This document shows, piece after piece, positions 1 through 64,000 of a stretch of DNA of 64,000 nucleotides (its first letter is position 1; each line of letters opens with the position of its first letter). Made by a program: the position numbers and the translations under genes. Below the pieces are notes generated by a model. It worked only from the letters and a program-made list of their open reading frames with translations, made no database searches and was not told the DNA's origin. This stretch comes from Cellulosimicrobium sp. Marseille-Q4280 (lineage in GTDB: Bacteria > Actinomycetota > Actinomycetes > Actinomycetales > Cellulomonadaceae), in the NCBI RefSeq assembly GCF_943181405.1, contig NZ_CALPBY010000007.1, forward strand, positions 124,001-188,000, written 5' to 3'.

Positions 1-38
1 GCCCGGTGCAGCCCGAGGGCAGGAAGGTGGTGGCATGA
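1..38 (+). CDS. 3' end of an upstream gene, probably adnA (partial)
   Basis: An open frame enters from the left edge and stops with TGA at 36-38, overlapping the ATG of the next gene as ATGA. Only about 11 residues are visible (ending QPEGRKVVA), too few to identify. In actinobacteria the gene directly before adnB is normally adnA, the partner helicase-nuclease subunit, so that identity is inferred from position alone. Confidence 0.4.
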   Translation, partial: PVQPEGRKVVA

Positions 39-3000
39 GCAGCGAGCTCTTCGAGCTCCCGGAGGAGTCGCGCCCCCGCGTCAGGCTCGTCGGCGGGGCG
101 CCCACCGGCGACGCGCAGGACGGGAGCGTCGCGTCGAGGACGGCCGTGCAGGCGATCTCCGCGACCGAGATCGCGGACCTGCTCGGACGACCGCGGCCGA
201 CGCCCGAGCAGGTCGAGGTCATCGAGGCACCGCTCGAGCCGGCGCTGGTGGTCGCGGGCGCCGGGTCCGGGAAGACCGAGACCATGGCGGCCCGCGTCGT
301 GTGGCTCATCGCCAACGACCTCGTGGCGCCCGACGCGGTCCTCGGCCTCACCTTCACGCGCAAGGCCGCGGGCGAGCTCGCCGAGCGCGTCCAGACGCGC
401 CTCGCCCAGCTCGCGCGGGCACGCGGCGGCACGACGTCGGCGCTCACACTCCTCGACCGACCGACCGTCGCGACGTACAACGCCTACGCGGCGTCGCTCG
501 TCGCCGACCACGGGCTGCGCGTGGGCGTCGAGCCCGGTGCGCGCCTCCTCGGCGAGGCGCAGCAGTGGCAGCTCGCGTCCGAGGTCGTCGAGAGCTGGGA
601 CGACGACCTCGGTACCGACCGCGCCGTGAGCACCGTCGTCGCCGCCGTGCTCGGGCTCTCCGGCGCGCTCGGCGAGCACCTGCTCGAGCCGCACGACGCG
701 CGCGACCGCCTCGCGGAGATCGTCGAGACGCTCGACGGGCTGCCGCTCGGCCCGCGGCAGAAGGCGCGGACCAAGGAGGTCGTCAAGCTCGTCGGGGACG
801 TCGCCGAGCGCGTCCGGCTCCTCGACGTCGTCGCCGAGTACCGGCGCCGCAAGCGGGCCACCGACTCGCTCGACTTCGGTGACCAGGTGGCGCTCGCGGC
901 ACGGCTCGCGCGCGAGGTGCCGGTCGTCGGCACGACGGAGCGCGCGCGGTACCGCGTGGTCCTGCTGGACGAGTACCAGGACACGTCGCACGCCCAGGTG
1001 GAGCTGCTCGCGGGGCTGTTCGGCGGCGGCCACGCGGTGACGGCGGTCGGTGACCCGCACCAGTCCATCTACGGCTGGCGGGGTGCGAGCGCGGGTGGGC
1101 TCGCGCGCTTCCCGGAGAGGTTCCGCCACGCCGACGGCGGTCGCGCGGCCGTGCGCTTCCTCTCGACGTCGTGGCGCAACGACGCCGCGGTGCTCGACGC
1201 GGCGAACGTCGTCTCGGCGCCGCTGCGCGGCGCAGGCGCAGCCGGGTCGGGCTCCGCGGTGACGGTCCCGCCGCTGTCCCTGCGGCCCGGTGCCGGCGGC
1301 GGGTCGGTGACCGCGCACGTCGCCGCGACGGCGGAGGAGGAGGCGGCCGCCGTCGCCGACCTCGTCGCGGCGCGGTGGCGTCCGGCGAGCGCGCCGGGCG
1401 GCCGGGTGACGGCGGCCGTGCTGTGCCGCAAGCGCAGCCAGTTCGCGACCGTCGAGGTCGCGCTGCGTCGTCGAGGTCTGCCCGTCGAGGTCGTCGGCCT
1501 CGGCGGCCTCCTGACGACGCCGGAGGTCGTCGACGTCGTGACGCTCCTCGAGGCTGTCCACGACCCCTCGCGCGGCGACGCGCTCGTCCGTCTCCTCACC
1601 GGCCCGCGGGTCAACCTGGGCGCCGCCGACCTGCACGCGCTCGGCTCGCGCGCCGCCGACCTCGCCCGGCAGGACGGCGGTCCCGGGCGCCGACCGCGCG
1701 CCGGCGCAGGTCCCGCGCACGTCGCGGACGGGCAGGCGGGGACCGAGGGGATCGAGGGGGCGGACGGCGGGACCGCACCGGCCGTGGTCGAGGGCGACGT
1801 GGTCGACCACCGCTCGATCGTCGACGCGCTCGACGACCTTCCCGCGCCCGGGCGCGCGGCGGGTGACGGCCGCGTGCTCGGTGACGCCGCCCACGCCCGG
1901 CTCGGCGCGCTCGCCGCGACGCTGCGCTCCCTGCGCTCCCTGACCTACCTCTCGCTGCCGGAGCTCGTCGTCGAGGCGGAGCGCGCGCTGGGTCTCGACG
2001 TCGAGGCCTCGACGACGGCGGCGCTCCACGCCACCCGGCGGCTGACCGACCCCGACGCGGTGAGCGACCGCGCCCGCGAGCACCTCGACGCGTTCCGCGA
2101 CGTCGCGGCGACCTTCGCGCAGACGGCCGACGTCGCGACGCTCGGCGCATTCCTCGCCTGGCTCGGCGTCGCGGCGTCGCGCGAGAACGGACTGGACCTG
2201 CCCGTGCGCGAGCCGGACCCCGACGCCGTGCAGGTCATCACCGCGCACGCCGCGAAGGGGCTGGAGTGGGACGTCGTCGCGGTGCCGGGGCTCGTCGACG
2301 GGGTGTTCCCGACGGTCGCGCAGTCGGCGTCGGGCACGCGCGCCGACAGCGGCTGGCTCACGGACGTGTCGCAGCTCCCGTACCCCCTGCGCGGTGACGC
2401 GGCCGACCTCCCGCAGTTCCGGTACGACCTCGCGACGGACACCAAGAACCTCGTCGTCCGGCGTGACGAGTTCCGCGCGGCGTCCGGCGAGCACCAGCTC
2501 GCCGAGGAGCGCCGCCTCGCCTACGTCGCGCTCACGCGCGCGCGGCGGGAGCTCTTCCTCTCGGCGTCCTGGTGGCAGACGGGATCGACGCCCCGAGCGC
2601 TGTCCCCGTTCCTCCTGGAGCTCGCCGAGGCGGGTGCCGTCGGGGCGGACGGGTGGGCGGTCGCGCCCGAGCCGGGAGCGACGAACCCGCTCGAGGGCGT
2701 CGAGGTCACCGCGACCTGGCCGGCGTCCGACGACGCCGCGCCGGGCTCGGCCCGCGCCGTCCTGCGGGCGACCGCCGAGAGGGTCGAGGAGGCGTCGCGA
2801 CGCCGCGCCCGCGCAGCGGCCGGCGACCCGGCGGCAGGCGGCACGGCGAGCGGCGGCGTCTCACCGGCCGGAGCATCCGGGGCCGACGCCGACCGGATCT
2901 CGCCGGCCGACGCGCTGACCGCCGCGGAGGGCGTGCTCGTCGACGAGGACGGTCGAGACCTCGTCGGTCTCGCGCGCGTCCTGCTCGCCGAGCGGGAGGA

Positions 3001-3631
3001 CCGCGCCGGGCGGGACGTCGCGCTGCCCGCGCACGTCTCGGCGTCGGCCCTCGTGCGGCTCGCGAGCGACCGCGACGAGTTCGCCCTGCACCTGCGCCGA
3101 CCCGTGCCGAGCGAACCGACCGTGCACGCGCGGCGGGGCACGCAGTTCCACCTCTGGGCCGAGCGGTACTTCACGAGCGCGTCGCTGCTCGACGTCGAGG
3201 ACCTCCCCGGCGCGGACGACACGGACCTCGACCCGGACCAGGACCTCGAGTCGCTCCAGCGCACGTTCCTCGCGTCGTCGTGGGCTGCGCGCACGCCGAT
3301 CGCCGTCGAGGTCGACGTCGAGACGCCGGTGGGTGCGACGGTCCTGCGCTCGCGCATCGACGCGGTCTTCCCCGAGCTGCCCGAGCTCGCCGGGGGAGCG
3401 ACGGACGCCGTCGTGGTCGTCGACTGGAAGACCGGACGGGCGCCGTCGGACCCGCAGGCGCGCCGGAACCGCGAGGTCCAGCTCGCGGTGTACCGGCTCG
3501 CGTGGTCGCGCTGGGCCGGTCTCCCGCTCGAGAAGGTGAACGCGGCGTTCTACCACGTCGGGTCCGACGAGACGGTGCGGCCCGAGCGGCTCCTCGACGA
3601 GGCGCAGATCGAGGCGCTCCTGCGGGGGTGA
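35..3631 (+). CDS. adnB: UvrD/RecB-type helicase-nuclease, AdnB-like subunit
   Basis: A 1198-residue SF1A helicase with a C-terminal RecB-family nuclease. AdnAB resects double-strand breaks in actinobacteria, in place of RecBCD. Visible motifs are Walker A GAGSGKT (about residues 75-81), motif II DEYQDT (about 310), motif III VGDPHQSIYGWRG, a motif VI-like VALTRARREL, and near the C-terminus the nuclease motif DWKTGR (about 1128) followed by QLAVY, the QxxxY element. The start is the ATG at 35, with AGGAAGG about 9 bases upstream, overlapping the preceding stop. The overlap implies translational coupling with an upstream adnA. Assignment as AdnB rather than AdnA rests on being second in the pair and followed by a phosphotransferase and nudC. 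A Gly/Ala-rich insertion around residues 540-590 is probably a linker. Confidence 0.9.
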   Translation: MSSELFELPEESRPRVRLVGGAPTGDAQDGSVASRTAVQAISATEIADLLGRPRPTPEQVEVIEAPLEPALVVAGAGSGKTETMAARVVWLIANDLVAPDAVLGLTFTRKAAGELAERVQTRLAQLARARGGTTSALTLLDRPTVATYNAYAASLVADHGLRVGVEPGARLLGEAQQWQLASEVVESWDDDLGTDRAVSTVVAAVLGLSGALGEHLLEPHDARDRLAEIVETLDGLPLGPRQKARTKEVVKLVGDVAERVRLLDVVAEYRRRKRATDSLDFGDQVALAARLAREVPVVGTTERARYRVVLLDEYQDTSHAQVELLAGLFGGGHAVTAVGDPHQSIYGWRGASAGGLARFPERFRHADGGRAAVRFLSTSWRNDAAVLDAANVVSAPLRGAGAAGSGSAVTVPPLSLRPGAGGGSVTAHVAATAEEEAAAVADLVAARWRPASAPGGRVTAAVLCRKRSQFATVEVALRRRGLPVEVVGLGGLLTTPEVVDVVTLLEAVHDPSRGDALVRLLTGPRVNLGAADLHALGSRAADLARQDGGPGRRPRAGAGPAHVADGQAGTEGIEGADGGTAPAVVEGDVVDHRSIVDALDDLPAPGRAAGDGRVLGDAAHARLGALAATLRSLRSLTYLSLPELVVEAERALGLDVEASTTAALHATRRLTDPDAVSDRAREHLDAFRDVAATFAQTADVATLGAFLAWLGVAASRENGLDLPVREPDPDAVQVITAHAAKGLEWDVVAVPGLVDGVFPTVAQSASGTRADSGWLTDVSQLPYPLRGDAADLPQFRYDLATDTKNLVVRRDEFRAASGEHQLAEERRLAYVALTRARRELFLSASWWQTGSTPRALSPFLLELAEAGAVGADGWAVAPEPGATNPLEGVEVTATWPASDDAAPGSARAVLRATAERVEEASRRRARAAAGDPAAGGTASGGVSPAGASGADADRISPADALTAAEGVLVDEDGRDLVGLARVLLAEREDRAGRDVALPAHVSASALVRLASDRDEFALHLRRPVPSEPTVHARRGTQFHLWAERYFTSASLLDVEDLPGADDTDLDPDQDLESLQRTFLASSWAARTPIAVEVDVETPVGATVLRSRIDAVFPELPELAGGATDAVVVVDWKTGRAPSDPQARRNREVQLAVYRLAWSRWAGLPLEKVNAAFYHVGSDETVRPERLLDEAQIEALLRG

Positions 3632-3660
3632 GACGGCCTGAGCCTTCCTGCGCGGCCGTC
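3632..3660 (+). terminator. hairpin after adnB
   Basis: GACGGCC (3632-3638) and GGCCGTC (3654-3660) form a 7-bp stem directly after the adnB stop. There is no T-run, so it is at best a weak or Rho-assisted end, placed between two convergent genes. Confidence 0.35.
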
Positions 3661-3675
3661 CTGCGACCGGCCGAC

Positions 3676-4599
3676 TCAGTCCGAGGAGCCCTCGCGTGTC
3701 GCGTCCTCGAGGTCGGCCAGCATGTCGAGCGCGTCCGCGACGACGTCGTCCAGCCCGTGCCGCACCCCGTGCAGGAGCCAGCGGGCGAGCGCGAGCTCTC
3801 CCACGAGCAGCGCGCGGTCCGCGAGGTGCTTGTCCGTCAGCTCCGTGCGCCGCAGCTGGTACGCCTCCATGATCGAGTCGATCGCCTCCGGTGGGGCCGA
3901 GACGAGCAGCCAGGCCAGGTCGTCCGCGGGGTCGGCGACGCGCGCGTCCGACCACCCCGTCACCGCGGCCACCCGGCCGCGCGCGACGAGCACCTGGTCC
4001 GGCCCGAGGTCTCCGTGCACGACGACGGGCTGGAAGCGCCACAGCGACACGTCCTCGAGAGCGGACTCCCACCGCCGCAGGAGCGCCGGCGGTACCTGAC
4101 CCGTCGCGGCGGCCTCGTCGAGCTCGGACATCCGGCGCTGCCGGTACTCCTCGGCGTCGTACCCCGGCAGCCCGGCGTCGTCGACGATCGCGCGCGGCAG
4201 CTCGTGGACGGACGCGACGACCCGACCGAGATCGGCCGCGAGGCCCGGTCCGGGCCGCAGCGACTCGACGTCGAGAGGAGCGCCCTCCACCGCGGGGTGG
4301 ACGACGGCGCGCCCGCCCTCCGGCAGGACGGCGGTCCCGCTGATGTGCGGCACCGTGAACGACAGCACCCCCGACGTGACGTAGTGACGGAGCGACGCGA
4401 GGAGCTCGGACTCGGCCTCGAGCGCGGCCCCCGCCTGGAGGCTGCGCGGCGCACGCACGGTCCACCGGGCGCCGTCCGCGTCGGTGACCACCGCCGTGTC
4501 GTAGTCGCCCGGGTCGGCGACGGCCCGGGCGGACCGCGCGTCCAGGCCCGGGACGGCCGCCGTCGCGAGGGCGGCGAGGGTCAGCGGTGAACGAGGCAC
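3676..4599 (-). CDS. APH-family phosphotransferase-like protein, catalytic loop degenerate
   Basis: A 307-residue protein of the aminoglycoside-phosphotransferase/maltokinase-like fold. The Brenner-type motif HGDLGPDQVLV (about residue 191) keeps the catalytic Asp but has Gln where family members carry Asn. The second motif reads VTGWSDARVADPADDLAWLL, so the metal-binding Asp expected before the Trp is Gly. The downstream DP..DLAW helix is conserved. Both changes suggest weak or absent kinase activity. GTG at 4599 (VPRSPLTLAA) is preferred because longer forms would read through the nudC promoter and 5' end; the Shine-Dalgarno is weak (GTGGGCGG). It is convergent with adnB and divergent from nudC. 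The substrate is unknown. Confidence 0.75.
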   Translation of the reverse strand: MPRSPLTLAALATAAVPGLDARSARAVADPGDYDTAVVTDADGARWTVRAPRSLQAGAALEAESELLASLRHYVTSGVLSFTVPHISGTAVLPEGGRAVVHPAVEGAPLDVESLRPGPGLAADLGRVVASVHELPRAIVDDAGLPGYDAEEYRQRRMSELDEAAATGQVPPALLRRWESALEDVSLWRFQPVVVHGDLGPDQVLVARGRVAAVTGWSDARVADPADDLAWLLVSAPPEAIDSIMEAYQLRRTELTDKHLADRALLVGELALARWLLHGVRHGLDDVVADALDMLADLEDATREGSSD

Positions 4600-4697
4600 C
4601 CGCCCACGGTAGTCGCTCGTCGCCCGCGCGGACCTCGACCCACGCCGACCGGCGCCCGTACCGACGACAGCGGGCACGGGCGACCGCGGCGGTGGCC

Positions 4698-4703
4698 TAC
4701 GGT
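4698..4703 (+). promoter_or_regulatory. putative -10 of nudC
   Basis: TACGGT fits TANNNT and ends six bases before the GTG start, the spacing expected for leaderless transcription. No convincing -35 is seen. Confidence 0.4.
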
Positions 4704-4709
4704 CGGGGA

Positions 4710-5789
4710 GTGAGCACCGAGCACCCGCCGTACCGCCCTCTGCCCCAGCCGCTCGACGCGGCACCCGTCGACCGCGCGGCCCACCGGCGCACCGAGGCCG
4801 GCCTCGTCGAACGGCTCGTGAACGAGCCCGCCACGCGCGTCCTCCTCGTCCACCGCGGACGGCTCGCCACCGGGGTCGACGGCGCCCTCGCGCTGCTCCC
4901 GGGCGGCGCGGTCGTCGGTGTCCCCGCGACCCACGGCGGCGAGCGTCCCCGCTGGCTCTTCCTCGGCGAGGGCGAACCGGCGGGCGACGCAGCGGGGAGG
5001 GCAGAGCCGGGGGCGGACGCGCCGACGTCGTACCTCGCTCTCGTCCTGCCCGACGACGCCGACGCCGAGGAGGTCGACATCGAGGGGGTCGACCCCGCCG
5101 AGGCCCTCGCGGTGCTGGCCCGCACGCACACCTGGTCCGGGTTGCGCGAGCTGTCGACCCGGCTCGACGCGACGCAGGCCGCGCTCGCGACGGAGGCCGT
5201 CGCGCTCGCCGCCTGGCACGCCGCGCACGAGCGGTGCCCCCGCTGCGGCGAGCCGACGACGCTCGAGAACGCCGGTTGGACCCGTCGCTGCGTCGCGCAG
5301 GGCACCGAGCTCTACCCGCGCACGGACCCGGCCGTGATCATGGCGGTGGTCCACCGGGGCGACGGCGCCGACCGGAAGGACGGCACCGGTGACGGGGTCG
5401 ACGGTGACGAGCGGCTGCTCCTCGGTCACGCGGCGCACTGGCCGGAGCGAAGGTTCTCCACGCTCGCGGGCTATGTCGAGCCCGGCGAGTCGCTCGAGAA
5501 CGCGGTCCGTCGCGAGGTCCGCGAGGAGGCCGGCGTCGAGGTCGGCGAGGTGACCTATCGCGGGAGCCAGCCGTGGCCGTACCCGGCGTCGCTCATGCTC
5601 GGGTTCTTCGCGCGGGCGACCACGGCCGCCCTGCACGTCGACGGCGTCGAGCTGACCGACGCCCGGTGGTTCACGCGGGCCGAGCTCGAGCGCGACGTGC
5701 GCTCCGGAGAGGTGCTCCTGCCCGGGCGCGCGTCGATCGCGCGGGCTCTCATCGAGGACTGGTTCGGGTCCGAGCTGCCTGGCGCCTGA
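4710..5789 (+). CDS. nudC: NAD(+) diphosphatase / RNA de-NADding Nudix hydrolase NudC
   Basis: A 359-residue NudC. The family hydrolyses NAD(H) to NMN(H) and AMP and removes NAD caps from RNA. A zinc-ribbon segment CPRCGEPT is followed by a complete Nudix box running from GYVEPGE to REEAGV, and by the NudC signature SQPWPYPASLM. The second half of the ribbon, RRCVAQGTELYP, has only one Cys, so three of the four usual zinc ligands are visible. The start is GTG 4710 (VSTEHPPYRP), seven bases after a -10-like TACGGT (4698-4703), which suggests a leaderless mRNA. An upstream in-frame ATG at 4587 would overlap the divergent gene and adds low-complexity residues, so it was rejected. Confidence 0.9.
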   Translation: MSTEHPPYRPLPQPLDAAPVDRAAHRRTEAGLVERLVNEPATRVLLVHRGRLATGVDGALALLPGGAVVGVPATHGGERPRWLFLGEGEPAGDAAGRAEPGADAPTSYLALVLPDDADAEEVDIEGVDPAEALAVLARTHTWSGLRELSTRLDATQAALATEAVALAAWHAAHERCPRCGEPTTLENAGWTRRCVAQGTELYPRTDPAVIMAVVHRGDGADRKDGTGDGVDGDERLLLGHAAHWPERRFSTLAGYVEPGESLENAVRREVREEAGVEVGEVTYRGSQPWPYPASLMLGFFARATTAALHVDGVELTDARWFTRAELERDVRSGEVLLPGRASIARALIEDWFGSELPGA

Positions 5790-5796
5790 GATCGCG

Positions 5797-5824
5797 GGCG
5801 GGGACGGGGGCCTACCGCCCCGCC
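5797..5824 (+). terminator. hairpin after nudC
   Basis: GGCGGGG (5797-5803) pairs with CCCCGCC (5818-5824) eight bases after the nudC stop. The stem is strong but there is no T-tract, so termination is an inference from position. Confidence 0.4.
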
Positions 5825-5920
5825 GTTCGACGAGCGCCGACTCCCGGCGCCTCCGTCGACCCGTCCCCGGCCGACCCGTCCACGACCCACGACCCCGGCC
5901 CGTCGGCTCACCGTCTGCAC

Positions 5921-5980
5921 GAGGTAGCACCCGGTTGCGTGAGGTAGTACCCGGTCCTGCCAGGTAGTACCCCGGTCCGG
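5921..5980 (+). repeat. three tandem 20-bp repeat units, array A
   Basis: Three head-to-tail units at 5921-5940, 5941-5960 and 5961-5980 share the core GAGGTAGTACCCGGT with 1-3 changes each. The core contains the near-palindrome GGTA-G-TACC. The array lies in the 264-bp space between the convergent genes nudC and mrx1; the rest of that gap shows nothing coding. Related arrays occur near 30064-30389 and 40721-40763. Confidence 0.85.
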
Positions 5981-6053
5981 CCACGGAGGCCCGTGGTGGC
6001 GCGGTCGGGAGCTCCGGTTCGAGGCCGGTTCGCGGGTGGGCCGGCGGGACGCG

Positions 6054-6320
6054 TCAGGCGGCGAGGCGCTGCTTGACCTCGGCCAGCGACGGGTTCGTGG
6101 CAGCCGTGCCGTCGGGGAAGACGACGGTGGGGACCGTGCGGTTGCCGTCGTTGACCTGCTCGACGTACGCGGCGGTCTCGGGGTGCTCCTCGATGTTCAC
6201 CTCGGTGTACCCGATGCCCTCGGACTCGAGCTGCGTCTTGAGCCGGCGGCAGTAGCCGCACCAGCTCGTCGAGTACATGACGATCGAGCCGGCGTCGGGC
6301 GTGGTCGGGGCGGTGGGCAT
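6054..6320 (-). CDS. mrx1: mycoredoxin / glutaredoxin-like protein
   Basis: An 88-residue glutaredoxin-fold protein with active site SWCGYC (CGYC, as in mycoredoxin-1) and the cis-proline loop TVPTVVF. Mycoredoxin reduces mycothiol mixed disulfides in the actinobacterial cytoplasm using mycothiol. The ATG at 6320 has GAGGAG about 9 bases upstream. It is divergent from uvrD2 and convergent with nudC, the position occupied by the mycoredoxin gene next to uvrD2 in mycobacteria. The length is typical. Confidence 0.9.
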   Translation of the reverse strand: MPTAPTTPDAGSIVMYSTSWCGYCRRLKTQLESEGIGYTEVNIEEHPETAAYVEQVNDGNRTVPTVVFPDGTAATNPSLAEVKQRLAA

Positions 6321-6516
6321 CGCAGGATCTCCTCGGGTCGACGTGCGGGACGGCGCCCCGGCAGCGGTCGCGGCCCGGGCACCTCGGGGTGAACGTCCGG
6401 CCGAGGTGCCGTTGTTCCCGGCGAGCACCGATGTCGTCACGGTGCGGGGTCCGCGCGGTCCACAGCCGGGTCGCGACGGGTGTCCCGTGTGGGCGCGGGC
6501 TGCGAGAATCGCCGTG

Positions 6517-8586
6517 ATGTCCACGCCACCGTTCCCCTCCGCCGCCGTCTCCTCCCGTCCCGTGCTGGGCTCCGCCGACGCGATCCTCGAGGCGCTCGAC
6601 CCGGACCAGCGGGACGTCGCCCTCGCGCTGAGCGGGCCGGTGTGCGTGCTGGCAGGCGCGGGCACGGGCAAGACGCGCGCGATCACGCACCGCATCGCGT
6701 ACGGCGTGCGCACGGGGGCGTACACGCCGACGTCGGTCCTCGCCGTGACGTTCACGGCGCGCGCCGCGGGGGAGATGCGCACGCGCCTGCGCGAGCTCGG
6801 CGCCACGGGCGTCCAGGCGCGCACGTTCCACGCCGCCGCGCTGCGCCAGCTCGGCTACTTCTGGCCCAAGGTGGTCGGCGGCGCGCCGCCGCGCATCCTC
6901 GAGCACAAGGCGCCGGTGATCGCCGAGGCCGCGCGTCGGCTCGGCGTCGGCGTGGACCGCGTCGCGGTGCGCGACCTGTCGTCGGAGGTCGAGTGGGCCA
7001 AGGTGTCGCTCGTGACGGCCGACGACTACGTGCGGGCGACCGAGGCGATCGACCGCGACCCGCCCTCCGGCTACGACCACCAGACGGTGGCCCGTCTCAT
7101 CACCGCGTACGAGGACGTCAAGACGGAGCGCTCCGTCATCGACTTCGAGGACGTGCTGCTCATGCTCGGCGACATGCTCGCCACGCAGGGGCGCGTCGCC
7201 GACGAGGTGCGGCGTCAGTACCGGCACTTCGTCGTCGACGAGTACCAGGACGTCTCGCCGCTGCAGCAGTTCGTGCTCGACCAGTGGCTCGGCGGGCGCA
7301 ACGAGCTGTGCGTCGTCGGCGACCCGTCGCAGACGATCTACTCGTTCACCGGCGCGACGCCGCACCACCTGCTCACGTTCTCGCGCACGCACCCGGGCGC
7401 GCAGGTCATCCGGCTCGTGCGCGACTACCGCTCGACGCCGCAGGTCGTGCACCTCGCCAACCAGCTCCTCGCTCGCGCCGGCCGCGCGGGCGGCGCCCAC
7501 CAGGCGCTCGAGCTCGTCGCCCAGCGCCCGGCGGGCCCCCCGGTGTCGTACACCGCGTACGACGACGACGAGAGCGAGGCGAAGGGCGTCGCCGAGCGCG
7601 TCGGTCGGCTGCTCGCCGCGGGCACCCGGGCGAGCGAGGTCGCCGTCCTGTACCGGACCAACGCCCAGTCGGAGGCGTTCGAGGCCGCGCTCGCGGACGC
7701 GGGCATCGGCTACCTGGTGCGTGGCGGCGAGCGGTTCTTCCAGCGCAAGGAGGTCCGGGACGCCATCGTGCTGCTGCGCGGGGCAGCGCGTTCCGCCGAC
7801 CCCGACGTCGCGATGCCCGAGGCCGTCCGCGACGTCCTCGGCTCTGCGGGATGGGCGACCCAGCCCCCGGCCGCGCGGGGCGCGGCACGGGAACGGTGGG
7901 AGTCGATGCAGGCCATCGTCGCGCTCGCCGACGACGTCGCCGGGCTCGCCGTGGGGTCGGACGCCCCGGCGCCGACCGTCGCGACCTTCGTCGCCGAGCT
8001 CGACGAGCGGGCCTCCGCGCAGCACGCCCCCACGGTCGAGGGCGTGACGCTCGCGTCCCTGCACGCCGCCAAGGGGCTCGAGTGGGACGCCGTCTTCCTC
8101 GCGGGGATGAGCGAGGGGCTGATGCCCATCTCGCTCGCGGAGACCGACGAGGCGGTCGCCGAGGAACGGCGTCTCCTGTACGTCGGCATCACCCGTGCGC
8201 GCGAGCACCTCGAGGTGTCCTTCGCCCGCTCGCGCAACCCCGGCGGGCGCGCCACGCGTCGCCGAACGCGGTTCCTCGACGGGCTGTGGCCCGACGATCC
8301 CGCCGCGCCGCGCGGACGCCGGTCGCGGTCCGGCCAGCCGCGCGTCCAGCTCACCGGCGAGTACGACCGCGAGCTGTTCGACCGGTTGCGCGAGTGGCGT
8401 CTGCAGGTCGCGCAGGAGACGGACAAGCCCGCGTTCACCGTGCTCGTCGACACCACCCTGGCCGCGATCGCGGAGACGCGACCGAGCACGGTGCCGGAGC
8501 TCGCGCGCATCAACGGTCTCGGCCCCGCGAAGATCGAGCGCTACGGAGCCACGCTGCTCGAGATCGTCGCTCGCGCCAAGGCCTGA
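6517..8586 (+). CDS. uvrD2: ATP-dependent DNA helicase UvrD2 with HRDC domain
   Basis: A 689-residue SF1A 3'-5' helicase. Walker A GAGTGKT lies at about residue 46, motif II DEYQDV at about 240, then VVGDPSQTIYSFTG and motif VI VGITRAREHL. An HRDC domain occupies about residues 618-689 (LFDRLREWR to INGLGPAKIERYG). Mycobacterial UvrD2 has a tetracysteine linker between helicase and HRDC domains. Here the linker (about residues 585-615) has no Cys, and only two Cys are seen in the whole protein. ATG 6517 is preferred over in-frame starts upstream because the added sequence is antisense to mrx1 and unlike the family. A GAGAAT sequence 7 bases before the ATG may be a -10, giving a leaderless message. 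Confidence 0.9.
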   Translation: MSTPPFPSAAVSSRPVLGSADAILEALDPDQRDVALALSGPVCVLAGAGTGKTRAITHRIAYGVRTGAYTPTSVLAVTFTARAAGEMRTRLRELGATGVQARTFHAAALRQLGYFWPKVVGGAPPRILEHKAPVIAEAARRLGVGVDRVAVRDLSSEVEWAKVSLVTADDYVRATEAIDRDPPSGYDHQTVARLITAYEDVKTERSVIDFEDVLLMLGDMLATQGRVADEVRRQYRHFVVDEYQDVSPLQQFVLDQWLGGRNELCVVGDPSQTIYSFTGATPHHLLTFSRTHPGAQVIRLVRDYRSTPQVVHLANQLLARAGRAGGAHQALELVAQRPAGPPVSYTAYDDDESEAKGVAERVGRLLAAGTRASEVAVLYRTNAQSEAFEAALADAGIGYLVRGGERFFQRKEVRDAIVLLRGAARSADPDVAMPEAVRDVLGSAGWATQPPAARGAARERWESMQAIVALADDVAGLAVGSDAPAPTVATFVAELDERASAQHAPTVEGVTLASLHAAKGLEWDAVFLAGMSEGLMPISLAETDEAVAEERRLLYVGITRAREHLEVSFARSRNPGGRATRRRTRFLDGLWPDDPAAPRGRRSRSGQPRVQLTGEYDRELFDRLREWRLQVAQETDKPAFTVLVDTTLAAIAETRPSTVPELARINGLGPAKIERYGATLLEIVARAKA

Positions 8587-8675
8587 AGCGGCCCTCAGGA
8601 GGCGCTCCGCGCGCGTCCGGACGAGGGCGCTCGGCGGGCGTCGAAGAACTCGCCCGAAGAAATCTCGGAAATAAG

Positions 8676-8705
8676 TTGTGTCTCCTTCGTCGAGCGGCAT
8701 ACGCT
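8676..8705 (+). promoter_or_regulatory. whiB7 promoter with AT-rich upstream element
   Basis: A -35-like TTGTGT (8676-8681), an 18-bp spacer and TACGCT (8700-8705) form a plausible sigma-A promoter. The bases just 5' of the -35 (8661-8674, including GGAAATAA) are strikingly AT-rich for this genome. WhiB7 binds an AT-rich stretch next to the -35 of its own promoter through its AT-hook, so autoregulation is likely. Transcription would begin near 8712, leaving a leader of about 400 nt. Confidence 0.65.
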
Positions 8706-8776
8706 CGTCGAGTCCTGATGGAGCGGGCTGTGCCGAGAGGCGCATCCCCGAGTGGAGAAAGGTGGTGGGAGCTGAG

Positions 8777-8929
8777 ATGAAGAACCTGATCGCAATGACG
8801 ATCCTGCTGGATTCCGTGGCCGGTTACACGGCTGCGCCGGGAGGACTCCGTCCGCGTGCGCGCACGCACGGCGGCACCTTCGTCAACCGCCCCGCTCCCG
8901 ACTCCGCTCCCAGGACACGTCCGGTCTGA
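8777..8929 (+). CDS. whiB7 upstream leader ORF (50 codons)
   Basis: A small ORF starting MKNLIAMTILLDSVAGY with a good ribosome site (GGTGGTGGGAG, then ATG). It sits in the whiB7 leader, about 65 nt after the predicted transcription start, and ends 17 nt before a strong terminator hairpin. whiB7/wblC leaders of actinobacteria carry such upstream ORFs and use ribosome-mediated attenuation. Codons 23-25 (GGACTCCG, 8843-8850) are exactly complementary to CGGAGTCC in the 5' arm of the terminator (8952-8959), giving an antiterminator pairing that a translating ribosome would cover. The peptide itself resembles no known family; its function is probably only to be translated. Confidence 0.7.
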   Translation: MKNLIAMTILLDSVAGYTAAPGGLRPRARTHGGTFVNRPAPDSAPRTRPV

Positions 8930-8945
8930 CCGACCGGCACCTTCC

Positions 8946-8985
8946 AGGCCGCGGAGTCCATCTAGGACCCGCGGCCTTCGTGTTC
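8946..8985 (+). terminator. intrinsic terminator in the whiB7 leader (attenuator)
   Basis: The 5' arm 8946-8959 pairs with 8965-8977: AGGCCGCGG, one bulged A, GTCC, loop ATCTA, GGAC, CCGCGGCCT, then TTCGTGTTCT. That is about 13 bp of nearly all G-C pairing with a T-rich tail, upstream of whiB7 rather than at a gene end. It is best read as an attenuator controlling read-through into whiB7. Confidence 0.75.
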
Positions 8986-9022
8986 TCCAGAGCGCGACTG
9001 CCGATGAGGATCACCGGCCTCT

Positions 9023-9040
9023 CCCGTCACTACTGACGGG
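9023..9040 (+). promoter_or_regulatory. second hairpin in the whiB7 leader
   Basis: CCCGTCA (9023-9029) and TGACGGG (9034-9040) form a perfect 7-bp stem with a CTAC loop, between the attenuator and the whiB7 ribosome site. It could stabilise the message or join alternative folds; no function is established. Confidence 0.4.
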
Positions 9041-9107
9041 GACCGCTGTCCCTCGGGTCCTGTGACGACGACGTTCACACCACGACAGGACATCACTGGA
9101 GGACATC

Positions 9108-9527
9108 GTGCGGCTCACCGCGCTGCTCGACAACATCACTGCCCAGGGCGGATCCGGCCCCTGGGCACCCCACCAACCGCTCGCCACACCGCTGGGCGAG
9201 AAGGACGCGGCCGAGTTCGACCGCCTCCTGGCCGGACTCCTGCCCTGCCGGACCAACGACCCGGAGCTCTGGTTCGCCGAGCGCGCCACCGAGGTCGAGG
9301 AGGCCAAGGCCCTGTGCCGCACGTGCCCCCTCGTCGAGGGCTGCCTCGCCGGCGCCGTCGAGCGTCGGGAGCCCTGGGGCGTCTGGGGTGGCGAGGTCTT
9401 CGTGGACGGCGTCGTCGTCGCGCGCAAGCGCGGCCGCGGCCGTCCCAGCAAGGCCGAGGTCCTCGCACGTCAGGCCGAGGAGGCTGCCCGCCTCGAGGCC
9501 GAGGCGTCAGCCTCGGCCGCGGCCTGA
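9108..9527 (+). CDS. whiB7: WhiB-family antibiotic-resistance regulator WhiB7
   Basis: A 139-residue WhiB protein. Four Fe-S cysteines are visible: one in LLPCRTND, then CRTCPLVEGC supplies three. The turn motif is EPWGVWGGE and the AT-hook is KRGRGRPSK near residue 110, the feature that marks WhiB7. The family binds sigma A and activates promoters with AT-rich -35 flanks, inducing intrinsic resistance to ribosome-targeting drugs. GTG 9108 is preceded by CTGGAGGAC. An Ala/Glu-rich tail follows the AT-hook. Its last 21 bases overlap the 3' end of the convergent ThiF-like gene. Confidence 0.93.
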   Translation: MRLTALLDNITAQGGSGPWAPHQPLATPLGEKDAAEFDRLLAGLLPCRTNDPELWFAERATEVEEAKALCRTCPLVEGCLAGAVERREPWGVWGGEVFVDGVVVARKRGRGRPSKAEVLARQAEEAARLEAEASASAAA

Positions 9528-10601
9528 CGTGCGGGCCGACCGGGCGAGCGGCGCCCCGTCCGGGGGCGCGCTCGTCAGCTCGCCGCAGCCGCACAGCGGG
9601 TGGCGAGACGTCTCGCGCAGCCGCGGCATCGCATCGGGAGCCGGGATCTCGAGGCATGCCGCGGCGGTGCGGGGCACCGACCCGTCGACGAAGGCCAGGA
9701 CCTGGCCCGCGGCGACGGAGGCGGCGACCGCCGCGACGACCGACTCCTCGTGCTCCGGCGCGCTGACGTCGCGCAGCTGCTGAGCGACCTGCGGCCAGCA
9801 CGGATCGATCTCCGCCCGGTGCAGGTCGACGCACCGCAGGCAGGGGTCCAGGCCCGGCCGCACGAAGGGGCCCACGAGGACGTCGGCCTCCCGCACGACC
9901 ACCGACAGGTGTGCGACCCCGTCACCCACGAGCTCCCGGACACGCCCGGGATCGGCCGCGCGGTGCTCGATCACGACGACGAGGTCCGGCGGCCCGGAGC
10001 CCCCCGCTGCGCCCGACGACGGTGCGCACCGGGTGCGGACGTCCGGCGAGATCTCGCCGAGCAGACGGGTCAGCGCGACGTCGCGCCGCGCCCCGACGTC
10101 GCGCATCCGGTACCCGCCGAGGCCGACGTCCGTCACCAGCACGGGCGACGTGTCGTGCAGGGTCACGGTCCCCACCCCGGCCGTCGTGAGCGTCGTCGCG
10201 AGCGTCGCGCCGACCCGGCCGAGCCCGACGACTGCGACCGTCGCCCGCGCGCGCCCCGCGAGCACGCGGTGGGCGTCCCCGTCCGGGAGCAGCGCACCGA
10301 GCACCCCCGCCTCCGCCTCACCGCCGCCAGGGGCCGGGGACACCGCCGTCGACGACGGCGGCGGCACGAGGAGACGGGCGTCCCTCAGCAGGCGCAGGAG
10401 CGTCGTGCGCCGCGCGGCCGACAGTCCCGACGCGTCGGTGCGTGCCGGCCTGGTGCCGGTCATGGCGTGCATCCACGTCTCCTCCGCCGCGTCGAGGCCG
10501 ACGAACCGGACCGCCCAGCGCGGGTCGGTCCCGAACTGCAGCTCGCCCGGCGCGCGCCGGAGCACGTGCGTGGCCGGGCGCAGCCTCTGACGTGACGGCA
10601 C
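9507..10601 (-). CDS. ThiF/E1-like nucleotide-binding protein (Rv3196-like)
   Basis: A 364-residue protein with a Rossmann segment VAVVGLGRVGATLATTL (GxGxxG), as in ThiF/MoeB/E1 adenylating enzymes. It also has Cys pairs CLRCVDLHR and, at the C-terminus, HPLCGCG that could bind zinc. The ~130-residue N-terminal part resembles the leader-peptide-recognition region of azole-peptide (TOMM) cyclodehydratase partners, but no precursor peptide or YcaO gene is nearby. GTG 10601 has AGGAGG ten bases upstream. It sits next to whiB7 as in mycobacteria, where the role is unknown. The adenylation Arg/Asp motif is not obvious, so catalysis is uncertain. Confidence 0.7.
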   Translation of the reverse strand: MPSRQRLRPATHVLRRAPGELQFGTDPRWAVRFVGLDAAEETWMHAMTGTRPARTDASGLSAARRTTLLRLLRDARLLVPPPSSTAVSPAPGGGEAEAGVLGALLPDGDAHRVLAGRARATVAVVGLGRVGATLATTLTTAGVGTVTLHDTSPVLVTDVGLGGYRMRDVGARRDVALTRLLGEISPDVRTRCAPSSGAAGGSGPPDLVVVIEHRAADPGRVRELVGDGVAHLSVVVREADVLVGPFVRPGLDPCLRCVDLHRAEIDPCWPQVAQQLRDVSAPEHEESVVAAVAASVAAGQVLAFVDGSVPRTAAACLEIPAPDAMPRLRETSRHPLCGCGELTSAPPDGAPLARSARTSGRGRG

Positions 10602-10866
10602 GGGTCCTCCTGGGTCGTCGGGGCCGGCCCGGACGGGGCCGGACGACCAGCAGCGTCGCACGGGTGGACGCGCCCGCCCCGGTTGTCCACAGGTCGACCC
10701 GGCGGAACAGCACGGGCGGCGCCCCCGACGGTGACGCCCGAACCCTGTCGATCGGCTGGTGAACCCTTGACCGCGGCCCGGTCGAAGCACGACGCCTTGC
10801 CGTGCTGCCGCCCGCCAGCACGCGAGCGTCTCGGCGTGGGCCCTGCCCTTTCATGGCGAGAACCAC

Positions 10867-10872
10867 TACGGT
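10867..10872 (+). promoter_or_regulatory. putative -10 of the YgjP-like metallopeptidase gene
   Basis: TACGGT lies six bases before the GTG start, the same arrangement as at nudC, so leaderless expression is likely. The rest of the 277-bp gap 10602-10878 shows no coding sequence. Confidence 0.4.
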
Positions 10873-10878
10873 CTTGGC

Positions 10879-11454
10879 GTGGTCCGAGATTCGGTCGTGG
10901 AGGTCCGGCGCAGCCGCCGGCGCAAGAGCACCGTGAGCGCGTACCGCGACGGCGAGCGGACGATCGTCGCGATCCCCGCCCGGTTCACGCGCGAGCAGGA
11001 GCGCGAGTGGGTGCAGCGCATGCTCGACCGCCTCGCCGACTCCGAACGCCGACGCCGCCCGTCGGACGACGAGCTCGAACGCCGCGCGGCCGAGCTCTCG
11101 GCGAAGTACCTCGAGGGCCGTGCGAGGCCCGCGAGCGTGCGGTGGGCCGGGAACCAGGACCGACGCTGGGGGTCGTGCACCCTCATCGACGGGTCGATCC
11201 GCATCTCCACGCGCGTGCGGGGCATGCCCGGATGGGTCCTCGACTACGTGCTCCTGCACGAGCTCGCGCACCTGCTGCACGCCGGGCACGGGCCCGGCTT
11301 CTGGAAGCTCCTCGAGAGCTACCCGCGGACCGAGAGGGCGCGCGGGTTCCTCGAGGGGGTCTCCTTCGCCCGTGACGCCACGGATCCCGGAGCGGTCGAC
11401 GACGGACCGGACGAGCTCGCCGTCGACCGCGCCCCCCGCGGTCCCGTCGGCTAG
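10879..11454 (+). CDS. YgjP/SprT-like (DUF45) zinc metallopeptidase
   Basis: A 191-residue protein with the family core WGSCTLIDGSIRIS and the zinc site LHELAHLLHAGHGPGFW, i.e. HExxH with a downstream His. DUF45 proteins are predicted M48-related peptidases of poorly known role. The GTG start follows a -10-like hexamer, with no clear Shine-Dalgarno. The stop TAG (11452-11454) lies inside GCTAGG, the duplicated target of the adjacent IS element. Before the insertion this stop overlapped the stop of the convergent metalloprotease gene in a shared CTAG. The protein is intact. Confidence 0.85.
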   Translation: MVRDSVVEVRRSRRRKSTVSAYRDGERTIVAIPARFTREQEREWVQRMLDRLADSERRRRPSDDELERRAAELSAKYLEGRARPASVRWAGNQDRRWGSCTLIDGSIRISTRVRGMPGWVLDYVLLHELAHLLHAGHGPGFWKLLESYPRTERARGFLEGVSFARDATDPGAVDDGPDELAVDRAPRGPVG

Positions 11455-11455
11455 G
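11450..11455. repeat. IS target-site duplication, left copy (GCTAGG)
   Basis: GCTAGG occurs here and at 12572-12577, immediately outside the perfect inverted ends of the element. A 6-bp duplication of NCTAGN is the pattern reported for IS481 of Bordetella. Confidence 0.9.
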
Positions 11456-12571
11456 TGTGATGTCCAGGGAGGTTGTCCGGATCCCGTGATGACGACACGG
11501 GGGCGGGTTACCGGATGACGAAGGCCTCCGGTTGTGAAGTGGAGCTGTCGAGGAACCACTTCCACCCGCCGGAGGCCTTCGTGTCACACGCTAACGCCCT
11601 GCTCACCCCGAGAACACGACTGCGGCTGGCGCGGCTGGTCGTCGAGTCCGGCTGGACCTACACGGCCGCGGCGAAGATGTTCATGGTCTCGGCCCGCACC
11701 GCGAGGAAGTGGGCCGAGCGATATCGCACCGAGGGCGTGGCCGGGATGGCCGATCGCAGTTCGCGCCCGCACCACAGCCCGACCCGCACCCCGCAACATC
11801 TGGTCAAGCAGGTCGTGCGGCTGCGGTGGCGACACCGGTTGGGACCGGTCCAGATAGCCGGGCGCCTGCACATGCCCGCCTCCACGGTCCATGCGGTGCT
11901 GGTGCGGTGCCGGATCAACCGGCTCACCCGGATCGATCGGGTCACCGGCGAACCATTGCGCCGCTACGAGCATGACCATCCCGGCTCACTGATCCATGTC
12001 GACGTCACCAAGTTCGGCAATATCCCCGACGGGGGCGGGTGGCGCTACGTCGGGCGGCAACAGGGCTACCGGAACCAAGCAGCAACCGCTCTACGCACAG
12101 GCCGCACGGCCAAGGGCAACCCGAGCATCGGCACCGCCTACCTGCACACCGTGATCGACGACCACTCCCGACTCGCCTACGCCGAGATCCGGTCCGACGA
12201 GAAGGGCGCAACCGCGGTCGACGTGCTCGAACGCGCCGTGACCTGGTTCGCCGCACGCGGGGTGCACGTCGAGCAGGTGCTGTCCGACAACGGGTCGGCC
12301 TACCGCTCCCACGCCTGGCGCGACGCCTGCACAAGGCTGGGGATCAAGCACAAGCGAACCCGGCCCTACCGCCCGCAGACCAACGGCAAGATCGAACGCT
12401 TCCACCGCACGCTCGCCGACGGGTGGGCCTACGCCCGCTTCTACGCCTCAGAGACCGAACGCCGCGCCGCGCTACCCGGATGGCTCCACTTCTACAATCA
12501 CCACAGGCTCCACAGCGCGATCGGCAACCAGCCACCGGTCAGCCGGCTGACCAACCTCCCTGGACATCACA
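11456..12571 (+). mobile_element. complete IS481-family insertion sequence (1116 bp)
   Basis: Perfect 20-bp terminal inverted repeats, TGTGATGTCCAGGGAGGTTG at 11456-11475 and its complement at 12552-12571, bound one DDE transposase gene. Flanking 6-bp GCTAGG duplications show recent, intact insertion. Base composition is slightly less GC-rich than the neighbours, and codons such as ATA and CAA appear that are rare around it. The element separates two convergent genes without damaging either. Copy number in the genome cannot be seen here. Confidence 0.95.
11518..11582 (+). promoter_or_regulatory. long hairpin covering the transposase start
   Basis: ACGAAGGCCTCCGG (11518-11531) is exactly complementary to CCGGAGGCCTTCGT (11569-11582). 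An inner AAGTGG/CCACTT stem lies between, and the last bases include the GT of the transposase GTG. RNA entering from outside would fold and hide the start codon, a device known in other IS families to stop expression from passing transcription. Confidence 0.65.
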
Positions 12572-12576
12572 GCTAG
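11581..12576 (+). CDS. IS481-family DDE transposase
   Basis: A 331-residue transposase. N-terminal helix-turn-helix segments (YTAAAKMFMVSARTARKWAERY; then the LGPVQIAGRL region) precede an rve-type DDE core: HVDVTKFG with the first Asp, LSDNGSAYRS with the second, and TNGKIERFHRTLADGW with the Glu. GTG 11581 begins at a conserved VSHANALLTPRTR. The last in-element codon starts at the final base of the right end, so the stop TAG (12574-12576) is supplied by the duplicated target GCTAGG, not by the element itself. The frame shows no lesion and is probably active. Confidence 0.93.
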   Translation: MSHANALLTPRTRLRLARLVVESGWTYTAAAKMFMVSARTARKWAERYRTEGVAGMADRSSRPHHSPTRTPQHLVKQVVRLRWRHRLGPVQIAGRLHMPASTVHAVLVRCRINRLTRIDRVTGEPLRRYEHDHPGSLIHVDVTKFGNIPDGGGWRYVGRQQGYRNQAATALRTGRTAKGNPSIGTAYLHTVIDDHSRLAYAEIRSDEKGATAVDVLERAVTWFAARGVHVEQVLSDNGSAYRSHAWRDACTRLGIKHKRTRPYRPQTNGKIERFHRTLADGWAYARFYASETERRAALPGWLHFYNHHRLHSAIGNQPPVSRLTNLPGHHS

Positions 12577-12577
12577 G
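12572..12577. repeat. IS target-site duplication, right copy (GCTAGG)
   Basis: The right copy of the 6-bp duplication. On the plus strand its TAG ends the transposase; on the minus strand its CTA is the TAG stop of the following metalloprotease gene. Confidence 0.9.
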
Positions 12578-14108
12578 CCGGGCCGCCGGGCCCCGGCGTG
12601 CCCGGCGCGTCGTCCGTCCGCCCGTCGTCCTCGCGCGTCCCGTCACCCCGCCCGTCGTCACCGGTCGGGTTCTCGCCGGCCGTGCGGAAGATCTCCTCGA
12701 GTGCCTTGTCGACGTCCGCCTCCTCGGCGCGTGCCGCGTCCCGACGGCCGGCGTACCCGGCCGGGTCGTCGAGGTCCGTCGCGTCGGGCAGCAGGTCCGG
12801 GTGGTCCCACACGCCGTCGCGCGCGGCGGCTCCCGACTGCGTGGCGATGAGCGCCCAGAGCGCGGCCGCGTCGCGCGACCGACGCGGGCGCAGCTCGAGC
12901 CCGACGAGCGTCGAGAAGGTGTGCTCCGCCGGTCCGCCCGCGGCACGGCGTCGGCGCAGCATCTCGCGCAGCGGTACGGCGTGCGGGAGGTGCGGCAGGG
13001 CGGCGGTCGCGGTGACCTCGTCGACCCAGCCCTCGACGAGCGCGAGCGTCGTCTCGAGCCGCAGGAGCGTCGCCTGCTGCTCCGGGGTGTTCTGGAGCCC
13101 GAACACGCCGCCGGACAGCGCGCGCTGGAGCGCGCCGGTGTCGGTGAGGTCGACGTCGGCGAGCTGGGACTCGAGCGCCTCGAGGTCGATCGTGATGCCG
13201 CGCGCGTAGGCGTCGACGAGACCGCGCAGGTGCCCCCGCAGCCAGGACACGTGCGTGAAGAGCCGTGCGTGCGCCGCCTCGCGGAGCGCGAGGAAGAGGC
13301 GCACCTCCTCGGCCGGCGCGTCCAGACCCTCGGAGAACGCCGTGACGTTGGTGGGCAGCAGCACCGTGGCGGGCCGGTCGAGCAGCGGCAGGCCGACGTC
13401 CGTCGCGCCGAAGACCTCGCGCGAGAGCGTGCCCGCGGCCTGCCCGACCTGCATCCCGAAGACCGCGGAGCCGAGCCGCTGCATGAGGGCGGCGGGGTCG
13501 CTGCCGATCCCGCCCGCGGGCATGCCCGGCAGCTGGAACCCGATCGCGGGGGGTGCGTCGTCCTGGATCCCGAGCTGGTCGCCGAGCTGGTCGCGCAGGA
13601 CGGTCGAGAGCGCGTCGGCGACCGAGGACGCGACGGGTGCGACGAGCTCGTTCCACGCGGGCAGGGTCTGCTCGACCCACTCGGAACGGCTCCACGCGTG
13701 GCTGCGGCCGCCGGCCGGGGGGAGGTCCGTCACGGCGTCGAGCCACAGCTCGGCGACCGAGAGCGCCTGCGTCACCTCGCGCTCCTGCGCGCCCGTGACC
13801 GACGGGTCGCCCTCGGCGACCGCGACCTGCCGCGCGACGTCGTGCGAGACGTCCGTGTTCACCGGCCCGTCCGTCGGCGTCGAGAGCAGGCGCTGGACCT
13901 GCGCGAGGACGTGCTGGAAGAGCTGGGGGTCCGCCGCGGCGCCGCCGCCCGCGGAGAGCGCCGCGGGGTCGAAGCCGCGGGCGCGCAGCTCGCGCAGCGC
14001 CTCGTCGGCGCCCGGGCCGAGCATCGAGCGGAGCAGCTCCTCGAAGCCGCTGTCCGGCCCGTCCTGGTCGTCGGGCCCGGGCGTGCGGTCGGGGGGCAGG
14101 CTGCTCAT
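12573..14108 (-). CDS. DUF2342-type zinc-dependent metalloprotease (Rv3195-like)
   Basis: A 511-residue actinobacterial family protein, annotated in relatives as a zinc-dependent metalloprotease. The putative metal site is LREAAHARLFTHVSWLRGHL (about residues 278-297), and the GQAAGTLSREVFG segment upstream is typical. The C-terminal 40 residues are an acidic Gly/Asp-rich tail. ATG 14108 follows GAGGAG. The stop (CTA on the plus strand at 12573) is within the IS target duplication, so the IS left the protein unchanged. It sits divergent from an epimerase-like gene, as in related genomes. Substrate unknown. Confidence 0.8.
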   Translation of the reverse strand: MSSLPPDRTPGPDDQDGPDSGFEELLRSMLGPGADEALRELRARGFDPAALSAGGGAAADPQLFQHVLAQVQRLLSTPTDGPVNTDVSHDVARQVAVAEGDPSVTGAQEREVTQALSVAELWLDAVTDLPPAGGRSHAWSRSEWVEQTLPAWNELVAPVASSVADALSTVLRDQLGDQLGIQDDAPPAIGFQLPGMPAGGIGSDPAALMQRLGSAVFGMQVGQAAGTLSREVFGATDVGLPLLDRPATVLLPTNVTAFSEGLDAPAEEVRLFLALREAAHARLFTHVSWLRGHLRGLVDAYARGITIDLEALESQLADVDLTDTGALQRALSGGVFGLQNTPEQQATLLRLETTLALVEGWVDEVTATAALPHLPHAVPLREMLRRRRAAGGPAEHTFSTLVGLELRPRRSRDAAALWALIATQSGAAARDGVWDHPDLLPDATDLDDPAGYAGRRDAARAEEADVDKALEEIFRTAGENPTGDDGRGDGTREDDGRTDDAPGTPGPGGPA

Positions 14109-14177
14109 GAGGACTCCTCGGGGTAGCGTCGGGAATCACCGTAACCACGATCGAGCGCCGAGAACGGGGGCAGGCCC

Positions 14178-15248
14178 ATGTCCGAGGGCGGGGTTCGCTC
14201 ACGGCGCAGCGACCCGGCGTCCGCGAAGGACACGGCGGCGGTCCCGTCGGGGGCGCGTGACGTCGCCGTCATCGGGGAGGGGCAGGTCGCGCGGGCCGTC
14301 CGGGAAGGGCTGGGAGCCGAGCCGGGGACGCCGGCCACCGACGGTCCGCAGCGACCGTGGGCCGACCAGGTGCGTCGCGTCGTGCTCGTGCTGCCCGCGG
14401 GCGAGTTCGGACCCGCCCGTCCGCGCGGGGAGCCCGGCCTGTGCGCCCGCGACCGCCTCGTCGCCGAGGCGCGGTGGGTCGGGGAGTCCGCGCGCGCCCA
14501 CGGGATCGAGCACGTCGTCGCGGTGACGTCGGCGGCCGTCCACGGCGCGGCTCCTGGGCGTGCGGTCGTCGACGACGACGAGCCGCCGGACCCGGGGGCT
14601 GCGGGCGTCGCGGGCGACCTCGTCGCCGCCGAGGACGCCCTGCGCGAGGCGCTCGGTCCCGTCCCGCTGGCCGTCGTCCGGCCCGCCCTCGTGGTCGGCC
14701 CGGGGATCGACACGATCCTCACGCGGCACTTCGAGGCGCCTCGCCTGCTCACGGTGCGCGGGGGAGACCGCACCTGGCAGCTCCTGCACGTCGAGGACCT
14801 CGTGAGCGCGGTGCGCGTCGTCCTGGACGCCGGGCTCGTGGGCGGGCTCACCGCCGGTGCCCTGCGCGACGGTCGTCCGGACGAGCTCGACGCGGAGACG
14901 GTCGCGACGGTCGCCGGGATGCGGACCGTCCAGCTCCCCGCGGTGACGGCCTTCGGTGCCGCGGAGCGGCTGCACCGCGTCGGTGTGCTGCCCTCGCCGG
15001 CGAGCGACCTCGCGTTCGTCGTGTACCCGTGGACGGTGTCCGCGGCGCGCCTGCACGACGCCGGGTGGTCGCCCGCGTGGTCGAGCGCGGCGGCGCTCGA
15101 GGTGCTCCTCGACCAGGTGCGGGGCCGTCTCGGCGTGGGCGGGCGCCGGTTCGGCGGGCGCGACGCCGCGGCGCTCGGCGCGGCGGGGGCCGCGGTCGCC
15201 GTCCTGGGGACCGCGGCGGTGTGGCGACAGGCGCGTGCCCGGCGCTGA
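14178..15248 (+). CDS. NAD-dependent epimerase/dehydratase-like protein with C-terminal membrane helix
   Basis: A 356-residue protein with an SDR-like layout. An N-terminal strand DVAVIGEGQVARAV replaces the usual GxxGxxG, then come the SSA-like VVAVTSAAVHG, the VVRPALVVGPGID turn and the LLHVEDLVSAV motif common to extended SDRs. The canonical catalytic YxxxK is not visible, so the enzyme may be inactive or atypical. A hydrophobic Ala/Gly helix (about residues 330-350) ends in Arg-rich residues, suggesting an inner-membrane anchor. The start ATG follows GGGGGCAGG. It is next to a membrane-anchored protease gene, as in other actinobacteria. Confidence 0.65.
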   Translation: MSEGGVRSRRSDPASAKDTAAVPSGARDVAVIGEGQVARAVREGLGAEPGTPATDGPQRPWADQVRRVVLVLPAGEFGPARPRGEPGLCARDRLVAEARWVGESARAHGIEHVVAVTSAAVHGAAPGRAVVDDDEPPDPGAAGVAGDLVAAEDALREALGPVPLAVVRPALVVGPGIDTILTRHFEAPRLLTVRGGDRTWQLLHVEDLVSAVRVVLDAGLVGGLTAGALRDGRPDELDAETVATVAGMRTVQLPAVTAFGAAERLHRVGVLPSPASDLAFVVYPWTVSAARLHDAGWSPAWSSAAALEVLLDQVRGRLGVGGRRFGGRDAAALGAAGAAVAVLGTAAVWRQARARR

Positions 15249-15345
15249 CCGTGTGCGCTCGGGGACGGGCCGCCTCGGGAGGCGCGTCGGTGGCGTCGGA
15301 CCTGACCGGCGGGGAAATCCCAGGATCCTCGGGGATGATGTCCCG

Positions 15346-16452
15346 GTGAGCGACACGCCCTCCTTCGACGACCTCCTCACCGAGGACGACGCCCCGCCCC
15401 CCGTGACCCGCCGGTCCCTGACGTTCGGCATCTCCCTGCTCGCCACGACGCTCCTCGTCGCGGGCCTCGCCGTGCTGCCGGCGCCGTACGCGGTGCGCTC
15501 GCCCGGGCCGACGGAGGACACCCTCGGCGAGCAGGGCGGGAACCCGCTCATCTCCATCACGGGCGCGGAGACGTTCGACTCGACGGGCGAGCTGCGGCTG
15601 ACGACGGTCTCCGTCGCGGGCGGGCCCGGCTACCCGGTGAACCTCGCCCAGGTCGTGCAGGGCTGGTTCGACGGGTCGCGCTCGGTCCGGCCGGTCGAGG
15701 AGGTCTTCCCGCCCGACCGCACGAAGGAGGAGACGGAGGAGCAGGGGCAGGCCGAGATGATCTCCTCGCAGGAGAACGCGACCGTCGCCGCGCTCACGGA
15801 GCTCGGCTACGACGTGCCCGCCACCCTGACGGTGCAGGGCGCGAGCCCCGGGACGGGCGCCGAGGGCGTCGTGGAGCCCGGCGACGTGATCGTCTCGCTG
15901 GACGGCGACCCGGTCCCGACGTACCAGGACCTCATCGACGGGCTCGCGGCCGTCACGCCCGGCGACGACGTGACCCTCGGCGTCGTGCGCGACGGAGAGG
16001 ATACCGACCTCACGGTGACGACGAGCGACGGCGGCGACACGGCGCTGCTCGGCGTGTTCATCGACCCGGCGTTCGACTTCCCGGTCGACGTGACCATCCA
16101 GATCGACGACATCGGCGGGCCGAGCGCCGGGACGATGTTCGCGCTCGGGATCGTCGACCAGCTCACCCCGGAGGACGAGGCGAACGGCGTGTCGATCGCC
16201 GGGACCGGGACCATGAGCGTCGAGGGCGACGTGGGTCCCATCGGCGGCATCCAGCAGAAGCTCTACGGCGCGCTGCGCGACGGCTCGACGTGGTTCCTCG
16301 CACCGCAGGCGAACTGCCCCGAGGTCGTGGGGAACGTCCCGGAGGGCCTGCGCGTCGCGGCCGTCTCGACGCTCGCCGACGCGCGCGAGGCGATGACGGC
16401 GATCGGCGCGGGGGAGGGCGACTCGCTCCCGACGTGCGAGGCGCGCGGCTGA
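15346..16452 (+). CDS. membrane-anchored PDZ / Lon-like serine protease (Rv3194c-like)
   Basis: A 368-residue protein. One N-terminal transmembrane helix (about residues 24-46) precedes a PDZ domain (GVVEPGDVIVSLDGDPV, about 180-195) and a Lon-like proteolytic domain whose Ser lies in DIGGPSAGTMFALGI and Lys in GGIQQKLYGAL, the Ser-Lys dyad. The catalytic part is outside the membrane. GTG 15346 was chosen because it directly precedes the cytoplasmic N-tail MSDTPSFDDLL; the ATGs just upstream are out of frame. It lies in the conserved block with the metalloprotease and UPF0182. Targets unknown. Confidence 0.85.
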   Translation: MSDTPSFDDLLTEDDAPPPVTRRSLTFGISLLATTLLVAGLAVLPAPYAVRSPGPTEDTLGEQGGNPLISITGAETFDSTGELRLTTVSVAGGPGYPVNLAQVVQGWFDGSRSVRPVEEVFPPDRTKEETEEQGQAEMISSQENATVAALTELGYDVPATLTVQGASPGTGAEGVVEPGDVIVSLDGDPVPTYQDLIDGLAAVTPGDDVTLGVVRDGEDTDLTVTTSDGGDTALLGVFIDPAFDFPVDVTIQIDDIGGPSAGTMFALGIVDQLTPEDEANGVSIAGTGTMSVEGDVGPIGGIQQKLYGALRDGSTWFLAPQANCPEVVGNVPEGLRVAAVSTLADAREAMTAIGAGEGDSLPTCEARG

Positions 16453-16497
16453 CCGCGGTCGCCCTGCGTCCCTCCCCGGGCGTCCGGGCGCCTGCCG

Positions 16498-17073
16498 TCA
16501 CTCGAGCGTCGCGTACAGCGCGGTGACGAGCCCGGGCACGAGGTCCGGTCCGGACGCGACGTCCGCCGCGGCGTCGTGCGCGCGGGACCGCACCGCGCAC
16601 CAGGCCGGGCCGTCGCGGAGCACGCCGACGGCGAGGCGGACGTCCTGGCGGTCCGGGTGGCTCGCCAGGTAGTCGAGGGCGGCGTCCGGGTCGTCCGGGA
16701 CGCCCTCCTCCGCAGACGGCGGGAGGACCACCCGTTCGACCACGAGCGCCGTGCCGTCCACCGACGACGGCCACGCGACGCGCCCCAGCGCCTCCTCCAG
16801 GTCTCCGTCCACGGCGAAGCCCTCCTGCTCGACCGAGAGCAGGTGGTGCGGGTCCGTCGTCGCCGCCTCGACGACGTCGGCGGGGAGCCGCTGCGCCAGC
16901 GACGGGTCCTCGGCCAGGGCGCGCGCGGTGCTGACCAGGGCGAACAGACGTGGTGGGCCGTCCCACCCGGCGTCGGCGGCGTGGGTCTCGACCTCGTGCA
17001 CGGCGAGCGCCAGGGAGCGCTGGGGGGCCGGGAGACCGGGGCTGGCGGGGATGCTGTCGTCGGCGCTGGGCAT
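16498..17073 (-). CDS. PPA1309-family protein, function unknown
   Basis: A 191-residue protein resembling an actinobacterial family found beside UPF0182 genes. It shows LALAVHEVETHAADAGWDGPPRLFALV near the N-terminus and a C-terminal region RQDVRLAVGVLRDGPAWCAVR. There are no catalytic motifs, signal peptide or membrane helix, so it is probably cytoplasmic. ATG 17073 (MPSADD) is the first start giving the conserved N-terminus. It is divergent from the UPF0182 gene and convergent with the PDZ protease. Confidence 0.7.
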   Translation of the reverse strand: MPSADDSIPASPGLPAPQRSLALAVHEVETHAADAGWDGPPRLFALVSTARALAEDPSLAQRLPADVVEAATTDPHHLLSVEQEGFAVDGDLEEALGRVAWPSSVDGTALVVERVVLPPSAEEGVPDDPDAALDYLASHPDRQDVRLAVGVLRDGPAWCAVRSRAHDAAADVASGPDLVPGLVTALYATLE

Positions 17074-17208
17074 GTCCCCATCGTCGCAGAGCGACGTGGC
17101 TGCCGGTCGTGGGAACCTTGGGGGAGGTGCGGGCGTTGACCCCGGTGGGCGCGTCCTGCCGACCGCCCGCCGCACGTCCGAGTCACGACGCAAAGAGGTA
17201 TACCCACC

Positions 17209-20200
17209 GTGTCTTTCGCCGCAGCGCCCCGCCGGCCGTCCTCCGGGGCGCGGCCCGCCCGGCGCCGGAGCCCGATCGGGATAGCGATCGCCGTCGTCGG
17301 CGTGCTCGTCGTCCTGCTGCTCCTGCTCGCCCAGTTCTGGACCGAGGTCCTGTGGTTCACCCAGCTCGACTACGAGCGCGTGCTGTGGACCCAGTGGGGA
17401 ACGCGCATCGCGCTGTTCGTCGGGGGCTTCCTCGTGATGGGAGGCCTCGTCTTCCTGTCCTTCTCGCTCGCGTACCGGAACCGGCCGATCTACGCGCCCT
17501 CCACGCCGGAGCAGGCGACCCTCGACCAGTACCGCGAGGCGGTGGAGCCGCTGCGCAAGGTCGTGATGATCGTCGCGCCGGCGCTCGTCGGGTTCTTCGC
17601 GGGCGCCGCGGCGGCGTCGCAGTGGCAGACGGTGCTGCTCGCGCTCAACTCCGTGCCGTTCGGTGAGACCGACCCGCAGTGGGGCATCGACCTCGCGTTC
17701 TACCTCTTCACGCTGCCGGCGGTCCGCTTCGTCGTGAGCTTCCTCATGGCGGTCGTGATCATCTCGGGGATCGCCGCGCTCGCGACGCACTACCTCTACG
17801 GAGGCCTGCGCGTCGGGGGCGGCGCCGACTCCGGCCCCCGCACGACGACGGCCGCGCGCGTCCAGCTCTCCGTCACCGCGGCGATCCTCATGGTGCTCAT
17901 CGGCGCCAACTACTGGCTCGACCGGTACTCGATCCTCACGTCGGGCGGCGCGAAGTTCGACGGTGCCTCCTACGCCGACGTGCACGCCGTCATCCCGTCG
18001 AAGGCGATCCTCACCGTGGTCGCACTCTTCGTCGCGGCGCTCTTCGTGGTCACCGCGGTGCGGGGGAACTGGCGTCTGCCGGCCATCGGCGTCGGGCTCA
18101 TGGTGGTCTCGGCGATCGCGATCGGCGGCATCTACCCCTCGGTCGTCCAGCGCTTCCAGGTCACCCCGAACGCGGCGGAGTTCGAGGAGGAGTACATCCA
18201 GCGCAACATCGACTCGACCCAGGCCGCCTACGGCATCGACGACGTGCAGACGGAGGCGTACAACGCCAAGACGGAGGCGGAGGCCGGCGCCCTGCGCGAG
18301 GACGCCGACACCACGGCGTCCATCCGCCTGCTCGACCCGGAGATCGTCAGCCCGTCGTTCAGCCAGCTGCAGCAGAACAAGCAGTACTACCAGTTCTCCC
18401 GCTCGCTGTCGGTCGACCGCTACACGATCGAGGACGAGAGCCGTGACACCGTCATCGCCGTGCGCGAGCTGAACCAGGACGGGCTCGGCGCGGACCAGCG
18501 CAACTGGGTCAACGACCACACCGTCTACACCCACGGGTTCGGTGTCGTCGCGGCGTACGGGAACCAGATCTCGCCCGACGGGCGGCCTGCGTTCTACGAG
18601 GGGTCCATCCCGTCGACGGGCGCCTTCACGGACGCGGGCGGCTACGAGCCGCGCATCTACTTCTCGCCCGAGGCGCCCCAGTACTCGATCGTCGGGGCGC
18701 CCGAGGGCACGGAGCCGTGGGAGCTGGACTACCCGGTCGACGACGACACCGGCCAGGTGAACAACACGTTCCCGACGCAGGACCTCGCCGGCGGTCCCGA
18801 GGTGGGCACGTTCCTGAACAAGGTGCTCTACGCGCTGAAGTTCGGTTCCGAGCAGATCCTGTTCTCCGACCGCGTGACCGAGGACTCGCAGATCCTCTAT
18901 GACCGCAGCCCGCGCGACCGCGTCGCGAAGGTCGCGCCGTACCTCACGCTCGACGGCCGCGTGTACCCGGCGGTGGTCGACGGACGGGTCAAGTGGATCG
19001 TCGACGGCTACACGACCTCGAACGGCTACCCGTACTCGACCTCGGAGTCCCTCGAGGAGTCGACGGCGGACTCGCTCGTCGCCGCGAACTCCGTCGAGGC
19101 GCTGGCACCGCAGCAGGTGAACTACATCCGCAACTCGGTCAAGGCGACGGTCGACGCGTACGACGGGTCGGTCGACCTCTACGCGTGGGACGCCGAGGAC
19201 CCCGTCCTCCAGGCGTGGACGAACGTCTTCCCGTCGACCGTCAAGCCGATCTCCGAGATCTCCGGCGAGCTCATGAGCCACCTGCGCTACCCCGAGGACC
19301 TCTTCAAGGTGCAGCGCACGCTGCTCGCGAGCTACCACGTGGACGACGCACGACAGTTCTTCTCCGGGCAGGACTTCTGGCAGAGCCCGCCCGACCCGAC
19401 GGCGAGCGGGAACGTCGCGCCCCTGCAGCCGCCGTACTACCTCACGCTGCAGATGCCGAGCCAGGAGGCACCGACCTTCTCACTCATGTCCACGTTCATC
19501 CCGGGCGGTGACAGCGACCGGAACATCCTGACGGGGTTCCTCGCCGTGGACGCCGAACCAGGGAACGTCGACGGCGAACGGGCGGAGGACTTCGGCACGC
19601 TGCGCCTCCTCGAGCTGCCGCGCAACGCGACGGTCCCCGGCCCTGGCCAGGTGCAGAACAACTTCGACTCGAACCCGACGGTGTCGCAGGAGCTCAACCT
19701 GCTGCGTCAGGGCGACTCGAGCGTGATCAACGGGAACCTGCTCACGCTCCCCGTGGGTGGCGGTCTGCTCTACGTCCAGCCGGTCTACGTGCAGTCCACG
19801 CAGGGCACGCAGTTCCCTCTGCTGCGCAAGGTGCTCGTGTCCTTCGGTGACGAGGTCGGGTTCGCCGACACGCTCGACGAGGCGCTGGACCAGGTGTTCG
19901 GCGGCGACTCGGGCGCGAACGCGGGCGACGCGGAAGGCGGCGTCGAGACCGAGGTCCCCGACCAGCCGGCCGACGGCGAGACGGCGGATCCCGGTGCGCC
20001 CGACCCGGGCACGGAGGAGCCGGACGCGGAGGATCCGGCCGAGACGCCGGCCCCGCCGTCCGGTGGTGAGGTCAACGGCGAGGCGCGGGCCCAGCTCGAC
20101 CAGGCCCTGGCCGCTGCCCAGCAGGCCATCGAGGACGGCCAGACGGCGCTCGCCGAGGGCGACTTCGCAGGCTATGGCGAGGCGCAGGAGCGGCTGCAGC

Positions 20201-20262
20201 AGGCGCTGGAGTCGGCCCTCGCGGCGGAGCAGGAGCTCGACGCGGCGCCGTCGGGCGGCTGA
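17209..20262 (+). CDS. UPF0182 large membrane protein
   Basis: A 1017-residue UPF0182 protein. Seven or so transmembrane helices lie in the first ~320 residues, beginning GIAIAVVGVLVVLLLLLA, followed by a large extracytoplasmic domain with many Tyr/Asp/Thr motifs (YIQRNIDSTQAAYGID; the SQDFW-like GQDFWQ; MSTFIPGGD). The C-terminal ~110 residues are a Pro/Asp/Glu-rich linker and an Ala/Gln coiled-coil-like tail. Function is unknown in all relatives. The GTG start lies five bases after TATACC (17199-17204), a possible -10, with GAGG overlapping, so it may be leaderless. A very strong terminator follows. Confidence 0.9.
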   Translation: MSFAAAPRRPSSGARPARRRSPIGIAIAVVGVLVVLLLLLAQFWTEVLWFTQLDYERVLWTQWGTRIALFVGGFLVMGGLVFLSFSLAYRNRPIYAPSTPEQATLDQYREAVEPLRKVVMIVAPALVGFFAGAAAASQWQTVLLALNSVPFGETDPQWGIDLAFYLFTLPAVRFVVSFLMAVVIISGIAALATHYLYGGLRVGGGADSGPRTTTAARVQLSVTAAILMVLIGANYWLDRYSILTSGGAKFDGASYADVHAVIPSKAILTVVALFVAALFVVTAVRGNWRLPAIGVGLMVVSAIAIGGIYPSVVQRFQVTPNAAEFEEEYIQRNIDSTQAAYGIDDVQTEAYNAKTEAEAGALREDADTTASIRLLDPEIVSPSFSQLQQNKQYYQFSRSLSVDRYTIEDESRDTVIAVRELNQDGLGADQRNWVNDHTVYTHGFGVVAAYGNQISPDGRPAFYEGSIPSTGAFTDAGGYEPRIYFSPEAPQYSIVGAPEGTEPWELDYPVDDDTGQVNNTFPTQDLAGGPEVGTFLNKVLYALKFGSEQILFSDRVTEDSQILYDRSPRDRVAKVAPYLTLDGRVYPAVVDGRVKWIVDGYTTSNGYPYSTSESLEESTADSLVAANSVEALAPQQVNYIRNSVKATVDAYDGSVDLYAWDAEDPVLQAWTNVFPSTVKPISEISGELMSHLRYPEDLFKVQRTLLASYHVDDARQFFSGQDFWQSPPDPTASGNVAPLQPPYYLTLQMPSQEAPTFSLMSTFIPGGDSDRNILTGFLAVDAEPGNVDGERAEDFGTLRLLELPRNATVPGPGQVQNNFDSNPTVSQELNLLRQGDSSVINGNLLTLPVGGGLLYVQPVYVQSTQGTQFPLLRKVLVSFGDEVGFADTLDEALDQVFGGDSGANAGDAEGGVETEVPDQPADGETADPGAPDPGTEEPDAEDPAETPAPPSGGEVNGEARAQLDQALAAAQQAIEDGQTALAEGDFAGYGEAQERLQQALESALAAEQELDAAPSGG

Positions 20263-20278
20263 CCCCGGCACGAGCCGG

Positions 20279-20320
20279 ACGGGCGGGACCACCACGGTGG
20301 TCCCGCCCGTTTGTCTTTTG
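20279..20320 (+). terminator. intrinsic terminator after the UPF0182 gene
   Basis: ACGGGCGGGACCACC pairs with GGTGGTCCCGCCCGT (20279-20310), a 15-bp perfect stem with a 2-4 base loop, followed by TTGTCTTTT. A textbook Rho-independent terminator. Confidence 0.95.
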
Positions 20321-20347
20321 GGCCCCGGGGCGCGAGGATCGCTGCTC

Positions 20348-21424
20348 GTGACCCTCTCTGCAACGGCTTGCAGCAACGATTTCAACGGTGCCACCACGGG
20401 CGACCCGCAGAGTCCCGTCGCGCACCCGCTCGCGGGCCTCGCCGAGGTGGAGCGGCTCACGCACCCGTCGGGCGCCGAGCTCGTCGTCGCGTCGCACGGA
20501 GGCGCTGTCCTCCGGTGGCGGGCGCCCTGGCGTCGGCCGGACGGCACCATCGGCGTCGAGGACCTCGTCGACGGCTTCGCCGACGCCCACGAGCTCGCGA
20601 CGTACGACGCGTCCCGGTCCGCACTCATGGCACCCTTCGTCAACCGTCTGGCAGGGGGCGCGTACGTCTTCGACGGGGTCGCCCACGCGATGGCGCCGGT
20701 CGTCGCGGGAGAGCCGGTGCCCATGCACGGTTTCGTCCGGGCGCTCGACTGGGTCGTCGTCTCGCGGACCGAGGCCGCGCGTGCCGAGGACGAGTCGGTC
20801 GTCGTGCTCGGCACCCGCGTGGGGACCGAGGACGTCGCCGGCTACCCCTTCGCCGTCGCCTTCGAGGTCGAGTACGGCATCGGCCCGGCGGGCCTGCGCG
20901 TCGAGCTCCGCGCCACGAACACCGGTCAGCAGGACGCCCCGGTGGCCCTCGGCTGGCACCCGTACCTCCGAGTCCCCGGTCATGCGCGCATCGACTCCCT
21001 CGAGCTCAGCGTCCCGGCCGCGCGCGCGGTCGTCACGGACCCGGGGCTCGTCCCGCTGCCCGGTGCCGCGGCCTTCGCGGAGATCGACGGCGTCGGGCCC
21101 CTGGTGCTCGCGGGCGCGAGGCTGGACCACGCCTTCGCCGGGCTGCGCCCGGACGTCGACGGGCGGGCGCGTACCGTCGTGCGCGACCCCAGGACGGGAC
21201 GGGGCCTCGCTCTGTGGCAGCGCGGCGGGCTGGTCCACGTGTACACGGGCGACGGGCTCGCCCGCCGCGGGCGCGCGGCGCTCGCGGTCGAACCCGTGAG
21301 CACGCTGACGAACGCGTTCAACCGTGCCGACTGCGAGCCGGACGTGCGCCTCGCCCCGGGCGAGACGCGCCGGTTCGAGGCCGGGGTCGAGCTGCTCGGG
21401 CAGCAGGTCGGCGACCCGGCGTGA
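20348..21424 (+). CDS. aldose 1-epimerase family protein
   Basis: A 358-residue mutarotase-fold protein interconverting anomers of hexoses, cytoplasmic by appearance. Visible family residues are the substrate-binding MHGFVRALDW, the catalytic His in LGWHPYLRV, the Asp in RLDHAF and the catalytic Glu in ALAVEPVSTLTNAFNR. GTG 20348 is the best start in frame, with GAGG about 12 bases before. The first ~20 residues (TLSATACSNDFNG) are not conserved, so the true start might be slightly downstream. It is monocistronic, bounded by a terminator and the tRNA promoter. The exact sugar cannot be told. Confidence 0.85.
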   Translation: MTLSATACSNDFNGATTGDPQSPVAHPLAGLAEVERLTHPSGAELVVASHGGAVLRWRAPWRRPDGTIGVEDLVDGFADAHELATYDASRSALMAPFVNRLAGGAYVFDGVAHAMAPVVAGEPVPMHGFVRALDWVVVSRTEAARAEDESVVVLGTRVGTEDVAGYPFAVAFEVEYGIGPAGLRVELRATNTGQQDAPVALGWHPYLRVPGHARIDSLELSVPAARAVVTDPGLVPLPGAAAFAEIDGVGPLVLAGARLDHAFAGLRPDVDGRARTVVRDPRTGRGLALWQRGGLVHVYTGDGLARRGRAALAVEPVSTLTNAFNRADCEPDVRLAPGETRRFEAGVELLGQQVGDPA

Positions 21425-21445
21425 CGCAGGTCTCGCCGACCCGAT

Positions 21446-21475
21446 TTGGCCCGTCCGGCGGTGTGTGCGTAGAGT
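21446..21475 (+). promoter_or_regulatory. promoter of the initiator tRNA gene
   Basis: TTGGCC (21446-21451), an 18-bp spacer and TAGAGT (21470-21475) lie 12 bases upstream of the mature tRNA 5' end. Confidence 0.6.
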
Positions 21476-21487
21476 AGTGATCACCGA

Positions 21488-21561
21488 CGCGGGGTGGAGC
21501 AGCTCGGTAGCTCGCTGGGCTCATAACCCAGAGGTCGCAGGTTCAAATCCTGCCCCCGCTA
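21488..21561 (+). tRNA. initiator tRNA-fMet (CAT)
   Basis: A full cloverleaf folds: acceptor CGCGGGG/CCCCGCT with an unpaired first position (C1 opposite T72), anticodon stem CTGGG/CCCAG with three consecutive G-C pairs, anticodon CAT at 21522-21524, T-arm GCAGG TTCAAAT CCTGC and discriminator A. The 1-72 mismatch and the GGG/CCC stem mark it as initiator rather than elongator. The 3' CCA is not encoded. Confidence 0.97.
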
Positions 21562-21583
21562 CACAGGATGTCGCAGGACATCG

Positions 21584-21620
21584 AGAAGGCCCGGACCCAC
21601 TCAGTGGGTCCGGGCCTTCT
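21584..21620 (+). terminator. terminator after tRNA-fMet
   Basis: AGAAGGCCCGGACCCAC (21584-21600) and GTGGGTCCGGGCCTTCT (21604-21620) form a 17-bp perfect stem with a TCA loop, 22 bases after the tRNA. The 3' arm ends in CTTCT. Confidence 0.9.
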
Positions 21621-21828
21621 GCCATGCTCGGGGCGGAGAGGCCTGACGGGCGGATCGGAACAGGTCACCGTGAGGTCGAGCGGTGCACCGCGACGGTCCC
21701 AGGGTGCTCCCGGTGACGAGCCACACAGCGCCGGTGGGCAGGACGGGAAGCCACGGCGTGGTGGCCGGCGTTATCGTCAGTGGCCGGCGCCCACGACTCC
21801 CGCGGCGCCCGACATCCGGAAGGTCACC

Positions 21829-22719
21829 ATGCGCCGTCTGCGTCCCCGTACCCGTCCCGCCGCCCTCACCGCTGTCACGGTCGCGGTCGCCGCGCTGACC
21901 CTCGCGGCCTGTTCGTCCGGCGGCACGGACGGAGGCGACGCCGCGACGACCGATGGCGCCGCGCCGTCGGGCGACGCCGCCTGCGAGGCCGGCGCGCTGC
22001 CGACGCTCACGGACGGCGTCCTGACCGTCGGGGCGGGCGAGCCCTACCTGCCCTGGTACGTGGGAGAGCCCGAGTCGGGCGAGGGGTTCGAGTCCGCGCT
22101 GATCTACGCGGTCGCGGACCGTCTCGGCTACGCCGCCGAGGACGTGCAGTGGGAGACCGTGACGTTCGAGCAGATCGTCAGCCCGGCCGTGAAGCCGTTC
22201 GACGTCGCCGCGTACCAGACGTCGATCACCGACGAGCGCCGGCAGGCCGTCGACTTCTCGAGCCCGTACCTCACGACCCGGCAGGGCGTCATCGTCATGG
22301 AGGACGGCCCGTACGCGGACGCGACGAGCCTCGCCGACCTCGATGGCGCGCGCATCGGGGTGACGGCAGCGCAGACCAGCCTCACGCTGTCCGAGGCCGC
22401 GTTCGGCGAGGACGCGGACATCTCGCCGTACAGCGCCGCGGGGGACGGCATGCAGGCGCTGCAGTCCGGGACGATCGACGCGATGGTCATGGACGTCGAC
22501 CAGGGCATGGCCGCGTCCACCGAGTACTTCCCCGACTCCGTGGTCATCGGCACGCTCCCGGACGAGGGCGTCGTCGAGCAGTACGGCCTCGTGCTCGACG
22601 TCGGCTCCCCGCTCACCGACTGCGTGTCGCAGGCGGTCGACGCGCTCGAGGAGGACGGCACGCTCGCCGAGCTGCGCACGACGTGGCTGAAGTCGGACGA
22701 CGTCCCCGTCCTCGAGTGA
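21829..22719 (+). CDS. amino-acid ABC transporter substrate-binding lipoprotein
   Basis: A 296-residue family-3 solute-binding protein. The signal peptide ends in lipobox LAAC with the lipidated Cys at residue 28. The mature part has the polar amino-acid-binding pattern (GFESALIYAVADRLGY, VDFSSPYLTTRQGVIV, VTAAQTSLTLSEAAF, AMVMDVDQGMAA). ATG 21829 is preceded by GGAAGG. It is first in an operon with the permease (starts 8 bases after its stop) and ATPase. The ligand is an amino acid by family; which one is not readable. Confidence 0.88.
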   Translation: MRRLRPRTRPAALTAVTVAVAALTLAACSSGGTDGGDAATTDGAAPSGDAACEAGALPTLTDGVLTVGAGEPYLPWYVGEPESGEGFESALIYAVADRLGYAAEDVQWETVTFEQIVSPAVKPFDVAAYQTSITDERRQAVDFSSPYLTTRQGVIVMEDGPYADATSLADLDGARIGVTAAQTSLTLSEAAFGEDADISPYSAAGDGMQALQSGTIDAMVMDVDQGMAASTEYFPDSVVIGTLPDEGVVEQYGLVLDVGSPLTDCVSQAVDALEEDGTLAELRTTWLKSDDVPVLE

Positions 22720-22726
22720 GCGCGAC

Positions 22727-23686
22727 GTGACCGAGCCCGACGGCGCCCCCTCGCCCGGGCGCGAGCACGCACGCGGCGAGCGGGTCGCCGACGTGCCCGA
22801 CGACGCCCGGTCGCCGGCGGACTCCTGGTCGCCCTCCCCGCTAGCCCTCGACCGCGCCGCGTTCCGGCGCACGCAGCGGCGGCGCTCGGCGCTCGTCGCG
22901 CTGGTCAGCACCGTGGTCGTCGTCGCGACGGTCGTGCTCGTCGTGGTCAACGCACCCGGCTTCGAACGGGCCCGGACGGCGTTCTTCGACCCGGCGACGG
23001 CGTGGGAGTCGTTGCCCGCGATCCTCGAAGGCCTGTGGCTCAACCTGCGCGTGTGGGTCGCCGCGGGGGTGATCGGGACGCTCCTGGGTCTGGCGCTGGC
23101 GATCGCGCGCACGAGCCGCATCCCGGCGCTGTTCCCGCTGCGGGCCGTCGCGATCGGCTACGTCGACCTCTTCCGCGGCGTGCCGCTCCTGCTCGTCCTG
23201 CTCCTCGTCGGGTTCGGGCTGCCCGCGCTGCGCCTGCCGTGGCTGCCGTCGTCGGGTGCGTTCCTCGGGGCGCTCGCGATCGTGCTCACCTACACCGCGT
23301 ACATCGCGGAGGTGTTCCGCGCGGGCATCGAGTCGGTGCACCCGTCCCAGGTGGCCGCAGCGCGGTCGCTCGGTCTGACGCGCGTGCAGACGACGCGGCG
23401 CGTCGTGCTGCCCCAGGCGCTGCGCAACGTCACCGCGCCGCTCGCGAACAACCTCGTCGCCCTGCAGAAGGACTCGGGGCTCATCTCGGTGCTCGGCGCC
23501 GTCGACGCGATCCGCGCCGCCCAGATCGCGACGACGGGCAGCTACAACTTCACGCCGTACGTCGTCGCCGGCGTGCTCTTCTTCCTCGTGTCGTTCCCGC
23601 TGACGCGGGCCGTCGACGCCTACCAGTCACGTCGCGGCTGGGGTCGCTCGATCGCGACCGTGAGCGGGGCGGGGGACATCCGATGA
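22727..23686 (+). CDS. amino-acid ABC transporter permease
   Basis: A 319-residue HisM/GlnP-type inner-membrane permease. A ~55-residue hydrophilic N-tail precedes a first helix (ALVALVSTVVVVATVVLVVV), then a five-helix core with LNLRVWVAAGVIGTLLG and the EAA loop EVFRAGIESVHPSQVAAARSLGL, which contacts the ATPase. The GTG start follows the binding-protein stop after 7 bases. Its stop TGA overlaps the ATG of the ATPase gene, so the three are translationally coupled. Confidence 0.9.
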   Translation: MTEPDGAPSPGREHARGERVADVPDDARSPADSWSPSPLALDRAAFRRTQRRRSALVALVSTVVVVATVVLVVVNAPGFERARTAFFDPATAWESLPAILEGLWLNLRVWVAAGVIGTLLGLALAIARTSRIPALFPLRAVAIGYVDLFRGVPLLLVLLLVGFGLPALRLPWLPSSGAFLGALAIVLTYTAYIAEVFRAGIESVHPSQVAAARSLGLTRVQTTRRVVLPQALRNVTAPLANNLVALQKDSGLISVLGAVDAIRAAQIATTGSYNFTPYVVAGVLFFLVSFPLTRAVDAYQSRRGWGRSIATVSGAGDIR

Positions 23687-24471
23687 GCCACCTGCTCTCC
23701 CTGCGGGGCGTGCGCAAGACCTACCCGGCGCCGTCGCGCGGCACCGGACGCGACCGCCGTCCGCCGGAGCCTCCCGCGGGACCGCGCGTCGTGCTCGACG
23801 GCATCGACCTCGACGTCGACCGGCATCGCTGCGTCGTGCTGGTCGGGGCGTCGGGCTCGGGGAAATCCACGCTGCTGCGCGTGGTCAACCTGCTCGACGA
23901 CGTCGACGACGGCGAGATCCTGCTCGACGGGCAGGACGTCGCCGACCCGCGGCTCGACGCGAACGCCGTGCGCGCCCGCATGGGCATGGTGTTCCAGGCG
24001 TACAACCTCTTCCCGCACATGCGCGTGCTCGACAACGTGACCCTCGCGTCGCGTCTCGTGCATCGGCGGTCGAAGGAGGACGCCGAGGTGGCGGCGGTCG
24101 CGATGCTGCGCCGCGTGGGCCTCGGGCACAAGGCCACCGCGTACCCCGACCAGCTCTCCGGCGGCGAGCAGCAGCGCGCGGCGATCGCGCGCGCCCTGGT
24201 CAACGAACCCGAGCTGCTGCTGCTCGACGAGGTGACGTCGGCGCTCGACCCCGAGCTCGTCGGCGAGGTGCTCGACCTCCTCGCCGACCTGCGCGCGGAA
24301 GGCCGGACGATGCTCGTCGCGACGCACGAGATGGGCTTCGCCCGCCGCGTCGCCGACGAGGTCTGCTTCCTGCACGACGGTCGCGTGCACGAGCGGGGCA
24401 CGCCCGAGCAGGTGCTCGGTGACCCGCAGCGCACGCGGACGCAGGAGTTCCTGCGCCGCCTGACCTCCTGA
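23683..24471 (+). CDS. amino-acid ABC transporter ATP-binding protein
   Basis: A 262-residue ABC ATPase of the GlnQ/HisP class. Walker A GASGSGKST, Q-loop VFQAYNLFPHM, signature LSGGEQQRAAIARAL, Walker B LLLLDEVTSAL and switch His in VATHEMGF are all intact. A ~20-residue Arg/Pro-rich insertion (SRGTGRDRRPPEPPAG) sits between the first two strands, longer than usual. ATG 23683 overlaps the permease stop (ATGA). It energises uptake by the two upstream gene products. Confidence 0.93.
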   Translation: MSHLLSLRGVRKTYPAPSRGTGRDRRPPEPPAGPRVVLDGIDLDVDRHRCVVLVGASGSGKSTLLRVVNLLDDVDDGEILLDGQDVADPRLDANAVRARMGMVFQAYNLFPHMRVLDNVTLASRLVHRRSKEDAEVAAVAMLRRVGLGHKATAYPDQLSGGEQQRAAIARALVNEPELLLLDEVTSALDPELVGEVLDLLADLRAEGRTMLVATHEMGFARRVADEVCFLHDGRVHERGTPEQVLGDPQRTRTQEFLRRLTS

Positions 24472-24487
24472 CCATCGTCCTGGGGGC

Positions 24488-24568
24488 GCCGAACACGACC
24501 TGAAGGTCGCCAGCGGCGCGTTGACGACGCTCAGGTCGTGCTCGGCCGTCCGTGAGGTCGTGGTCGGC
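24488..24568. repeat. 16-bp inverted/direct repeat cluster after the ABC operon
   Basis: GCCGAACACGACCTGA (24488-24503) is the complement, 15 of 16, of TCAGGTCGTGCTCGGC (24531-24546). A third copy at 24553-24568 matches the second at 14 of 16. The first two can form a hairpin with a 27-base loop, possibly the operon terminator; the third copy suggests a dispersed repeat. Confidence 0.65.
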
Positions 24569-24721
24569 ACGCGGCGGTCCCTGCTCGACGGCGTCGTGGC
24601 GGGCCGGTAGGGTTCCCCCCAGCGTCGCGTGCCGGTGACGGACTGCGTCAGGCATGGAGGCGTCGAACCCGGAAGGGGGTGCCCGTGCGCCACGTACGGA
24701 CCCTTTCCTCGTTCCTCACCC

Positions 24722-25291
24722 GTGGGTGAGGGCGAGAAGACCAGGCTGGTGGCCTGGTACGACGAGATGAAGACCGTGCACCGCCGGCTGCGACGAGCGC
24801 TCGACCTGGTGCGGGAGACCGCTGACGAGGAGAACCTCGTCGACGAGCCGCTGGCGGACGGAGCGGACGGCGACCCCGGACGCCCGGGACCGCGCACGCC
24901 GCACGACGACGCGCACGCGGAGCTGCTCGTGTACTGCCGCGGGTTCTGCACGGCGTTGACCCGGCACCACACGAGCGAGGACACGACGCTCTTCCCGGAG
25001 CTCGAACGCCGTCATCCGGAGCTCGGCGCCACCCTGCGCGCGCTGCGCCAGGACCACAGCATGATCGCGTACCTGGTCGCCGACCTCGAGCAGACGCTGG
25101 ACCGCGTCGCACGCCCGACGGGCGACGCGGCACGCGACCAGGGGGCGAGCCGCGAGGCGGTCCTGCGCCACCTCGACGGCGTCGGCGCGATCATGGAGTC
25201 GCACTTCCGGTACGAGGAGAAGGAGCTCGGGGGAGTGCTCGCCGCGCTCGACCTCGACGCGGACCGCGAGGGGGTGCTCGGCCCGTTCTGA
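24722..25291 (+). CDS. hemerythrin HHE-domain protein
   Basis: About 189 residues. Four-helix hemerythrin-type iron-binding residues are visible in MKTVHRRLRRAL, TRHHTSEDTTLFPELERRHPEL, RQDHSMIAYLV and MESHFRYEEKEL, i.e. several His plus Glu in the spacing of HHE proteins, which bind oxygen or sense redox/NO. The start is uncertain: GTG 24722 begins where related proteins begin, but has no good Shine-Dalgarno; in-frame GTG 24629 would add 31 residues not typical of the family. It appears monocistronic. Confidence 0.75.
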   Translation: MGEGEKTRLVAWYDEMKTVHRRLRRALDLVRETADEENLVDEPLADGADGDPGRPGPRTPHDDAHAELLVYCRGFCTALTRHHTSEDTTLFPELERRHPELGATLRALRQDHSMIAYLVADLEQTLDRVARPTGDAARDQGASREAVLRHLDGVGAIMESHFRYEEKELGGVLAALDLDADREGVLGPF

Positions 25292-25405
25292 CCGACCGTC
25301 GACGGTCGGCCGACGCAGGTCGTCAGGGCCGTGGGTCACCCCGGTGACCTGTGGCCCTGACACCTCCGCGGTCGCGGGTGGGGTGCGGGCTGCGAGAGTG
25401 GAGCC

Positions 25406-27370
25406 ATGGTCAACCGCCTCGCCGACGCCGTCAGCCCGTACCTGCGCCAGCACGCCGACAACCCGGTCGACTGGTACCCGTGGGGCGCGGAGGCGTTCGC
25501 CGAGGCGCGGCGTCGCGACGTGCCGGTCATGGTCTCGGTCGGGTACGCGACGTGCCACTGGTGCCACGTCATGGCGCGCGAGAGCTTCTCCGACGTCACG
25601 ATCGGCGAGGCGCTGCGCGAGCGGTTCGTCGCCGTCAAGGTCGACCGCGAGGAGCACCCCGACGTCGACGCGAGCCTCATGGCCGCCGCGAGCGCCTTCA
25701 CGCAGCAGCTCGGGTGGCCGCTCACGGTCTTCACCTCGCCCGACGGCGCGCCGTTCTACGCCGGGACGTACTGGCCCCCGGTCCCCGTCCAGGGCAGGCC
25801 GGCGTTCCGTGACGTGCTCGACGCCGTCGCGCAGGCCTGGGAGCAGCGGCGGGACCAGGTGCTGGAGACGGGCGAGACGATCCGCGACGCGCTGCGGGAG
25901 GCCGCGGGCGGCACGGCGGCACAGGGTGAGGGACGCAGTGCGGGGCACGGCGGGCCGGACGGCTCGGTGCCGCCCCTCGCCGACCTGCCGGCCGTGGCCA
26001 CCCAGGTCCTCGACCGGCTCGAGGCGGCCCAGGACCGGCTCCACGGCGGGTTCGGCGGCGCGCCGAAGTTCCCCGTCGTGCCGGCGCTCGAGCTCCTGCT
26101 CGACGTCGCGGCGTCGTCGGTCGTCGACCCGGCCGACGCGGAACGGGCGCTCGCCCTCGCGGGCAGCACGCTCGACGCCCTGGCGGCGAGCCCGCTGCGC
26201 GACGTCGACGGCGGCTTCTTCCGGTACGCCACCCGGCCCGACTGGTCGGAACCGCACTACGAGCGGATGCTCTACGACAACGCGCAGCTCCTCTCCGCGT
26301 ACACGACGCTCGCCGTGCTGCGCCGCTCCCGCGGGCACGGCCCCGCGAACCCGGACCCCGCCACCGACCCGGGTGCGGGGGCCGCGGAGGCCGCGACCGG
26401 CGTCGGGCGCTTCCTGCTGCGGACGCTGCGGCTGCCCGGGGGCGCGTTCGCGAGCGCCCAGGACTCGGAGTCGACGATCGACGGGCGACGCGTCGAGGGC
26501 GGGTGGTACCTGCTCGACCCCGCGGGGCGCGCCGCCCACGAGCCGCCGCCCCTGGACGCGAAGGTCCTCACCGGGTGGAACGGCCTCGCGATCGAGGCGC
26601 TCGCGCGTGCCGGGCACCACCTCGGCGTCCCCGCGTTCACGGACGCCGCGCGGGCCGCCGTGGACCACCTGCTGGACACCCACGTCCGCGGCGACGGCTC
26701 GCTCGTCCGGGCGTCGGTCGACGGCAGGGCCTCGGACGCCGTCGCGACCCTCGAGGACCACGGTGCGCTGGCGACCGCGCTCCTCACGCTCGGCGGGCTC
26801 ACGGGCGAGGTCCGGTACGTCCGCGACGGGCTGCGGCTCGTCTCCGCGACCGTGTCCGACGGCGCCCGGCTCAGCGCGCCGGGAGGCGTCGACGCGGTGC
26901 TCGCGGACCTGGGCCTCGACGCGGGCGCCGCGGCCGACCCGAGCGAGGGCGCGGTCCCGTCCGGCCCGACGTCGGCCGCACGGGCGGCGCTGCTGGCCCA
27001 CCGCCTGACGGACGAGCCGCGGCTCGTCGACGCGGTCCGATCCCAGGTCGCGGCGGCACCCGGCGCGGAGACACGGCCGCTCGCGACCGCCGGGCTGCTG
27101 CGTCTCGCGGTGGTGCTCGCCGAGCCCGCCCACCAGCTCGTCGTCGTGGCCGACCGGTCGCGGGGGGAGGGCTTCCTCGACGCCGCGCGGTCCTGGTACC
27201 GACCGGGCGCCGTCGTCCTGTCGGCGACCCCCGACGACGCCCGCGCGCTCGCGGACGACGGCGTGGTCGCGCTCGCCGACCGCCCGCCGGGCGCGTACCT
27301 CTGCGCCGACTTCGTCTGCCGCCTCCCTGCCCGCGACCCGGACTCCCTGCGGGCGCAGCTCGAGGTCTGA
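25406..27370 (+). CDS. DUF255 thioredoxin-domain protein (YyaL/SSP411-like)
   Basis: A 654-residue protein. The N-terminal DUF255 thioredoxin fold has the hallmark [24 protein letters not shown] and [20 protein letters not shown]. The remainder is an alpha/alpha barrel like N-acylglucosamine epimerases ([35 protein letters not shown]). The family is widespread but its biochemical role is unsettled. ATG 25406 follows GAGTGGAG. Length is near the usual 650-700. Short Gly/Pro-rich loops are expanded relative to homologues. Confidence 0.88.
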
Positions 27371-27519
27371 GCACCCGAGGACGGCGGGCTCGGTCGCTGC
27401 ACGGCGGCCGTCCGGCCGACGCAGGTGCAGCCCTGCCGGTCCGGTCGCATGATGGGAGGACGAACCCCGACCGCACCGGCGCGGCACCGGGCGCGGCCGG
27501 GACGGCCGGAGGAGGAGTC

Positions 27520-27999
27520 ATGAAGGCATCGGTCGGAGACAGGATCGTGACCGCCTCGGGGGTCGTGGGCGGTGCGGTGCGGGACGGCGTGGTGGTCGAG
27601 CTGCGGCACGACGACGGCACCCCGCCCTACCTGGTCGAGTGGACGGACACGGGCGAGCGCACGCTCGTGTACCCGGGGTCGGACAGCTACGTCGAGCACG
27701 TCCCGGGCGCGGAGAACGGCGGTGGGGGCACGGACACCACGAAGGTGTGGCGCGTCCAGGTGAGCCTCGTCGAGTCCGAGGGGCGCACGACCGCGGAGGC
27801 GGTCCTCGTCGCCGACTCGCCCGAGCACCTGCGCACCGTGGGGCGTGCGCGTCGCGACCCGCACGACACCGACGTCCCCCTCATCGGCGACGAGATCGCC
27901 GTGGGGCGGGCGCTCCGGCGGCTCGCGGACCGCCTGCTCGACGACGCGGAGTCGGACATCGAGTCGTCCACCGGCGCACCCGCGCACGTCCACCTGTGA
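27520..27999 (+). CDS. DUF1918-DUF1876 fusion protein
   Basis: A 159-residue protein. Residues 1-62 are a DUF1918 domain (SVGDRIVTASGVVGG, PYLVEWTDTGERTLVYPGSD) of SH3-like fold. About 75-150 resemble DUF1876 (VWRVQVSLVESEGRTTAEAVL, ALRRLADRLL), with a predicted double-stranded-RNA-binding-like fold. In many actinobacteria these are separate genes; here they are joined by a GAENGGGGTD linker. The ATG has GGAGGAG. The stop overlaps the GTG of acyP (GTGA). Confidence 0.8.
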   Translation: MKASVGDRIVTASGVVGGAVRDGVVVELRHDDGTPPYLVEWTDTGERTLVYPGSDSYVEHVPGAENGGGGTDTTKVWRVQVSLVESEGRTTAEAVLVADSPEHLRTVGRARRDPHDTDVPLIGDEIAVGRALRRLADRLLDDAESDIESSTGAPAHVHL

Positions 28000-28265
28000 C
28001 GGGCGAGCCGCCGAGGACGGTGCCGGACCGGGCGAGCGGGCTGCGCGCCGTCGTGCACGGTCACGTGCAGGGCGTCGGCTTCCGCTGGGCGACGCGGCAG
28101 CGGCTCGGCGCGCTCGGGCTCGACGGGGCGGCGACCAACCTGCCCGACGGCACGGTCGAGGTCGTGGCGGCGGGTCCGCCCACCGCGCTCGAGGAGCTCG
28201 TGGGCTGGCTCCGCGACGGTCCGACGCCCGGCCGGGTCACGGGCGTCGACGTCTCGCGCAGCTGA
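27996..28265 (+). CDS. acyP: acylphosphatase
   Basis: An 89-residue acylphosphatase, hydrolysing the carboxyl-phosphate bond of acylphosphates in the cytoplasm. The active-site loop HVQGVGFR gives Arg30 and the catalytic Asn48 lies in TNLPDGTVEV. The start GTG overlaps the previous stop, implying coupled translation. The ~14-residue N-terminal extension before the first strand is slightly longer than usual. Confidence 0.88.
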   Translation: MTGEPPRTVPDRASGLRAVVHGHVQGVGFRWATRQRLGALGLDGAATNLPDGTVEVVAAGPPTALEELVGWLRDGPTPGRVTGVDVSRS

Positions 28266-28348
28266 GTCCGCGGCGTATCACGTCGGCTGCGCGGGTCCTC
28301 CCTCCAGGCGGATCCCGGCGACGACGCCGGGCGGGCGCGGGAGGGGTC

Positions 28349-29479
28349 ATGAAGCGGCTGGTGCTGTGCTGCGACGGCACGTGGAACTCGCCGGTGAACG
28401 CGAGCGTGTCGAACATCGAGAAGATCGCGCGGTCGGTCCGGACGGGCATCGGTCCGGACGGCGTGCAGCAGATGGTGTTCTCCATCGAGGGCGTCGGGGC
28501 GCAGGGCTACCTCGTCGACCGCCTCCTGGGCGGCGCGTTCGGGTACGGGCTGACGCGCAACGTCGTGGCGGGGTACCGCCACCTCGCGCTCAACTACGAG
28601 CCGGGCGACGAGATCTACGTGTTCGGCTTCAGCCGCGGCGCGTACACGGCGCGCAGCATCGTCGGGATGGTCGCCACGGTGGGCCTGCTCACGCAGGACG
28701 CGCTCGCGCGCGACCACCTGTGCGACGCGGAGCGCATCTACCGCCTCCAGGACCCGGAGCGGCGTCGGGAGCTCGCCGCGACCTTCCGCGCCGAGCACTG
28801 CCACGAGCACGTCCCGGTCGCGTTCCTCGGGGTGTTCGACACCGTCGGTGCGCTCGGCGTGCCCGGTCTCTCGCGCCGCCGCAGCCGGTTCCACGACCTC
28901 CGCCTCTCGACCGCCGTCGAGCAGGCGCGCCAGGCGCTCGCGATCGACGACCGCCGCATCACCTACGAGCCGTGCCTGTGGGAGGTGCCCGTGTCGATGG
29001 CCGAGCGGGTCAAGCAGGTCTGGTTCCCCGGCGCGCACAGCGACGTCGGGGGCGGGGCCCCGGCGCGCGCCCTCTCGGACTCCGCGCTCCTGTGGATGGT
29101 GGGCGAGGCGATCGCCCGCGGGCTGTCGTTCGACGAGGACCGGCTCTTCGCCCAGCTCCGGCACGAGGACACGCTCGTGTGCCGGTTCCGGCCGGGTCTG
29201 CTCTTCGGCACGATCAACCTCGTCAAGCGGCTGCGCCACCGGCCACGGTTCCAGGGCACCCTCCGCGTCCTGGGCGGCGTCCCGGTCGCCCCGGACCACG
29301 TCGACGCCGTGTACCTCGCGCAGACGGCCGAGCAGCTCACCGCCGACCCGTCGACCCCCTACGCCCGCCACGCGCGCAACGTCACCTGGTGGCGCGACGA
29401 CGTGGGGGACGCGTTCGTGCAGCGGGTGGAGCCCGTGCCCGGGGCGGCGCTCGAGAGCCGACCGCTCGTGCTCGGCTGA
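28349..29479 (+). CDS. DUF2235 alpha/beta-hydrolase-like protein
   Basis: A 376-residue DUF2235 protein. KRLVLCCDGTWNS at the N-terminus and the nucleophile elbow GFSRGAYTAR are diagnostic, with DVGGG carrying a likely catalytic Asp (PGAHSDVGGG). Relatives include T6SS Tle1 phospholipases, but stand-alone versions are common in soil bacteria and their substrates are unknown. There is no signal peptide or secretion gene nearby, so a phospholipase effector role is not supported. ATG 28349 follows GAGGGG. Confidence 0.85.
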   Translation: MKRLVLCCDGTWNSPVNASVSNIEKIARSVRTGIGPDGVQQMVFSIEGVGAQGYLVDRLLGGAFGYGLTRNVVAGYRHLALNYEPGDEIYVFGFSRGAYTARSIVGMVATVGLLTQDALARDHLCDAERIYRLQDPERRRELAATFRAEHCHEHVPVAFLGVFDTVGALGVPGLSRRRSRFHDLRLSTAVEQARQALAIDDRRITYEPCLWEVPVSMAERVKQVWFPGAHSDVGGGAPARALSDSALLWMVGEAIARGLSFDEDRLFAQLRHEDTLVCRFRPGLLFGTINLVKRLRHRPRFQGTLRVLGGVPVAPDHVDAVYLAQTAEQLTADPSTPYARHARNVTWWRDDVGDAFVQRVEPVPGAALESRPLVLG

Positions 29480-29526
29480 CGCCCCCTCGCGGCGCGGAGG
29501 GACGGCTCCCGTGCCATCCTGGGCCG

Positions 29527-30072
29527 GTGAGCGAGCAGCCCTCCGTCCCCGTCGACGCCGACCGCCTCGTCCCCTCCGACGCCCACGTGCTGGGCGATCC
29601 CGACGCCCCCGTGACGATCGTCGAGTTCGGCGACATGGAGTGCCCCTACTGCCGCGACGCGGCACCCGTCCTGCGCGACGTCGTCGCGTCGTCGGGCGGG
29701 CGGGTGCGGCTCGTGTTCCGCCACTTCCCGCTGTTCGAGCTCCACCCGCACGCTCTCACCGCGGCCCTCGCGGTCGAGGCCGCCGGCGCGGCGGGGCGGT
29801 TCTGGGAGATGCACGAGGCGCTGTACGAGCACCAGGACCACCTCGACGACGCCGGTCTCGCGGAGCGCGCCGGCGAGCTCGGCCTCTCGGCGGAGTCGGT
29901 GGTCGGCGACGAGGTGCAGCAGCACGCCGACGCGGTGCGGCGCGACTACGCCGACGCCCTCGCGCTCGGGGTCCAGGGCACGCCGACCCTCTTCGTGAAC
30001 GGCGAGCGCTACCGCGGCCGGGTGACCGCCGAGGGCCTCGAGGCCGCGATCACCGCAGCCGTCGCGAGGTAG
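29527..30072 (+). CDS. DsbA-family thioredoxin-fold protein
   Basis: A 181-residue Thioredoxin_4/DsbA-like protein. The redox site is FGDMECPYCRDAAP (CPYC), with the helical insert containing HALTAALAVEAAGAAGRFWEMHEALY and the cis-Pro loop GVQGTPTLFVNGERY. There is no signal peptide, so it is cytoplasmic. The GTG start follows GGGCCG with no clear Shine-Dalgarno. The stop codon TAG (30070-30072) is the TAG of the first GAGGTAGTA repeat unit, so the array has invaded, or generated, the gene's end. Confidence 0.85.
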   Translation: MSEQPSVPVDADRLVPSDAHVLGDPDAPVTIVEFGDMECPYCRDAAPVLRDVVASSGGRVRLVFRHFPLFELHPHALTAALAVEAAGAAGRFWEMHEALYEHQDHLDDAGLAERAGELGLSAESVVGDEVQQHADAVRRDYADALALGVQGTPTLFVNGERYRGRVTAEGLEAAITAAVAR

Positions 30073-30125
30073 TAGCGGGTCGCGCGAGGCAGTACCGCGG
30101 CAACGCGAGGTAGTACAGCGGTCAT
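30064..30125 (+). repeat. three tandem 20-21 bp repeat units, array B
   Basis: Units begin GCGAGGTAGTA at 30064, GCGAGGCAGTACCGCGG at 30084 and GCGAGGTAGTACAGCGG at 30105. They share the core of array A (5921-5980) and point in the same direction along the plus strand. The first unit provides the stop of the DsbA-like gene. Confidence 0.85.
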
Positions 30126-30159
30126 GGTGACCACAGACCAGGGTGAGGCGATACCAGGA

Positions 30160-30250
30160 GGGGTGGGTGGGGGCGCCGCGTCGTGGTGGGTCTGGCGGGA
30201 GCCGCGAGGAACGAGCGGCGGATGGTAGACGGGGCGCCCCCACACACCCC
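30160..30250. repeat. 18-bp inverted repeat between arrays B and C
   Basis: GGGGTGGGTGGGGGCGCC (30160-30177) is the complement, with one mismatch, of 30233-30250. The arms enclose 55 bp with no recognisable content and are nested between the outward-facing repeat arrays, so the whole 30064-30389 region is a nested inverted structure. Confidence 0.75.
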
Positions 30251-30282
30251 GACACCCCAGGGCGACCACGCGCCGTCGGGCA

Positions 30283-30389
30283 CGACCGCGGTACTACCTC
30301 GCGCGACCGCGGTACTACCTCGCGTTGCCGGGTTACTACTTCGCGTTGCCGCGAGCCTGCTTCGTGTGACCGGAGGGTTCTACCCCGCC
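30283..30389 (-). repeat. four to five 21-bp repeat units in reverse orientation, array C
   Basis: Read on the minus strand the units are CGCGAGGTAGTACCGCGGTC-like: two perfect 21-bp copies (30283-30303 and 30304-30324), one diverged (30325-30345), one degenerate (30346-30366) and a last unit (30367-30389) whose TAG is the nhaA stop. Arrays B and C are thus inverted copies abutting the ends of two convergent genes. Confidence 0.85.
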
Positions 30390-31798
30390 GGAGCGGCGCT
30401 GCGCCAGGGGAGCGGCGGGAGGTCCGACGGCGGGCCGTCGGCACCCGGGGAGCACAGCGGCCACCGCTCGCCGAACAGTCGCAGCGCGACCGACCCGAGC
30501 ACCGCCGCGACGAGCGAGCCCGCGAGGATCCCGATCTTCGCCTGCTCGATCAGCGTCTCGTCGTCGAACGCGAGCTCGGCGATGAACAGCGAGATCGTGA
30601 ACCCGATGCCCGCGAGGATCGAGCCGCCGAGCAGGTGCGAGAACCGGACCCGGCCCGGCAGGTCGCCGAGGCCGAACCGCAGGGCGAGCGCGGACGCGCC
30701 GAAGATGCCGATCGCGTTGCCCGCGACGAGCGCGACGGCCACCCCGATCGTCACCGGGGACGTCGCCGCGACGCGCAGCGACTCGGCGTCGAGCCTGACG
30801 CCGGCGTTCGCGAGGCCGAACAGGGGCACGACGAGGTAGGCGCTCCAGGGGTGCAGCACGCGCTGCAGCTGCTCGCTCGTCGGGACGGCCGCCCGCGCGG
30901 CGAGCTCGGTGAGGTGCTCGCGCTCCGCCGTCGTCTCCTGGGCGAGCCGTTTGGCGTACTTCGGGACGACGGCGACGTCGTCGGGCCGGGCCGAGCGCGA
31001 GGGCACGAGGAGCCCGACGAGCACGCCCGCGAGCGTCGCGTGCACGCCCGACGTGTAGACGGCGCCCCACAGCGCGATCCCGACGACCACGTAGGGCGCG
31101 AGCCGCCACACGCCGAGCCAGCGCAGCACGAGGATCGCGCCGACGAGCACCGCGGCGATCACGAGGCCCGGCATCCACACCGCGTCGGTGTAGAACACGG
31201 CCATCACGGTGATCGCGCCGATGTCGTCGACGACGGCGAGCGTGAGGAGGAACAGCCGCAGCTGGTCCGGGCAGCGCGGTCCGAACAGCGCGAGGATCCC
31301 GACGAGGAACGCGGTGTCGGTCGACATGACGATGCCCCAGCCGTGCTGCGCGGGGGAGCCGGCGTTGAACGCGACGTAGATGAGCGCCGGCACGGCGAGG
31401 CCGCCGAGGGCCCCGAGCGCCGGGACGGCGACCGTACGGCGGTTGCGCAGCTCGCCGCTCGTCACCTCGCGGTTGATCTCGAGCCCGATGACGAGGAAGA
31501 AGATCGCCATCGCGGCGTCGTTCACCCAGTGGTGCAGGTCCATCTCGAACGACCACGGGCCGATCGTCCAGCCGGCCGTCGCGTGCCAGAGGTCCTCGTA
31601 CGCCGACGCCCACGCCGAGTTCGCCCACACGAGCGCGATCACCGTCGCCGCGAGCAGGAGCACCGCGCCGCCCGCCTCGGTGGCGAGGAAGGACCGCAGC
31701 GACGGCGCGAGCGGCCGGAGCTGGATGCGCAGCGGCGGTCCCGGACGCGCCGGGGTCTGGACGATCGGGAACGACGACGGCGGGGCGGGCTCGGTCAC
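30380..31798 (-). CDS. nhaA: Na+/H+ antiporter NhaA
   Basis: A 472-residue NhaA-type antiporter exchanging sodium for protons at the inner membrane. Family motifs are AIFFLVIGLEINREVTSGEL and the cation-binding Asp pair in LLTLAVVDDIGAI, with about 11-12 helices. GTG 31798 has GGAGG six bases upstream. The N-terminal ~30 residues are a Pro-rich cytoplasmic tail. The TAG stop falls in the outermost degenerate repeat unit of array C. Confidence 0.93.
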   Translation of the reverse strand: MTEPAPPSSFPIVQTPARPGPPLRIQLRPLAPSLRSFLATEAGGAVLLLAATVIALVWANSAWASAYEDLWHATAGWTIGPWSFEMDLHHWVNDAAMAIFFLVIGLEINREVTSGELRNRRTVAVPALGALGGLAVPALIYVAFNAGSPAQHGWGIVMSTDTAFLVGILALFGPRCPDQLRLFLLTLAVVDDIGAITVMAVFYTDAVWMPGLVIAAVLVGAILVLRWLGVWRLAPYVVVGIALWGAVYTSGVHATLAGVLVGLLVPSRSARPDDVAVVPKYAKRLAQETTAEREHLTELAARAAVPTSEQLQRVLHPWSAYLVVPLFGLANAGVRLDAESLRVAATSPVTIGVAVALVAGNAIGIFGASALALRFGLGDLPGRVRFSHLLGGSILAGIGFTISLFIAELAFDDETLIEQAKIGILAGSLVAAVLGSVALRLFGERWPLCSPGADGPPSDLPPLPWRSAAPAG

Positions 31799-31985
31799 GT
31801 GGCCTCCGGACGGCTCGGCACGGGCACAGGGGCGCCGGACGGCGGTCACGGCGTGCAGCGTTCCAACTCTCGCGGCCCGCCGATCCTTCCGCAACGTTCG
31901 GCCGGCACCAGACCTCCGGGCCGCGGCGGGCACGGCCGGCCCGCAGGCGTGACGTCCGCATCGTGGAAAAGTTCTTCCGAAACTC

Positions 31986-32014
31986 TTGTGGTCTGGGTCA
32001 CGCGCTGCTAGCGT
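31986..32014 (+). promoter_or_regulatory. promoter of the guanine deaminase/permease operon
   Basis: TTGTGG (31986-31991), a 17-bp spacer and TAGCGT (32009-32014) make a good promoter, leaving a leader of about 195 nt before guaD. The 415-bp gap 31799-32213 is otherwise non-coding. A small CACGG/CCGTG hairpin lies at 32181-32203 near the ribosome site; no known riboswitch was recognised. Confidence 0.6.
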
Positions 32015-32213
32015 CGTGCGTGCCAACGGCGGGCCCGGGCCGAGCGGACAGCTCGGTGGTCGACAACGTTCGATCCGACACCGGAGACCATCAACCAGGC
32101 GGAAGAGAACGACAACTCGCCTGCAGCGGCCCGCCGGCCGACCCGGACTCGACGACGAGACCGGCTTCCCCGGACGGACCCACGGACCGCTGCCCGAACC
32201 GTGGAGACTCACC

Positions 32214-32729
32214 ATGGAATCTCTTGCCGTGGACGCAGCACACCCCCGTACGGCGGCGCCCGTCGCCAACCCCCGCTACCTCGACCGGGCGGTCGCGCTC
32301 GCCGTGGACTCCGTCGCGCGCGCCGGCGGCCCGTTCGGCGCGATCGTCGTGACCGCCGACGGACGCGTGGTCGAGGGCAACAACCGGGTCACCCAGGACA
32401 ACGACCCGACCGCCCACGCCGAGGTCACCGCGATCCGGCGTGCGTGCGCCGAGATCGGTTCCTTCGACCTGTCCGGCGCGACCCTCTACTCGAGCTGCGA
32501 GCCGTGCCCGATGTGCCTCGCGTCGGCCCTGTGGGCTCGTGTCGACGCCGTCTACTTCGCCGCCGACCGCCACGACGCCGCGAGCGCCGGGTTCGACGAC
32601 GCGGTGTTCTACGACTTCTTCGCGGCGGACCCGGCGGACCGGGTCATGCGCGTGGTCCACACGCGCACGCCCGACGCGGTCGCCCCGTTCGACGCGTGGC
32701 GCGTCCTCGAGTCCCGGATCGAGTACTGA
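32214..32729 (+). CDS. guaD: guanine deaminase (cytidine-deaminase-fold)
   Basis: A 171-residue zinc deaminase. Zinc and catalytic residues are His68-Ala-Glu70 in TAHAEVTAIRRA and Cys98/Cys101 in CEPCPMCLASALWARV. The downstream signature AGFDDAVFYDFF resembles bacterial GuaD (B. subtilis type) more than tRNA adenosine deaminase TadA. The reaction would be guanine to xanthine plus ammonia. The ATG follows GTGGAGACTC. It is first in an operon with a purine permease and near xanthine dehydrogenase, which supports the substrate assignment. Confidence 0.82.
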   Translation: MESLAVDAAHPRTAAPVANPRYLDRAVALAVDSVARAGGPFGAIVVTADGRVVEGNNRVTQDNDPTAHAEVTAIRRACAEIGSFDLSGATLYSSCEPCPMCLASALWARVDAVYFAADRHDAASAGFDDAVFYDFFAADPADRVMRVVHTRTPDAVAPFDAWRVLESRIEY

Positions 32730-32775
32730 CCGGCCCCGGCCGGCCAGCACCGCCCCACGGAAAGGACACGACGAC

Positions 32776-34275
32776 GTGACCCTCCTCGGCACCCGGCGGA
32801 AGACCGCCGACGACGACACCCGGGGCCCCCTGCGCCCCGGTCGCGGCACCTCGAGCCGCCTCGACCGCTACTTCCACATCAGTGCCCGCGGCTCGACCAC
32901 CGGCCGCGAGGTCCGCGGCGGCCTCGTGACGTTCTTCGCGATGGCGTACATCGTCATCCTCAACCCCCTCATCCTCGGCGGCACGAGCGCCGAGAACGCC
33001 CCGGTCGACGTCGCGGGCGGCTGGCTCGCGACGGCGCAGGTCGGCGCGATGACCGGCCTCGCGGCCGGTGTCCTGACGATCCTCTTCGGTCTCGTGGCGA
33101 ACCTCCCGTTCGCGCTGGCGGCCGGCCTGGGCATCAACTCGTTCCTCGCGGTCGCGGTGATCGGCGACGTCACGTGGCCCGAGGCGATGGGCCTCGTCCT
33201 CATCAACGGGCTCCTCATCGTGCTGCTCGCCGTGACGGGCGCGCGGTCGGCGATCTTCAACGCCGTGCCGCGCCAGCTCAAGGCCGCGATCACGGTCGGC
33301 ATCGGCCTGTTCATCGCGTTCATCGGGTTCGTCGACTCGGGCTTCGTCACCCGCACGCCGGGTGGCCCCCCGGTCCAGCTCGGCGACGGCGGCTCGATCA
33401 CGACCGTCCCGACGCTGGTGTTCGTCGTCGGCCTGCTCGTCATGGGGGTCCTCGTCGCCCGCAAGGTCAAGGGCGGGCTGCTCATCGGCCTGGTCGCGAC
33501 GACCGTCCTGGCGATCGTCGTCGAGGCCGTCCTCCGGCTCGGGCCCGCCTCGGACGACAACCCGGGCGGGTGGCACCTCACCGTGCCCGAGCTGCCGGGC
33601 TCGCTGGTCTCGGTCCCGGATCTGAGCCTGCTCGGCCAGTTCTCGTTCGGCGCGTTCGACCGCATCGGTGCGCTCGCGGCGACGATGCTCGTGTTCACGC
33701 TGTTCTTCACGAACTTCTTCGACGCCATGGGCACGATGACGGGCCTCGCCAAGCAGGGCGGGCTCGCCGACGCGGACGGCAACTTCCCGCGCATCAAGTC
33801 GGCGCTCGTCGTCGAGGGCGTGGGCGCGGTCGTCGGCGGGGCGACGTCGTCGTCGTCGAACACGGTGTTCGTGGACTCCGCCGCGGGCGTCGGCGAGGGA
33901 GCCCGCACGGGCCTCGCCTCGGTCGTGACGGGCGGGCTGTTCCTCGTCGCGATGTTCCTCACGCCGCTCACCGCGGTGGTCCCGATGGAGGTCGCGAGCG
34001 CGGTCCTCGTCGTCGTCGGCGCGATGATGATGCGCGAGATCAAGGAGATCGACTTCACCGACTTCTCCGTCGCCCTGCCGGTCTTCCTCACGGTCGTCAC
34101 CATGCCGCTCACGTACTCGATCGCGAACGGCATCGGCATCGGGTTCGTCACGTGGGTCCTGCTGCGCACCGCGTGCGGCAAGGCGCGCGAGGTGCACCCG
34201 CTGCTGTGGGTGGTCGCCGCGGGCTTTCTCGTGTACTTCGTGCGCGGACCGCTCACCGCGGTCGTGGGAGGCTGA
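32776..34275 (+). CDS. NCS2 purine permease (AzgA/PbuG-like)
   Basis: A 499-residue membrane protein with 12 or more helices of the AzgA-type NCS2 family, which imports adenine, guanine or hypoxanthine. Signatures include TFFAMAYIVILNPLIL near the start, GLGINSFLA, FFTNFFDAMGTMTGLAKQGG and the VVGGATSSSSNTVFVDSAAGVGEGARTGL loop. GTG 32776 has AAAGGA upstream. Pairing with guaD suggests uptake of guanine-type bases. A stem-loop follows. Confidence 0.87.
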   Translation: MTLLGTRRKTADDDTRGPLRPGRGTSSRLDRYFHISARGSTTGREVRGGLVTFFAMAYIVILNPLILGGTSAENAPVDVAGGWLATAQVGAMTGLAAGVLTILFGLVANLPFALAAGLGINSFLAVAVIGDVTWPEAMGLVLINGLLIVLLAVTGARSAIFNAVPRQLKAAITVGIGLFIAFIGFVDSGFVTRTPGGPPVQLGDGGSITTVPTLVFVVGLLVMGVLVARKVKGGLLIGLVATTVLAIVVEAVLRLGPASDDNPGGWHLTVPELPGSLVSVPDLSLLGQFSFGAFDRIGALAATMLVFTLFFTNFFDAMGTMTGLAKQGGLADADGNFPRIKSALVVEGVGAVVGGATSSSSNTVFVDSAAGVGEGARTGLASVVTGGLFLVAMFLTPLTAVVPMEVASAVLVVVGAMMMREIKEIDFTDFSVALPVFLTVVTMPLTYSIANGIGIGFVTWVLLRTACGKAREVHPLLWVVAAGFLVYFVRGPLTAVVGG

Positions 34276-34288
34276 GCACAGGACGACG

Positions 34289-34335
34289 GACCGCGCGACG
34301 GGCCGCCCTCGCGGGTGGCCCGTCGTCGCGCGGTC
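34289..34335 (+). terminator. long stem-loop after the permease gene
   Basis: GACCGCGCGACGGGCC (34289-34304) pairs with 34317-34335 with a three-base bulge, giving 16 bp of G-C-rich stem with an extra CCC/GGG in the loop. There is no T-run. It lies between the permease stop and the moeA ribosome site. Confidence 0.6.
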
Positions 34336-34355
34336 GGGGAACGACGGAGGTGACC

Positions 34356-35660
34356 ATGGGCGACCGGGTGAGCGTGGAACGGCACCGCGCGGACGTCGCG
34401 GAGCTGCTGGCGCCCCTCGTGGACGGTGCCCGACGCCGCGCGCGCACCGAGCAGGTCGACCTCGCCGACGCGCTCGGCCGGGTCCTCGCGGAAGACCTCG
34501 TGGCGCCCGTCCCGGTCCCGCTCTTCCGGAACTCGCAGATGGACGGGTACGCGGTGCGGGCCGTCGACGTCGCGGGTGCGGGGGCCGAGGTCCCGGTCCG
34601 GCTCCCGGTCGGCGCGGAGATCCCCGCGGCTCCCGGCACGCCCGCCGCCCTGGCACCCGGGACCGCGGCGCGCATCATGACGGGCGCTCCCGTGCCCGAC
34701 GGCGCGGACGCCGTCGTCCCGGTCGAGGACACCGGGGCGGGCAGCTTCGCCGCGGAGCCCGCGGCCCGGTCCGGCGCGCCGGGCGGGACCGTCGCCGTCG
34801 ACGTCCTGGTGCCCCGGCAGGCCGGGGAGTTCGTGCGCGAGGCGGGCAGCGACGTCGCCGCGGGCGACGTGCTGCTCGCCGACGGGACGCTCCTCGCACC
34901 GCACCACCTCGCCGCCGCGGCGGCGTGCGGCGTGGGGCAGGTGCGCGTCGTCGCGCGGCCACGGGTGGCGATCCTGTCGACGGGCTCCGAGATCGTCGGC
35001 CCGGGGGAGCGGCCCGGACCCGGGCAGGTGTTCGACGCGAACGGCGCGGCGCTCGGCGCGGCGGTGCGGCGCGCGGGAGGCGTCGTCACGCTCACGGCGC
35101 GCTGCGGCGACGACGCCGGGGCGTTCGCCGCCGTGCTCGCCGACGCCGCGGCGGGCGCGGACCTCGTCATCACGTCGGGCGGTGTGAGCCAGGGGGCGTA
35201 CGAGGTGGTCAAGGACGTGCTCGGCCCGACGCAGACTCCCGGAAGGACGCCCGGCAGCCCGGCTGTCGAGTTCCGGTCGGTCGCGATGCAGCCCGGCGGC
35301 CCGCAGGGCCTCGGCCGGTTCGGCCCCGGCCCCGGGACGCCCGTGCTCACCTTCCCCGGCAACCCCGTGAGCGCCCAGGTGTCGTTCGTCGTCTTCCTGC
35401 GCGAGGTCCTCGAGCGGGCGGCCGGCCTGCCGGGGGAGCGGCGCGTCCGTCGAGCGCGCGTGCTCGACGCCGGGACGTCACCTGCCGGGAAGCGTCAGCT
35501 CCTGCGGGGGGCGAGCGGTCCCGACGGTTCGGTGCGCGTCGTCGGCGGCCCGGGGTCGCACCTCGTCGCGTCGATGGCGCGCGCGGACGTCCTCGTCGAC
35601 GTGCCCGCCGACGTGACAGGGTGGGACGCCGGGACCGAGCTGGAGGTGTGGGAGCTGTGA
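34356..35660 (+). CDS. moeA: molybdopterin molybdenumtransferase MoeA
   Basis: A 434-residue MoeA, which inserts molybdate into adenylated molybdopterin. It shows PLFRNSQMDGYAVRA, RIMTGAPVPDGADAVVPVE, VAILSTGSEIV, the MPT-binding TSGGVSQGAYEVVK and LTFPGNPVSAQVSF, the usual domain order. ATG 34356 has GGAGG six bases upstream. The stop overlaps the moaE start (GTGA). It is placed to serve the xanthine dehydrogenase encoded 3.5 kb downstream. Confidence 0.93.
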   Translation: MGDRVSVERHRADVAELLAPLVDGARRRARTEQVDLADALGRVLAEDLVAPVPVPLFRNSQMDGYAVRAVDVAGAGAEVPVRLPVGAEIPAAPGTPAALAPGTAARIMTGAPVPDGADAVVPVEDTGAGSFAAEPAARSGAPGGTVAVDVLVPRQAGEFVREAGSDVAAGDVLLADGTLLAPHHLAAAAACGVGQVRVVARPRVAILSTGSEIVGPGERPGPGQVFDANGAALGAAVRRAGGVVTLTARCGDDAGAFAAVLADAAAGADLVITSGGVSQGAYEVVKDVLGPTQTPGRTPGSPAVEFRSVAMQPGGPQGLGRFGPGPGTPVLTFPGNPVSAQVSFVVFLREVLERAAGLPGERRVRRARVLDAGTSPAGKRQLLRGASGPDGSVRVVGGPGSHLVASMARADVLVDVPADVTGWDAGTELEVWEL

Positions 35661-36121
35661 GCGCTGGTGAGGCAGTGGGCAGCGGCGACGCGGCGCGTGC
35701 GGGTGACGCGGTGAGCCGCGTGACGACGGACGTCCTGGACGCCGCCGTGTCGCACGCGGTGGAGGACGCCGTCGGCGGGCCGGAGTGCGGCGCGGTGGTG
35801 ACGTTCCGCGGCGTGGTGCGCGACGTCGACGACGACCGCGGCGTGACCGGGCTCGACTACGAGGCGCACCCCGACGCGACGGCCGTTCTGCGGCGGTGCG
35901 TCGACGCCGTCGCGGCCGAGACGGGCCTGCGGGTGGCCGCGGTGCACCGGTACGGGACGCTCGTCGTGGGGGACGTCGCGCTCGTCGCGGCGGCGGCCGC
36001 GGGCCACCGCCGCGAGGCGTTCGAGGCGTGCTCGCTGCTCGTGGAGCGGATCAAGGCCGAGGTGCCGATCTGGAAGCGGCAGCACTTCACCGACGGCGTG
36101 TCGGAGTGGGTCGGCCTCTGA
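35657..36121 (+). CDS. moaE: molybdopterin synthase catalytic subunit MoaE
   Basis: A 154-residue MoaE, the large subunit that transfers sulfur from MoaD to precursor Z. Recognisable are GAVVTFRGVVRDVDDDRGVTGLDYEAHP, VHRYGTLVVGDVALVAAAAAGHR and the C-terminal KAEVPIWKRQHFTDGVSEWVG with catalytic Lys residues. The ~20-residue N-terminal Gly/Ala extension is unusual and may be unnecessary. It is coupled to moeA by GTGA overlap. No moaD is seen in the window. Confidence 0.93.
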   Translation: MSAGEAVGSGDAARAGDAVSRVTTDVLDAAVSHAVEDAVGGPECGAVVTFRGVVRDVDDDRGVTGLDYEAHPDATAVLRRCVDAVAAETGLRVAAVHRYGTLVVGDVALVAAAAAGHRREAFEACSLLVERIKAEVPIWKRQHFTDGVSEWVGL

Positions 36122-36133
36122 GGGCTCGCAGGC

Positions 36134-36382
36134 TCAGCGGGGTGCGCGGCCGTTGTCGAGCAGCATGCCGACGCCCAGACCCACGGCGGCACCGAGGACC
36201 AGGCCGAACCAGCTGAGCACGACGGTCCCGACGATCGCGCCGATCGCGACGCCGAGCACGCTCTTCGTCCCGGTCTTCCACGGCTCGGTGCGCTGGTCGT
36301 CGCGGTAGATCGGCAGCGCGGACGTGCTGTTGTCGGGGGTCTCGACGGTGGGCAGGGCGGGGGCGGAGGAGGTCGTCGTCAC
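36134..36382 (-). CDS. small glycine-zipper membrane protein
   Basis: An 82-residue protein. A 37-residue hydrophilic N-part containing YRDDQRTEPWKTG is followed by two short hydrophobic, Gly-rich helices, LGVAIGAIVGTVVLSWFGLVLG and AAVGLGVGMLL, reminiscent of glycine-zipper proteins. The GTG start at 36382 is preceded by AGGGA; CCCTATGATAGGG (36385-36397), containing a TATCAT -10 candidate on the minus strand, sits directly upstream, so its mRNA could be almost leaderless. Function unknown. Confidence 0.65.
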   Translation of the reverse strand: MTTTSSAPALPTVETPDNSTSALPIYRDDQRTEPWKTGTKSVLGVAIGAIVGTVVLSWFGLVLGAAVGLGVGMLLDNGRAPR

Positions 36383-36447
36383 GTCCCTATGATAGGGTCC
36401 GCGCCGCGCGCTGACTTGGGAGAACGCGGCGACGTGACCCGGTTCAC

Positions 36448-36464
36448 CCCGTGACGTGCGGCAC
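36448..36464. repeat. 17-bp direct repeat, copy 1
   Basis: CCCGTGACGTGCGGCAC is identical at 37622-37638. This copy lies just beyond the moaA stop and about 70 bp upstream of the small membrane-protein start. The two copies bracket moaA. Confidence 0.85.
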
Positions 36465-36489
36465 CTTCACGACGCACGCGCTCGCGGGG

Positions 36490-37602
36490 TCAGCCGCCGA
36501 TCGCGCCCATGCTGCGCGCGGTCGGCGCGAACGCGTCCCTCGCCACGGGGGTGTCGCTGCCGTGCGCGAGCGGCTTCGCCCACATCGCGCCCTGCCAGGC
36601 GCGCGCGATCGCGTCGTCGCGCTCGTCCTCCGTGAGGGCGTCGGAGCGCAGGATCGCGCGCAGGTCGGTCTCGTCGTCGCCGAACAGGCACGAGCGGACG
36701 GTGCCCTCCGCGGTGAGGCGCGTGCGGTCGCAGTCGCCGCAGAACGACCGGGTGACCGACGCGATGATCCCGACGGTCTGCGGCCCACCGTCCACGAGCC
36801 ATTCCTCGGCCGGTGCCGACGGGTCGTCGCGGCCGACCTCGAGGAGGTCGAAGCGCTCGCCCAGCACCGCGAGCAGGTCCTCGGCGGAGACGAGGTCGTC
36901 GCGGGTCCAGCGCCCGTCGGCGTCGAGCGGCATCTGCTCGATGAAGCGCAGGTGGCACCCGTGGTCGACGGCCCAGGCGAGCAGGTCGGCGGCGCCCGCG
37001 AGGGTCTCGGGCATGAGCACGGCGTTGAGCTTGACGGGGGCGAGGCCGGCGGCGAGCGCGCCCCGGACGCCGGCGAGGACGTCGGGCAGGCGGTCGCGGC
37101 GCGTGAGCCGCGCGAAGTCGTCGCGGTCGACGGAGTCGAGCGAGATGTTCACGCGGTCGAGCCCCGCGGCGACGAGCTCGCCGACGCGCTTGTCCAGCCC
37201 GATGGCGTTCGTCGTCATGGAGATCGACACGTCGGGGGCGGCGGCGCGGGAGAGGCGCAGGATCTCGGCGAGGTCCCGGCGCACGAGGGGCTCGCCGCCC
37301 GTGAACCGGACGTCGGTGATCCCGAGGCGGCCGACGGCGACCCGCACGAGCCGGGCGATCTCCTCGGGGGTGAGCAGGTCCTCGCGCGCGATGGCCGGTA
37401 GGCCCTCCGCGGGCATGCAGTAGGTGCAGCGCAGCGTGCACTTCTCGGTGATCGAGATGCGCAGGTCGCGCGCGACCCGGCCGTAGCGGTCGACGAGAGC
37501 CTCCGTGCCGGGGCGATCGTCGGGCAGGTCCGAGGCGCGCGTGGGCGCGTGCCCGCGCGCTGGTCCACGGAGCTGGGGCATCCCGAGAGCGACCGCCGTC
37601 AT
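36490..37602 (-). CDS. moaA: GTP 3',8-cyclase MoaA (radical SAM)
   Basis: A 370-residue radical-SAM enzyme making the first molybdopterin precursor from GTP. The SAM cluster motif is [10 protein letters not shown] (CxxxCxxC), the second cluster [20 protein letters not shown], and the C-terminus GAIGG is typical. ATG 37602 lies six bases after TACGAT, a likely -10, so the message is probably leaderless. Its -35 region overlaps copy 2 of the 17-bp repeat. It is divergent from the xdh operon, sharing its promoter region. moaC is not visible. Confidence 0.93.
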
Positions 37603-37621
37603 GGCTCGATCGTAGACAGGT

Positions 37622-37638
37622 CCCGTGACGTGCGGCAC
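37622..37638. repeat. 17-bp direct repeat, copy 2, in the moaA/xdh promoter region
   Basis: CCCGTGACGTGCGGCAC, identical to 36448-36464. It spans the -35 of the rightward xdh promoter (GTGACG 37625-37630) and the -35 zone of leftward moaA, so it is well placed to be a regulator site acting on both. Confidence 0.75.
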
Positions 37639-37653
37639 GCCGCGTGCTAGCGT
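37625..37653 (+). promoter_or_regulatory. promoter of the xdhC-xdhB-xdhA operon
   Basis: GTGACG (37625-37630), a 17-bp spacer and TAGCGT (37648-37653). The -10 is the same hexamer as the guaD operon promoter. The leader to xdhC is about 165 nt. Confidence 0.55.
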
Positions 37654-37657
37654 GAGA

Positions 37658-37692
37658 TTCGCTGAACGGAAGATGGGTTCCGTCCAGCGGAA
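37658..37692. promoter_or_regulatory. operator-like dyad just downstream of the xdh -10
   Basis: TTCGCTGAACGGAA (37658-37671), six bases, TTCCGTCCAGCGGAA (37678-37692): the halves are complementary apart from one mismatch and one extra base. Position at the expected transcription start suggests repressor binding. Downstream, CCCCTG/CAGGGG and GCCGGC-AGT-GCCGGC small hairpins occupy the leader. Confidence 0.6.
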
Positions 37693-37827
37693 GTCTGACG
37701 GCGGATTCAAGCCCTGTGTTTCCGGCGCGTCACAGCCGACGCGCCCCTGGACACGCAGGGGACTCACCGCAAGGGTTCACTGGAAGGACGCCGGCAGTGC
37801 CGGCACCCTGGCGGAAGCGAGACCACG

Positions 37828-39192
37828 ATGCTCCACATCGTCGACCGGCTCTCCCCGTGGCTCGGCCCGGGGCAGCTCCCCTTCGCCGTCGCGACGGTCG
37901 TCGCGGCGTCCGGCTCCGTGCCGCGACCCGTCGGCACGGCGATGGCCGTGCGCGCCGACGGCGCCGTCGTGGGCAGCCTCTCGGGCGGCTGCGTCGAGGC
38001 CGCGGTGCACGCCGCCGCGCTCGACGCCATCGCGGCCGGTGCCTGCCACCGCGAGACCTTCGGCTACAGCGACGACGACGCGTTCGCCGTCGGGCTGAGC
38101 TGCGGCGGCACCCTCGACGTGCACGTCCAGCCCGTCTTCCCCGACGACGACGCCGCGCGGGCGCTCCGGGCGCTCGCGGCCGACGCCGGCCCCGCAGCCC
38201 TCGTGCGGCGGATCGACGGTGGCCGGCCCACCGCCGTCCTGCTCGACGCGGGCACGGCGGGCACGGCGGGCACGGCAGGCGCAGCGGACGGGCCGGCGGT
38301 CGCCGCCGCGCTGCACGGGCTCGTCGGGGCCGGTGCCGTGGACGCGGCCGCCGCGCAGGTCGTCGCGGTGCTGCGCGCAGGGGGCACCGCGACGGTGCGC
38401 GCCGCCCACGCCGGCCCGGACCCGGGTCCGGAGACGGGCGTGGTCCCGGGCGCGGACCCGGATGCGGACGCGGAGGACGACGGCCGCCTCGCGGGGACGA
38501 GCGTCCCTGCCTGCGACGACGCGGCCGAGCCCGTGACGCTGCTCGTCGAGACCCGCCTCCCGGCGCCGCGATTCCTCGTGTTCGGCGCGAACGACTTCGC
38601 CGCGGCGCTCGTGCGCGGCGTGCGCCTGCTCGGCTACCGGGTCACGCTCGTCGACGCGCGCGAGGTGTTCGCCGACCCCCGCCGGTTCCCGGAGGCGGAC
38701 GAGGTCGTCGTCGAGTGGCCCGACCGGTACCTCGCGGACGAGGCGGGTGCGGGACGTCTCGACCACCGCACCGGCGTCGCGGTGCTCACGCACGACGCGA
38801 AGTTCGACGTGCCGCTCCTGCGGCTCGCGCTCGACCTGCCGGTCGCCTACGTCGGCGCCATGGGCTCCCGACGGTCGCACGAGCAGCGCGTGCGCGCGCT
38901 GCGGGCCGAGGGTGTCTCCGACGCCGCGCTCGCCCGGCTGCGGTCGCCCATCGGTCTCGACCTCGGCGCGGTCACGCCGGACGAGGTCGCCGTCTCCGTC
39001 ACGGCCGAGATCGTCGCCGCACGGCACGGCCGGGCCGGCGTCGTGCCCCTGAGCCAGAGCCGGGGCCCGCTGCACGCGGACCCGCCGCACGCGGACCCGC
39101 CGCACGCGGACCCGCCGCACGCCGTCGACCCACGCCCTGTCCCGGGTCCACCGGGCGCACCGCGGCGCACCGCACCCGAGGAGGCCTCCTGA
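37828..39192 (+). CDS. xdhC: XdhC/CoxI-family molybdenum hydroxylase maturation protein
   Basis: A 454-residue XdhC-family protein, which delivers sulfurated molybdenum cofactor to xanthine-dehydrogenase-type enzymes. The N-terminal XdhC_CoxI domain has [20 protein letters not shown] and [12 protein letters not shown]. The C-terminal Rossmann domain has [27 protein letters not shown] and [15 protein letters not shown]. Two low-complexity inserts (AGTAGTAGTAG; an Asp/Gly-rich stretch) and a tail with three exact HADPP repeats (15-bp DNA units, 39072-39116) are unusual. ATG 37828 is preceded by GGAAGCGAG. Its stop overlaps the xdhB start (TGATG). Confidence 0.88.
39072..39116 (+). repeat. three perfect 15-bp tandem repeats in the xdhC tail
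   Basis: GCACGCGGACCCGCC occurs three times in a row and begins a fourth. It encodes HADPP repeats beyond the conserved domain, a likely length-variable site. Confidence 0.9.
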
Positions 39193-40121
39193 TGGACCTG
39201 AGCACCGTCACCGACCTCGTCCCGACCACCGACCCCGCCGAGTGGCGCGAGGGCGACGCGTGGCTCGCGGGCGGGACCGTCCTGTTCTCCTACGGGAGCC
39301 AGACGCTGCGGCGCCTGCTCGACGTCACGTCGGCGGGCTGGCCGTCGCTCACCGCGACCGAGGACGGGCTCGAGATCGCCGCGACGTGCACTGTCGCGGA
39401 GCTCTACGCGTTCGAGGGCTCGGCGGCCGCCGTCCCGGTGCGCGGCCGGTGGAGCGCGCTCGACCTGTTCCGCCCGTGCTGCGACGCCTTCGTCGCGTCG
39501 TTCAAGATCTGGAACACGTCGACGGTCGGCGGCAACGTCTGCACGTCGCTCCCCGCGGGTCCGATGATCTCGCTCACCGCGGCGCTCGACGGCGTGGCGG
39601 AGGTCTGGGGGCCGGGCGGCGCACGCCGCGCGCAGCCCGTCGCGGAGCTCGTCACGGGCGACATGCGCAACACGCTCGCCCCGGGCGAGCTGCTCCGGTC
39701 GATCCGCGTCCCGGACCGTGCGCTGCGCTCGCGGACGGCCTTCCGGCGCCTTTCTCTGTCCAACCTCGGGCGCTCCGGGGTCCTGCTGATCGGCCGGGTC
39801 GACCCACCGACGGGGGAAGGCAGCACGGGGCCCGACGGCGCCGGCGAGCTCGTGCTCACCGTGACCGCCGCGACGCGGCGCCCCGTGCAGCTGCGCTTTC
39901 CTCCCGGGGCGCACCCCTCGGCCGCGGACCTGACCGCCGCGCTCGATGCTGCGGCGGCCGACGGTGCCGACGGGGCAGCGGGTGGCGAGAGCATCTGGCA
40001 CGACGACGTCCACGGCCATCCCGCGTGGCGTCGAGACATGACCTACCGGCTCGCCGAGGAGATCCGCGCCGAGCTCGTCGCGCCCCTCGACGGCGCCGGC
40101 ACGGACGGAGGACCCCGATGA
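39192..40121 (+). CDS. xdhB: xanthine dehydrogenase family FAD-binding subunit
   Basis: A 309-residue subunit of CO-dehydrogenase flavoprotein type. [10 protein letters not shown] and [23 protein letters not shown] give the FAD-binding pattern. The C-terminal domain follows the family ([10 protein letters not shown]). It carries electrons from the FeS clusters to NAD or another acceptor. It is coupled to xdhC by TGATG and to the next gene by ATGA. Confidence 0.87.
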
Positions 40122-43075
40122 GCGACCCGACCACGCCGACCTCGCCGCCGGCCGCGACGTCGACCGCGACGTCGACCGCGACGTCGACCCACGCCACGCG
40201 GCCCGATCGCTCCGGGCGCGTCACCGTCGACGGCCGCACGGTGACGACCGAGCCGCGCGCGGGCCAGTGCCTGCGCACGTTCCTGCGCGAGCAGGGCGCG
40301 CTCGGCGTGAAGAAGGGCTGCGACGGCGGCGACTGCGGCGCGTGCACGGTGCACGTCGACGGCGTCCCCGTGCACTCGTGCGTCTACCCCGCGCGGCGCG
40401 CCGCCGGGCGCGACGTGACGACGATCGCCGGCCTCGCCGCGGCGAGCGGCGTGCCCGAGGGGGAGCTGCACCCGGTGCAGCAGCAGTTCCTCGACGCGCA
40501 GGGCTTCCAGTGCGGGTTCTGCACTGCGGGCATGATCATGACCGCCGCGACGTTCGACGACGACCAGCGCGAGGACCTGCCGCGCAACCTGAAGGGCAAC
40601 CTGTGCCGCTGCACGGGGTACCGGGCGATCGCCGACGCCGTGCTCGGCGGCGGCGCGTGCGGGCGGGAGCACCCGGCCGGCGCCGCACCCTGCGACCCCG
40701 CGCACGACGGCCCGCGCCCGGACCCGGGTACTCCCTCGCGTGACCCGGGTACTCCCTCGGCGTTCGGGACGGACGTGCCGGCTCCTGCCGGGCGGGGCGT
40801 GGTCACGGGGGCCGTGCGGTACACGCTCGACGTCGACCCGGCCACCTACCCGGGGCTGCTGCACCTGAAGCTCGTGCGCTCGCCGCACGCGCACGCGCGC
40901 GTCCTCGCGATCGACACGACCGCGGCGCTCGCCGTCCCGGGCGTCGTCGCCGTGCTCACGCACGAGGACGCCCCGGCGGCCCGGTTCTCGACCGCGCAGC
41001 ACGAGCTGTTCACCGACGACCCCGACGACACGAGGATCCTCGACGACGTCGTGCGGTTCGTCGGGCAGCGCGTCGCCGCCGTCGTCGCCGAGACCGTGGC
41101 CGCCGCCGAGGAGGGTGTGCGCAGGGTGCGGGTCACGTACGAGGTGCTGCCCGCCGTCGTCGACCCCGAGGAGGCGATGGCGCCGGGTGCGCCGCTCGTC
41201 CACCCGGACCTCGACGCGACGCAGGCCCGCGTCTCGCGCCCGGAGGCGAACGTCGTCGCCGAGGTGCACAGCGAGCTCGGTGACGTGGAGCGCGGGCTCG
41301 CGGAGGCCGACGTCGTGCACGAGGCCACGTACCGCACCCAGCGCGTCCAGCACGCCGCGCTCGAGACGCACTGCTCCGTCGCGTCGCTCGACGACGACGG
41401 CCGCCTCGTCGTGCGGTCCTCCACCCAGGTGCCGTTCCTCGCGCGCCGCCATCTCGCGCGCGTCCTCGACCTCGACCCCGAGCGGGTCCGGGTCTACTGC
41501 GAGCGCGTCGGCGGCGGGTTCGGCGGCAAGCAGGAGGTCCTGACCGAGGACGTCACGGCCCTCGCCACGCTGCGCCTCGGGCGCCCGGTGCAGCTCGAGC
41601 TCACGCGCACGGAGCAGTTCGTGGGCACGACGACGCGGCACCCGTTCCGCGTCCGGGTGCGGGCCGGCGCGCGCCGGGACGGGACGCTCACCGCGCTGCA
41701 CCTCGACGTGCTGACCAACACGGGCGCGTACGGCAACCACGGCCCCGGCGTCATGTTCCACGGGTGCGGCGAGTCGCTCGCGGTCTACCGGTGCGACAAC
41801 AAGAAGGTCGACGCCCACAGCGTCTACACGAACACCGTCCCGGCGGGCGCGTTCCGCGGCTACGGGCTCTCGCAGATGGTGTTCGCGGTCGAGTCGGCGG
41901 TGGACGAGCTCGCGCGGCAGCTCGACCTCGACCCGCTCGAGATGCGGCGTCGCAACGTCGTCCTCGAGGGCGAGCCGATGCTCTCGACGCACCCGACGCC
42001 CGAGGAGGACGTCCACCACGGCAGCTACGGGCTCGACCAGTGCATCGAGCTCGTCGACGACGCCCTGCGCCGCGGGCGCGAGCGCGACGACCGCGCGCTC
42101 GGCGCCGAGTGGGGCGTCGGCGAGGGCACGGCCCTGTCGATGATCGACACCGTCCCGCCGCGCGGGCACTTCTCCCACGCGCGCGTGCGGCTGCGTGCCG
42201 ACGGCGTCGTGGAGGCCGAGGTCGGCACGGCCGAGTTCGGCAACGGCACCACGACGGTGCACGCGCAGCTCGTCGCGTCGGCGCTGGGCCAGGACGCGTC
42301 GGCGGTGGTGGTGCGCCAGTCCGACACCGACCTCGTCGAGCACGACACCGGTGCCTTCGGGTCGACCGGCACGGTCGTCGCGGGCAAGGCGTCGCTCGCC
42401 GCCGCGCAGGACCTCGCCGAGACGGTCCTCAAGGTGGCGGCCGCCCTGCCCGGCGCCCTGTCCGACGGCGGTGTCCCGGATCCCGCCGACTGCCGGCTCG
42501 TCCCCGGCGCGGTCGACTGCGCCGGGAGGATCGTCCCGCTCGCCGACGTGGCGCAGGCCGCGACCGAGGCCGGGATCGAGCTCGTCGCCGAAGGGCGCTG
42601 GGGCGGCACGCCGCGCTCGGTCGCGTTCAACGTCCACGGGTTCCGCGTCGCCGTGCACCACGGAACCGGAGAGATCCGGATCCTGCAGTCCGTCCAGGCC
42701 GCCGACGCCGGCGAGGTCGTCAACCCGCGCCAGTGCCGCGGCCAGATCGAGGGCGGTGTCGCGCAGGCGCTCGGTGCCGCGCTGTACGAGGACGTCGTGG
42801 TGGACGAGACCGGGAAGGTCACGACCGACATCTTTCGGCAGTACCACCTGCCCACCTTCGCGGACGTGCCGCGCAGCGAGGTCTACTTCGCGCGCACGAG
42901 CGACTCGATCGGGCCGATGGGCGCGAAGTCCATGAGCGAGAGCCCGTTCAACCCCGTCGCCCCCGCGCTCGCCAACGCGATCCGCGCGGCGACGGGTGTG
43001 CGGTTCACGGAGCTGCCGCTCCTGCGGGACCGGGTGTACCTCGGGATGAAGGCGGCGGGCGTCCGGGCCGGATGA
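40118..43075 (+). CDS. xdhA: xanthine dehydrogenase, fused [2Fe-2S] and molybdopterin subunits
   Basis: A 985-residue fusion. Residues about 30-185 hold two [2Fe-2S] clusters ([22 protein letters not shown] with CRCTGY). A linker (about 190-222) contains [13 protein letters not shown], encoded by two units of the dispersed 21-bp repeat. The rest is the molybdopterin domain with [20 protein letters not shown] and the C-terminal [15 protein letters not shown]. It probably oxidises xanthine or hypoxanthine in the cytoplasm; substrate is inferred from neighbouring guaD and permease. The N-terminus has three 12-bp repeats encoding ATST. Xanthine specificity versus another aldehyde or purine cannot be proved here. 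Confidence 0.85.
40154..40189 (+). repeat. three perfect 12-bp tandem repeats near the start of the fused xdh gene
   Basis: GCGACGTCGACC three times, encoding a repeated ATST N-tail before the first FeS domain. Confidence 0.9.
40721..40763 (-). repeat. two 21-22 bp repeat units inside the xdh linker, array D
   Basis: On the plus strand, two units start GACCCGGGTACTCCCTCG at 40721 and 40742. Their complement, CGAGGGAGTACCCGGGTC, matches the arrays at 5921-5980 and 30064-30389 except for a T to G change in the core and small flank differences. Both units are in frame. Confidence 0.75.
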
Positions 43076-43097
43076 TCGCGGGTCGGGTGCGCTGCGC

Positions 43098-43769
43098 TCA
43101 GGCCAGGAGGTCGAGGTCGGCCTCGGTGTCGAGGTCGCGGCCGTCGCCCGGGTGGTCGACGACGTCGATCAGGTCCGCGTGCGCGCGCAGGAAGGCGCGG
43201 GCGCCGTGGTCGCCGTGCGCGCTCGCGGCGGCCGGGGCGGCGAGCGACGCGTCGAGCACGAGGGGGTGCGCCCAGCGGGGGTTCCCGCGCGCGTCGCCGT
43301 GGGAGAGCGCGGCGGCGTCCTGCCCGACGGCGCCCGTCCAGCGCGAGGCGACCACGCGCCCGGGGCGGTGCGCGGCGAGGAGCCGAGCGACGTCGTCGGG
43401 CCGCACGCCCGGCTGGTCCACGTGCGCGACGACGACGCGAGCGGCGTCGTCGGCGAGCGCCGTGGCGACGCCCCGGCGCAGCGAGGACGCCATGCCGGAC
43501 TCCCAGTCGTCGTTGACGACCACGCGCACGGCGGGACGGTCGAGCGCGGCCTCGGCGCGCACCCGGTCCGCGCCCGCTCCGAGGACGACCACGACGACGT
43601 CGCACCCGCCCTCCGCGAGCACCCCGGCGACGTGCTCGACCAGCGGGCGGCCGTGGTGGGGGAGCAGCGCCTTGGGTCCCCGCCCGAGCCGCGTCCCGGC
43701 GCCCGCCGCGAGCAGCACGCCGACGGTCGGCCGGGCGCGCGGCGAGAGGTCCGGAGCGGTGGAGGTCAC
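43098..43769 (-). CDS. MocA/MobA-like molybdenum cofactor nucleotidyltransferase
   Basis: A 223-residue NTP-transferase. LLAAGAGTRLGRGPKALLPHHGRPLVEHV is the nucleotide-binding signature of MocA (CTP:molybdopterin cytidylyltransferase) and relatives. VVAHVDQPGVRP holds the metal-binding Asp. Hydroxylases of the XDH type can carry cytosine- or unmodified cofactor, and the gene's position beside xdh fits MocA, but CTP versus GTP use cannot be read from sequence. GTG 43769 overlaps the HxlR stop (GTGA). It is convergent with xdhA. Confidence 0.78.
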   Translation of the reverse strand: MTSTAPDLSPRARPTVGVLLAAGAGTRLGRGPKALLPHHGRPLVEHVAGVLAEGGCDVVVVVLGAGADRVRAEAALDRPAVRVVVNDDWESGMASSLRRGVATALADDAARVVVAHVDQPGVRPDDVARLLAAHRPGRVVASRWTGAVGQDAAALSHGDARGNPRWAHPLVLDASLAAPAAASAHGDHGARAFLRAHADLIDVVDHPGDGRDLDTEADLDLLA

Positions 43770-44182
43770 GCGCCGTCGCGGCGGGCGTCGTACGCGCGCT
43801 GCGACGCGGACACCTCGCCGACGGCGCCCTCGAGCACGTCGATGAGGGCGGAGAGTCTGTCGGCCACGCGGACACCGAGCTCCGTGAGCGAGTACTCGAC
43901 GTGCGGGGGGATGGTCGCGCGCACCTCGCGCACGACGATGCCGTCCCGCTCGAGCCCCTGCAGCGTCTGGGCGAGCATCTTCTCGCTCACGCCGTCGATC
44001 CGGCGACGCAGCGCGTTGAAGCGCACGGCGCCGTCGCGCAGGCCGGCGACCGTGAGGACGCCCCAGCGGCCGGTCACCGACTCCAGCACGTGCCGGGAGG
44101 TGCAGCCGCGCTGGAACACGTCGGCGACCATCTCGTCGGTCGGGCCGGCGTCGCGCGCGCTGAGTTCCGTCACGTCCGTCAC
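43766..44182 (-). CDS. HxlR/DUF24-family transcriptional regulator, QorR-like
   Basis: A 138-residue winged-helix regulator. FQRGCTSRHVLESVTGRWGVL is the HxlR start with a conserved Cys27, and RRRIDGVSEKMLAQTLQGLERDGIV is the recognition helix region. Corynebacterial QorR, of the same family, uses this Cys as a redox sensor and represses a divergent quinone-reductase gene. Here the divergent gene is a quinone-reductase-like SDR, the same arrangement. GTG 44182 is used; the downstream overlap with the nucleotidyltransferase gene suggests co-transcription. Confidence 0.82.
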   Translation of the reverse strand: MTDVTELSARDAGPTDEMVADVFQRGCTSRHVLESVTGRWGVLTVAGLRDGAVRFNALRRRIDGVSEKMLAQTLQGLERDGIVVREVRATIPPHVEYSLTELGVRVADRLSALIDVLEGAVGEVSASQRAYDARRDGA

Positions 44183-44247
44183 GCAGCCAGGATAGGCGGC
44201 TCCTCCCGGTAGCACACTGTGAGATACGTCGCACGCTCTTTCGGTTG

Positions 44248-44268
44248 GCACTGTCGAAAAGTCAGTGC
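44248..44268. promoter_or_regulatory. operator-like palindrome between the HxlR gene and the reductase gene
   Basis: GCACTG, nine bases, CAGTGC (44248-44268) in an otherwise AT-richer stretch of the divergent promoter region (44183-44353). A likely HxlR site controlling the rightward gene. A second dyad, CACACTGTG, lies near 44213. Confidence 0.55.
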
Positions 44269-44353
44269 ATCCTCGTCGGGAGGCGCTGCGAGGCGCCTGC
44301 GAACCGTCGCCGGACGGTCGCACGACCCGCCCTGCTCTCGAAGGAGCCCTCTC

Positions 44354-45238
44354 ATGACCATCGCCGTCACCGGAACCAGCGGCCACCTCGGCCGTCTCGT
44401 CGTCGAGTCCCTGCTCGCCCGGGGCGCGGCTGCGGCCGACGTCGTCGCGCTCGCCCGCACCACGGGCGCGGTCGTCGACCTCGCGGACCGCGGCGTGGTC
44501 GTGCGCGAGGCCGACTACGGCCGCCCGGAGACGTTGGCCGCCGCGCTCGCCGGTGTCGACGTCCTCGTCCTCGTGTCGGGCTCCGAGGTGGGACGCCGGG
44601 TCGAGCAGCACGGGAACGTCGTCGACGCGGCCCGGGCCGCCGGCGTGTCGCGCGTAATCTACACCAGCGCGCCGCACGCCACGACGTCGGCACTCGTCCT
44701 CGCGCCCGAGCACAAGGCGACCGAGGAGCTCCTCGCGGCCTCGGGGCTGTCGACCACGGTCCTGCGCAACAACTGGTACACCGAGAACTACGCGCCCGAC
44801 GTCCTGCGCGCGCGGGAGACGGGCGAGATCGTCGCGAGCACCGGCGCCGGGCGGGTCGCGAGCGCGAGCCGGGCCGACTACGCGGAGGCCGCGGCCGTCG
44901 TCGCGCTCGCCGCGCAGCAGGACGGCGCGCACGACGGCGCCGTCTACGAGCTCACGGGCGACGTGGCGTGGTCCTTCGACGAGCTCGCCGCGGCCGCCGC
45001 CGACGTCGTGGGCCGTCCGGTCGCGTTCCGGGGCGTCACGCCGGAGGAGCACCTCGCGATCCTCGCGGGCGCCGGGCTGGACGAGGGGACCGCGGGCTTC
45101 GTCGTCGCGCTCGACGGCAACATCCGCGACGGGCTGCTCGGCGACGCCACGGGCGACCTCGCAGGACTCCTGGGCCGCCCGACGACGCCGCTCGTCGACG
45201 GCTTGCGTGCTGCTGTCGACGACGTCGTCACGGCCTGA
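44354..45238 (+). CDS. NmrA/SDR NAD(P)H quinone oxidoreductase, QorB-like
   Basis: A 294-residue atypical SDR. N-terminal MTIAVTGTSGHLGRLVVESLL (GxxGxxG) binds NAD(P). RVIYTSAPHATTSALVLAPEHKATEELL and TTVLRNNWYTENYAP match QtrB/QorB-type quinone reductases, which detoxify quinones. The ATG has AAGGAG eight bases upstream. Divergent from the HxlR gene. Confidence 0.85.
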   Translation: MTIAVTGTSGHLGRLVVESLLARGAAAADVVALARTTGAVVDLADRGVVVREADYGRPETLAAALAGVDVLVLVSGSEVGRRVEQHGNVVDAARAAGVSRVIYTSAPHATTSALVLAPEHKATEELLAASGLSTTVLRNNWYTENYAPDVLRARETGEIVASTGAGRVASASRADYAEAAAVVALAAQQDGAHDGAVYELTGDVAWSFDELAAAAADVVGRPVAFRGVTPEEHLAILAGAGLDEGTAGFVVALDGNIRDGLLGDATGDLAGLLGRPTTPLVDGLRAAVDDVVTA

Positions 45239-45254
45239 CCGCGGCGGCGCGCCC

Positions 45255-45291
45255 GGCTGTGGTTAAATAGTTGAAGAAACAACTAACAGCC
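45255..45291. promoter_or_regulatory. MarR-type operator overlapping the VOC gene promoter
   Basis: TAGTTG (45268-45273), six bases, CAACTA (45280-45285), flanked by GGCTGT (45255-45260) and ACAGCC (45286-45291). The core overlaps TTAAAT (45263-45268), a -10 candidate. MarR/OhrR-family repressors bind such TAGTTG-N6-CAACTA dyads; no marR gene is seen in the window. Confidence 0.65.
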
Positions 45292-45326
45292 GCGCCCGTG
45301 GCGCGCCGATCCTCCCGGAGGGACCC

Positions 45327-46337
45327 ATGACCTCGCAGGCCGACCCCGGCCCCACCGTCCAGCGACTCGCCCGCCCGGGCGCCCCGCGGCCCGTCGTCGA
45401 CCTGCTCGCGGCCGCCACCCGCATGGACGCGGTCACCCTCCACGTGCGCGACCTCGACCTCATGACGCGCTACTACCGCGACGCGCTCTCCCTCGCGGTG
45501 CTCCCCACCCCGGACACGCTCGCCCTGCCCGACGGCGCCCGGCTCGCCGAGACCGTCGTGCTCGGCCGGGGGGCGACGCCGCTCGTCGTGCTGCACCGCA
45601 CTCCCGGCCTGCCGGTGCCGGGCCGCCGTGAGGCGGGTCTGTTCCACACCGCCGTCCTGTTCGACGACGAACCGGGCCTCGCGCACGCGCTCGCCTCCGT
45701 CGCGACGACCGCGCCGAGCACGTTCGTCGGCAGCGCGGACCACCTCGTGTCCCAGGCGTTCTACTTCACGGACCCCGAGGGCAACGGCGTCGAGCTCTAC
45801 GCCGACCGCCCGCGCGACGCCTGGGGCTGGGACGAGAACGGTGTGCGGATGGACACGATCCACCTGGACCCGAACGCGTTCCTGGCCGACCACCTCAGCG
45901 ACGCGTCCCGGGAGCTGCTGTCGGGGCCTCGTGCGGAGGCGGGCGAGCGGTCGCCCGGGACCGGCGGAGCGGGCGGCGCAGGCGGAGCGGTGGTGGGGCA
46001 CGTGCACCTGCAGGTGGGCGACGTGCCGACCGCGCGGTCCTTCTACGTCGACGCGCTCGGCTTCGAGGAGACCGCGAACGTCCCGGGGGCGCTGTTCGTC
46101 TCGGCCGGCGGGTACCACCACCACATGGCGATGAACACGTGGAACAGCCGTGGGGCAGGACCGCGCGCGTCCTCGCTCGGGCTCGGCAAGGTGTCGATCA
46201 CGGTGCCCGGTGCGGACGACGTCGGCGCGCTGCGCGAGCGGCTCGCGCGGGCGGCGGTCGCGACCGAGGACGACGGCGCGGTCCTGCGCTTCGAGGACCC
46301 GTGGCGGAACTTCGTCGAGGTGCGCGCCGACCGCTGA
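45327..46337 (+). CDS. VOC-family (glyoxalase/extradiol dioxygenase-like) protein, CatE-like
   Basis: A 336-residue protein with two vicinal-oxygen-chelate modules: AVTLHVRDLDLMTRYYRDAL (N-half) and VVGHVHLQVGDVPTARSFYVDAL (C-half). Metal ligands are probably His in TLHV, His in FHTAVLF, Glu in GNGVELYADR and the C-half equivalents. Relatives (CatE, ring-cleaving dioxygenases) act on catechols or quinones and are often MarR-controlled, matching the operator upstream. A Gly-rich hinge (GTGGAGGAGG) joins the halves. ATG 45327 follows GGAGGG. Confidence 0.83.
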   Translation: MTSQADPGPTVQRLARPGAPRPVVDLLAAATRMDAVTLHVRDLDLMTRYYRDALSLAVLPTPDTLALPDGARLAETVVLGRGATPLVVLHRTPGLPVPGRREAGLFHTAVLFDDEPGLAHALASVATTAPSTFVGSADHLVSQAFYFTDPEGNGVELYADRPRDAWGWDENGVRMDTIHLDPNAFLADHLSDASRELLSGPRAEAGERSPGTGGAGGAGGAVVGHVHLQVGDVPTARSFYVDALGFEETANVPGALFVSAGGYHHHMAMNTWNSRGAGPRASSLGLGKVSITVPGADDVGALRERLARAAVATEDDGAVLRFEDPWRNFVEVRADR

Positions 46338-46344
46338 GCCGGCG

Positions 46345-46728
46345 TCAGTGCCGGGCCTTGATCACCAGGACGGGGGCGGGGGAGTCGAGGAGCACGCGCT
46401 GCGTCGTGCTGCCGAGGAGGAACTTGCCGACGGGCGAGCGCTTGCGGGCACCGATGACGACGAGCTCGGGGTGCGTCCGCTCGGCCTCCTCGACGATCGC
46501 GTCGGCCGGGTCGACGTGCTCGGACCGGTAGGTCACCTCCGGTCGCTCGATGCCGGCGGGCAGCGCGTCGAGCTGGTGCGCGAGGCCCGCGGGGACCCCG
46601 GCCTCCGGGTCCTGCGGGGTGAGGACGAGGACCGCGAGCGGCGCGCCGCGTCGCTCGGCCTCGGCGATCGCGGCGTGCAGGGCGGCCTCGCCCTGCGGGG
46701 AGTCGTTGTACGCCACGAGGACGGTCAT
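46345..46728 (-). CDS. universal stress protein
   Basis: A 127-residue UspA-fold protein. TVLVAYNDSPQGEAALHAAI begins it and VVIGARKRSPVGKFLLGSTTQRVL is the ATP-binding loop (GxRxRSxxGxxLLGSTTQ). It probably binds ATP as a cytoplasmic stress protein of unknown target. ATG 46728 has AAAGG upstream. It is convergent with the VOC gene; only 7 bases separate the stops. Confidence 0.9.
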   Translation of the reverse strand: MTVLVAYNDSPQGEAALHAAIAEAERRGAPLAVLVLTPQDPEAGVPAGLAHQLDALPAGIERPEVTYRSEHVDPADAIVEEAERTHPELVVIGARKRSPVGKFLLGSTTQRVLLDSPAPVLVIKARH

Positions 46729-46773
46729 CGCCGGGCCTTTCCGTGCTGCCGATCGGACTGCGGTTGAACTCTC

Positions 46774-47628
46774 TCACACGCCGGGCGTGGCTGCCGTCCG
46801 GCGCTCGCCCCGCTGCCCGTCGCGGCTCGCGGCGTCGTGCAGGCCGAGCGGCACGGTGAGCGGCGGAGGGAGCAGCGGAGGGAGCACGCGAGCCAGCACG
46901 TCCTCGATCTCTCGGCGCCGCCGCACCCCGAGGCGCTCGGACGGCGCGGTCACGCTGATCGCGGCGACGGGGCGTCCCGCGTCGAGCACGGGGACCGCGA
47001 CGCAGCTGATCCCCGGCTCGTTCTCCTCGTCCTCGCGCGCGAAGCCGTGCTCGCGCGTGCGCTCGCAGAGGGACCGCAGGTCCGCGGTCGTGACCTGGCC
47101 GTCGGGAGCGGCCGCGGCGTACCAGGCGAGGCGGTCGTCGTCGAGCGTGCGGTACGCGAGGAGCGCGCGTCCCAGGGCGGTCGTGGCCGCGGGTCGACGC
47201 CGGCCGACGGCAGACCACACCCGGACGGCGCGGGCGGGCTCGACCTTGTCGAGGTAGACGATCTCGGTCCCGGCGAGCGTCCCGAGGTGCACCAGCTCGT
47301 CCGTGGACTGGCACACCGCGACCAGCGCGGGGTGCAGGAGCGCGGGCAGGTTCTCCTCCCCGAGGTAGACGGTCGCGAGCGCGGTCGCCGCAGGGCCGAG
47401 CCGGTAGCTGCCCGTCGACTCGTCCTGCTCGGCGTAGCCACGGTGGCGCAGGGCGGCGAGCGTGCGGTGCAGCGAGGTCTTGTTGAGCCCGAGCCCGAGC
47501 GCGAGCGTGCCCAGCGCGAGGCCCGAGGGGCCGGCGGCTGCGAGCGCCTCGAGCGCGGCGAGCGCCTTGTCGACGCTCCCGAGCGGGCTCGCCGCGGTGC
47601 CCGACGCCGCGGGCCCGGCTTCCGTCAT
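46774..47628 (-). CDS. IclR-family transcriptional regulator (KdgR-like)
   Basis: A 284-residue IclR protein. The N-terminal winged helix (SVDKALAALEAL, LNKTSLHRTLAALRHRGYAEQ) and the effector domain (GTEIVYLDKVEPARAVRVWSAVGRRRPAATTALGRALLA, ISCVAVPVLDAGRPVAAISVTAP) are complete. The C-terminal ~30 residues are a non-conserved tail. ATG 47628 has GAGGAAGG upstream. It is divergent from the KDPG-aldolase/KDG-kinase pair, the expected target, and the shared intergenic region holds an IclR-type palindrome. Confidence 0.88.
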   Translation of the reverse strand: MTEAGPAASGTAASPLGSVDKALAALEALAAAGPSGLALGTLALGLGLNKTSLHRTLAALRHRGYAEQDESTGSYRLGPAATALATVYLGEENLPALLHPALVAVCQSTDELVHLGTLAGTEIVYLDKVEPARAVRVWSAVGRRRPAATTALGRALLAYRTLDDDRLAWYAAAAPDGQVTTADLRSLCERTREHGFAREDEENEPGISCVAVPVLDAGRPVAAISVTAPSERLGVRRRREIEDVLARVLPPLLPPPLTVPLGLHDAASRDGQRGERRTAATPGV

Positions 47629-47658
47629 CGTGGTGCCTTCCTCTAGAGTGCGTTCCGC

Positions 47659-47680
47659 AGTGAACAACAGGCGTTCACCA
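47659..47680. promoter_or_regulatory. IclR operator candidate between the regulator and kdg genes
   Basis: GTGAAC, seven bases, GTTCAC inside 47659-47680, with outer GTTCCGC and GCGAAAC arms (47652-47689). Only about 70 bp separates the divergent genes, so one bound dimer could cover both promoters. Confidence 0.55.
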
Positions 47681-47698
47681 TAGCGAAACGGAGTGAGG

Positions 47699-48361
47699 AT
47701 GTCAGCCGACACCAGCGTCCTGGAGCAGATCGAGCGGGCGCGCGTCGTCCCCGTCGTCGTGGTCGACGACGCGCGCGACGGCCTGGGCGTCGCCGCCGCC
47801 CTGCGCGACGGCGGCCTGCCGGTCGCCGAGGTCACGTTCCGCACCGCCGGCGCCGCGTCGGCGATCGAGGCGATCGCGCGCGAGGTGCCCGAGGTGCTCG
47901 TGGGCGCCGGCACCGTGATCACGGCCGCCCAGGTCGACGAGGCCGTCCGGGCCGGCGCCCGGTTCCTCGTGTCGCCCGGGCTGTCCGCCGACGTCGTGCG
48001 CCGCGCCCAGGAGCACGGCGTGCCGATCCTGCCCGGGGTCGCGACGCCGTCGGACATCATCGCCGCACTGGACCTCGGCCTGACGGCCGTGAAGCTGTTC
48101 CCGGCGAACGTCGTCGGCGGACCCGCCGCCGTCAAGGCGTTCTCGGCACCGTTCCCCGGCGTGCGGTTCGTCCCCACGGGCGGCGTCAGCGCCGCCAACC
48201 TCCTCGACTACCTCTCCCTGCCGTCGGTGCTCGCCGCCGGCGGGTCGTGGATGGTCGACCGCTCGCTCGTCCGCGCGGGCGACTGGACCGAGATCACCCG
48301 TCGTACGCGCGAGGCCGTCGAGCTCGCCGCGTCGCTCAGCACCGTCACCGAAGGAGCCTGA
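47699..48361 (+). CDS. eda: KDPG/KHG aldolase
   Basis: A 220-residue class I aldolase. The Schiff-base Lys is in LTAVKLFPANVVGG, the catalytic Glu in PVAEVTFRT and the phosphate-binding loop in FVPTGGVSAAN. It cleaves 2-keto-3-deoxy-6-phosphogluconate to pyruvate and glyceraldehyde 3-phosphate. The start is ATG 47699, with GGAG five bases before; GTG 47693 lies in frame but has worse spacing. It is followed after 2 bases by the kinase gene. Confidence 0.92.
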   Translation: MSADTSVLEQIERARVVPVVVVDDARDGLGVAAALRDGGLPVAEVTFRTAGAASAIEAIAREVPEVLVGAGTVITAAQVDEAVRAGARFLVSPGLSADVVRRAQEHGVPILPGVATPSDIIAALDLGLTAVKLFPANVVGGPAAVKAFSAPFPGVRFVPTGGVSAANLLDYLSLPSVLAAGGSWMVDRSLVRAGDWTEITRRTREAVELAASLSTVTEGA

Positions 48362-48363
48362 CC

Positions 48364-49509
48364 GTGAGCACCACCCCCAACGGGACCGACACCGGGACCT
48401 CTGCCGCCACCGCGCCGCTCACGCTCCGCCCCGCCGACGAGTGCGCCTACGACGTCGTCGCGCTCGGCGAGGTCATGCTGCGCCTCGACCCGGGCGAGCG
48501 CCGCATCAAGACCGCCCGCAGCTTCGACGCGTGGGAGGGCGGCGGCGAGTACAACGTCGCGCGCGGCCTGCGCCGCTGCTTCGGCCTGCGCGGCGCCGTC
48601 GTCACGGCGCTCGCGGACAACGAGGTCGGCCGCCTCGTCGAGGACCTCATGCTCACGGGCGGGCTCGACACGTGCAACGTCGTGTGGCGGTCCTACGACG
48701 GCATCGGCCGCACGGTGCGCAACGGCCTGAACTTCACCGAGCGCGGCTTCGGCGTGCGCGGCGCGGTCGGCGTCTCCGACCGCGGCAACACCGCGATCGC
48801 CCAGCTCCGGCCCGACGACGTCGACTGGGACGCGCTGTTCGGGCGCGGCGTGCGCTGGTTCCACACGGGCGGCATCTTCGCCGCGCTGTCGGAGTCGAGC
48901 GCCGACGTCGCCGAGGCCGCGATGGCCGCCGCACGCCGCCACGGCACGATCGTGTCCTACGACCTCAACTACCGCCCGTCGCTGTGGCAGGGGATCGGCG
49001 GCGTCGAGCGCGCGCAGGAGGTCAACCGTCGCCTCGCGCGCTACGTCGACGTGATGATCGGGAACGAGGAGGACTTCACGGCGTCGCTCGGCTTCGAGGT
49101 CGAGGGCGTCGACGAGAACCTCACCGACCTCGACACGGGGGCGTTCCGAGCGATGATCGGCCGCGCTGCCGAGGAGTACCCGAACTTCCAGGTCATCGCG
49201 ACGACGCTGCGCGGCGTGAAGACCGCGACCGTCAACGACTGGGGCGCCATCGCGTGGTCCCGCGTGCAGGGCTTCGCCGAGGCGACGCACCGCCCGGGCC
49301 TCGAGATCCTCGACCGCGTCGGCGGCGGCGACTCGTTCGCGTCCGGCCTCGCGTACGGACTCATGGAGCTCGGGTCGATCGCGGAGGCCGTCGAGTACGG
49401 CGCCGCGCACGGCGCGCTCGCGATGACCACGCCCGGCGACACGTCGACGGCGTCGCTCGCCGAGGTCCGCAAGCTCGCCTCGGGCGGCAGCGCGCGCGTC
49501 CAGCGCTGA
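48364..49509 (+). CDS. kdgK: PfkB-family 2-keto-3-deoxygluconate kinase
   Basis: A 381-residue ribokinase-fold kinase. VVALGEVMLRLDPGE and GGGEYNVARGLRRCFG are the substrate-side motifs, and ILDRVGGGDSFASGLAYGL carries the catalytic Asp. Placement directly after the aldolase under an IclR regulator supports KDG as substrate: KDG is phosphorylated to KDPG, then cleaved. GTG 48364 follows the aldolase stop after two bases. The ~28-residue Thr/Ala-rich N-tail is not conserved. A hairpin follows. Confidence 0.87.
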   Translation: MSTTPNGTDTGTSAATAPLTLRPADECAYDVVALGEVMLRLDPGERRIKTARSFDAWEGGGEYNVARGLRRCFGLRGAVVTALADNEVGRLVEDLMLTGGLDTCNVVWRSYDGIGRTVRNGLNFTERGFGVRGAVGVSDRGNTAIAQLRPDDVDWDALFGRGVRWFHTGGIFAALSESSADVAEAAMAAARRHGTIVSYDLNYRPSLWQGIGGVERAQEVNRRLARYVDVMIGNEEDFTASLGFEVEGVDENLTDLDTGAFRAMIGRAAEEYPNFQVIATTLRGVKTATVNDWGAIAWSRVQGFAEATHRPGLEILDRVGGGDSFASGLAYGLMELGSIAEAVEYGAAHGALAMTTPGDTSTASLAEVRKLASGGSARVQR

Positions 49510-49525
49510 CCTCGCGTCCACCGTC

Positions 49526-49558
49526 GGGCCGGTCCGGGACGTCGTCCCGGGCCGGCCC
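49526..49558 (+). terminator. hairpin after kdgK
   Basis: GGGCCGGTCCGGGAC and GTCCCGGGCCGGCCC form a 15-bp stem with one T-G pair and a GTC loop, 17 bases after the stop. There is no T-run. Confidence 0.6.
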
Positions 49559-49629
49559 CACGCGTTCGGGCTGCCGGCAGGAACCACCCGGTCTAGGGTG
49601 GTCGGGCTGTCGAGGCTCGGAGGTGCGGC

Positions 49630-50022
49630 GTGGCTGGTGAGGCACCCCTTCCCGGGCTGCCGCGCCGTCGTGCCGCGGAACCGCCCGACCTGGCGCGCGC
49701 CGTCGAGCACGCGCGGATCCTGCGCGGCGCGGGGGACGCGGTCGGGGCGGCGCGCGTCCTGGACGAGGCGTTCGCGGCCGAGGGGGTCCGCACGCGCACC
49801 GTCTCCGAGCGGGTGCGCTTCCGCGCGCTCGTGCTCCGCGCGGACCTGGCGCTCGCACTGCACGACGACGTCGCCGCCGCACGGTTCCTCGAAGGGGTCG
49901 AGTGGTTCCTCGCGGGTGCGGACTTCCTGCCCCGCGTCGCGGAGGCGCTCGCGTCGCTCGACGACGAGCGCCACCGCGTCGAGGAGCTGCGCGAGCACCT
50001 CGTGCCCGACGACGCGACGTGA
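49630..50022 (+). CDS. small helical protein, unknown function
   Basis: A 130-residue Ala/Arg/Leu-rich protein, mostly predicted helical, with TPR-like spacing (ARAVEHARILRGAGDAVGAARVLDEAF; RALVLRADLALALHDD). It has no Cys, signal peptide or membrane helix. The GTG start has GGAGG upstream and TAGGGT (49593-49598) is a possible -10. I do not recognise the family. Codon use is typical of the window, which supports a real gene. Confidence 0.6.
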   Translation: MAGEAPLPGLPRRRAAEPPDLARAVEHARILRGAGDAVGAARVLDEAFAAEGVRTRTVSERVRFRALVLRADLALALHDDVAAARFLEGVEWFLAGADFLPRVAEALASLDDERHRVEELREHLVPDDAT

Positions 50023-50120
50023 GGCGCGCGGGAACCATCCCGGGCCGGCCGGCGTTGGACTCCGCAGCATCCCGGCCACACGTCCCGGCCATACGTCCCG
50101 GTCATACCAGGAGGACCCGC

Positions 50121-50558
50121 ATGCTGTGCCCGACCGACCAGACCGTGCTCGTGATGACCGAGCGCAAGGGCGTCGAGATCGACTACTGCCCGACGTGCCG
50201 TGGCGTGTGGCTCGACCGTGGTGAGCTCGACAAGATCATCGACCGTTCCGTCGAGGGCGAGATCGCGGCCGAGGCCGCGGGGCCGGCGGCGACCGCTGCT
50301 CCAGCCCCTGCACCCGTGCCGCCCGGACCCACGGCGTACCCGGCCGCGCAGCCGGCCGACTACGGGTCACCGCGGGGCTACGACGACCGCCGCGACGACC
50401 GCTACCGGGACGAGCGCCGCTACGACGACCGGGACCGCCGGTACGACGGCGACCGCCGGTACGACGGCGACCGTCGCTACGAGGGTGACCGCTACGACCC
50501 GCGCTACGCCAAGCGCAAGAAGAAGGAGTCGTGGCTCGGGGACCTCTTCGACTTCTGA
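50121..50558 (+). CDS. zf-TFIIB-domain small protein with Asp/Arg/Tyr-rich tail
   Basis: A 145-residue protein. The N-terminal zinc ribbon is MLCPTDQTVLVMTERKGVEIDYCPTCRGVWLDRGELD, with three visible ligand Cys. Then come a Pro/Ala-rich linker, a low-complexity region of DRRYDGDRRY repeats (18-bp DNA repeats around 50440-50480) and a C-terminal KRKKKESWLGDLFDF. The family is common in actinobacteria, with no assigned role. AGGAGG lies seven bases before the ATG. The charged disordered tail might bind nucleic acid, which is only a guess. Confidence 0.82.
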   Translation: MLCPTDQTVLVMTERKGVEIDYCPTCRGVWLDRGELDKIIDRSVEGEIAAEAAGPAATAAPAPAPVPPGPTAYPAAQPADYGSPRGYDDRRDDRYRDERRYDDRDRRYDGDRRYDGDRRYEGDRYDPRYAKRKKKESWLGDLFDF

Positions 50559-50595
50559 CCGGGGCCCCGCGGGTCGCGCCCTAGACTCGACCCTC

Positions 50596-51597
50596 GTGCG
50601 CGCAGTCCTGAGCCGGTGGGTCGACCCGTTCGTCGTGACGCTGCTGGTCGTCCTCGTCCTCGGTCTCGTCGTGCCGGTGGGCCCGGACGCGCAGCGCGTC
50701 GTGGACGTCGTCGCCGACGTCGCGGTCACGGTCCTGTTCCTCGTCTACGGCATGCGGCTCTCGACCCGGGAGGTCTGGGCAGGGCTGCGGAACTGGCGGC
50801 TGCAGGGCGGGATCCTCGCCTCGACGTACGTGGTCTTCCCGCTGCTCGGCCTCCTCGTCGCGTGGGCCGTCGCACCGGTGGTCGGGGAGGGGCTCGCCGT
50901 CGGCGTGCTCTTCCTCGCGCTCCTGCCGTCCACGGTCCAGTCCTCGGTCGCGTTCACGTCCGTGGCCCGCGGCAACGTCGCGGGCGCGATCTGCGGCGCG
51001 ACGGTGTCGAACGTGCTCGGGATGGTCGTCACCCCGCTGCTCGTGCTGTGGCTGCTCTCCGACGCGTCGGGCGCCACGGCCGGCGCGTCCGGCGGTGCCG
51101 ACGACGGTGCGCTCGGCGGGCTGGGCGGTCTGCGGACGGTTCTCCTGCAGCTCCTCGTCCCGTTCGTCGTCGGCCAGCTCCTGCAGCCGTGGGTCGGCGA
51201 CTGGATCCGCGCGCGGCGCTGGCTCACGCTCGGCGTGGACCGGGGCACGATCCTCGTCGTCGTGTTCGGCGCGGTCGCGGCGGCGACGTCGGCGGGCGTG
51301 TGGTCCAGCGTGTCGGGGTGGGCGATCGTCGCGCTGCTCGGCGTGAGCGCGCTGCTCCTCGCGGCGATGCTCGCCATCACGTGGTGGGGCGGGGCGGCCC
51401 TGCGGCTGTCGACCGAGGACCGCGTCGCGCTGCTCATGTGCGGCTCGAAGAAGTCGCTCGCGACCGGCCTGCCGATGGCCAGCGTGCTCTTCCCGGTCGC
51501 CGTGGCGGGCGTGGTCGCCGTCCCGGTGATCGTCTTCCACCAGCTGCAGCTCGTGGTGTGCGCGGTGCTGGCCCGGCGCCTCGCCCTGCGCGACTGA
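50596..51597 (+). CDS. bile acid:sodium symporter family membrane protein
   Basis: A 333-residue protein with about ten transmembrane helices. The family motifs include LFLVYGMRLSTREVW, FLALLPSTVQSSVAFTSVARGN and MCGSKKSLATGLPMASVLFP. Members are sodium-coupled organic-anion transporters or putative exporters; the substrate is unknown. The GTG start lies 8 bases after TAGACT (50582-50587), suggesting a leaderless transcript. Confidence 0.85.
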   Translation: MRAVLSRWVDPFVVTLLVVLVLGLVVPVGPDAQRVVDVVADVAVTVLFLVYGMRLSTREVWAGLRNWRLQGGILASTYVVFPLLGLLVAWAVAPVVGEGLAVGVLFLALLPSTVQSSVAFTSVARGNVAGAICGATVSNVLGMVVTPLLVLWLLSDASGATAGASGGADDGALGGLGGLRTVLLQLLVPFVVGQLLQPWVGDWIRARRWLTLGVDRGTILVVVFGAVAAATSAGVWSSVSGWAIVALLGVSALLLAAMLAITWWGGAALRLSTEDRVALLMCGSKKSLATGLPMASVLFPVAVAGVVAVPVIVFHQLQLVVCAVLARRLALRD

Positions 51598-51670
51598 GTG
51601 GGCGCGCGGGTGAGGCCCGGGAGGCGACGTCGGACGGCCGCCTCCCGGGCCTCACCTCAGGACGGTGACG

Positions 51671-54600
51671 TCACCCGCAGGACACCGCCGCGTGCTCGAC
51701 GTCGGCCGCGAACGTGCGACCCTCGCCCTCCGCGCTCACCTGCGCCGTCCCTGCCGGGACCGAGGCCGACCGGGTGGCGAACGCCTGGTAGGCGCTCTTG
51801 CCCGGCGCGACGTCGGCGACCGTGCGGGTCCCGAACGGCGTCGTGAGGGTGATGTCCGCCGGGACGGTGTCGTCGTTCGTCGCCCGCACCGCCACGTAGA
51901 CCTTGCCCGCGAGGCAGCGCGGCTCGACCACGGTCGAGATCGCGAGCTCCTCGGGGGCCGGCTCGGTGGAGACGCCGTCCCCGACGAGCTCGAACAGGTT
52001 GACGTTGGCGATGTAGTGCGTGCCCGTCGCCCGGAACACCAGGACGAGCGTGTTCGGGCCGCCCGGGTCGGTCACCGGCACCTCGAACCACTGGTACGAC
52101 TGGCCGCCGCCCGTGTTCGTGATCGGGACCGAGCCGATCAGCGCCCCGCTCGCCGTCCCCGCGCGCAGCTCGAGCGTGCCGCCGATGCTGCTCGACGCCA
52201 TCCGGAAGCGGATCGTCGAGATCCCCGCGAGGTTGACGTCCTCGTAGCTGATCGTGGCGTTGTCACGCAGCCAGCCGACGTTGAGACCGCCGCCGATCGA
52301 GTCGCCGGTCGGCTCGGTCCGGACCGTCGAGTCGGCGTGCTCCGCCTCGATCAGCGCCGGCTGCAGCCTCACGGTCGCGCGCGCCTGCGCGAGGTTGCGG
52401 ACCTCGCCGTCGTGACCGCCGCGGGCGTACAGGACCTCGAGCTCGTAGCGCAGGCGGTCCGTCGGGCCGGCGTCCGCCGGGCGCTCCATCGTGACGAGGC
52501 CAGTGCAGCCGTCGGTCGGCTCGCCGCGCCAGACCTGGTCGCCGCGCGTGACGACGAGCCGGGCCCGGACGTCGGCGCAGTCGGCGGACGGGTCCGCGAC
52601 CGCGGCCTCGTACCGCACGGCCTTGCCGAACGGGACGACGCCCCCGAGCGGCGGGTCGCTCAGCGAGATCTCCGGGCGCTGCCCGCTCGGGCTCTCGAAC
52701 CGGACAGTCTCCCACGGCTCGACGTTGCCGGCGGCGTCGGAGGTGCGGAACTCGACGCTGTGGTCGCCGTCCCCGCTCACCGTGAACGCGCCGTCGTAGG
52801 CGACCTCGTCGCCACCGTCGACCCGCACCGTCGTCGCGTCGACGCCGGACGTGGCGTCCGTCGCCTCCAGCACGACCGAGACGTCGCCCGTGAAGGTGTC
52901 ACCCTCGGTCAGGGCGGTCAGGGCGGTCAGGGCGGTGAGGTCGGCGGTCGTCGTCGGCGCCGTGCCGTCGACCTGGACCACGACGCTGCCCCGGTTGGAC
53001 GTGCTCTCGCCCCGCACCGCCCGGAAGGCGACCTCGTAGCGGCCGTCCTCGGTGAACGGCACGGGAGCCGTGTAGGGCGTCCACGCACCGGTGGGGCCCA
53101 CCTGGTACTCGATGGCGTCGTCCTCCTCGGCGGTGAGCGACAGGCTGACCGCGTCGTGGTACCAGCCGCTCTCCTCCGGCTCGGCCGGCGAGAGCTCGGC
53201 GGTCGGCGTCGGCACGACGAGCGGCGGACCGCCCGCGGCGCCGTCGCCCACGACGTCGAACCAGTTGAGGTTGAGCAGGTACCCGTCGGCGCCGCGGAAC
53301 AGCAGGACGAGGTCGAACGTGTCCCCCGGGTCGTCGACGGCCGCCTCGACCCAGTCCCAGGCCTGGAAGCCACCGGTGCGCGGCACGGCGGCGGTCCCGA
53401 GGAGCTCGCCGTCGGCCGTGTCCTTCCGGATCTCGATCCGGCTCGTGTCGTTCGGCGACGCGACCCGGAAGCGCAGGGCGTCGACGTTGGCGAAGTTGAA
53501 GTCCTCGTACGTCATCGCGCTGTTGTTGCGGATGAAGCCGACGTTGAGGTCCCCGCCGAGCGGGTCGGCCGTCGCCTCGGCACGGACCTCGGTCCCGAGG
53601 GTGTAGTGCTCGGCCTGCTTGCGTGACGGCTGCATCGCGACGACGTCGCGGCCGGTGAGCGGCGCGACGACGCCCGCGGGGGAGCCGTCGTCGGTGTACC
53701 GGGCCTCGATCGCGTACGTGATGCGGTCGGTGTCCGTGTGGCCGCTGTCGGGCTCGAGGACGAACGAGCCGGTGCAGCCGGTCGCCTCCTTCATCGGGTG
53801 ACCGTGGTCGTCGTGGCCGAGGATGAGCTCGACCGTGACGTCCGCGCAGTCGATGTCGCCCGCGGCCGTGGAGCCCTGCTCCGCGTCGGTCACGGACACC
53901 TCGAAGTCGACCGTGTCCCCGTAGGTGAAGACCGTGCCGTTCGCGGGCCACAGGATCTCGACCTCGGGCTCGGTGTTGCCGACCGAGATCGTCGCGTTCG
54001 CGGTCCCCGTCCGTCCCTGGACGTCGGACACCGTCAGGACGGCGGTGTAGTCGCCCTCGGCGGTGTAGGTGTGCGTGGGGTTCGGCTCCGTCGACGTGCC
54101 GCCGTCACCGAAGTCCCACGCGTACGTCAGGTCGCCGCCCTGCGGGTGCGCCGTGCCGGCGCTGGAGAACTCCACGACGAGCGGGACGCCGCCCGACCGC
54201 GGGGTCGCGGACACCTTCGCGAGCGGCCGGTCGTTGCCGCCGGTGTAGTCGATGCGCACGACCTGGGCGTCGGGGTTGTTCCCGCCGAAGCCCGAGCCCC
54301 ACTCGATGAGATACATCGCGCCGTCGTGCTCGCCGAAGACCATCGCGTGCGGCCGCGTGAGCTGCATCGAGGCCAGGACCCGCGTGATGTCGGCCTTCGC
54401 GCCGTCCTCGTCGAGGTGGAGCTGGTAGAGGCGGTTCTGACCCCACTCGTAGAAGAAGGGCTTGTCCGCCATCGAGCGCGGCCACTTGCGGTCGGACTCG
54501 AGCTCCTCGTCGAACGTGTACGCCGGGCCGCCCATCGGCGCGCCGCCGGTGCCGACGTCGGGGTCACGCAGCGAGCGGCCGTAGGAGGTCAGCGGCTCGA

Positions 54601-56356
54601 TGACCGGGGGCAGGGTGGTGACGCCGGTGTTGTTGGGGGAGTCGTTCACCGGGCCGGAGCAGTCGAACTCGGCGCCGGGCTGGTTCGTCGCGTAGTCGAA
54701 GTCGACGTACGCGCCACCGCCGTGGCAGTAGGGCCAGCCGTAGTTGCCGGGCTCGGTGATGACGTTCCACTCGACGCGACCGTCGATGCCGCGCTGGTCC
54801 GCGACGCTCGCGTCGGGGCCGTAGTCACCGAGGTAGACCGCTCCGGTGGTCTGGTCGACGGCGAAGCGGAACGGGTTGCGCAGCCCCATGGCGAAGATCT
54901 CGGGCCGGATCTTGCTCGTGTCCTGGCCCGCGGCCCACTCCGTGTCGACGAGGTTGCCCTCCGGGACCGTGTAGGAGCCGTCGTCGGTCGGGGTGATCTG
55001 CAGCAGCTTGCCGCGCAGGTCGTTCGTGTTGCCCGACGAGCGCTGGGCGTCGAACGCCTCGCTGCCCGGGCGCTCGTCGATCGGCGCGTAGCCGCCCGGG
55101 GCGCCGCCGGGCGACGTGTCGTCCCCGACGGAGACCCAGAGGTCGCCCTCGGCGTCGAAGTCGAGGTAGCCCCCGGAGTGGCAGCACTCCACGCGCTGGT
55201 GCGGGATCTGGAGGAGGATCTGCTCGCTCGCGAGATCGAGCGTGTCGCCCTCGAGAGTGAAACGCGAGAGGCGCTGGTGGGGCTCGTCGACGAGGTCGCC
55301 GTGCGGCGTGTAGAAGAGGTAGACCCAGCCGTTCTCGGCGAAGTCGGGGTCGAGCTCGATGCCCAGCAGGCCGTTCTCCTGCGCGGTGTGGACCTGGAGG
55401 CGGCCGACCGTGGACGTCGTCGAGGTGTCGGGGTCGATGACGCGGACCTGGCCGGCGCGCTCGATGTAGAGCACGCGCCCGTCGTCGGCGACCTGGAGGC
55501 CCATGGGGCTCGCGACCTCGTCGTCGAGGACGACCTTCTGGTAGTTGGCGTCGACCGTGCCGCCGCAGTCGTCCGACGCCGCGCCGGTCGCCCAGAGGAC
55601 GCCCCCGGTGAGGTGCTCGACGAAGGCCGGCTCGACGAAGCTCTCGGGCGTGTGGCCGAGCCCGGTGTACCAGGACCGCCCGCCCTCGTGGTACTGGCAC
55701 CACGCGATGGGGTGGTCGGCACCCATCCCGCCGCCCTGGTACGAGGTCTCGTCGAGCGTCATGAGGACGTGGACGTCACCGCGCGGGTTCTCGCCGAAGT
55801 TGTACCACTCGTCCGTCCGCTCCCAGCGCTGGGGGAGGTGGGACGTCGACGGGTGCGTGCGGTCCTCGACGTGGATCCCGGCCTCCTGCACCGCCGGGTG
55901 GCCGCTGAAGTAGGCGCCGACGAGCTCGCCGTACCAGGGCCAGGTGTACTCGGTGTCGCTCGCCGCGTGGACGCCGACGTAGCCGCCGCCCCCGCGGATG
56001 TAGTCCTCGAACGCGGCCTGCTGGCCGTCGTCGAGGACGTCGCCGGTCGTGGACATGAAGACCACCGCGTCGTACGTCGCGAGGTTCTCGGGCGTGAAGG
56101 CCGCCGCGTCCTCGGTCGTGTCCACGACGAGGCCGTGCTGGTCGCCGATGGCCTGGACGGCCGCGATGCCCTGCGGGATCGAGCCGTGCCGGAAGGCCGC
56201 CGTCTTCGAGAAGACGAGCACGCGCCCGCTCTCCTCCTCGACGGCGGGTGGTGGTGGGGGATCCTCCGCGGCGGACGCCGGGGGCGCGAGGAGCGCGCCG
56301 ACGGCCACGAGCGAGATGGCCGTGGTCAGGGAGAGCAGACGCCGGACAGGAGACAT
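51671..56356 (-). CDS. giant secreted ThuA / sorbosone-dehydrogenase / PKD / CBM protein
   Basis: A 1561-residue protein with a Sec signal peptide (MSPVRRLLSLTTAISL to ASA, about residues 1-30). In order: ThuA domain (about 44-260; VFMSTTGDVL, GGYVGVHAASDTEY); glucose/sorbosone-dehydrogenase-like propeller (about 269-705; GLLGIELDPDF, VGDDTSP, MGLRNPFRFAVD); PKD domain (about 707-790; YAWDFGDGGTSTEPNPTHTY); Ig-like region; CBM6-like module (about 913-1040; AEHYTLGTEV); Ig-like regions with LTALTALTALT; second CBM6-like module (about 1335-1460; LIEAEHADST, GGGLNVGWL); final domain. It is probably an extracellular polysaccharide- or sugar-oxidising enzyme. No PQQ biosynthesis genes are seen. 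Confidence 0.85.
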   Translation of the reverse strand: MSPVRRLLSLTTAISLVAVGALLAPPASAAEDPPPPPAVEEESGRVLVFSKTAAFRHGSIPQGIAAVQAIGDQHGLVVDTTEDAAAFTPENLATYDAVVFMSTTGDVLDDGQQAAFEDYIRGGGGYVGVHAASDTEYTWPWYGELVGAYFSGHPAVQEAGIHVEDRTHPSTSHLPQRWERTDEWYNFGENPRGDVHVLMTLDETSYQGGGMGADHPIAWCQYHEGGRSWYTGLGHTPESFVEPAFVEHLTGGVLWATGAASDDCGGTVDANYQKVVLDDEVASPMGLQVADDGRVLYIERAGQVRVIDPDTSTTSTVGRLQVHTAQENGLLGIELDPDFAENGWVYLFYTPHGDLVDEPHQRLSRFTLEGDTLDLASEQILLQIPHQRVECCHSGGYLDFDAEGDLWVSVGDDTSPGGAPGGYAPIDERPGSEAFDAQRSSGNTNDLRGKLLQITPTDDGSYTVPEGNLVDTEWAAGQDTSKIRPEIFAMGLRNPFRFAVDQTTGAVYLGDYGPDASVADQRGIDGRVEWNVITEPGNYGWPYCHGGGAYVDFDYATNQPGAEFDCSGPVNDSPNNTGVTTLPPVIEPLTSYGRSLRDPDVGTGGAPMGGPAYTFDEELESDRKWPRSMADKPFFYEWGQNRLYQLHLDEDGAKADITRVLASMQLTRPHAMVFGEHDGAMYLIEWGSGFGGNNPDAQVVRIDYTGGNDRPLAKVSATPRSGGVPLVVEFSSAGTAHPQGGDLTYAWDFGDGGTSTEPNPTHTYTAEGDYTAVLTVSDVQGRTGTANATISVGNTEPEVEILWPANGTVFTYGDTVDFEVSVTDAEQGSTAAGDIDCADVTVELILGHDDHGHPMKEATGCTGSFVLEPDSGHTDTDRITYAIEARYTDDGSPAGVVAPLTGRDVVAMQPSRKQAEHYTLGTEVRAEATADPLGGDLNVGFIRNNSAMTYEDFNFANVDALRFRVASPNDTSRIEIRKDTADGELLGTAAVPRTGGFQAWDWVEAAVDDPGDTFDLVLLFRGADGYLLNLNWFDVVGDGAAGGPPLVVPTPTAELSPAEPEESGWYHDAVSLSLTAEEDDAIEYQVGPTGAWTPYTAPVPFTEDGRYEVAFRAVRGESTSNRGSVVVQVDGTAPTTTADLTALTALTALTEGDTFTGDVSVVLEATDATSGVDATTVRVDGGDEVAYDGAFTVSGDGDHSVEFRTSDAAGNVEPWETVRFESPSGQRPEISLSDPPLGGVVPFGKAVRYEAAVADPSADCADVRARLVVTRGDQVWRGEPTDGCTGLVTMERPADAGPTDRLRYELEVLYARGGHDGEVRNLAQARATVRLQPALIEAEHADSTVRTEPTGDSIGGGLNVGWLRDNATISYEDVNLAGISTIRFRMASSSIGGTLELRAGTASGALIGSVPITNTGGGQSYQWFEVPVTDPGGPNTLVLVFRATGTHYIANVNLFELVGDGVSTEPAPEELAISTVVEPRCLAGKVYVAVRATNDDTVPADITLTTPFGTRTVADVAPGKSAYQAFATRSASVPAGTAQVSAEGEGRTFAADVEHAAVSCG
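52907..52933 (-). repeat. three perfect 9-bp repeats in the ThuA protein gene
   Basis: GGTCAGGGC three times on the plus strand, encoding the LTALTALTALT run between two Ig-like segments. Confidence 0.9.
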
Positions 56357-56396
56357 GCGATCGACACCTTTGTGATCGAGCGAGTCGGACGCCCCG

Positions 56397-56425
56397 ATAA
56401 TGTCAATCGGCTGAACTATCGACAA
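56397..56425 (-). promoter_or_regulatory. promoter of the ThuA-protein gene
   Basis: On the minus strand TTGTCG (56425-56420), a 17-bp spacer and CATTAT (56402-56397) give a good promoter about 41 bases before the ATG. The upstream region 56430-56500 is AT-rich for this genome, with CGATGTCGA twice and a 12-bp palindrome ATCGATATCGAT (56480-56491), suggesting operator sites. No regulator gene is adjacent. Confidence 0.6.
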
Positions 56426-56575
56426 GAGGCATTCTGCGCAACGGGCGAACTATTTGTGCGATAACGATGTCGAATTCTGATCGATATCGATGTCGAGCCG
56501 TTCCTGCGAGGTCGACGGCGTCGGCCCGGGCGGGTTGCGACGCTGTATCACGCGCGGTTCGGACGCGCGGAGCGC

Positions 56576-57034
56576 TCAGCCGCGCGCGCTGACCTGCTCG
56601 CGCACCTGGCGCTTGGCACGCGTGAGCATGCCGTTCATCCCGCCGATGCGCAGCGGGCTCACGGCCCGCGTGAGCCCGATCGACATCGGGAAGTCGTCCG
56701 GGACGTCGAGGACCTCCTGCACGGTCAGGCCCGACAGGCCCTGCGCGAGGATCGACGCGAACCCGCGCGTCGTCGGCGCCTCGGCCGGAGCCGTCGCGTA
56801 GAAGTGCACGACGCCGTCGCCGTCCACCTCGGCGAAGGCCCGGACGGGGGACTGGCACTCCTCGATCCGTTCGAGCATGCCGGGGGCGCTCGCGTAGCGC
56901 TCCGGCAGGTCCGGCAGCTCGTTCGCGAACTCGAGCAGGAGCTGCAGGCGCTCGCGCTCGGGGAGCGCGAGGAAGTCCTCGCGGATCTCCGCGAGGGTCG
57001 CGGGGAGTGCGGCGTCAGGGGTAGGAGCGCTCAT
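56576..57034 (-). CDS. sufE: SufE-family sulfur acceptor protein
   Basis: A 152-residue SufE. The catalytic Cys60 lies in IEECQSPVRAF, and RGFASILAQGLSGLTVQEVL is a family block. It accepts persulfide sulfur and passes it to an Fe-S or thiolation system. ATG 57034 gives the typical length. It is downstream of a rhodanese gene in the same direction, a pairing frequent in actinobacteria; a hairpin lies between. Confidence 0.88.
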   Translation of the reverse strand: MSAPTPDAALPATLAEIREDFLALPERERLQLLLEFANELPDLPERYASAPGMLERIEECQSPVRAFAEVDGDGVVHFYATAPAEAPTTRGFASILAQGLSGLTVQEVLDVPDDFPMSIGLTRAVSPLRIGGMNGMLTRAKRQVREQVSARG

Positions 57035-57094
57035 GGTTCCGATCCTCGCACCGTCGCGCGGCTGGTGGCACTGCGGTCCCAGCGTGCGGAACGA

Positions 57095-57146
57095 CGACGG
57101 CGCGTGGCCCGGTCCCCGTCCAGGGAGACCCGGCCACGCGCCGTCG
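57095..57146 (-). terminator. hairpin between sseA and sufE
   Basis: CGACGGCGCGTGGCC (57095-57109) and GGCCACGCGCCGTCG (57132-57146) form a perfect 15-bp stem with inner GGTC/GACC pairing. No T-run follows on either strand. It may reduce sufE read-through. Confidence 0.65.
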
Positions 57147-57161
57147 GGCACAGGCGTCCGG

Positions 57162-58073
<912 letters not shown>

Positions 58074-58211
58074 GGTGTCCTCCAGGGGCTGGCGTGCCGG
58101 GGTGTGCGCGCGACAGGCCGCGCGGCTCTCCGCTCGTCAGGCTAGGCGGCGTGTCCGGTCCGTGGAAGGGCCGTTGCGCATGCTGAGACGGTGTTACACC
58201 GGGTGTCACCG

Positions 58212-59579
<1,368 letters not shown>

Positions 59580-59599
59580 CTAGGGACGAGCGTTGTGCG

Positions 59600-59632
59600 C
59601 GTACAGCACGAGTTCTCGTACAGTCTGTGCGG
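59600..59632. promoter_or_regulatory. LysR-site candidate between the aminotransferase and LysR genes
   Basis: ACGAG-TT-CTCGT, flanked by two CGTACAG direct repeats, lies in the 129-bp divergent space 59571-59699. LysR regulators bind such interrupted dyads near -65 of the target. Confidence 0.5.
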
Positions 59633-59699
59633 AGGAACCGCACAGCACCGCACAACGCCGTAGGGCGCCGCCCCACGCCCGCCGACCCCGGAGGAGCCC

Positions 59700-60707
59700 G
59701 TGCTCAACGCCGCCCGGCTGCAGGTCCTGGCCCGGCTCGACGGCCTCGGCACCGTGCGCGCCGTCGGCGCCTCCCTGCACCTCAGCCCTTCCGCGGTCTC
59801 GGCACAGCTCGCCGCGCTCGAGGCGGAGACCGGTGCTCGTCTCCTCGAACGGACCGGGCGGCGCGTGCGGCTCACCCCCGCGGGCCGCGCCCTCGCCCGG
59901 CACGCGCGGGTCATCCTCGACCAGATGGCGCTCGCGGAGGCGGAGCTCGCGCACCCCGACGGGCAGCCGGCCGGGGTCGTCCGCGTCGCCGCGTTCTCCA
60001 GCGCGGTGCGTGAGCTCGTGATCCCCCTGACGCTCCGGCTCGCGACCGAGCACCCTCGCGTCGAGGTCGACGTCGTCGAGCTCGACCCGCGGGAGAGCGG
60101 TCCGGCACTGCGGCGCGCAGACGTCGACCTGGCCGTCACGGCCGACCTGCTCGACGGCGCGCCGCTCGCCGGTCCTGACGTCGCGACCGTGCCGCTGCTC
60201 GAGGACCCGGTCGTGCTCGTGACCCCGGCTGCGACGTCGAGGGACGGCGCCGCCGGCGCGCCGTCGCACGGCGTTGCCGACGCGCCGCCGCCGGCCTCGT
60301 CCGGTCCGGTGGACCTCGCGGGCCTCGCCGACGCGCGCTGGGCGGCGGACCTGGCCGGGACCTACCTGTCGACGCTCCTGGACGGCGCCTGCCGCGACGC
60401 GGGGTTCGAGCCCCGCGTCGTTGCCCGCCTCCCGAGCTACGAGCTCCTGCTCGCGCACGTCGAGGCCGGGCTCTCCGTCGCGCTCCTGCCCGGGCTCGCC
60501 GTCGACCGCCGGTACGACGTCGCGGTGCGACCCCTGACGGCACCCCGGACACGCCAGGTCTACGCCGCCGTGCGGCGCGGAGCACCGCCGACCGCGGCCA
60601 CCGCCGCGGTCCTGGGAGCGTTGCGCCGGGTCGCGAGCGAGCGGGGTTCCGACGAGGGCGCCGTGGCCTCCGAGGGGCAGCCCGTTCGCGCCGTCGACGT
60701 GGACTAG
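59700..60707 (+). CDS. LysR-family transcriptional regulator
   Basis: A 335-residue LTTR. The N-terminal winged helix (LQVLARLDGLGTVRAVGASLHLSPSAVSAQLAALEAETGARLLERTGRRVRLTP) is complete, then a type 2 periplasmic-binding-like effector domain (VRVAAFSSAVRELVIPLTLRLA onward). GTG 59700 is preceded by GGAGGAG. It is divergent from the aminotransferase. The overlap of its last four bases with the stop of the following minus-strand fragment has no obvious meaning. Confidence 0.87.
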   Translation: MLNAARLQVLARLDGLGTVRAVGASLHLSPSAVSAQLAALEAETGARLLERTGRRVRLTPAGRALARHARVILDQMALAEAELAHPDGQPAGVVRVAAFSSAVRELVIPLTLRLATEHPRVEVDVVELDPRESGPALRRADVDLAVTADLLDGAPLAGPDVATVPLLEDPVVLVTPAATSRDGAAGAPSHGVADAPPPASSGPVDLAGLADARWAADLAGTYLSTLLDGACRDAGFEPRVVARLPSYELLLAHVEAGLSVALLPGLAVDRRYDVAVRPLTAPRTRQVYAAVRRGAPPTAATAAVLGALRRVASERGSDEGAVASEGQPVRAVDVD

Positions 60708-61003
60708 AAGGTCCACGCGTCCTGGACCGTCGTGTAGACGACGTCGACGTGGTCGAAGTCGACGGACACGTTCATCGTGAGGTCTGCCGGGTCGTTGACG
60801 CCGAACCCCTGCTTCCACGTGATCGACTGTCCGGGCAGCACCGGCGCGTCGGGCGCCCCGCCGTAGCCCTGCTCCGAGTCGTACACCTCGTCACCGGCGA
60901 CGCGGGCGCTCGTGATCTGCGTGGAGCTGAACGACGTCCACGTCGTGGTCGTGCCCTTCGTGACCGTGAACGTGAAGCCGAGGTAGGTGGGGAACTCACC
61001 CAC
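60704..61003 (-). pseudogene. C-terminal fragment of a secreted DUF4352-like protein
   Basis: About 99 residues (VGEFPTYLGFTFTVTKG to VQDAWTF). The typical N-terminal signal or lipoprotein part is missing. The same frame continues upstream only as far as a TGA at about 61046 and holds just 14 more codons (ATSDGPFTPGEWAS), which look like part of the same domain but contain no start. GTG 61003 is the only possible start. The best reading is a 5'-truncated gene. Confidence 0.6.
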
Positions 61004-61612
61004 CGACGCCCACTCGCCGGGCGTGAACGGCCCGTCGCTCGTGGCTCATGTCGGGCCGGCTGCGAGCTCGCGACGCCGTGGCGTCTGTCAGGGCGTCGGG
61101 GTTGTCCAACGCCTCGACAGTCTCGGACTGGCGTCGTCGGGAAGGCCTCGCCCAGCGGGAATGTCAGGGCCTCGCCCGTGCCCCGCGTGCGGGCGCCGGC
61201 TCGCACCGAGCCTGGACGGTTCGTGCCGCCGCATCTGAGCGCTGCAGGCACCTCGCCATGCGGCGGCGCCGGGCGACGCCGGGCACCTGCCGACACCGCG
61301 CCGTCGGGCACTGTCGAACGTGAGGCACGCGCGGAGACGCCACGCCGTCGCGGCGAGGACCGGCCGTCGTACCTCGAGCGCGTGAGTCGCGCTTTCGCGA
61401 GCGCGCGCTGCTCGACCTCGAGGACGCTCCGGCCGCCGAGGACCTCGACGACACGCTCTACCGCGCCAGCGAGTCCCGCGGCGGTCTCCCCACCCTCCGC
61501 CGGGGGCGCCGCTGATCGAGACGGGAAGCGACGACCGCGAACCGCCGATCAACCGAGGCGACATCCCGGCGTTAGCATCGAATATTACTATTTCCAATGC
61601 TAACGTGGTCGC
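61004..61612. other. gap with no clear gene; possible decayed sequence
   Basis: About 600 bp between the truncated fragment and fic. Frames are open for 100-180 codons in places, but have no family resemblance, no ribosome sites and G-C-rich shadow composition. From about 61384 to 61515 one plus-strand frame reads ALLDLEDAPAAEDLDDTL-like residues and then stops, which looks like the end of a decayed gene, while a neighbouring frame looks protein-like just before it. I would not call a gene here. Confidence 0.45.
61571..61604. promoter_or_regulatory. palindrome overlapping the fic promoter
   Basis: GTTAGCAT (61571-61578) and ATGCTAAC (61597-61604) are exact complements 18 bases apart. The AT-rich spacer contains TACTAT (61586-61591), fitting a -10. 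The second arm is only 8 bases before the fic GTG, so a bound protein would block transcription. Confidence 0.75.
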
Positions 61613-62806
61613 GTGGCTTCGGAAGCGGAGTGGCCGACGTTCGGGTCGGAGGTGCTCGTCTGGGAGCCCTCGGATGCCGAGTACGGACCTCGTGCGGGCC
61701 GGAGCCGCCGCCGGGGATCCTTTGAGGCCGCCGTGCCGGCTCGTATCGCGCGGGCGGAGCTCCGGCTCGACGGCTCGACGATGGCTCTGGTCGCCGAGGC
61801 GAGTGCCGAGATCGCCCGCCTCGACGGCGAGTCGCTGGGCTCCCCGATGTCGTACGCGTCGTTGCTGCTCCGGACCGAAGCCGCCTCGTCGTCGCAGATC
61901 GAGAACCTGACCTCGTCGCCAAGAGCCATCGCCCTTGCCGAGCTTGGTCGCCGAGGCAGAGCCAACGCGGACGAGATCATCGCGAACGTCGCCGCCATGA
62001 AACGGGCGCTCGACGGCTCCGAAAGGTTGGACGCTGACGCCGTCCTGGCCATGCATCAGGTCCTGATGCGCGACCACATGCCCGGTGCTGCGGGACGGTG
62101 GCGCGACTCGGCGGTGTGGATCGGCGGTTCGGCGCAGAGTCCGCACGGGGCCGACTACGTGGCGCCACGAGCCGGGCTGGTGCCGCAGGCCATGGACGAT
62201 CTCGCAGAGTTCATGGCCCGCGACGACCTGCCGGCCCTGGCGCAGACGGCGGTCTCGCACGCACAGCTCGAGAACATCCACCCCTTCCCTGACGGCAACG
62301 GGCGCACCGGGCGCGCGCTGATGCACGCTCAGCTCCGCCACGCGGGTCTGACCCGCCACGTCGTCGTCCCGATCTCCGCCGGCCTCCTCGCCGAGACCGA
62401 GAGGTACTTCGCAGCCCTCACGGCGTACCGCTCGGGGGACGACCCGCAGCCCATCGTGGTGCAGGTGTGCGAGGCGGTATTTCCCGCGCTGCGCAACGCC
62501 CGCACCTTGATCGCCGAGGTCTCCGAGGCGCGTGACCGGTGGGCGGGGGCCATCCGCGCACGCCGGGGTGCGTCGGCGTGGCGCCTCGCGGACCTCCTCG
62601 TCGAGCGTCCGGTCCTCGACGCGCGGCTCGCGGCGGAGCGCCTCGGCGTCACGACGGCGAACGCCCAGGTCGCGATCGACCGGCTGGTCGAGGACGGCGT
62701 CCTCGACCAGATCGGCAGAGGGGCTCGCGATCGCGTCTGGCAGGCGGTCGAGGTCATCGAGGCGATGGAACGGTTCGCCGAGCGCTCCCACCACCGCATC
62801 GTGTGA
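61613..62806 (+). CDS. fic: Fic-domain protein with N-terminal inhibitory motif and C-terminal winged helix
   Basis: A 397-residue class II-type Fic protein, a predicted AMP/nucleotidyl-transferase. The core HPFPDGNGRTGR has the catalytic His and GNGR loop. The auto-inhibitory motif SSSQIENL (S/TxxxEN) sits in an N-terminal helix, and the last ~70 residues (LADLLVERPVLDARLAAERLGVTTANAQVAIDRLVEDGVL) are a winged helix, suggesting it binds its own promoter palindrome. Base composition and codon use (e.g. CAT, TTG) are less extreme than the window average, consistent with transfer. GTG 61613 is the start. Targets unknown. Confidence 0.88.
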   Translation: MASEAEWPTFGSEVLVWEPSDAEYGPRAGRSRRRGSFEAAVPARIARAELRLDGSTMALVAEASAEIARLDGESLGSPMSYASLLLRTEAASSSQIENLTSSPRAIALAELGRRGRANADEIIANVAAMKRALDGSERLDADAVLAMHQVLMRDHMPGAAGRWRDSAVWIGGSAQSPHGADYVAPRAGLVPQAMDDLAEFMARDDLPALAQTAVSHAQLENIHPFPDGNGRTGRALMHAQLRHAGLTRHVVVPISAGLLAETERYFAALTAYRSGDDPQPIVVQVCEAVFPALRNARTLIAEVSEARDRWAGAIRARRGASAWRLADLLVERPVLDARLAAERLGVTTANAQVAIDRLVEDGVLDQIGRGARDRVWQAVEVIEAMERFAERSHHRIV

Positions 62807-62899
62807 CGGCTGATCGTGCACGCCGCGGCCTTCTGCGATAACTCCTGACGTGGATGCGTCACCCGTCGTCGCACTCGGCGTCGGGGCTCATCGGCCGCG

Positions 62900-63115
62900 C
62901 CACCGAGCCGCTCGAACAGATCGGGAAGATGGATCCGCAGGGTGTCCCAGACGATCTCGTCGCCGACGCCGTCGTCCTGGTGCGCGATACGGTTCCGCGT
63001 CGCGCGGATCTCTCGCCACGGGACGTCGGGTTTGCACTGACACGAAGGCTGCGGGGAACCTGTCGGCGGCCGCCGCAACGTCGATGATGACGCTGCGACC
63101 CGCGGCGCAGGATCT
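62900..63115 (-). pseudogene. frameshifted HepT (DUF86) remnant
   Basis: Reading right to left, SVIIDVAAAADRFPAAF in one frame and KPDVPWREIRATRNRIAHQDDG in another, then IVWDTLRIHLPDLFERLGG, match the last half of HepT-like toxins, whose RNase motif is Rx4-6H (here RNRIAH). A one-base shift near 63030 separates the two frames. The N-terminal half is missing and no stop follows. No MNT nucleotidyltransferase antitoxin gene is nearby. This occupies most of the 322-bp gap 62807-63128. Confidence 0.65.
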
Positions 63116-63128
63116 CGTCGTCGGCGCC

Positions 63129-63878
63129 TCAGCCGTCGTCGACCGCGAGGTACACCGGTTCGACGGCACCGGACGTGAGCCGCCACGTGCCGTCGGCCCT
63201 GGCGGGAACGGCGACGCACAGGTTCCCGACCAGGGTCGCGCCGACCGGGACCCGACCCACCGTGAGCAGCTCCCCGGGCACGGCGCCGCACGGCGCGGAG
63301 TGCACGGCACCGTCCGCGCCGACGAACGCCAGCGCGACCGACTCCGCCGTCTTGACGCCGCTGCCGGGGCCCCAGTGGTAGGCCGAGGCCGGGACGACCC
63401 AGTACTCGGTCCCGTCCTCGGGGGCGGTCGCGGCCGGGTCGGCGGCGAGGATCTCGGCGGTCGCGTCGCGCGGGGTCCCGAGGGTGACGTCCCAGCGCGG
63501 TCCGTAGACGGTGGCTCCCACGGGCCACGGGTCGGCGGCGGTGCCGCTGCCCGGGGCCTCCGACCAGACCTCGTCGTCCGACCAGTCGTCGCCGTACCAG
63601 TCCTCCTCGTACCACCCGTCGTCGGAGAGGTCGCTCGGGGAGGCGAGCAGGGCCTCCCCGTTGCTGGCGAGATAGCTGCCCGCGAAGGCGACGACCCCTC
63701 CGACGACGAGCGCCGTCGAGCCGCTGACGACGCCGACGACGACGCGGCGTCGCGTCGTCGTCGCGCCGCCGACCGGACGAGGAGCCGTGGCGCGGTCGGG
63801 GCCGCCTGCCGGTGCGTACGGTGACGGGCGGCGGGTGTCTTCGTGCACGCGGGGGAGCAGGCCGGGGGGCAGCGTCAT
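63129..63878 (-). CDS. membrane-anchored DUF4352-like protein
   Basis: A 249-residue protein. A Pro-rich cytoplasmic tail (MTLPPGLLPRVHED), one transmembrane helix (VVVGVVSGSTALVVGGVVAFAG, about 54-75), an acidic Trp/Tyr linker (DGWYEEDWYGDDW) and a beta-rich extracytoplasmic domain ending LVGNLCVAVPARADGTWRL. ATG 63878 has GGAGG about 11 bases upstream and overlaps the previous stop as ATGA. Its C-terminus resembles that of the upstream partial gene, indicating tandem duplication. Function unknown. Confidence 0.75.
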   Translation of the reverse strand: MTLPPGLLPRVHEDTRRPSPYAPAGGPDRATAPRPVGGATTTRRRVVVGVVSGSTALVVGGVVAFAGSYLASNGEALLASPSDLSDDGWYEEDWYGDDWSDDEVWSEAPGSGTAADPWPVGATVYGPRWDVTLGTPRDATAEILAADPAATAPEDGTEYWVVPASAYHWGPGSGVKTAESVALAFVGADGAVHSAPCGAVPGELLTVGRVPVGATLVGNLCVAVPARADGTWRLTSGAVEPVYLAVDDG

Positions 63879-64000
63879 CGTCCCGCCTCCGGGGCCAGGT
63901 ACATCGGGGCGGAGGTACCGAGTGTGACCTTCCAGAGGCCCTCGGCGCCCGCGGGCACCGCGACGCACACGACCCCGTGGGCGGTCTCGCCGGACGCCAC
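63875..64000 (-). CDS. paralogous membrane-anchored protein (partial, C-terminal end)
   Basis: Forty-one residues running into the right edge, ending VVCVAVPAGAEGLWKVTLG and MYLAPEAGR. They align with the end of the following gene (LCVAVPARADGTWRL; VYLAVDDG). The TGA overlaps the next ATG (ATGA), so the two are co-translated. The rest lies outside the window. Confidence 0.7.
   Translation of the reverse strand: MASGETAHGVVCVAVPAGAEGLWKVTLGTSAPMYLAPEAGR

What the first reader, a model, noticed from the sequence alone, without database searches (positions are those of the whole stretch)
8661..9110. Complete whiB7 attenuator: upstream ORF carries the antiterminator strand
The leader shows an AT-rich-flanked promoter, a 50-codon upstream ORF, a 13-bp terminator and whiB7. 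Codons 23-25 of the ORF contain GGACTCCG, exactly complementary to CGGAGTCC in the 5' arm of the terminator. A ribosome moving normally would cover 8843-8850 and let the terminator form; one slowed by an antibiotic in the first ~15 codons would leave it free to pair and allow read-through. Ribosome-mediated attenuation of whiB7/wblC is known in actinobacteria; the exact pairing in this lineage is read here from sequence.
Basis: partly seen in the sequence, partly recalled or inferred. Interest (0 to 1): 0.75.

Follow-up and report, generated by a model that had tools for sequence, protein, structure and literature searches.

The report
Ribosome-sensing switch ahead of whiB7
The DNA ahead of the antibiotic-resistance regulator whiB7 looks like a known kind of RNA switch that turns the gene on when ribosomes are blocked; the strand that works the switch is most likely not the one first proposed but a second copy 57 bases further on.

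Summary
The layout is real: promoter-like boxes, a 50-codon uORF (8777-8929), a 13-pair terminator-like hairpin (8946-8977), whiB7 (9108-9527). It fits the known whiB7/wblC uORF attenuators. Neither match is beyond chance in this sequence alone; comparison separates them. In 22 close relatives B can pair in 22, A in 13. In the family set 83 of 91 leaders hold a complement of 7 bp or more within 75 nt before the arm, against a shuffle mean of 17.6. In 105 further leaders with 15 different arms this region fits its own arm better than swapped arms (0 of 5000; 1 of 5000 when thinned to 37); the region upstream does not. A stricter score weakened on thinning. With a modelled ribosome on early codons B pairs with the arm, on the last codons it does not; A never exceeds 0.01. 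Equilibrium folding of the longer RNA favours the terminator, so antitermination would have to be co-transcriptional. No experiment was done.

The parts
8676..8705 (+). probable promoter: -35 TTGTGT 8676-8681, 18-nt spacer, -10 TACGCT 8700-8705; A+T-rich stretch 8661-8675 just upstream; start near 8711-8712 inferred
   Evidence: sequence; of the ten relatives printed, nine carry AAATAAGTTGTG (L008 one base different) and ten TATGGT where the window has TACGCT; generic scan found none
8760..8771 (+). G-rich Shine-Dalgarno region of the uORF (AGGTGGTGGGAG)
   Evidence: sequence; region conserved in A2
8777..8929 (+). uORF, 50 codons, stop TGA 8927-8929
8809..8821 (+). strand C: 13-pair complement (with G-U) of the terminator arm; fully paired in this sequence only among 22
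   Evidence: present, but not kept in 9 of 22 relatives and not used in folds
8900..8907 (+). strand B, GACTCCGC, the likely antiterminator strand (codons 42-44), pairs with 8951-8958
   Evidence: near-region tests
8921..8937 (+). hairpin CCGGTC/GACCGG with the uORF stop codon in its loop; lies between B and the arm
   Evidence: one pair C-G in 12, U-A in 8 of 22; pairs broken in up to 5 of 22, probably the Oerskovia rows, where the alignment shifts
8946..8959 (+). terminator 5' arm AGGCCGCGGAGTCC
   Evidence: 13 pairs kept in 22 of 22
8965..8986 (+). terminator 3' arm (8965-8977) and imperfect U tract (8978-8986)
9057..9091 (+). stem-loop just before the whiB7 SD (GTCCTGT 9057-9063 / ACAGGAC 9085-9091), function unknown
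9108..9527 (+). whiB7 (139 aa; Whib domain, EPWGVWGGE turn, RGRGRPSK AT-hook; motif names recalled); SD GGAGG 9098-9102

Best explanation
This is a ribosome-mediated transcription attenuator for whiB7. Transcription starts near 8712. When ribosomes translate the uORF to its end, they cover the last codons (8900-8926) as RNA polymerase makes the terminator, so the arm 8946-8959 pairs with 8965-8977 and transcription stops before whiB7. When a ribosome is held early in the uORF, the last codons stay naked; strand B (8900-8907) pairs with 8951-8958, clamped round the stop-codon hairpin 8921-8937, before the terminator's 3' arm is made, and polymerase reads on into whiB7. Shown here: anatomy, conservation, co-variation of the end-of-uORF region with the arm, and fold predictions. 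Inferred: that the uORF is translated, that the hairpin terminates, and that ribosome-blocking drugs or amino-acid shortage induce it.
For: B can pair in 22 of 22 close relatives, 21 of 22 by Watson-Crick pairs alone. Complement of 7 bp or more covering the arm's variable part, within 75 nt before the arm: 83 of 91 family-set leaders, shuffle mean 17.6, maximum 28. Class-wide, own arm beats permuted arms in the near region: 0 of 5000 (105 leaders), 0 of 5000 (64), 1 of 5000 (37); the upstream region shows nothing. Examples: CGGAACCC with GGGTTCCG (L061, L067), GCGGACCC with GGGTCCGC (L063, L073). In the window RNA 8712-8962, B-arm pairing is 0.90 to 1.00 with the ribosome on codons 1, 2, 3, 4 or 6 and 0.00 on the seven positions tested from codon 38 to 50. 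In 88 family-set leaders, pairing of the arm with the near region exceeds 0.5 in 86 at codon 1 and in 2 at codon n-5. The same logic is stated or proposed for whiB7/wblC elsewhere (passages of PMC11550727, PMC10727445, PMC4128351).
Against: B's own match is not beyond chance in the window (10 of 100 shuffles score as high). Once the terminator's 3' arm is present, equilibrium favours the terminator: mean 0.82 against B-arm 0.03 in 85 leaders, and in the window 0.87 against 0.00 in 25 of 26 ribosome states, the exception being codon 36 (0.44 against 0.50); so antitermination must be kinetic. With no ribosome the window gives B only 0.26, and 0.18 to 0.30 on codons 8 to 28. With the ribosome on the last sense codon, near-region pairing exceeds 0.5 in 51 of 88 leaders (0.13 in the window). 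Codon positions of the uORF vary equally (0.143, 0.154, 0.137), so translation rests on SD, frame and stop position. A stricter co-variation score lost strength on thinning (3, 269 and 578 of 5000). Sixteen of 195 leaders, then 11 of 60 more, failed my terminator motif or filters.
Confidence: 0.85

Rival explanations
1. One reading: strand A (8843-8850) is the antiterminator strand and a ribosome in mid-uORF masks it.
For: Exact 8-nt match, can pair in 13 of 22 close relatives. In the family set the upstream region (150 to 79 nt before the arm) holds complements of 7 bp or more in 56 of 91 leaders against a shuffle mean of 19.5, maximum 27.
Against: Deleted or broken in 9 of 22 close relatives; no double-sided change; pairing 0.01 or less at every ribosome position modelled; the upstream complements lie at scattered positions; no class-wide co-variation.
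Confidence: 0.05
2. Two or more strands (A, B and, in this strain, C) act together, so that stalls at different places in the uORF all allow read-through.
For: Excess of upstream complements in the family set; C scores above all of 100 shuffles in the window and reaches 0.97 with the ribosome on codon 40.
Against: C is fully paired in 1 of 22 relatives, A in 13 of 22; family leaders are not independent; nothing class-wide.
Confidence: 0.08
3. A four-strand switch in which the 5' leader and SD pair with B and must be masked by a ribosome at the start codon before B is free.
For: The consensus fold pairs alignment columns 44-59 with 193-207; the window's B rises from 0.26 with no ribosome to 1.00 with one on codon 1.
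Against: Leaders with a shuffled 5' part pair with B nearly as well (0.58 real, 0.49 shuffled, 85 leaders); without a ribosome, near-region pairing with the arm already exceeds 0.5 in 78 of 88 leaders.
Confidence: 0.12
4. The uORF and hairpin are incidental: whiB7 is read from another promoter and the hairpin is only the end of a small RNA.
For: Imperfect U tract; scan found no terminator and no promoter.
Against: Terminator motif found in 179 of 195 leaders; SD-uORF layout in 88 of 91 family-set leaders against 2.4 expected.
Confidence: 0.03

Closest known systems
whiB7/wblC uORF attenuator of mycobacteria and Streptomyces (Lee 2022, Mol Microbiol, cited by held papers but not itself held; PMC4128351, PMC11550727, PMC10727445: passages read)
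   Same: long leader, SD-preceded uORF, terminator between uORF and whiB7, antiterminator using overlapping uORF and terminator sequence
   Different: another lineage; here the strand is assigned by comparison of leaders; a further stem-loop sits before the whiB7 SD. Whether the exact pairing differs from Lee 2022 could not be checked
Amino-acid operon attenuators such as ilvB1 of M. tuberculosis (PMC13236596, passages read)
   Same: ribosome position chooses between two exclusive hairpins
   Different: no shared run of sensor codons seen by eye in the uORF peptides
uORF attenuators of ABCF resistance genes such as tiaA and are5sc (PMC12421871, passages read)
   Same: uORF plus terminator/antiterminator, responds to ribosome drugs
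   Different: those uORFs are very short and their ribosome binding sites overlap the antiterminator; here 50 codons with the strand at the far end

Membership tests
whiB7/wblC uORF attenuator | downstream gene is whiB7 | tested here: met
   Pfam Whib 1.7e-15; EPWGVWGGE invariant in 17 of 17 aligned; in the genome one close match and four weaker ones; NCBIfam gave no family
whiB7/wblC uORF attenuator | SD-preceded uORF ending just before the terminator | tested here: met
   present in the window; 88 of 91 family-set leaders against 2.4 in shuffles
whiB7/wblC uORF attenuator | intrinsic terminator between uORF and gene | tested here: inconclusive
   hairpin kept in 22 of 22; U tract imperfect, generic scan negative; termination not measured
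whiB7/wblC uORF attenuator | uORF strand that can pair with the terminator's 5' arm | tested here: met
   strand B; near region:
whiB7/wblC uORF attenuator | induction by ribosome inhibitors or amino-acid shortage | not testable with these tools
   needs RNA measurements
whiB7/wblC uORF attenuator | promoter activated by WhiB7 itself (A+T-rich box by the -35; recalled) | tested here: inconclusive
   A+T-rich stretch present and similar by eye in the ten relatives printed; binding not tested
amino-acid (trp/ilv-type) attenuator | run of sensor codons for one amino acid | tested here: not met
   the 88 uORF peptides printed show no shared run by eye
Rfam-described RNA families | match at gathering score | tested here: not met
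   only a tRNA at 21488-21561 in the window

The most novel reading that the evidence does not exclude
whiB7 in this group of genera is controlled at two levels: the uORF attenuator, and a separate stem-loop (9057-9091) just before the whiB7 Shine-Dalgarno that acts on whiB7 translation or mRNA life. Its stem changes sequence between genera while staying paired (GTCCTGT/ACAGGAC, CAGGTCCTG/CAGGACCTG, ATCCCT/AGGGAT); in the 15 leaders tested from the genus labelled g4, and in some others, only stems of 0 to 5 bp were found there.
Probability: 0.3. Interest if true: 0.45.

Novelty: new member of a known kind. Interest (0 to 1): 0.3.

Why it matters
It assigns the likely working strand of the whiB7 attenuator in the Cellulosimicrobium and Oerskovia group and supports, from many leaders, that the strand lies in the last codons of the uORF across the class. 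That gives a rule usable for annotating whiB7 leaders, which Rfam release 15 did not flag in this window. It also shows how an exact 8-nt match in G+C-rich DNA can mislead: the two copies look alike and only comparison separates them.

Tried and rejected
Strand A as antiterminator: rejected on conservation, co-variation and folding. Strand C (13 pairs with G-U; 0 of 100 shuffles as high): set aside because 1 of 22 relatives keeps it. Pairing of the transcript's 5' end GUCCUG (8712-8717) with CAGGAC (8911-8916): 90.2% of cells paired but no double-sided change; single cases looked co-varying by eye, not pursued. SD or 5'-leader pairing with B: only a little above a shuffled-leader control. Peptide-level selection on the uORF: no third-position excess. 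The first permutation test gave 8 of 2000 for 56 leaders and 124 of 2000 after collapsing to 26, so more genomes were fetched; the strict score stayed weak on thinning and the unrestricted score, chosen after seeing that, was strong. Whether Lee 2022 already gives this exact pairing could not be checked: the paper is not held. In the held library no paper has both whiB7 and Cellulosimicrobium, and one has whiB7 and Cellulomonas, a review of developmental genes seen only as a listing; of the 310 papers I saw 10. Leaders dropped: 16 of 195 without the terminator motif; of the other 179, 32 were duplicates, too short upstream or had an off-pattern arm, leaving 147; 11 of 60 later ones fell to the same filters.

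Full report
What is there. The window is contig 7 of a 12-contig assembly; most of the best WhiB7 matches among public contigs are labelled Cellulosimicrobium (L002 is labelled otherwise). whiB7 starts at GTG 9108 (Pfam Whib; conserved turn). Upstream lie a UvrD-type helicase gene ending at 8586, promoter-like boxes at 8676-8705, a 50-codon uORF at 8777-8929 and a 13-pair hairpin with one bulged A at 8946-8977.

The missed copy. The uORF holds two exact 8-nt complements of the terminator's 5' arm: A at 8843-8850 and B at 8900-8907. At least one such match is expected in 8.5% of dinucleotide-shuffled uORFs, two or more in 2.4%, so neither alone is strong evidence; B's run is matched by 10 of 100 shuffles of its own region. 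A third, G-U-containing, 13-pair complement C lies at 8809-8821.

Close relatives. I aligned 22 distinct Cellulosimicrobium and Oerskovia-type leaders, the window among them (A2). B can pair fully with the arm in 22 of 22, A in 13 of 22 (five rows have a 27-nt gap there, four have changes), C in 1 of 22. The pair-by-pair counts agree; because the arm hardly varies in this set, they show conservation, not co-variation.

The family set. Of 195 leaders (74, 120, and the window), 179 had the terminator motif and 147 passed the filters for distinctness, length and arm pattern: 91 in the family set (the window and those of L001-L049, L074 and L080-L159 that passed) and 56 outside it. In the family set, 83 of 91 hold a complement of 7 bp or more that covers the arm's variable part; its start lies 31 to 51 nt before the arm. 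Shuffles give a mean of 17.6 and a maximum of 28. The next region upstream also shows an excess (56 of 91 against 19.5, maximum 27), but at scattered positions and in related leaders. Leader by leader the signal is modest: 37 of 147 near regions and 19 of 147 upstream regions reach the top 5% of their own shuffles.

Co-variation across the class. Adding 49 of 60 further leaders gave 105 outside the family set, with 15 different arms. With the score 'best contiguous run anywhere on the arm', permuted arms did as well as own arms in the near region in 0 of 5000 (n = 105), 0 of 5000 (n = 64) and 1 of 5000 (n = 37); the upstream region gave 2037, 2925 and 3936 of 5000. With the stricter score, which must span the variable bases, the near region gave 3, 269 and 578 of 5000. 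The unrestricted score was run after the strict one, so I give both. Thinning was by sequence likeness, not by a tree.

Folding with a ribosome. For the window RNA 8712-8962 (terminator 3' arm not yet made), a ribosome mask on codons 1, 2, 3, 4 or 6 gives B-arm pairing of 0.90 to 1.00; at the seven positions tested from codon 38 to 50 it is 0.00; A is 0.01 or less throughout. With no ribosome B is 0.26; on codons 8 to 28 it is 0.18 to 0.30; on codons 30, 33 and 36 it is 0.89 to 0.96. C reaches 0.97 at codon 40. For the RNA to 8990 the terminator has 0.87 and B 0.00 in 25 of 26 states; at codon 36 they have 0.44 and 0.50. Over 88 family-set leaders, pairing of the arm with the near region exceeds 0.5 in 78 with no ribosome, 86 at codon 1, 76 at mid-uORF, 9 at codon n-8, 2 at n-5, 19 at n-1 and 51 at n, the last sense codon. 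So the general rule is: a naked uORF end gives the antiterminator, a ribosome over the last codons but not quite at the stop removes it. The window is less clean than most relatives, because its B also pairs with the 5' leader; such pairing is only a little above a shuffled-leader control (0.58 against 0.49). With the terminator complete, equilibrium favours it in 85 leaders (mean 0.82 against 0.03), so the switch would have to be kinetic.

The antiterminator. The window RNA 8898-8960 folds at -33.0 kcal/mol with B paired to the arm round the stop-codon hairpin. When the RNA starts at 8840, so that A is available, the best fold still uses B. When it starts at 8804 and ends at 8960, the best fold uses C, but the partition function for 8777-8962 gives B 0.95 and C 0.05, and for 8795-8962 B 1.00.

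Translation of the uORF. The SD-start-stop layout is kept in 88 of 91 family-set leaders against 2.4 in shuffles. Codon positions vary equally, so the peptide itself seems not to matter. Translation is inferred, not measured.

What is known. Held papers state or propose that whiB7/wblC is controlled by a uORF and terminator, that uORF translation favours the terminator and that blocked translation favours the antiterminator (passages). The primary paper (Lee 2022) is not held, so the exact pairing there could not be compared. This locus is a new member of that kind; what this report adds is the change of strand and the comparison across leaders. Rfam has no match here at gathering score.

A second element. 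A 7-bp stem just before the whiB7 SD (9057-9063 with 9085-9091) is nearly invariant in the 22 (98.1% of cells paired) and has a different, still paired, sequence in other genera, but was not found in the 15 leaders tested from genus g4 and in some others. The best stem there reached the top 5% of its own shuffles in 29 of 82 leaders, and 10% in the window. Its function is unknown.

Changes after checking: the confidence in the main explanation was lowered from 0.87 to 0.85 because B's own match in the window is not beyond chance and the full-length folds barely respond to the ribosome mask.

Noticed in passing
9057-9091: Stem-loop GTCCTGT/ACAGGAC 6 nt before the whiB7 SD; stem kept with different sequence in other genera, not found in 15 leaders of genus g4; no function known.
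   Followed up: partly
9023-9040: Hairpin CCCGTCA/TGACGGG between terminator and whiB7; bases vary, pairing only partly kept on the alignment (68% and 41% of cells in its two parts).
   Followed up: partly
8809-8821: 13-pair complement of the terminator arm (with G-U pairs), fully paired only in this sequence among 22 relatives.
   Followed up: partly
8712-8717 with 8911-8916: GTCCTG at the likely transcript start is complementary to CAGGAC at the uORF end; GTCC at the start is seen in most family leaders printed (for pair counts).
   Followed up: partly
L035, L041, L117, L118, L143-L145 and others: Leaders in which my terminator motif failed (16 of 195) or, for L041, landed on a wrong site; L041 has a different palindromic G+C hairpin near its whiB7 (by eye).
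   Followed up: no
11473-12576: Transposase gene of IS481 type: Pfam rve 2.4e-20 and LZ_Tnp_IS481 6.5e-13, about 2 kb downstream of whiB7.
   Followed up: partly
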